A model generated the notes under the pieces. It did not search any database. It was given only the letters and a program-made list of their open reading frames with translations, and was not told the origin of the DNA. The position numbers and the translations under genes were made by a program. A stretch of 20,395 nucleotides of DNA, taken from positions 1 through 20,395 of IMG/VR virus record IMGVR_UViG_3300029787_003795. One strand, written 5' to 3'. The stretch comes from a virus. Positions 1-20,395 of this stretch are shown piece after piece. Positions within the stretch are counted from its first letter, which is position 1. Each line of letters begins with the position of its first letter.

Positions 1-2
1 CG

Positions 3-623
3 GTATCTCTGCAAGAAGTGAAACAGTATTTGAGGGTCGAGGACAACACAGACGAGCGTGTCATCAGGCCATTCATAAAAGCTGCCAGGATGTTCGCAGA
101 GCAGCACACGGGCAGAGCTTTAATTTCACAGACTTTCACCATGTTTGTCGACGCGTATGACGACATGAGTGACCCTCTTTGGGAGGGGACCAAGACTGGC
201 CCCTACCTAAATTATTATAAGAATTACATCCAGCTACCGAATCCACCGGTCACCTCAGTCACGTCTGTCAGTACGTTCAACGACGAGGACACAGAAACCA
301 CAATGGCGGCTTCTAGGTATTACGTTGACAATGTCAGAGAGCCAGCGCGTGTCGTATTACGCCAGGGCGAAACATTCCCTACAGCGTTGCGAGTTGCCAA
401 TGCCATCAAGGTGGTCTATGTCGCGGGCTATGCAAACGCTCATTCTGTCCCCGAACCCATACGGATGGCGCTATTGCAGCACATATCTTTTCTATATGAG
501 CAGCGCGGCGACAATATGGATTACCTCAATACCAGGTCAATCCCGCCCATGATTAAAATGCTCCTGCAGCCTTACGTTATTATCGGCGGCATGGGATCAT
601 CAAGTCTGTTGGCGCTTGGCTGA
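3..623 (+). CDS. head-tail connector (gp6/gp8-like), 5'-partial
   Basis: This is probably the neck protein that joins the portal ring to the tail, of the HK97 gp6 / phiE125 gp8 group. The recognisable parts are the N-terminal LQEVKQYLRVEDNTDE segment, typical of this family, the following helix with the ARMFAEQHTGRAL motif, and the C-terminal helix PEPIRMALLQHISFLYEQRG. The frame is open to the left edge: VSLQE precedes the GTG at 18 in frame, and the family motif begins there. The true start therefore lies upstream of the window and GTG 18 is an internal valine. The stop TGA at 621-623 overlaps the ATG of the next gene by one base, which points to translational coupling in a late operon. The family call rests on motif memory and gene order. 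Confidence 0.8.
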   Translation, partial: VSLQEVKQYLRVEDNTDERVIRPFIKAARMFAEQHTGRALISQTFTMFVDAYDDMSDPLWEGTKTGPYLNYYKNYIQLPNPPVTSVTSVSTFNDEDTETTMAASRYYVDNVREPARVVLRQGETFPTALRVANAIKVVYVAGYANAHSVPEPIRMALLQHISFLYEQRGDNMDYLNTRSIPPMIKMLLQPYVIIGGMGSSSLLALG

Positions 624-952
624 TGGCTTCTTCGTTAGGGCGTCTGAGACACCTGGTCAAGTTACAATCTCCAACCAGGACTACTGACACGGGCGGCGGG
701 CAATCAATATCATGGTCTACTTTGGCAGAGCTTTACGCAGACGTAAGACCGAAAAGCGGCAGTGAAGACTTCCAGCATGGACAGCTCCAGGAAAGAACAC
801 AGCACGAAGTCACCATTAGATTCAGATCCGATATCAGCACGGCCTACCGCATCCTTTTTGGCAGCAGGATTTTGAACATCCGACACATCAAAAACGCGGA
901 CGAGCGTGATCGGTTTTTTATATTAACGTGCGAAGAAGGCGTGGCAGCATGA
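623..952 (+). CDS. phage head closure / head-tail adaptor protein
   Basis: This 109-residue protein fits the SPP1 gp16 / HK97 gp7 head-closure family, a small beta-barrel that stacks below the connector to retain packaged DNA. Family-like signals are the N-terminal LGRLRHLVKLQSPT segment, followed by a W..LAELYADVRPKSG stretch and a QHEVTIRFRSDI strand. The start ATG at 623 overlaps the preceding stop, and the stop TGA at 950-952 overlaps the next ATG at 949 (ATGA). Its place between the connector and a gp10-like protein matches siphovirus neck order. The assignment combines the visible motif pattern with synteny. Confidence 0.82.
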   Translation: MASSLGRLRHLVKLQSPTRTTDTGGGQSISWSTLAELYADVRPKSGSEDFQHGQLQERTQHEVTIRFRSDISTAYRILFGSRILNIRHIKNADERDRFFILTCEEGVAA

Positions 953-1371
953 TCGTCAATAAGAACGAATTCTTTCGTAAGATCACGATGCAACTCGGCA
1001 CCATGCCTAAGAAGAATGCAGAGATAGCCTGTTTCAAATCAGCGAACCTGGTGAAAAACACGGCTATGGAAAGCATTATGACTGGCGCGAAGACCGGTCG
1101 CGCATATAAGAAAGGCAGTGTTACCAGGATTGCATCAGCGCCAGGAGAAGCGCCAGCAAATCAAACGGGGGCGCTGGTTGGCTCTCTTAGTGCCAGAGTT
1201 GAGTCACAAGGCACGGTCACCACGGGAATCGCCAGCGCCAGTACGGAATACGCCGCCATGCTGGAGTTTGGCACACAAAAAATGGCCGCTCGTCCTTATA
1301 TGCAGCCAGCGCTAGATAAAAATGCAGCGGCGATCAAGGCGATCTTCATCAAACAGGGCCTGATCTCGTGA
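949..1371 (+). CDS. HK97 gp10-like neck/tail completion protein
   Basis: This 140-residue protein resembles the HK97 gp10 family, involved in joining the tail to the neck. The C-terminal part carries the family-like TEYAAMLEFGTQKMAARPYMQPALDK motif (about residues 95-120): a Y..xLEFGT core followed by ARP(F/Y)..PAL. I place the start at ATG 949, inside the preceding stop (ATGA). An in-frame extension to 928 would add an arginine-rich run read through the end of the previous gene, which is less likely. The stop TGA at 1369-1371 overlaps the GTG start of the next gene. Confidence 0.85.
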   Translation: MIVNKNEFFRKITMQLGTMPKKNAEIACFKSANLVKNTAMESIMTGAKTGRAYKKGSVTRIASAPGEAPANQTGALVGSLSARVESQGTVTTGIASASTEYAAMLEFGTQKMAARPYMQPALDKNAAAIKAIFIKQGLIS

Positions 1372-1775
1372 CTATTGGGCAGTTTGCTTTGCAAGAGCGC
1401 TTATATACGACGCTGAACAGCGACAGTAATTTAACTAGCACACAAGGCGCGGCTGTTTATGACGAGGTGCCAGAGAATGCTTCCTTTCCTTATGTCCAGA
1501 TAGGACGGGAGACGTCTGCAGATTACAGCACCGTAGACGTGACTGGATCAGAGGTCACGATAAATATGGATGTTTGGTCGCAATACAAAGGTAGCAAGGA
1601 GGTTAAGAACCTCATGGACAGGATACATACACTGTTGCATGATAGTAGCCTGAGCGTCACGGGGCATAATCTCATAAATATGAGGTTAGAATTTATTGAC
1701 GTTTTAAGAGACCCAGATGGGATAACGCGGCACGGGATCATGAGGTTTCGTGCGGTCTTATTAGGAACTGCATAG
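1368..1775 (+). CDS. DUF3168-type tail completion/terminator protein
   Basis: This 135-residue protein matches the DUF3168 pattern (HK97 gp11-like tail terminator group). It has an N-terminal QERLYTTLNSDSNL helix, the VYDEVPENASFPYVQIG strand, a WS.YKGSKEVKNLMDRIH segment and a C-terminal GIMRFRAVLLG strand. Such proteins cap the tail tube at the neck end. The GTG start at 1368 overlaps the previous TGA. The position directly before the tail tube gene is the usual one. Confidence 0.85.
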   Translation: MTIGQFALQERLYTTLNSDSNLTSTQGAAVYDEVPENASFPYVQIGRETSADYSTVDVTGSEVTINMDVWSQYKGSKEVKNLMDRIHTLLHDSSLSVTGHNLINMRLEFIDVLRDPDGITRHGIMRFRAVLLGTA

Positions 1776-1784
1776 GAGAAAAAT

Positions 1785-2189
1785 ATGGCAGCACAGAAAG
1801 GATCTGCGGTCTTAATGAAAATCGCAGTAAGCGGATCACAAGTAACCGTGGGCGGATTGAGGTCTTCTTCGATCACCCTCAATGACGAAATGGTCGACAT
1901 CACGAACAAAGACAGCTCCAACAATCGGACCTTATTACCGCAAGGCGGCATCCAAAGCATGACAGTTTCTGGTAGCGGTGTATTCACTGACGCGACTTCT
2001 GAGGTCCAGGTTCGCACAAACTTTGGCGGGGCAGCCCATTCAGCAATGAGCTTTGTGATCCCAGATTTAGGGACGTATTCGGGCAGCTTTCAAATCACGA
2101 GTTTAGAATATGCGGGTGAGTTCAATGGTGAAGCGACATACTCTATAACAGCGGAAAGCTCTGGAGCGATTACGTTTGCCGCTGCATAA
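1785..2189 (+). CDS. major tail tube protein (TP901-1 type)
   Basis: This 134-residue protein is probably the tail tube subunit. It begins AAQKGSAVLMKI and continues with a VGGLRSSSITLNDEMVDITNKDS segment, a pattern characteristic of TP901-1-type tube proteins. It ends in repeated beta strands (YSGSFQITSLEYAGEFNGEATYSIT). It has no added Ig-like domain, so it is the short form of the family. A strong ribosome site (AGGAG at about 1774-1778) precedes ATG 1785, consistent with a highly expressed structural gene. Tail terminator upstream and chaperone/tape measure downstream support the call. Confidence 0.87.
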   Translation: MAAQKGSAVLMKIAVSGSQVTVGGLRSSSITLNDEMVDITNKDSSNNRTLLPQGGIQSMTVSGSGVFTDATSEVQVRTNFGGAAHSAMSFVIPDLGTYSGSFQITSLEYAGEFNGEATYSITAESSGAITFAAA

Positions 2190-2200
2190 GGAGCCAATAA

Positions 2201-2440
2201 ATGCCCTGGAAAGAAGTAACGATCAAGTCTGATAAAAAAGAATTCCCAGCAATGCAGAGGGGGAGTGAAGTGCATTTCCCCAATGTAATGAAGGAAAGCG
2301 CCCAGCTCGTCATTGATGGCAAAAGCCAGAAGGTGGAAAGCTGGGCTATAGACGACCGCGATGACGTGGTCAATGTAATGCTGGCAGATGCTGGCACTAA
2401 GGAGAAGTCAGATGACAAACCCACTGAGGGGTCAGTTTGA
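2201..2440 (+). CDS. small uncharacterised protein of the tail module
   Basis: This 79-residue protein is not recognised. It is charged, with an N-terminal WKEVTIKSDKKEFPA beta segment and an acidic, lysine-containing tail, and has no signal peptide or membrane segment. It starts at ATG 2201 behind an AAGGAG site at about 2187-2192. Its last 29 bases overlap the following chaperone gene, and the chaperone's own AAGGAG ribosome site lies inside this gene's 3' end. Sitting between the tail tube and the assembly chaperone, it may be a tail assembly accessory protein, but that is inference from place only. Confidence 0.7.
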   Translation: MPWKEVTIKSDKKEFPAMQRGSEVHFPNVMKESAQLVIDGKSQKVESWAIDDRDDVVNVMLADAGTKEKSDDKPTEGSV

Positions 2441-2762
2441 GGTAGAGCTTGGCGGTGAGTCTTACAACACGAGGCTAACCATTGATGCTTGCATCAAGGT
2501 AGAGTCCGAAATCGGAATGTCTTTGTTGAAGCTCACACAAAAGATTGCAGACAGTGACGTCAGGATTGATGAAGTCATCATAATTCTCACCCACGCATTA
2601 CGCGGCGGGGGGAACAAGGTGGAGCATAAAGACGTCAAGAAGATCGTCCAAGACGCTGGATTGACGCAAGGCATCATGGCTGTTGCAAACATCCTGACCG
2701 CCACTTTGTCTGATCCAGACCCTGATGAAGATCAAATAAAAAAGGAGGAGGCGGCAGCTTAG
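2412..2762 (+). CDS. tail assembly chaperone (GTA gp10-like, zero-frame product)
   Basis: This 116-residue protein begins TNPLRGQFEVELGGESYNTR. That opening and the following DACIKVESEIGMSL segment fit the family first described in gene transfer agents (GTA-gp10, a tail assembly chaperone domain). It is the functional counterpart of lambda gpG, which coats the tape measure before tube polymerisation. I chose ATG 2412 over the in-frame start at 2388 because AAGGAG at about 2399-2404 is well spaced and the family begins near this methionine. The last codons contain a slippery heptamer at 2738-2744, and the protein ends shortly after at TAG 2760-2762. Confidence 0.85.
   Translation: MTNPLRGQFEVELGGESYNTRLTIDACIKVESEIGMSLLKLTQKIADSDVRIDEVIIILTHALRGGGNKVEHKDVKKIVQDAGLTQGIMAVANILTATLSDPDPDEDQIKKEEAAA
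2738..2744 (+). promoter_or_regulatory. programmed -1 ribosomal frameshift heptamer A_AAA_AAG
   Basis: The zero-frame codons ATA AAA AAG cover 2736-2744, so bases 2738-2744 are exactly A AAA AAG in the X XXY YYZ phase needed for tandem -1 slippage. The same heptamer drives dnaX frameshifting in E. coli. It lies six codons before the chaperone stop. The -1 frame opened by the slip stays open for 71 codons and encodes a chaperone-like extension. A 5-bp hairpin (CGTGG 2772-2776 with CCACG 2785-2789) lies downstream, but 27 bases away, farther than usual, so its role is doubtful. Confidence 0.82.
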
Positions 2763-2959
2763 AAGAAATCCCGTGGCAGCGATACCACGAAATCTGTGTC
2801 GGGATGATAGGCATCAGCCCTATGGAGTTCTGGGAACTGTCGCCGACAGAGGTTTATTCAGCCATCAAAGGGTGGAGCGAATTTAATACATCTGAGTCCG
2901 AACCAGGGCCTATGACGCGGGATGAACTAACAGAGCTTATGGAGCTTTACCCCGACTAA
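2744..2959 (+). CDS. tail assembly chaperone frameshift extension (T-domain, -1 frame)
   Basis: This open frame (71 residues, stop TAA 2957-2959) has no usable start near its beginning; the first ATG, at 2804, would remove the conserved front. It reads GGGGSLEEIPWQRYHEIC, then GMIGISPMEFWELSPTEVYSAIKGW. The FW.LSP.E(V/L)..A core is familiar from the small protein that follows the gp10 chaperone in gene transfer agents and related phages. Slippage at 2738-2744 would join it to the upstream chaperone, giving a 182-residue fusion through a Gly-rich linker, the equivalent of lambda gpGT. It ends one base before the tape measure ATG at 2961, the normal place. The reading frame is seen; the expression mode is inferred. 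Confidence 0.8.
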   Translation, partial: GGGGSLEEIPWQRYHEICVGMIGISPMEFWELSPTEVYSAIKGWSEFNTSESEPGPMTRDELTELMELYPD

Positions 2960-2960
2960 G

Positions 2961-4835
2961 ATGGCAACAACAATTGACGAGCTACTGGTACGGATACGCG
3001 CTGACACTAAGCAGTTAGACGCAGCGCTAGGCCGCATAAAATCCCAGGTCCCACAAGCTTTACCAGAAAGGCCGGTGTCTCGCTTCGGCGCTTCATTGAA
3101 GCGACTGGGTGGTATAGCGGGCGCAGCGGCCACGGCCATCGGGGGTATCGCGGCTGTCAAAATAGCTCAAACAGGAGCTGAGTTTGAAAACCTAAGACTG
3201 TCCCTGGAGACCGTTTTTGGTGGTGCAGAAGCGGCTAACATGGCGTTCGGCAGGATCCAAAGATTTGCTGAAACCAGCCCTTTCCAAATCAAAGATCTGA
3301 CCAAGGCGTTCATTCAACTCAAAACGTCGGGCATTGAGCCAACGGAACAAATGTTGACGACGTTCTCAGATGCCGCGTCTGTCTCAACAAATGCTCTCGA
3401 CACATTTCAGTCCCTAATAAGAATAACGCAGCGATCCGCTGGCGGCGGTCTGGGCCTCGAAGAATTGGAGCAGCTCCAAGAGCGTGGATTGCCAGTGTAC
3501 GACATACTCGAAACCCGTTTGGGTAGGAGTAGGACGCAGCTTTCCGAGCTGGGTAAAACAGCCGAAGGCGCAGCGAAGATCATGGAAGAGCTGGGCAAGG
3601 GCTTGGAAGAGCGATTCGGAGGTACTACTTCCAGGAAAATGGAAACTCTTACTCAGAAGTTTTCGACGTTAGGGGATAACTTCGACAAGCTGGCTGACGC
3701 TATATTCCTTGAAGGCGGTTTTGGTTCAGCGATCAAGACCGTTGTTGACCTAATTTCTGACGCCACTAAAGAATTAGCGATCTTCGTGAAGATGATGTCG
3801 ACTGGTCAGTCCAGAGAATTCGTTGAAGCAACCACATTAGAAGGTCAACGAGCCGCAGCTCAAGCGACACTAGATGAGTTGGAAGCGCGACCGGCATCAG
3901 GAAATGCAAAAAGAGGTGTCAACGCCCTTATTTCCGCGCAGAAAACTTTAATTGATAGCATTGATGATAAAATTGAGGTTAGGGACGCCGAATTAAAACA
4001 AGATCAAACACTACAAGCCTCTCAAGATGCAGCAAAGGCAGCCGCAACAGAGGCCGCTGAAGCTGAAGACGCCGCAACAGAAGCGAGGAAGGACGCACAG
4101 AAAAGTCTTCAGAGTTTGATTGATTCTACGGAAACCCCGTTAGAAGAATACACACGAAAAATCACTGCTCTTAATGCAGAGATCGCGAGGATAGGCGGGG
4201 GTGGGGAATCGCAATTTACCGTCGAGCAACTGCAAGAAACTATCAGGCGGCTGGGCGAAGAGATGGACCCAGTCAAAAAGAAGACAGAAGAAGTTGCCGC
4301 GACATTTGCAGAAACGATGGCACCGGCAATCGCGCAGACAGTCAACGCTTTCACGACGGATTTTGTTAACGCACTGATGGAAGGTGCTAGCGCCCTGGAC
4401 AGCTTCAAAGATCTAGCAAAGAACATCGTGTCACAAATTATTTCGACCTTTTTACAAATGGCGGTTATTAATAAAATTCTTAACGCCATCTTTGGGAAAT
4501 CAGGATTCAACGTTTCTGGTTATTCACCGCTGCCAGAATTGGCGTCAGGCGGATCAGTGAGCGGTAGCCGTCCGGTATTAGTCGGTGAGCGTGGACCAGA
4601 ACTTTTCATTCCGCACAGTGCAGGAAGCATAAAGAACGCGCAGAACACAAGGGGAATGATGGGCGGTGGCGGTGTAGTCATAAATCAAAGCATCAATTTA
4701 TCTACCGGCGTACAAGCAACGGTGAGATCGGAAGTGATGCAGATGTTGCCTATGATCAACGATGTCACGAAGGCCGGAGTTTTAGAGGCGGCATCCCGTG
4801 GCGGTAAATACAGAAGGGGGTTATTAGGTGGTTAA
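2961..4835 (+). CDS. tail tape measure protein
   Basis: This 624-residue protein sets tail length and moves into the host envelope on DNA ejection. It begins MATTIDELLVRIRADTKQLD, the usual opening. A hydrophobic Gly/Ala stretch (residues 50-70) is followed by the tape-measure domain with TGAEFENLRLSLETVFGG and a FAETSPFQIKDLTKAF segment (about 70-140). An Ala/Glu-rich helical region spans about 345-440. The end is lambda-H-like: FKDLAKNIVSQIISTFLQMA, then SGSRPVLVGERGPELFIP and a Gly-rich tail. Using the general rule of about 1.5 angstrom per residue, the tail would be roughly 90-100 nm; that figure is inference. The last 8 bases overlap the next gene. Confidence 0.93.
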   Translation: MATTIDELLVRIRADTKQLDAALGRIKSQVPQALPERPVSRFGASLKRLGGIAGAAATAIGGIAAVKIAQTGAEFENLRLSLETVFGGAEAANMAFGRIQRFAETSPFQIKDLTKAFIQLKTSGIEPTEQMLTTFSDAASVSTNALDTFQSLIRITQRSAGGGLGLEELEQLQERGLPVYDILETRLGRSRTQLSELGKTAEGAAKIMEELGKGLEERFGGTTSRKMETLTQKFSTLGDNFDKLADAIFLEGGFGSAIKTVVDLISDATKELAIFVKMMSTGQSREFVEATTLEGQRAAAQATLDELEARPASGNAKRGVNALISAQKTLIDSIDDKIEVRDAELKQDQTLQASQDAAKAAATEAAEAEDAATEARKDAQKSLQSLIDSTETPLEEYTRKITALNAEIARIGGGGESQFTVEQLQETIRRLGEEMDPVKKKTEEVAATFAETMAPAIAQTVNAFTTDFVNALMEGASALDSFKDLAKNIVSQIISTFLQMAVINKILNAIFGKSGFNVSGYSPLPELASGGSVSGSRPVLVGERGPELFIPHSAGSIKNAQNTRGMMGGGGVVINQSINLSTGVQATVRSEVMQMLPMINDVTKAGVLEAASRGGKYRRGLLGG

Positions 4836-5721
4836 AACCGTGACAATGCCTAGTTCGCCAAACTTTAGGCGCAGCACATTCACTCTTAATCGTGCGATAG
4901 GGGCGACCAGGTCTCCATTCACCGGCAAGACTAGAACGCAGGAGTTTGATTTTGCGGCGTGGTCGGCAGATGTAACCTTACCGCCTATGAATCGCGCCAC
5001 AGCTTCCGCCTGGCAATCGTTCCTATTAGAGCTGAAAGGCACAGCTAATATGTTTTTGTTTAACGATCCCGACGCCAAAACGCCTAGAGGAGCATACGAT
5101 GGAGATTCACTCCAAAGCGACATTCGCGTCAACAGCGGATCTCAAGTAACCTCGGTCACGCTTTCTTTCTCAGGAAGCACAATCACAGCGGGGACAGCAA
5201 TTTTCGATGGCCTAGTTGCTGGAGATTATTTTTTTGTAGATGGGGCGACTAATGGAGACAACAACGGAACGCACAAGATAGCTAGTAAAACTAGCGACAC
5301 TGTGGTTGTCACTTCATCGGTTTTAACAACTGAATCAAATACGGCGTCCTGCACCGTAAAACAAAACGTCAAGGGATCAGAAGGCATTAGCTTAAATGCG
5401 GTTGGCAGTAATACGGGTTCCATTTTGCAGGGTGATTATCTAGCAATTTATGACGGCACTAGTTTGACATCCAACAACCCAGTTCAGTTAGTTATGGCGA
5501 CAGAGGATGCTACGTTGACGGTCGTTAGTGGTTTCCCTGACCGTTACTCACTATCAATACAACCAAAACTAAGGACGGATTTTGCCAACGACAGCAGGGC
5601 GGGGTTTAGTTCTACCTACAACAAATCGCGATTCCGATTATCTGCGAATCCAGTTGAATGGTCCGCAAACGAAACGTCCGTCTATTCCGGCATCTCTTTT
5701 TCTTGCACTGAGGTCATCTAA
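4828..5721 (+). CDS. distal tail / tail-tip protein
   Basis: This 297-residue protein lies just after the tape measure, where phages encode the distal tail protein. The N-terminal third has a FTLNRAIGATRSPFTGKTR segment, then LPPMNRATASAWQSFLLELKG and FLFNDPDAKTPRGAYDG, a pattern common in tail-tip proteins of environmental siphoviruses. The middle (about 90-190) is rich in beta strands and threonine/serine, like an inserted carbohydrate-binding or Ig-like module. The end (SRFRLSANPVEWSANE) returns to the N-terminal style. The GTG start at 4828 is supported by AGGGGG about 8 bases upstream; ATG 4846 is an alternative. The position is firm, the exact family less so. Confidence 0.68.
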   Translation: MVKTVTMPSSPNFRRSTFTLNRAIGATRSPFTGKTRTQEFDFAAWSADVTLPPMNRATASAWQSFLLELKGTANMFLFNDPDAKTPRGAYDGDSLQSDIRVNSGSQVTSVTLSFSGSTITAGTAIFDGLVAGDYFFVDGATNGDNNGTHKIASKTSDTVVVTSSVLTTESNTASCTVKQNVKGSEGISLNAVGSNTGSILQGDYLAIYDGTSLTSNNPVQLVMATEDATLTVVSGFPDRYSLSIQPKLRTDFANDSRAGFSSTYNKSRFRLSANPVEWSANETSVYSGISFSCTEVI

Positions 5722-6368
5722 TGGCAACGCGCCCAGGGATTGATACGTCGATATTGCAGAGACTGGATGACACCCATGTCTTTGTTTTCTTTGCGGTCAA
5801 AGCAGAATTCGACACGTCGACGATAGCGGTGCATTCGTCTATAGGGGACCTGACTATCGGGGGTGTTACTTACGAAGGGGCGGGAACACTTCTTAATGTT
5901 ACGGAAACAACAGAAGACTCCGATCTGAAAAGCGATGGGATCACTATCAGTCTTTCCGGCATGACGCCAGAGGTGCTCAGTTACGCGCTCACAGAGCATT
6001 ATCAAAATAGACCGCTCACAGTCCTTCAAGGTTTTCTGGATGGTGGAGGTTCCAGGGTTACTGGTACGATGACGATCTTCAAAGGCAGAATGCAGAACAT
6101 ATCACTTTCAGATGATCCAGATGGCACGTCCACCGTAGTCGTAAACGCAGAAAATAGATTGATAGATCTAAGAAGACCGTCGAATCTGAGATATACAAAA
6201 GAAAGCCAGGAGTCTATCTCTAGCGGTGACACCGGATTTAATAGAATGCAATCGTTACTAGAAAAGAAAATTGTATGGGGCCACAAAGATCAATCAGATT
6301 CTTTGTCAGACATAGTTGTCGATGAAAACACAGAGGGCGGCAAAGGTGCCGAATATCAGCAAAGATGA
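5721..6368 (+). CDS. tail hub/baseplate-like protein
   Basis: This 215-residue protein sits between the distal tail protein and a peptidase-like gene. It has a beta-rich N-terminus (LDDTHVFVFFAVKAEFD), a GVTYEGAGTLLNVTETTEDSD segment and a GRMQNISLSDDPDGTSTVVVNAENRLIDLRR segment. This pattern resembles the BR0599/DUF2163-type tail protein found at the same locus in gene transfer agents and related phages, which belongs to the hub at the tail tip. The C-terminus is hydrophilic and ends KGAEYQQR. ATG 5721 overlaps the upstream TAA, and the TGA (6366-6368) overlaps the next ATG. Confidence 0.55.
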   Translation: MATRPGIDTSILQRLDDTHVFVFFAVKAEFDTSTIAVHSSIGDLTIGGVTYEGAGTLLNVTETTEDSDLKSDGITISLSGMTPEVLSYALTEHYQNRPLTVLQGFLDGGGSRVTGTMTIFKGRMQNISLSDDPDGTSTVVVNAENRLIDLRRPSNLRYTKESQESISSGDTGFNRMQSLLEKKIVWGHKDQSDSLSDIVVDENTEGGKGAEYQQR

Positions 6369-6787
6369 TCAAGGTTGCAGATTGGCAGATACATCTTCAC
6401 AAGTACCTCAAAGAAAACAGGGATCGTGATTTCAAATGGGGCGATTGGGATTGTTGTGTCTTTGCAGATGGCGCTATCCATTCAATCTCTGGTGTTCATG
6501 TCATACCAGAAGAACTCACGTGGGATAATGAGAGTGCTGCTATGGAATCTATACAAGAATATGGTCGCACATTCGCAAACGCTATAAAGAAAGCGGCAAA
6601 ATTGTCGGGGTTAGAGCCGATTGATAACGCTCAAATAACCGCCGGGGATCTCTGCGTTTATATGAACGACAACGAGGAAGTCTGCGGTATATGCGATGGG
6701 TATGCGCTCGTGAGCCCAGCAGAGCAAGGGTATGCGTTCAATAGGTGCGATACGGTCCGCATAGCGTGGAGAGTGCCGAATGGCTAA
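6365..6787 (+). CDS. DUF6950 / NlpC-P60-like tail protein
   Basis: This 140-residue protein fits the small cysteine-hydrolase-like family often found before the tail-tip gene, where NlpC/P60 peptidases help penetrate peptidoglycan. The signature FKWGDWDCCVFADG (residues 23-36) puts a candidate nucleophile at Cys30 or Cys31. The second half (ITAGDLCVYMNDNEEVCGICDGYALVS) has the beta hairpin of the fold, but I see no obvious catalytic histidine after it; GICDGY sits where a histidine motif would be expected. It may be structural rather than catalytic. It overlaps both neighbours (ATGA at 6365; 8 bases at the end). Confidence 0.7.
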   Translation: MIKVADWQIHLHKYLKENRDRDFKWGDWDCCVFADGAIHSISGVHVIPEELTWDNESAAMESIQEYGRTFANAIKKAAKLSGLEPIDNAQITAGDLCVYMNDNEEVCGICDGYALVSPAEQGYAFNRCDTVRIAWRVPNG

Positions 6788-9700
6788 GGCAATCAAAGCA
6801 GCATTGATCGCCACAGCCGTTGTCATCGCGATAGTCTATGTCGCGCCTCTGATATTGAACGCTATTCCGGGACAGCTAGCAGCCGCAGCCGCGAAAGCAA
6901 TTACCGGGCTGGGCGTCATGAAAATGGCGGCCTATACCTTTGTTTCTACCCTTGCAGCGGCTGGGGTTGGAATGTTGACCAACAAGGGCATGGGCGGCAA
7001 CGCATCAAACTATGGAGTCAAAACATCCGTTCGCCAGCCGGTCGCACCTCGTCAAATTATCTACGGACAAACGAGGGTCGGCGGGGTTATCGCGCACATT
7101 GAGGTAACCGGCTCGGACAATCAGTTTCTCAGCATGATTATCGTGATCTCTGGGCATCCCATAGAGGGACTTGTGAATGTCCGTTTTGGCGACACCACAT
7201 TGACTACCGCCAGCAGCACGGTAAGCGGCGAGACCACGTTCAGAGTTACTAATTCAGATTTTAGTAACACAGACAATGCCGACAACTTCGGCAGCGGATC
7301 TCTCGCAAGATTCACTTTTCACGACGGCACACAGACCGCTCACGATGGTTTAGCCAGGGCAAGATTAGGATCTACATCTATACCAAGCACCCACAAATAT
7401 ATTAATTGCGCCTATGTATATTTGGAGCTAGTCCACGATTCTGAGAAAAATAACGCTTTGCCTGGGGTCAGCTTCGAGGTCAAGGGCAAGAATATTTATG
7501 ACCCGCGCACCGGGGCAGATGCAACAACAGATCTACAACGTAGCAATCCGGCGCTACAAATACGCGATTACTTAATGGACACCACCTATGGGATCAACGC
7601 CACTTCGGACGAGATAAACGACACAACCAACGCGGGTGGCTTTGCATCCGCTGCAAACACTTGCGACCAGACAGTCACCTTGGCAGATGGGTCGTCAACA
7701 GAGAGACGGTATACCTCAAACGGATTCACCACAATGGACGCCGCTGGGGGCTCAGTAATCGAAGGTATAACATCTTCTATGGGCGGGCGACTCACCTATA
7801 CGAACGGGAAATTTAATCTTTTCGCTGGGGCCGCACAAACACCGTCCCTCACGATAACCGACGAAGATGTGCTTGCTCCGGTCAGCGTTGCTACAAAATC
7901 GCGATCTGGAGATATGCACAACGCGGTGAAATCTATCTATGTAGATGCCGCACAGAATTACACAGCGAACGAAAGCCCGGTCTTAGAAGACACGACAATG
8001 CTTTCTCAGGACACACCGTCTGGATCGTCATCAAACAATTTCAAAAAAACATTAGAGGTCAATCTGCCGTGGACTAACACGACGACAATGGCTCAACGCC
8101 TAGCAAAGATACAGCTCAAGTATCAAAGACAAACGATGATCGTCTCATGCCGGGTCGGTATGGAGTTTTTCCGTTTACAGCCGAATGATTTTGTTCAGAT
8201 GACCAACGAAAGGCTGAGTTTCACCAACAAGCTTTTCGAGGTCCAAGATCTCGCGATGTCCATAGAGACCAACGAAGACGGCGCTTTGATTGCCGCTGTC
8301 GACCTGACACTCAGAGAGATCGCTGACAGCGTTTGGGATTTTGCTAGTAACGAGTACTCTGCGGCGATTGGAGAAGGGTCGGCGATTGGCACTGGCGATT
8401 TTTCTGTCAACGCTCCAACGATTGGCACCTTAACGCAGAGAGCTACGATTCAAGGGCCGCACACAATTATAGATATCATTGTACCGTGGACAAATAGACA
8501 AACTGATTCAGTCCAGGGGACGGAGATTCAATACAAGCTGTCTAGCGAGAGCGATTATGCTGTCGCGACAGTAGCTGGAAAGGGACAGACAAAGGGCGTA
8601 ATTCAGAACGTTGTAGTTGGTGCCACTTATAACGTGAAGCTTCGTCACTTTAGTTTTGACAACGTCTATTCAGCGCTGTCGTCACAAGCCAACATAACAA
8701 TAGCTGAATCAGATACGCTAGCGCAGCCATCCAGCGTTAGCGCCACCACCGGCAAGCCGTTCTTTATAGAGTTGAAGTGGACTAACCCAGCCAATACAAA
8801 CCTTCGGGCTGTAGAGGTACACGCAAGCTTGAGCAGCGGATTTACACCAAGCACCGGGACGTTGGTAAACACGTACTACGGTGATGTAGGAAAAGACAAG
8901 CGAGTCATTCTTGGGAAGAGCAGTGGATTCGGTTTTGAATACACGACAACAGCGTCACCGAAAACTTATTATTTTAGACTACGCGCTATCAACGTTCTGG
9001 GTACTGCAACCGCTTATACATCAGAAGTCTCTGGGAGTTTCACAAAAGCTCTTAGCGCAGATATAGATACCATTTCGGCTAACCAGTTAACGGCTGGAAC
9101 GATAGATGCGGGAACTATCAGTGTTGAAAACATAGACGCAGCAGAAATTAAAACTAACACGCTTGCTGTAAGTGTTTTGCCTACAACCGTTGTTTTTGAA
9201 GCTGAACTTACAGATGGCACTACTACTATAAGCGGCAGCAACATACAGAGCGGCACAATCACGCTGTCATCTAACAACGCCACGAATGATCTTGCGCACA
9301 TAAAAGGCGGCAAAACTTCTTATGAAGATACCACCAACGAAGGTTTCTTCATGGGGTTCAATACCAGCAATCATCCAGCGTTTAATATTGGCACCGGGAC
9401 TGACTTTCTCAAATACGATCAAAGCAATGGTCTGACGATCCGTGGATCTTTAGAAGCTGGAGATATTGCATCAAATGGCACCCTCTCTGGTGTCAATATG
9501 AGCATTGGATCAAGTAACGCTATATTCAAAGCTACAAGCTCCGGTATACAACTCGGTAATGCCACGTTTGGCAGTGCTCCTTTCCGAGTAAATATGGCGG
9601 GTGATTTAGTTGCATCAAGTGCCAATATAACCGGCTCTATCACTTCTACATCAGGAACAATAGGAAACTTTACTCTTGGCGCAACATCTCTGACAGCTGG

Positions 9701-10517
9701 CACTGATGGCACGAGGGTCTCTCTGAGCACAGCGGATGGCATACATCTAGGCCACAATACTTTCTCTTCAGCGCCTTTTAGAGTAGATCGGGCAGGGAAT
9801 CTAACAGCTCAGAGCGCGACGATAACCGGAAGCGTGACGGCTACATCATTCGCTATGTCCGGTGGCGAACTCATAAACGCTGGGGATATACGACGAGATT
9901 CGTCTTTCTTCACTGTAGTGAACAACAACCTAGCCTTGGCAGATGACGGGGTAACGTCAGATAAAATTGCTGGAAGCCTTCAATCAACCAATTACTCTGC
10001 GGGCAGTGCGGGATGGAAGATACAGAAATCAGGCAATGCCGAATTCAACGGTGTTGTTATATCTCGCCAACTTTTAGTTGACTCTGGCACATTTAGTCCC
10101 GGCAACACACAAGCTCTGAAGAACGATATAAGGAATGGTGGAGGAAGTGGTGTTTATCCCCGGTCTACAACACCAACGAATGATTCTAGTTTGGATCTAG
10201 ACAACACATTTTTCATCGAAACGAATACTGGTCATTCCGGTTGGGCCGGTACTGACGCAACGTTTTTGGCCCTTATCGCTGCGGTAGGGGCGTCATCAGT
10301 CGCTGTTTGGACTCCTGATGTGAACGGTCAAACGCAATCTGATGGATCTTTCATCGCTGGATTTCCTAGTGACATACAATGGGGCGCAGTTGCTAGCGTA
10401 ATGCCCATAACAAGATACAGCGGCAACGCAAGAGTGTTCATTAAATTAGATTTCTTTACTCGCAACGTTTACAGCTACAATATTACTTTTCAATGGAAAC
10501 TTTATCAGGTGACATAA
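6780..10517 (+). CDS. tail tip / host specificity protein (J-like)
   Basis: This 1245-residue protein is the likely central tail-tip and receptor-binding protein. Residues 5-35 form a hydrophobic segment (AALIATAVVIAIVYVAPLI). The next region has VRQPVAPRQIIYGQTRVGG (about 82-100), the characteristic opening of J-like tail-tip proteins. Two fibronectin-III-like segments lie at about 541-643 and 646-753. After residue 760 the sequence becomes short beta repeats (SANQLTAGTIDAGTISVENI; SATITGSVTATS), including a 65-residue tandem repeat at about 922 and 987. The end (about 1100-1245) is non-repetitive, beta-rich and probably contacts the host surface. ATG 6780 has a GGAGAG site upstream. The host receptor cannot be read from this sequence. 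Confidence 0.88.
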   Translation: MAKAIKAALIATAVVIAIVYVAPLILNAIPGQLAAAAAKAITGLGVMKMAAYTFVSTLAAAGVGMLTNKGMGGNASNYGVKTSVRQPVAPRQIIYGQTRVGGVIAHIEVTGSDNQFLSMIIVISGHPIEGLVNVRFGDTTLTTASSTVSGETTFRVTNSDFSNTDNADNFGSGSLARFTFHDGTQTAHDGLARARLGSTSIPSTHKYINCAYVYLELVHDSEKNNALPGVSFEVKGKNIYDPRTGADATTDLQRSNPALQIRDYLMDTTYGINATSDEINDTTNAGGFASAANTCDQTVTLADGSSTERRYTSNGFTTMDAAGGSVIEGITSSMGGRLTYTNGKFNLFAGAAQTPSLTITDEDVLAPVSVATKSRSGDMHNAVKSIYVDAAQNYTANESPVLEDTTMLSQDTPSGSSSNNFKKTLEVNLPWTNTTTMAQRLAKIQLKYQRQTMIVSCRVGMEFFRLQPNDFVQMTNERLSFTNKLFEVQDLAMSIETNEDGALIAAVDLTLREIADSVWDFASNEYSAAIGEGSAIGTGDFSVNAPTIGTLTQRATIQGPHTIIDIIVPWTNRQTDSVQGTEIQYKLSSESDYAVATVAGKGQTKGVIQNVVVGATYNVKLRHFSFDNVYSALSSQANITIAESDTLAQPSSVSATTGKPFFIELKWTNPANTNLRAVEVHASLSSGFTPSTGTLVNTYYGDVGKDKRVILGKSSGFGFEYTTTASPKTYYFRLRAINVLGTATAYTSEVSGSFTKALSADIDTISANQLTAGTIDAGTISVENIDAAEIKTNTLAVSVLPTTVVFEAELTDGTTTISGSNIQSGTITLSSNNATNDLAHIKGGKTSYEDTTNEGFFMGFNTSNHPAFNIGTGTDFLKYDQSNGLTIRGSLEAGDIASNGTLSGVNMSIGSSNAIFKATSSGIQLGNATFGSAPFRVNMAGDLVASSANITGSITSTSGTIGNFTLGATSLTAGTDGTRVSLSTADGIHLGHNTFSSAPFRVDRAGNLTAQSATITGSVTATSFAMSGGELINAGDIRRDSSFFTVVNNNLALADDGVTSDKIAGSLQSTNYSAGSAGWKIQKSGNAEFNGVVISRQLLVDSGTFSPGNTQALKNDIRNGGGSGVYPRSTTPTNDSSLDLDNTFFIETNTGHSGWAGTDATFLALIAAVGASSVAVWTPDVNGQTQSDGSFIAGFPSDIQWGAVASVMPITRYSGNARVFIKLDFFTRNVYSYNITFQWKLYQVT
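9543..9845 (+). repeat. tandem 65-residue repeat within the tail-tip gene
   Basis: Two in-frame copies begin at 9543 and 9738, 195 bases apart. Copy 1 reads GIQLGNATFGSAPFRVNMAG then DLVASSANITGSITSTSG; copy 2 reads GIHLGHNTFSSAPFRVDRAG then NLTAQSATITGSVTATS. Identity is high at protein level but visibly lower in the DNA, so the duplication is old rather than recent. Such repeats commonly build the shaft of receptor-binding fibres. Confidence 0.8.
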
Positions 10518-10711
10518 TGGCAGTCGGAGATTTATTAAATGCTTACTATTTAGATAATGGAACTAGTGTTTATGTAAGCTGGATATCTGGCGAGGATCCA
10601 AGCATCGGGCCGGGGTTGTCCTTTGTAACTGACGGTATCTATTCTATTGGCGATGACGATTATGACGAAAAAAAAGCGCAAGCTGATGCTTTTATAAAGG
10701 CTAGTGGATAG
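10517..10711 (+). CDS. small uncharacterised protein after the tail-tip gene
   Basis: This 64-residue protein is not recognised. It reads MAVGDLLNAYYLDNGTSVYV at the front, then an acidic DDDYDEKKAQADAFIKASG tail, with no signal peptide or membrane segment. The ATG at 10517 shares its A with the upstream TAA; the in-frame ATG at 10493 would lie inside the tail-tip gene and is less likely. Its stop lies inside the next gene (start GTG 10704). Its position suggests a tail-fibre accessory role or a linker to the following module; this is only placement. Confidence 0.65.
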   Translation: MAVGDLLNAYYLDNGTSVYVSWISGEDPSIGPGLSFVTDGIYSIGDDDYDEKKAQADAFIKASG

Positions 10712-11054
10712 CGTTGTCACATTAATCAACGAGGTGGGGTTTCCTATCGCTGCGGCCATTGGGCTTGGTTTGTTCGTGTGGAAGCTCATCACTAAAATTA
10801 TTGACGGCATGGAAGCGAAGATTGACGTTCTTGATGACAAGGTTTCCGCGCAGATAAGCGAAATAGAAAACAGGCTAGGCACCAAACTAGATGCTCAGAT
10901 GGGAATACTGGTCAGCCTTATAGACCGAGTGCGTTCTGTAGACAATGAAATCATTAGGCAAGACACAATGATGAAAACCATCCTAGGGGTGCCAACACTG
11001 ATGAACACGGACCGAATGGCGAAAGCAGACCGGGACGATCAAAGGAAAGATTGA
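10704..11054 (+). CDS. membrane-anchored coiled-coil protein (holin-like)
   Basis: This 116-residue protein has one strong transmembrane segment near the N-terminus (about 10-32, GFPIAAAIGLGLFVWKLITK), followed by a long charged helix with heptad character (MEAKIDVLDDKVSAQISEIE). The architecture resembles small holin-associated proteins such as BhlA/XhlA types, but I see no diagnostic motif. A holin role is a guess from shape and from the lysis genes downstream. The start is GTG 10704, 8 bases inside the previous gene. The stop TGA (11052-11054) overlaps the ATG of the CsgF homologue, so it is coupled to the curli-type genes. It could also be an inner-membrane partner of that module. Confidence 0.7.
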   Translation: MDSVVTLINEVGFPIAAAIGLGLFVWKLITKIIDGMEAKIDVLDDKVSAQISEIENRLGTKLDAQMGILVSLIDRVRSVDNEIIRQDTMMKTILGVPTLMNTDRMAKADRDDQRKD

Positions 11055-11524
11055 TGTTGCCCGGTGAGCCCAGGTTTTACATTATACTGACCGGGTTGGT
11101 CATATTGCTTTTGTTTAGCGGTCATCCCGCGTTTGGCGATGAGATGAGATTCAAGTTCAAGAGCCCAAGCTTCTCTGGGGTTGGGACATCTAGCCATTAC
11201 CTCACGATTGAGAATCAAACGCATACACGCGAGAAAGCTATAGACGCCAGGGAACAAGCTCTCATTGATGAGCTGGAGCGTGAGGCTAAAAATACGACAC
11301 TGGCTAGATTCCAGCGAAACCTTGAGAGTAGAATATACGCACAGATTTCGAGACAGCTTGTTGATAATCTGTTTGGTGAAAATCCTTCTACCGAGGGCCT
11401 CATTGAGCTTCTGGGAAACACAATTGAATACACATCGGACGGCGAGACCCTTACTCTCACAATCACAGACTCTGAGGGTGGCACTACGGTTATCGTTGTA
11501 CCCGTGGATAGTTTTACTTTTTAG
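11054..11524 (+). CDS. csgF: CsgF-like curli assembly protein
   Basis: This 156-residue secreted protein is a CsgF homologue. In E. coli, CsgF binds the CsgG pore from outside and guides curli nucleation. A signal peptide covers residues 1-28 (hydrophobic core IILTGLVILLLF, cleavage after AFG). The mature front reads EMRFKFKSPSFSG, which lines up with the E. coli MTFQFRNPNFGG segment that inserts into the CsgG channel. The C-terminal beta strands (GETLTLTITDSEGGTTVIVV) match the end of CsgF. I chose ATG 11054 over the TTG at 11051 because of AAAGGAAAG just upstream and the overlap with the previous stop. The protein continues 47 bases into the csgG-like gene. Confidence 0.9.
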   Translation: MLPGEPRFYIILTGLVILLLFSGHPAFGDEMRFKFKSPSFSGVGTSSHYLTIENQTHTREKAIDAREQALIDELEREAKNTTLARFQRNLESRIYAQISRQLVDNLFGENPSTEGLIELLGNTIEYTSDGETLTLTITDSEGGTTVIVVPVDSFTF

Positions 11525-12272
11525 CTGTCAAACCGACCCACGAGCCGCGATTGATGCCAGACCGGAGCCCCAGGCGATGGTGGGGGAGCTTATACTAGAA
11601 GAACTGAGAGACGTCGATACCCCCAAGATGAAGCCAGTGATTGCGGTATATGCGGCTTCTTTCATTGACCTAACAGGACAGCGTAGATCCAACAGTCAAT
11701 ATGCAGACTTCAGCACAGCGGTAACACAAGCACCTTACGCATACTTAATCAGAGCACTAAAACACGCGGGAGGTGGTGAATTTTTTACCATAGTGGAGCG
11801 GATTGGCCTGGACAATTTGACCAAAGAGCGCCAGCTAATACGGTCTACCAGGAAACAATTCAATGAAGAAACAGAGCTTATGCCGTTGAAATTCGCTGGT
11901 TTATTGATGGAAGGGGGCGTGATAGGCTATGAAAGCAATCTGAAATCAGGCGGTTTCGGTTCGAGATACTTGGGGATCGGGGCGACTAAAGAGTATCGCC
12001 AGGACACAGTAACGATCTCCTTACGTGTTGTTTCTGTCTCAACGGGGGCGGTATTGTTGGAGGTGCTGACAACTAAGTCAGTGCTTTCTGTTGCTTATAG
12101 TCAGGACATTTTCCGCTTCATTGCGGAAGGAACAAAGCTGATTGAGATTGAGAACGGGGTCGTCGAAAATGAATCTACTGGCATCGCGCTGCAGACTGCA
12201 GTTGAAACCGCTGTCCTGGAGATCATTCGCCAGGGCTACGATAATCTTTTCTGGATTCCTCGCGACTATTAG
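11478..12272 (+). CDS. csgG: CsgG-like outer-membrane secretion channel
   Basis: This is a CsgG homologue of about 264 residues (E. coli CsgG has 277), a lipoprotein that forms the nonameric outer-membrane channel for curli subunits. The leader MALRLSLYPWIVLLFSC ends in a lipobox-like LFSC with Cys17 as the acylation site; Phe at -2 is slightly atypical. Strongly conserved stretches are DFSTAVTQAPYAYLIRALK, IVERIGLDNLTKERQLIR, GYESNLKSGGFGSRYLGIGA (from about 150) and ISLRVVSVSTGAVL. The start is GTG 11478; TTG 11496 is an alternative, and the far upstream TTG at 11265 would read through the csgF gene. At the constriction, F78 aligns with E. coli F56, but D77 replaces N55 and Ser or a neighbour replaces Y51. 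Confidence 0.93.
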   Translation: MALRLSLYPWIVLLFSCQTDPRAAIDARPEPQAMVGELILEELRDVDTPKMKPVIAVYAASFIDLTGQRRSNSQYADFSTAVTQAPYAYLIRALKHAGGGEFFTIVERIGLDNLTKERQLIRSTRKQFNEETELMPLKFAGLLMEGGVIGYESNLKSGGFGSRYLGIGATKEYRQDTVTISLRVVSVSTGAVLLEVLTTKSVLSVAYSQDIFRFIAEGTKLIEIENGVVENESTGIALQTAVETAVLEIIRQGYDNLFWIPRDY

Positions 12273-12933
12273 TCAAGCCGATAACGAAATCTACGTCAAT
12301 CAGGTCGGGGCAACTTCTAATATTGATCTTGAACAACTGGGATCAAACAACGTGATAGGCGGGCTTACGGCTGTGGCTGGCTCCATGACAGCCCTTGATC
12401 TTGATGGGACTAGCCTGACCCTGGATATAAACCAGATTGGAAATAATAATATCTATCGGGGAGACATCCTGGGAAATAGCAACACGGTCTTCATGGAATT
12501 TGATGGAGATAGTAATCAGTTCACTATCCAAGTAGATCCGACCAATACTTACAGCGCCGACAGTGGTAACTATTACGTGGATGTAACCGGGTCATCCAAC
12601 TCTATGACCTTAAATGTTGGAACCGCCGCGCTCTCTGATACCTTGGACCTGGACTGGATCATCAATGGCTCGTCAAACAGCATCACGTCGAATATAGATA
12701 TAGATCAAGCGACGAACTATATGGACATCGACGGCTCAAGTAACACAATAACCTATGATGGTGATGGGTATGCGACTGGATATTTTTATCTCGACCAGAC
12801 TGGGTCGTCGAAGACTTTCAACATCCAGCAGCAGTCCACGGCGGCGCAGGATTGGCTCAAGATTATATCAAATAGCTCTAACGGTACTATGTGCGTTATT
12901 CAGTCCGATCAAGGCACTTCCACAAGCTGTTGA
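12169..12933 (+). CDS. secreted curlin-like repeat protein (putative amyloid subunit)
   Basis: This is the probable cargo of the CsgG channel. A leader of about 37 residues ends ATIIFSGFLATISQA; mature protein starts near D38. The mature part is rich in Asn, Ser, Gly, Gln and Thr. It contains eight motifs of form G-x-x-[NK]-x-hydrophobic (GSNNVI, GNNNIY, GNSNTV, GDSNQF, GSSNSM, GSSNSI, GSSNTI, GSSKTF) at nucleotides 12340, 12439, 12472, 12505, 12589, 12667, 12733 and 12802. Early repeats include VNQVG, LEQLG and INQIG, close to the curlin Q-x-G-x-x-N core; later ones drop the Gln. Two cysteines close the protein (C242, C254). ATG 12169 lies inside csgG; TTG 12202 gives a tidier signal peptide. 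The amyloid property is inferred. Confidence 0.78.
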   Translation: MNLLASRCRLQLKPLSWRSFARATIIFSGFLATISQADNEIYVNQVGATSNIDLEQLGSNNVIGGLTAVAGSMTALDLDGTSLTLDINQIGNNNIYRGDILGNSNTVFMEFDGDSNQFTIQVDPTNTYSADSGNYYVDVTGSSNSMTLNVGTAALSDTLDLDWIINGSSNSITSNIDIDQATNYMDIDGSSNTITYDGDGYATGYFYLDQTGSSKTFNIQQQSTAAQDWLKIISNSSNGTMCVIQSDQGTSTSC

Positions 12934-13963
12934 CGTTGGCTCTATTACGGACGTCAGAGGCTCTGCAAGAGTCGTTCGGCAGGACCCCTATGAAGCCAGC
13001 CTAAACTTTAATCTATTGCTCAGAGACGATCTGAGGACTTCTGACGGCAGATTAGAAGCCACCTTCCTGGATGACAGCACTGTCCGACTCACAGAGCATT
13101 CATCTCTAGTTATTGATGAGTATGTTTTTGATCCCAATCCTTCCAAATCAAAAATGGCTATTTCATTTGCCAGCGGCACGGCTCGTTTTATAACGGGCAA
13201 GCTGGGACGCATTGACAAACAAAACATCCGACTCAGAACACCCACAGCAGACATCGCGATTCGAGGGACCGATTTTACTTGCACCGTTGATGAGTTGGGG
13301 CGAAGTCTTATTATTCTTTTGCCCAAACTAGACGGCACTTCTAGCGGTGAGATCCTGGTGACGACCGGCATGGGGACGACCACGCTCAACAAGCCATACC
13401 AGGCGACCACGGTCGAAGTATACGAGAGCAGACCAACACCACCAGTCATTCTGGATCTGACCCTGGAGATCATCGACAACCTTTTGATCGTCAATCCGCC
13501 TGATCCCAACGAAGACTTCCTGACAGAAGAGGAGACCACGACAGAGATTACAGACGTCCTGGACGTAGACTTTTTGGACGTAGATTTTCTTGCAGAAGAC
13601 TTTCTTGAAGAAGAGCCCGATTTTACTTCGCTGGATGTTGATTATCTGGCGACTGAGTTTCTAGAAGATCTGTTAAATATTATTGACGCCCTCGCGATAA
13701 ACGAGGAGAAAGATCAACTCGCGCAGCTTGCAACAAGCATCGACATACGCGGCACCAGCCTGGGACAAGATCCAGTTACGCAGATTGTCACCATCATCCA
13801 GGGGCAACAGGTGTCTCTGACTCGTAATGTATCGCAGTCGGCAAGGGTAGATGTCGACGGATCTGGCGCTTATACGGTCATATTGACACAAAGCGGCGTC
13901 AGCCACACAGTATTAGTCAATGGCGGGAGCGCGTCAGTTATAAGGATTAGACAGGGATCATGA
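12755..13963 (+). CDS. secreted FecR-domain protein with acidic linker
   Basis: This protein of up to 402 residues carries a FecR domain (about 60-175): VGSITDVRGSARVV, LLLRDDLRTSDGRLEATFLD, STVRLTEHSSLVIDEYVFDP and ADIAIRGTDFTC are typical. A hydrophobic signal segment (YQIALTVLCALFSPIKA, about 38-54) precedes it, with cleavage likely near residue 58, so the domain is extracytoplasmic. A very acidic linker follows (about 245-310) with repeats of V-D-F-L/D-Y-L type, then a beta-rich C-terminus (VTIIQGQQVSLTRN, AYTVILTQSGVSHTV). The start is uncertain: ATGs at 12755-12770 give a long Arg-rich n-region overlapping the curlin-like gene by up to 179 bases; ATT 12851 would give a textbook leader. 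ATGA couples it to the cyclase. Confidence 0.87.
   Translation: MMVMGMRLDIFISTRLGRRRLSTSSSSPRRRRIGSRLYQIALTVLCALFSPIKALPQAVDVGSITDVRGSARVVRQDPYEASLNFNLLLRDDLRTSDGRLEATFLDDSTVRLTEHSSLVIDEYVFDPNPSKSKMAISFASGTARFITGKLGRIDKQNIRLRTPTADIAIRGTDFTCTVDELGRSLIILLPKLDGTSSGEILVTTGMGTTTLNKPYQATTVEVYESRPTPPVILDLTLEIIDNLLIVNPPDPNEDFLTEEETTTEITDVLDVDFLDVDFLAEDFLEEEPDFTSLDVDYLATEFLEDLLNIIDALAINEEKDQLAQLATSIDIRGTSLGQDPVTQIVTIIQGQQVSLTRNVSQSARVDVDGSGAYTVILTQSGVSHTVLVNGGSASVIRIRQGS
13556..13668 (+). repeat. short degenerate repeats coding an acidic DVDFL-type linker
   Basis: Within the FecR-domain gene the protein reads VLDVDFLDVDFLAEDFLEEE, then LDVDYLATEFLEDLL: five degenerate units built around D-x-[DE]-[FY]-L. 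The DNA repeats gacgtaga-type words at 13561-13600. It is a low-complexity, strongly negative linker between the FecR domain and the C-terminal beta region. Confidence 0.65.
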
Positions 13964-15714
13964 AGGTATTATTAGCCACAATATCTGTCCTTTTGCTTCC
14001 CTTGCTTTTCCAATGCAGTCCGGTGGAGATGGTCAAGCTTAGATGGTTTGATGCGTTCGTGGCGACGCCAGAAGAATCAGGCAATTTTGCCGTTCTTAAT
14101 ATCACAGAGGAGAACGTCGAGCAGCAGATGGGCTGGCCTTTCCCCAGGACAGAGTTAGCCAGGATGCAAGAAGACCTAATGGAAAAAGGCGCTTTAGGTG
14201 TTGGCTGGGTGATTAGTTTTCCTCAGCCTGGCAGATGGAACGGTGACAAGCTTCTAGCTTTGGTCGCTAACAACAATCCCACGGTCTTCGCGATGTTCGA
14301 GAGCCCTAACAGAGAGTTCCCGAAAACGACCGGGACCGTGATTATGGGCGATGATATCGGTGGCATTATGGCTACGGGGACCATACAAAACACGCCGAAG
14401 CTACAAATCAACGAAGGCATTGTGAGCGCTCCCCTAGATGTTGATGGATTGCTTAGACGGATGCCGCTCTTAATGAGATCGCCAGACGGGTGGATACCGT
14501 CATTCGGTGTTCAAGCGCTTAAAATGCTGACGGGTGGTGACACCTATGTGATCAAAACAAATCAGAATGGCGTTGAATCTGTGAGGATACCGGGACTCCC
14601 TGGGACTAATACGGACAGCATGGGACGCAAATGGATATCTTGGGCTGTTCCACGTGAAACGGATATGGCTGAGATGAATGTCGCTGGACGCTTTGTTTTT
14701 GTTGGGGTTACAGCTAAGGGCGTCATGCCGCAAGTATCTACCCCGGCAGGGCTTTTATATCCGCACCATATACAAGCGGCGTTTGCAGAATCTTTAATCA
14801 ATCCGAATAGCCCTCAAATCCCAGAGTTTGCTTACCTGATAGAGATCTTTTCTTTTATAGCTATGGTTGGCGTTGTATTCGCCGCAGTGACGTACTTGGG
14901 AGTCTCCCTGGGTATTGGGGCAGCCAGTGGTTTGTTCCTTATCACGGGCCTTACAGGAGCTTATATTGTCTCCCTTGGCACCTTGGTAGATGTTAGTTAC
15001 ACCCTCATCGGTCAGATTCTTGCTGGTTCTGTCGCTTTTTATTTCCGATTCAGAGAACAGTGGCGGCTACGGATGCAGATCAAAAAGCAGTTTGAAAATT
15101 ACATGGACCCGCGCCAGGTCGCTAGGTTGCAGAAGAACCCAGAGCTTTTGAAGCTTGGTGGGGAAAAGATCTATGCCACCTTTCTATTCACCGACATGAG
15201 GGGATTCACAGCGCTCTCAGAACAAGTCACGCCAGAAGAAATAACCAATATTATGAATCGCTGTCTGACTGTTCAGACAAACGCAGTTCTGGCTAATGAG
15301 GGCATGGTCGACAAGTTCATCGGTGACGCAATGATGGCAATATGGAATGCTCCTTTACCCGTTGAAGATCACGAAAAGAAAGCTTTGAAAGCCGCCGCTG
15401 ATATCGAAAGGGATATGGTTACCTTGAATCAAGAACTTGCATCTGAAGGATTGCCGAAGGTTCAAATAGGAATTGGGGTCAACAGTGGGTGGGCGGTCAT
15501 AGGCAACATGGGAAGCATGGACCGGTTTGACTTCAGCGCCATAGGAGATGCAGTCAACGTGGCCGCAAGATTGGAGTCTAATACCAAGGAGCATGGTGTT
15601 GATATTTTGGTAGGCGCAAGCACTGCTAATGAGGCTCAGGATGGGTTAACATTTCATCAACAGATAAGCGTGAAAGGCAAAAAAGAGAGGTTAACAGTTT
15701 ATACATGGGCTTAA
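13960..15714 (+). CDS. CHASE2-domain class III adenylate cyclase
   Basis: This 584-residue membrane enzyme probably makes cAMP in response to an extracytoplasmic signal. An N-terminal hydrophobic segment (3-18) leads into a CHASE2-like sensor (about 25-285), with LRWFDAF, VLNITEENVEQQMGWPFPRTEL and a GALGVGWVISF segment. Three membrane spans lie at about 290-362. The linker KQFENYMDPRQVARL joins the catalytic domain (about 400-584). Metal-binding aspartates are D412 (FTDMRGFT) and D456 (IGDAMMAIW). The adenine-selecting Lys is K452. N533 and R537 (AVNVAARLE) stabilise the transition state. S526 sits where bacterial enzymes usually have Thr or Asp. All catalytic positions are present, so it should be active. 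ATG 13960 overlaps the FecR gene stop. Confidence 0.92.
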   Translation: MKVLLATISVLLLPLLFQCSPVEMVKLRWFDAFVATPEESGNFAVLNITEENVEQQMGWPFPRTELARMQEDLMEKGALGVGWVISFPQPGRWNGDKLLALVANNNPTVFAMFESPNREFPKTTGTVIMGDDIGGIMATGTIQNTPKLQINEGIVSAPLDVDGLLRRMPLLMRSPDGWIPSFGVQALKMLTGGDTYVIKTNQNGVESVRIPGLPGTNTDSMGRKWISWAVPRETDMAEMNVAGRFVFVGVTAKGVMPQVSTPAGLLYPHHIQAAFAESLINPNSPQIPEFAYLIEIFSFIAMVGVVFAAVTYLGVSLGIGAASGLFLITGLTGAYIVSLGTLVDVSYTLIGQILAGSVAFYFRFREQWRLRMQIKKQFENYMDPRQVARLQKNPELLKLGGEKIYATFLFTDMRGFTALSEQVTPEEITNIMNRCLTVQTNAVLANEGMVDKFIGDAMMAIWNAPLPVEDHEKKALKAAADIERDMVTLNQELASEGLPKVQIGIGVNSGWAVIGNMGSMDRFDFSAIGDAVNVAARLESNTKEHGVDILVGASTANEAQDGLTFHQQISVKGKKERLTVYTWA

Positions 15715-16100
15715 AGATAAGCGGAGCGCTTGCGTTCCTCTTAATATTTTCCGGCATATCTTTCAAATTGTATTATGACCGGACCCAAGCACAACTCGGA
15801 AAGCTGCGGGCCGATATCGTAACCCTGGAAGAAAACGAAAAGCTTCTGAAGAGAGAAATCGCTGAACAGAATGAAGCCATCCAGGAACAGATCAGAAAGG
15901 CTCAGGAAGCCTATGATCAAATCAATCTACTAAACGAAAGAAACCAACAAGCAACGACAGAAATAAACGATCTTAGGCAGAAGTTTGCCAAGCACGATCT
16001 CAATTATTTATCTCTTAGAAAGCCAGGACTTATCGAAAAAATTGTGAATAAGGGGACAGCGGATGTATTATCAAAGCTGGAAGATCTTACTAGTCACTAG
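15705..16100 (+). CDS. inner-membrane spanin (Rz-like)
   Basis: This 131-residue protein has an N-terminal membrane anchor (about 5-22, SGALAFLLIFSGISFKLYY) and then a long coiled coil (TLEENEKLLKREIAEQNEAI through about residue 100), the layout of i-spanins such as lambda Rz. With the next gene it would bridge the periplasm and fuse the two membranes at the last step of lysis. It starts 10 bases inside the cyclase gene, and its end overlaps the lipoprotein gene by 38 bases in another frame, the usual Rz/Rz1 arrangement. There is no sequence signature beyond architecture, so the call depends on the pair. Confidence 0.78.
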   Translation: MGLKISGALAFLLIFSGISFKLYYDRTQAQLGKLRADIVTLEENEKLLKREIAEQNEAIQEQIRKAQEAYDQINLLNERNQQATTEINDLRQKFAKHDLNYLSLRKPGLIEKIVNKGTADVLSKLEDLTSH

Positions 16101-16458
16101 TTCTCTCGCCGGTTGCAGTTGGCTTTCTCCCAAAATAGACCCCCCGGCTCAACCGGTCGAGATAGTGAAAGTGGAGATCCCCGCTCCCGTATATCATCCA
16201 ACTCTTCCCGAAAAGGTCTCAACGCTCCCAGTTCAGTGGACTATCCTGACCCCAGACATCATGAAAGAATATGTTGAAGACCTGGAAGCGGGTGAAGCTC
16301 CGGTGAACGTTTGGTATTCCTTAACGACAAAAGGGTATGAGAATCTGAGTCAGAACATGGCAGAGGTTCAGAGATATATTCGACAAGTGCTCAATATTGT
16401 GGACTACTACAAATCATTAGATAAAAGTCAGGAGGAAAAAGATGACGTTGCTGATTGA
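16063..16458 (+). CDS. outer-membrane lipoprotein spanin (Rz1-like)
   Basis: This 131-residue protein has a clear lipoprotein leader: MYYQSWKILLVTSSLAGC, with lipobox LAGC and Cys18 as the first mature residue. A proline-rich stretch (PPAQPVEIVKVEIPAPVYHP) follows, as in Rz1 proteins. It is longer than classical Rz1. The second half (VQWTILTPDIMKEYVEDLEA and YENLSQNMAEVQRYIRQVL) resembles a phage lipoprotein type often seen beside lysis genes. An AAGGGG site precedes ATG 16063. Placement behind the coiled-coil i-spanin candidate supports its role as o-spanin. Confidence 0.78.
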   Translation: MYYQSWKILLVTSSLAGCSWLSPKIDPPAQPVEIVKVEIPAPVYHPTLPEKVSTLPVQWTILTPDIMKEYVEDLEAGEAPVNVWYSLTTKGYENLSQNMAEVQRYIRQVLNIVDYYKSLDKSQEEKDDVAD

Positions 16459-16603
16459 TATTTTTAATTATGGAACGACGTTAGTAGCATTAGCGTCCGT
16501 TGTTTGCGCTATGACACCAACAAAAAAGGACGACACGATTGTTGGCTATGCTTACAAGTTTCTGGAAATCCTGGCGGTTAATATAGGCAAGGCCAAACAA
16601 TGA
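16442..16603 (+). CDS. 53-residue membrane protein, holin candidate
   Basis: This small gene fills an apparent gap. ATG 16442 follows AGGAGG at about 16430-16435, and the stop TGA (16601-16603) overlaps the ATG of the next gene. The protein begins MTLLIDIFNYGTTLVALASV, a hydrophobic helix of about 18 residues, then MTPTKKDDTIVGYAYKFLEI and a Lys-rich end. The TPTKKDD...AYK..E.LA.NIGKAK pattern reminds me of small proteins encoded beside phage endolysins. With the neighbouring lysozyme lacking a signal peptide, this is a reasonable holin candidate. The coding evidence (strong ribosome site, coupling) is better than the functional evidence. Confidence 0.75.
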   Translation: MTLLIDIFNYGTTLVALASVVCAMTPTKKDDTIVGYAYKFLEILAVNIGKAKQ

Positions 16604-16812
16604 GCCAGCAGCTAAAGCGCGAAAGGGTTGTTTTGATTGAGACAACTCAAGAGCGTATTGATTGCTTCGGAGACAACAACGAGATTATTGATAATCTAAT
16701 GATGATCGCCGAAAAGCTGGAAGGGTCAGAATTCAAAGATGCCGTATATTGGTTACGGGAGGCGTGTGAAAATTTAGAGGAGTTTGAGTGTATCATTACC
16801 GGGCAAGATTAG
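16600..16812 (+). CDS. small uncharacterised acidic protein
   Basis: This 70-residue protein is not recognised. It is probably alpha-helical and acidic (IIDNLMMIAEKLEGSEFKDAV, WLREACENLEEFE), without signal peptide or membrane segment. ATG 16600 overlaps the preceding TGA, and its end overlaps the nuclease gene by 25 bases. The nuclease's ribosome site (AGAGGAG, 16776-16782) lies inside this gene, so the two are translated from one message. Confidence 0.7.
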   Translation: MSQQLKRERVVLIETTQERIDCFGDNNEIIDNLMMIAEKLEGSEFKDAVYWLREACENLEEFECIITGQD

Positions 16813-17171
16813 ATCGCGTCATTGATGGCGACACCATAGACGTCAGTATTGACCTTGGGTTTGATGTATGGCTTCACAAGCAGCGTCTGAGACTTCATGG
16901 GATTGATACGCCAGAAAGTCGAACAAGGAACAAGGCAGAGAAGGCGCTCGGACTGGCAGCAAAAGAAAGACTCATAGAGCTTTGCTCAGACGAACTTAGC
17001 CTGGTATCACACGGAAAGGGAAAATATGGACGGATCTTGGCTTCAGTGTATACGGGCAAAACTGACATCTGTAAAAAACTCATCAAAGAAGGACACGCCG
17101 TGGAATATTGGGGCGGGACCAAGCTTGCAAAAATCAGAGCCGACGGAACCTGGGGGATTGAAAATGGATAG
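16788..17171 (+). CDS. staphylococcal-nuclease-like (thermonuclease) enzyme
   Basis: This 127-residue protein has the SNase fold signature. DRVIDGDTIDV carries Asp15 (equivalent to D21 of the staphylococcal enzyme), RLRLHGIDTPES carries Arg35, Asp40 and Glu43, and KYGRILASVY carries Arg82 (equivalent to R87). All catalytic residues are present, so it should cut nucleic acid with calcium. There is no signal peptide, so it acts in the cytoplasm, perhaps in DNA breakdown or processing. The GTG start at 16788 has AGAGGAG five bases upstream. The stop overlaps the lysozyme ATG at 17164. Confidence 0.9.
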   Translation: MYHYRARLDRVIDGDTIDVSIDLGFDVWLHKQRLRLHGIDTPESRTRNKAEKALGLAAKERLIELCSDELSLVSHGKGKYGRILASVYTGKTDICKKLIKEGHAVEYWGGTKLAKIRADGTWGIENG

Positions 17172-17610
17172 AGAGCTTTTGAAAACCGAATTGGTTCGAG
17201 ATGAAGGTTGTGTTTTCGAGGTCTATTTAGACAGCGAAGATTTGCCAACGTTTGGCATTGGTCATTTGTGCAAGCCCCTGGACCCAGAGTATGGATATGC
17301 AGTGGGAACCAAAGTGACACCAGAGCGCGTCAACGAATGCTTCGAGAAAGACATCGACATTGCCGTCAAAGAAGTGGCTGATCGCTATCCGTTCTTTGAT
17401 AACCTTGATGACGTGCGACAGAGGGTCTTCGTCAATATGACATTCAACCTGGGGTCAACACGATTAGGTCTTTTCAAAAAGTTCCTGGCGGCAGTAGAGG
17501 CCAAGGATTATGAAACAGCGGCAGAAGAAATGCTTGATTCTAAGTGGGCTAGACAAGTCAAGGGCCGAGCTGATCGGCTTGCTGACATGATGCGAAGTGG
17601 CGCTGTCTAA
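17164..17610 (+). CDS. T4-type lysozyme (GH24 endolysin)
   Basis: This 148-residue muramidase cleaves peptidoglycan at lysis. The catalytic triad is spaced exactly as in T4 lysozyme: Glu14 (VRDEG), Asp23 (VYLDSED) and Thr29 (LPTFGIGH), corresponding to E11, D20 and T26. The C-terminal lobe has VFVNMTFNLGSTRLGLFKKF and SKWARQVKGRADRLADMM, also as in T4. There is no signal peptide or anchor, so it needs a holin to reach the wall. I chose ATG 17164 because of GGGGGA about 9 bases upstream; the in-frame start at 17026 would lie inside the nuclease gene and precede the domain. Confidence 0.94.
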   Translation: MDRELLKTELVRDEGCVFEVYLDSEDLPTFGIGHLCKPLDPEYGYAVGTKVTPERVNECFEKDIDIAVKEVADRYPFFDNLDDVRQRVFVNMTFNLGSTRLGLFKKFLAAVEAKDYETAAEEMLDSKWARQVKGRADRLADMMRSGAV

Positions 17611-17899
17611 AACTCAGTCCACGCGACTAGGCGTCATCCTGACTGTCATGGCTCAGGAAGAAGTCCCAGAGGGTTATATCGAAAATGTTGTGGTCGATGG
17701 ATTTGCGACCTATGACCAAAATGGAAATCCAGTTTTGACCGACCTGGGCCTAAACGAAAAAAACAGACTTTGCACACTGGCAGGACTTAATATCAAATAT
17801 TTAAGTGAACGAAAAAAGGAACAAGATGAGCAGCACATTGGAGAGGGACATGGAGATGATTCTGAAGTCCCTCAAGATACCGTATCAGCGGGAATATAA
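17597..17899 (+). CDS. small uncharacterised protein after the lysozyme
   Basis: This 100-residue protein is not recognised. It contains IENVVVDGFATYDQNGNPVL, then NEKNRLCTLAGLNIKYL and a hydrophilic acidic tail (HIGEGHGDDSEVPQDT). GTG 17597 overlaps the lysozyme end by 14 bases with no convincing ribosome site, so the start may be wrong. The 3' end overlaps the following endonuclease gene by 74 bases. That length of overlap may mean that the tail of one of the two is less constrained. Confidence 0.55.
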   Translation: MALSKTQSTRLGVILTVMAQEEVPEGYIENVVVDGFATYDQNGNPVLTDLGLNEKNRLCTLAGLNIKYLSERKKEQDEQHIGEGHGDDSEVPQDTVSAGI

Positions 17900-18284
17900 C
17901 TTTAAGGGTATCAATGGGAATAGGAAATGGCGGTTTGATTTTGTTCTTGGAGATCCTACGGTTGGAATGATGATAGCCGTTGAAGTCGAAGGCGGTATAT
18001 GGACAAACGGAAGGCACACACGAGGCGGTCATTGGTTCGCTAAAGACTGCGAAAAATACACAGAGGCAGCGATTTGTTGTTGGTCTGTTTTACGATATTG
18101 CTCCCATCACATCACAACGATTGCACCCAAGCAATTGCAAATGATGTGGGAAATGAAAAGCATCGTTGATGCAGATAAATCAATAGAATCAGATAACGTA
18201 CCCGAGGATTACGCCGAGACAAAACAACCCGGCTCCAGCAAGGTCCGTCAGCCTCGCCGGTCTGTTAAGAAAAAAATCAAATAA
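17826..18284 (+). CDS. PD-(D/E)XK-like endonuclease
   Basis: This 152-residue protein looks like a small endonuclease of the Vsr/DUF559-like PD-(D/E)XK type. The core is WRFDFVLGDP, with the first acidic metal ligand, followed by the strand AVEVEGGIWTNGRH with the E-x-E-G-G active-site pattern. HWFAKDCEKYTEAAICCWSVLRY comes next, with the D.EKY..A....W.VLR helix-strand typical of these folds. The C-terminal tail is basic (KVRQPRRSVKKKIK), suited to DNA contact. ATG 17826 has AAGGA upstream; a GTG at 17805 is possible but unsupported. It is the last plus-strand gene before convergent genes. It may help degrade host DNA or process phage DNA. Confidence 0.75.
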   Translation: MSSTLERDMEMILKSLKIPYQREYNFKGINGNRKWRFDFVLGDPTVGMMIAVEVEGGIWTNGRHTRGGHWFAKDCEKYTEAAICCWSVLRYCSHHITTIAPKQLQMMWEMKSIVDADKSIESDNVPEDYAETKQPGSSKVRQPRRSVKKKIK

Positions 18285-18285
18285 T

Positions 18286-18453
18286 TCAGATTTCAGTTGC
18301 TTTGGAAACGGTAGAACTGTGATCGGAAATCCCATTGATGAGTTTGTTTTTGAGATTTTCTTTTTCTTCATCACTCGCAATATTCCCTTTTTCATTCCGT
18401 AACAATTCCAAAATAATAAGCATTTCATTATACGTTAGCTTGATGCTTGTCAT
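18286..18453 (-). CDS. small uncharacterised helical protein
   Basis: This 55-residue protein is not recognised. It begins MTSIKLTYNEMLIILELLRN and continues hydrophilic, probably helical. On the minus strand ATG 18453 has GGGGAGA about 8 bases upstream. An in-frame ATG at 18507 overlaps the stop of the GIY-YIG gene (TAATG) and would add 18 residues (MKPWGRIMPLDKAWGDQT); either start is possible. Its stop is one base from the end of the convergent plus-strand endonuclease gene, leaving no room for a terminator between the two operons. Confidence 0.6.
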   Translation of the reverse strand: MTSIKLTYNEMLIILELLRNEKGNIASDEEKENLKNKLINGISDHSSTVSKATEI

Positions 18454-18506
18454 GGTCTGATCTCCCCATGCTTTGTCGAGCGGCATGATTCGCCCCCAGG
18501 GCTTCA

Positions 18507-19100
18507 TTAGTACCCCGTCCGGTTATAGTGAGGTTTATGTCTCTTAATCAAAACTTTCTCCCAATAAGACATTCTTCCCAGTTTACATGGCAGGAAACGC
18601 ACGTGGTCAAATTTTTTGTCCTTGTGCTGATGGATTCTTTGATAAGGCGTCTTGGATTGGCCGACATAAACAACCTCACCTTCATACGACAAAAGATAAA
18701 CGGTAGGACTCACAATCGCCAACATCGGAACGAAACCTTTGCGTCGAGATCGCGCAATCTTCTGGCGTAGTTTGTTGTGTTCCCACTCTAGTTCTCTTTT
18801 CATTCGTTTGACCGACCAATCGTGCATAGCCATGTCTATCTCTTTAGCCCTAGCGCTCTCAATTTTTTGGACAGTGTGTTGCTGTTCCATGATATGGCGT
18901 TTGAGTCTTTTGATGTCTTCTTCCAGTTCTTGGATTTGTAACTCTTGCTTTGCCTCTGCTCCGAGACTGACGTGAGCTTGTTGGTTGGAGTATCCAAACA
19001 AATCTAATTTATTCATTTCGCGCTCAATCCAAAGGCCCAATCTTTTCCGATTCTCCGCTACACGAATATCGTCTCTCTGTGGAGAGAACCCGTATGGCAT
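18507..19100 (-). CDS. GIY-YIG nuclease with N-terminal coiled coil
   Basis: The last third of this 197-residue protein is a GIY-YIG domain (about 132-197): TVYLLSYEGEVVYVGQS provides the two-strand GIY/YIG core, the arginine of YQRIHQH and the glutamate of YWEKVLIKRH are the catalytic pair, and the domain closes with the Asn of HYNRTGY. The first part is helical, with a coiled coil (about 50-115; LQIQELEEDIKRLKRHIMEQ), perhaps for targeting or dimerisation. It is not flanked by intron-like sequence. The ATG at 19100 overlaps the TGA of a 57-residue gene (TGATG). It may be a free-standing homing endonuclease or a phage nuclease for host DNA; the sequence does not decide. Confidence 0.88.
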   Translation of the reverse strand: MPYGFSPQRDDIRVAENRKRLGLWIEREMNKLDLFGYSNQQAHVSLGAEAKQELQIQELEEDIKRLKRHIMEQQHTVQKIESARAKEIDMAMHDWSVKRMKRELEWEHNKLRQKIARSRRKGFVPMLAIVSPTVYLLSYEGEVVYVGQSKTPYQRIHQHKDKKFDHVRFLPCKLGRMSYWEKVLIKRHKPHYNRTGY

Positions 19101-19273
19101 CAGAGTGGCCTATCATTGATGATGCCCATCAGAATTTTATATTCCCCCTGAGTGATAAATTTCTGCACGTCCAGGAGCTTGATTTTTGATATGTCGTGCT
19201 TGTGTTCCCGGCTAAGGATTTCTATATACGACCTGAGCTTTGCGAAGCGGTTTTCTTCTGTGAGGAATATCAT
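19100..19273 (-). CDS. 57-residue uncharacterised protein
   Basis: This small minus-strand gene fills the gap between two longer ones. ATG 19273-19271 follows TAGGAG about 8 bases upstream and overlaps the stop of the preceding gene (ATGA). Its own TGA overlaps the GIY-YIG start (TGATG). The product begins MIFLTEENRFAKLRSYIEIL and ends IMGIINDRPL-like (LMGIINDRPL), charged and helical, with no known motif. The ribosome site and the overlap on both sides make it a credible gene. Confidence 0.7.
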   Translation of the reverse strand: MIFLTEENRFAKLRSYIEILSREHKHDISKIKLLDVQKFITQGEYKILMGIINDRPL

Positions 19274-19461
19274 CCGACTTGTCTCCTAACTTGTTGTTTC
19301 AGATTGGCGGTCATCTTGATCCAGAAAAAGTCATGGTCGTCCAGGATCAGCTCAACGACTTCGGCGTCCTGGTCATGCTCTTTCATCAGTCTCTGGTAAT
19401 GCTTCACCACCGAAGTGAACCCCAGAGTTCCGAGAACGTCCTGCGACGTCTCCTTGTTCAT
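19270..19461 (-). CDS. 63-residue uncharacterised protein
   Basis: This protein is not recognised. It begins MNKETSQDVLGTLGFTSVVK and has an acidic middle (EHDQDAEVVELILDDHD) and a basic end (LKQQVRRQVG). I place the start at ATG 19461, which overlaps the upstream TGA (ATGA), in line with the rest of this minus-strand run. ATG 19476 in the same frame would extend it by five residues into the previous gene. Confidence 0.62.
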   Translation of the reverse strand: MNKETSQDVLGTLGFTSVVKHYQRLMKEHDQDAEVVELILDDHDFFWIKMTANLKQQVRRQVG

Positions 19462-19706
19462 GATGAATATATCCATCTGCCATTTTTACGTACAAACGGT
19501 TTGAATAGTTTTTCGGCTTGCTGAATTGTGAGCTTGAATTTAGATGGGGCGCAACCGATAGCACCCAGCTCCAAGAAATGCGTCCACTTACGACCGCGCT
19601 GAGTGAGGAGCACGGCCCGGTGGCCGCCCCTCTCGCGATAGACTGTCCCGGCTTCATAACCTTTCTTTGCTAACCAGGCTTTAGTAATGTCGTTTGGAAT
19701 TTTCAA
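19458..19706 (-). CDS. 82-residue uncharacterised protein with TTG start
   Basis: This protein is not recognised. It is basic, beginning MKIPNDITKAWLAKKGYEAG, with RGGHRAVLLTQRGRKWTHFLELGA in the middle. The start is decided by a repeated leader: AAGGAG at 19712-19717 (minus strand), then six bases, then TTG 19706-19704. The upstream ATG 19763 in the same frame lacks such a site and would translate the leader itself. The gene 19767-20030 uses an almost identical initiation block. Its TGA overlaps the next ATG. Confidence 0.68.
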   Translation of the reverse strand: MKIPNDITKAWLAKKGYEAGTVYRERGGHRAVLLTQRGRKWTHFLELGAIGCAPSKFKLTIQQAEKLFKPFVRKNGRWIYSS

Positions 19707-19725
19707 ATTGTTCTCCTTATCAATG
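19702..19725 (-). repeat. translation-initiation repeat, copy A
   Basis: On the minus strand this 24-base block reads CATTGATAAGGAGAAC followed by AATTTGAA. It differs from copy B (20026-20049) at one base (position 19717 versus 20041). It contains the ribosome site AAGGAG and the TTG start of the 82-residue gene. Confidence 0.8.
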
Positions 19726-19766
19726 TTTCTGGAAAAGTATATCATACCCATATTGGGTGTCAAACG

Positions 19767-20030
19767 TTAGGAAAGCTCCGTGGATTTATGATATTCGATA
19801 AGATATTTGGCCCACCCCTGGATTTCTTTTTTTGTAGCGAAGCCTTTCGGTGGGACAGAATCTAGGAACTCCTGGACGCTGGCTGGGTAATCAAAGCCAG
19901 TCATTTCTTTTGTCTTTTGAAATGAAGAGTGCAAGAACTCTCGTGTCGCTTTCGGAAGTGGCGGACGTAAGCGTCCAAGATAATTGTCTCGTACCATTCC
20001 GTTTCTAGGGTCATAAGTTTGTTCGTTCAA
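19767..20030 (-). CDS. 87-residue uncharacterised protein with TTG start
   Basis: This protein is not recognised. It begins MNEQTYDPRNGMVRDNYLGR, followed by a helical region (KATREFLHSSFQKTKEMTG) and FATKKEIQGWAKYLIEYHKS near the end. TTG 20030-20028 follows CGGAGAACAAT, the same initiation block as gene 19458-19706. An in-frame ATG at 20087 would run through both the leader block and a strong hairpin (20075-20093), so I prefer the TTG. Confidence 0.66.
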   Translation of the reverse strand: MNEQTYDPRNGMVRDNYLGRLRPPLPKATREFLHSSFQKTKEMTGFDYPASVQEFLDSVPPKGFATKKEIQGWAKYLIEYHKSTELS

Positions 20031-20049
20031 ATTGTTCTCCGTATCAATG
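20026..20049 (-). repeat. translation-initiation repeat, copy B
   Basis: On the minus strand it reads CATTGATACGGAGAAC followed by AATTTGAA, 23 of 24 bases identical to copy A (19702-19725). It holds the ribosome site and TTG start of the 87-residue gene. Outside the block the two genes do not look alike, so the shared element is the leader and not a gene duplication. Confidence 0.8.
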
Positions 20050-20074
20050 GTTATCCAAGACCCCAAGGGTTTCG

Positions 20075-20093
20075 GCGGGGGAACCACCCCCGC
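20075..20093 (-). terminator. G/C-rich hairpin after the 91-residue gene (weak terminator or processing site)
   Basis: GCGGGGG (20075-20081) pairs perfectly with CCCCCGC (20087-20093) around a five-base loop. On the minus strand it sits about 20 bases after the stop at 20114 and before the leader of gene 19767-20030. There is no T-run after it on either strand, so it is not a standard intrinsic terminator. It may pause polymerase or stabilise the 3' end of the upstream message. Confidence 0.5.
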
Positions 20094-20113
20094 TGCTCAT
20101 CAGTTGGATTTGT

Positions 20114-20389
20114 TTATGCTTCTTCGTTATAGATAAACCCTTGTTGATCGAAGTTTTCGACAGGTACAGTTTCGCCAAATGTGTCATATACCTTGTCTCC
20201 ACCAGCGCCATTCGTCAGAGGGACTAAGAAATAATGGACGCCGTCAACGCGAATTACGTCGCCGCTTGACGTGCTTCGTCTACCGTCGTTCGACCAGGAC
20301 TCATCAATGTTCTGGGTTTCATAATACGCCCGGCCTCTGTCGCTGTGGTCGAAAGTTGCGACCAGCTCATAAGGCTTTTCGTTGTTCAT
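20114..20389 (-). CDS. 91-residue uncharacterised acidic protein, possibly 5'-extended
   Basis: This protein is not recognised. It begins MNNEKPYELVATFDHSDRGR and has a short beta-rich segment (DVIRVDGVHYFLVPLTNGAG) and an acidic end (NFDQQGFIYNEEA). The ATG at 20389 is six bases from the window edge and the frame stays open beyond it, so the ribosome site cannot be seen and the true start may lie outside. A strong hairpin follows its stop. Confidence 0.62.
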   Translation of the reverse strand: MNNEKPYELVATFDHSDRGRAYYETQNIDESWSNDGRRSTSSGDVIRVDGVHYFLVPLTNGAGGDKVYDTFGETVPVENFDQQGFIYNEEA

Positions 20390-20395
20390 GAATTC

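Follow-up and report, generated by a model that had tools for sequence, protein, structure and literature searches.

Organization of the chaperone locus

Does the chaperone gene that lies between the tail tube and tape measure genes of this virus end at its own stop codon only, or is it also read into a second, overlapping frame by a programmed -1 frameshift? We addressed this question for the window, that is, the whole stretch of DNA analysed here, a 20,395-base IMG/VR virus record (IMGVR_UViG_3300029787_003795) whose source is a marine phage. The features at issue are the following.

1785-2189, + strand: tail tube protein, PF06199 (Pfam E 9.9e-31)
2201-2440, + strand: ORF of 79 residues between the tail tube and G genes, overlapping the start of G by 29 nt
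2399-2404, + strand: Shine-Dalgarno (SD) sequence AAGGAG of the G gene, 7 nt before the ATG at 2412
2412-2762, + strand: G, tail assembly chaperone of 116 residues, PF11836 (GTA-gp10; Pfam E 9e-16)
2738-2744, + strand: A_AAA_AAG, a slippery heptamer in slip phase that all four nearest loci share unchanged
2744-2751, + strand: SD-like string GGAGGAGG directly 3' of the slip site
2744-2758, + strand: -1-frame codons for a GGGGS linker
2744-2959, + strand: T, -1-frame extension of 71 codons and a stop, PF09550 Phage_TAC_6 (Pfam E 3e-8), under purifying selection in this frame
2759-2761, + strand: TTA, at the position of the ATG or GTG that overlaps the G stop in a clade of relatives (L005 and similar loci)
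2760-2762, + strand: 0-frame stop codon TAG of G
2804-2806, + strand: internal ATG in the T frame, taken from the ORF list, not a credible start of the domain
2961-4835, + strand: tape measure protein of 624 residues, PF20155 (Pfam E 2.2e-19)

The location of G and T between the tail tube (PF06199) and tape measure (PF20155) genes is as expected of a lambda-type G/GT locus. One additional small ORF, at 2201-2440, lies between the tail tube gene and G; it gave no match in a family search, and similar ORFs occupy the same position in the relatives L003-L005. In agreement with the GTA-gp10-like chaperone named in an earlier, sequence-only reading, G scores 58.2 bits against PF11836, with a curated cut-off of 27.8; in Pfam, this family carries the title 'Phage tail tube protein, GTA-gp10' and the name Phage_TAC_11. 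Starting at 2744, the -1 frame runs without interruption to the TAA at 2957-2959, just ahead of the tape measure gene, and its 71 residues, which include the FW.LSP.E core recognized before, match PF09550 ('Phage tail assembly chaperone protein, TAC' in Pfam) with 34.4 bits, above the curated cut-off of 23.4.

Near the end of G, the codons ATA AAA AAG hold the heptamer, which the reading frame set by ATG 2412 divides as A AAA AAG, the phase claimed for it. The proposed size of the fusion is also borne out, since the 0-frame part and the 71 residues of the -1 frame give 182 residues after a slip, with the predicted junction ...QIKKGGGGSLEEIPWQR. In E. coli, few known sites are as prone to shifting as A_AAA_AAG (PMC5009743).

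We consider it very likely (probability ca. 0.9), judging from the sequence comparisons below, that positions 2412-2959 yield two tail assembly chaperones, G and G-T, through a programmed -1 slip at A_AAA_AAG. Most ribosomes would stop at the TAG at 2760 and release the 116-residue G, and a minority with Lys-tRNAs on A_AAA_AAG would slip by -1, re-pair on AAA AAA and continue in the -1 frame to the 182-residue G-T fusion as the minor product. By analogy with lambda, G and G-T would both attach to the tape measure protein, and the T part of G-T would bring in the tail tube subunit; a set ratio of G to G-T would be required, and both products would leave the finished tail. A role like that of lambda G/GT is the best reading of the locus because of the Pfam families, the likeness of the G model to other viral proteins and the gene order; the slip itself, its efficiency and the function in assembly are what we infer. 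G-T frameshifting is widespread among tailed phages (PMC5009743).

Conservation of the slip site and of the second frame

As a string, the heptamer is unremarkable, as AAAAAAG occurs seven times in the window with 5.0 occurrences expected. What exceeds chance is where it lies, in which phase, and how well it is conserved. To collect relatives, the chaperone and tape measure proteins were used as queries against viral contigs; selection was by protein domains, not by the heptamer. Both domains could be placed in 121 distinct loci, including the window itself and the annotated phage L008. T lies in the -1 frame relative to G in all 121 loci, and the junction carries an in-phase heptamer in 119 of them (43 AAAAAAA, 40 AAAAAAG and 36 GGGAAAG). 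Conservation in related phages had been suggested as a check on the frameshift, and its outcome supports the lambda G/GT-like arrangement: the -1 frame and a slippery heptamer persist in the relatives, most of which offer T no start of its own. Two loci lack such a heptamer: the sewage phage L008, in which a TTG overlaps the stop, and L059, where the site (within 3300-3370) reads GAG GTA AAG and T has no start. In L059, slippage of a single tRNA on A_AAG would be possible.

For the statistics, the 121 loci were collapsed to 45 sequence clusters. A strong heptamer in slip phase is present in 43 clusters, with 12 and 17 clusters for the two other phases, while 3.0 are expected from codon-order shuffling and 13.2 from synonymous resampling. 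The excess corresponds to P ~1e-28 for independent clusters, a value not to be taken literally because the clusters share ancestry. Mapped onto a tree built from both domains, the heptamer type switches nine times or more while the site stays slippery; what is kept is slipperiness, not one particular string.

The N-terminal part of T, between the upstream stop and the area of the internal ATG, has a dN/dS of 0.12 in the T frame in the sequence pairs compared, and values of 1.3 and 2.4 in the two other frames. We take these ratios to mean that this start-less part is coding and under purifying selection in the -1 frame. They also bear on the view that heptamer and open -1 frame are a chance product of a Lys-rich C terminus. 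AAAAAAG is indeed not rare within the window, and synonymous resampling alone produces a heptamer in 13.2 of the 45 clusters, the protein tail being rich in Lys; this is to be compared with the 43 clusters observed, with a Pfam match above cut-off in the -1 frame and with low dN/dS (0.12-0.15) in the T frame only. We rejected this view, whose probability is next to negligible, as contradicted by conservation and codon-level selection. The phase, the frame, the conservation and the selection on the start-less frame are direct observations.

Possible starts of the second frame

The -1 frame had been described as having no start of its own. Strictly, this does not hold, as an ATG at 2804 opens an ORF of 51 residues; this ATG lies inside the domain. 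A start at 2804 would drop T residues 1-20, including the invariant G20 and the near-invariant C18, and most of the predicted helix 1 (residues 11-22), and for these reasons it is not a credible start of the domain. Generally, the relatives lack a start as well: no ATG, GTG or TTG is found from the slip site to the conserved core in 88 of the 121 loci. An independent start in related phages, which had been named as an argument against frameshifting, does exist in one subclade of 22 loci, all from the A_AAA_AAA group and outside the window's own group, where an ATG or GTG overlaps the upstream stop. It goes back to a single change on the tree and is absent from most relatives, and the 22 loci still keep the heptamer.

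T could also be read as a protein of its own whose translation is coupled to that of G. Ribosomes that terminate at the TAG at 2760 would be held by GGAGGAGG, 7 nt before the TTA at 2759, and would restart in the -1 frame at this TTA or at another weak codon. TTA is, to our knowledge, not an accepted bacterial start codon, which counts against such a restart in the window. The TTA does align with the ATG or GTG that overlaps the stop in the relative clade, and GGAGG stands ahead of it in the window, L003, L009 and L004. Moreover, in several loci from alphaproteobacterial chromosomes the stop is overlapped or directly adjoined by an ATG, GTG or TTG, and ribosomes can be retained for a coupled restart by an SD shortly upstream of the end of a gene (PMC5009743). 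However, pure coupling needs no heptamer, which is kept even where a start overlaps the stop, and the majority of loci offer no start at all. We therefore regard coupling in place of frameshifting as very unlikely.

Possible stimulatory elements

The proposed -1 slip gains a possible stimulator at the level of the family. In 32 of 44 clusters an SD-like 4-mer ends 7-12 nt before the heptamer, while 17.7 clusters are expected from synonymous resampling, which was used together with codon shuffling as null model (P ~9e-8 if the clusters were independent); matched control sites gave 51 with 50.5 expected. L152 is one of the relatives that have this upstream SD. The gap peaks at 9-10 nt, which falls inside the 9-14 nt upstream reported for stimulation of -1 frameshifting by an SD (PMC5009743). 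The resampling argues that the upstream motif is selected at the synonymous level across the family, and this stimulator signal was the least expected side result of the analysis.

The same signal points to ribosomes and thus away from transcriptional slippage, in which RNA polymerase would slip on the A run and produce some mRNAs with extra or missing A's. Runs of nine A's are long enough for polymerase slippage, and many of the 43 loci with A_AAA_AAA have the heptamer inside such runs. The run of the window comprises six A's, and the 36 GGGAAAG loci have no run longer than three; it is on account of these 36 loci that transcriptional slippage was set aside, and we hold it to be highly improbable.

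For ribosomal slippage in the window itself, the stimulators look different from those of the family. The upstream SD-like motif was not found in the window or in L009, nor by alignment in L003. The sequence-only reading had placed an SD-like string directly after the slip site, and GGAGGAGG is found there, its first G being the last base of the heptamer; the window contains it a single time, where 0.35 occurrences are expected, and it is by itself unremarkable. GGAGG downstream of the slip site is shared by the window, L003, L009 and L004 with differing sequence and spacing. GGAGGAGG is a trait of this small clade; the motif of the family sits upstream. The Gly4-Ser linker likewise is present as claimed, but it is confined to the small closest clade (GGGGS in the window, L003 and L009, GQGGS in L004, other linkers elsewhere), and any role of the linker or of GGAGGAGG is putative.

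A clear 3' structure was not found after the slip site of the window (z -1.3). In the family, the mean z is -1.09 right after the slip site, -0.3 to -1.0 upstream and ~0 further downstream, a weak signal that at most hints at a 3' RNA structure and was set aside. As the clade of the window has neither an upstream SD nor a clear 3' structure, its frameshift efficiency may be low. As a long shot, the SD-like element, which relatives would keep upstream of the slip site to stimulate frameshifting, may in this clade have shifted to the other side of the site, immediately 3' of it. There it would anchor the terminating ribosome over the overlapping TAG/TTA, and reinitiation at a non-standard codon would supply some T in free form. 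If true, two recoding routes would set one chaperone ratio.

Other phages, chromosomes and the rest of the window

The second chaperone domain was said to be hidden from ordinary gene calling, and the records of HTVC202P, CRP-406 and RHph_Y3_56_1 indeed have an unannotated gap at its position. In Pelagibacter phage HTVC202P (L006, 2670-2836) and Roseobacter phage CRP-406 (L007, 2864-3002), A_AAA_AAC leads into an unannotated -1 frame before the tape measure gene, and an in-phase G_GGA_AAC lies ahead of the junction in Rhizobium phage RHph_Y3_1, Desulfofustis phage LS06-2018-MD02 and the isolate ctuI7215. Cellulophaga phage phi18:1 (L172, 1380-1830) differs from the rest, with a T-like frame that is +1 (or -2) after an A run.

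As a scan of a genome collection gave two loci only, other alphaproteobacterial chromosomal loci were gathered by a Pfam search. In most of these chromosomal loci T is again offset by -1 from G. At the junctions there are starts that overlap or abut the stop, putative C_CCU_UUY or G_GGA_AAR sites and, in a few cases, different arrangements. In six loci (L176, L178, L179, L181, L187 and L191), C_CCU_UUN stands in slip phase at the codons of an N-terminal Pro-Phe motif of T. Some of the C_CCU_UUN loci have no upstream start; the slip site is putative, and the coding of the Pro-Phe motif is an alternative explanation for it.

Elsewhere in the window, positions 11265-15714 (+ strand) hold a host-like cassette with CsgG (PF03783, E 4.5e-46), a curlin-like repeat protein (12142-12933) called by eye and without a Pfam match, a FecR-domain protein (12755-13963) and a protein with CHASE2 and adenylate/guanylate cyclase domains (13960-15714). 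CsgG and curli genes have been reported in pelagiphages (PMC9599517, PMC7029224, PMC9004378). A phage lysozyme (PF00959) is encoded at 17026-17610 (+ strand), and a GIY-YIG-like protein, slightly below the Pfam cut-off, at 18507-19100 (- strand).

Comparison with known systems

The lambda G/GT-type frameshift as such is already known; the loci compared here indicate its conservation across a large, mostly uncultured phage family with GTA-gp10-type chaperones, to which they extend it. The frameshift would account for the absence of the second chaperone from some database records. The 121 sites, which vary in slip site, upstream SD and start codon, form a comparative set for the G to G-T ratio, and they bear on the origin of two separate chaperone genes in GTA-like elements.

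Searches of the PDB for the folds of the G and T models gave no match. When the sequences of solved structures were searched, G matched part of one chain (C3HR3_9r_shift4, E 2e-6) with no single significant stretch, and T matched nothing below E 0.29. By fold, the G model is similar to predicted proteins of viruses, and some of these carry the annotation of tail assembly chaperones. Among the papers searched, none mentioned the Pfam accessions or names of the PF11836 and PF09550 domains.

The tail frameshift of lambda G/GT is described as conserved in dsDNA phages (Levin 1993 and Xu 2004, as cited in PMC5009743), and a survey of Rhodobacter phages calls frameshifting usual in tail assembly chaperone genes (PMC8601537). 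The present loci differ from lambda in the protein families, PF11836 and PF09550, and in the slip sites, which are A_AAA_AAG, A_AAA_AAA or G_GGA_AAG. RcGTA is described with two tail chaperone genes, g10 and g10.5 (PMC11409702). As in g10, the first domain here carries pfam11836, and the second stands in place of tail chaperone 2; unlike RcGTA as described, the virus has one frameshifted gene instead of two genes. With E. coli dnaX, the window shares the heptamer A_AAA_AAG, and those of its relatives that have the upstream SD-like motif show a similar spacing, whereas the window and its nearest kin have neither an upstream SD nor a clear 3' stem-loop. Finally, the predicted frameshift product is an extension here, while that of dnaX is a truncation.
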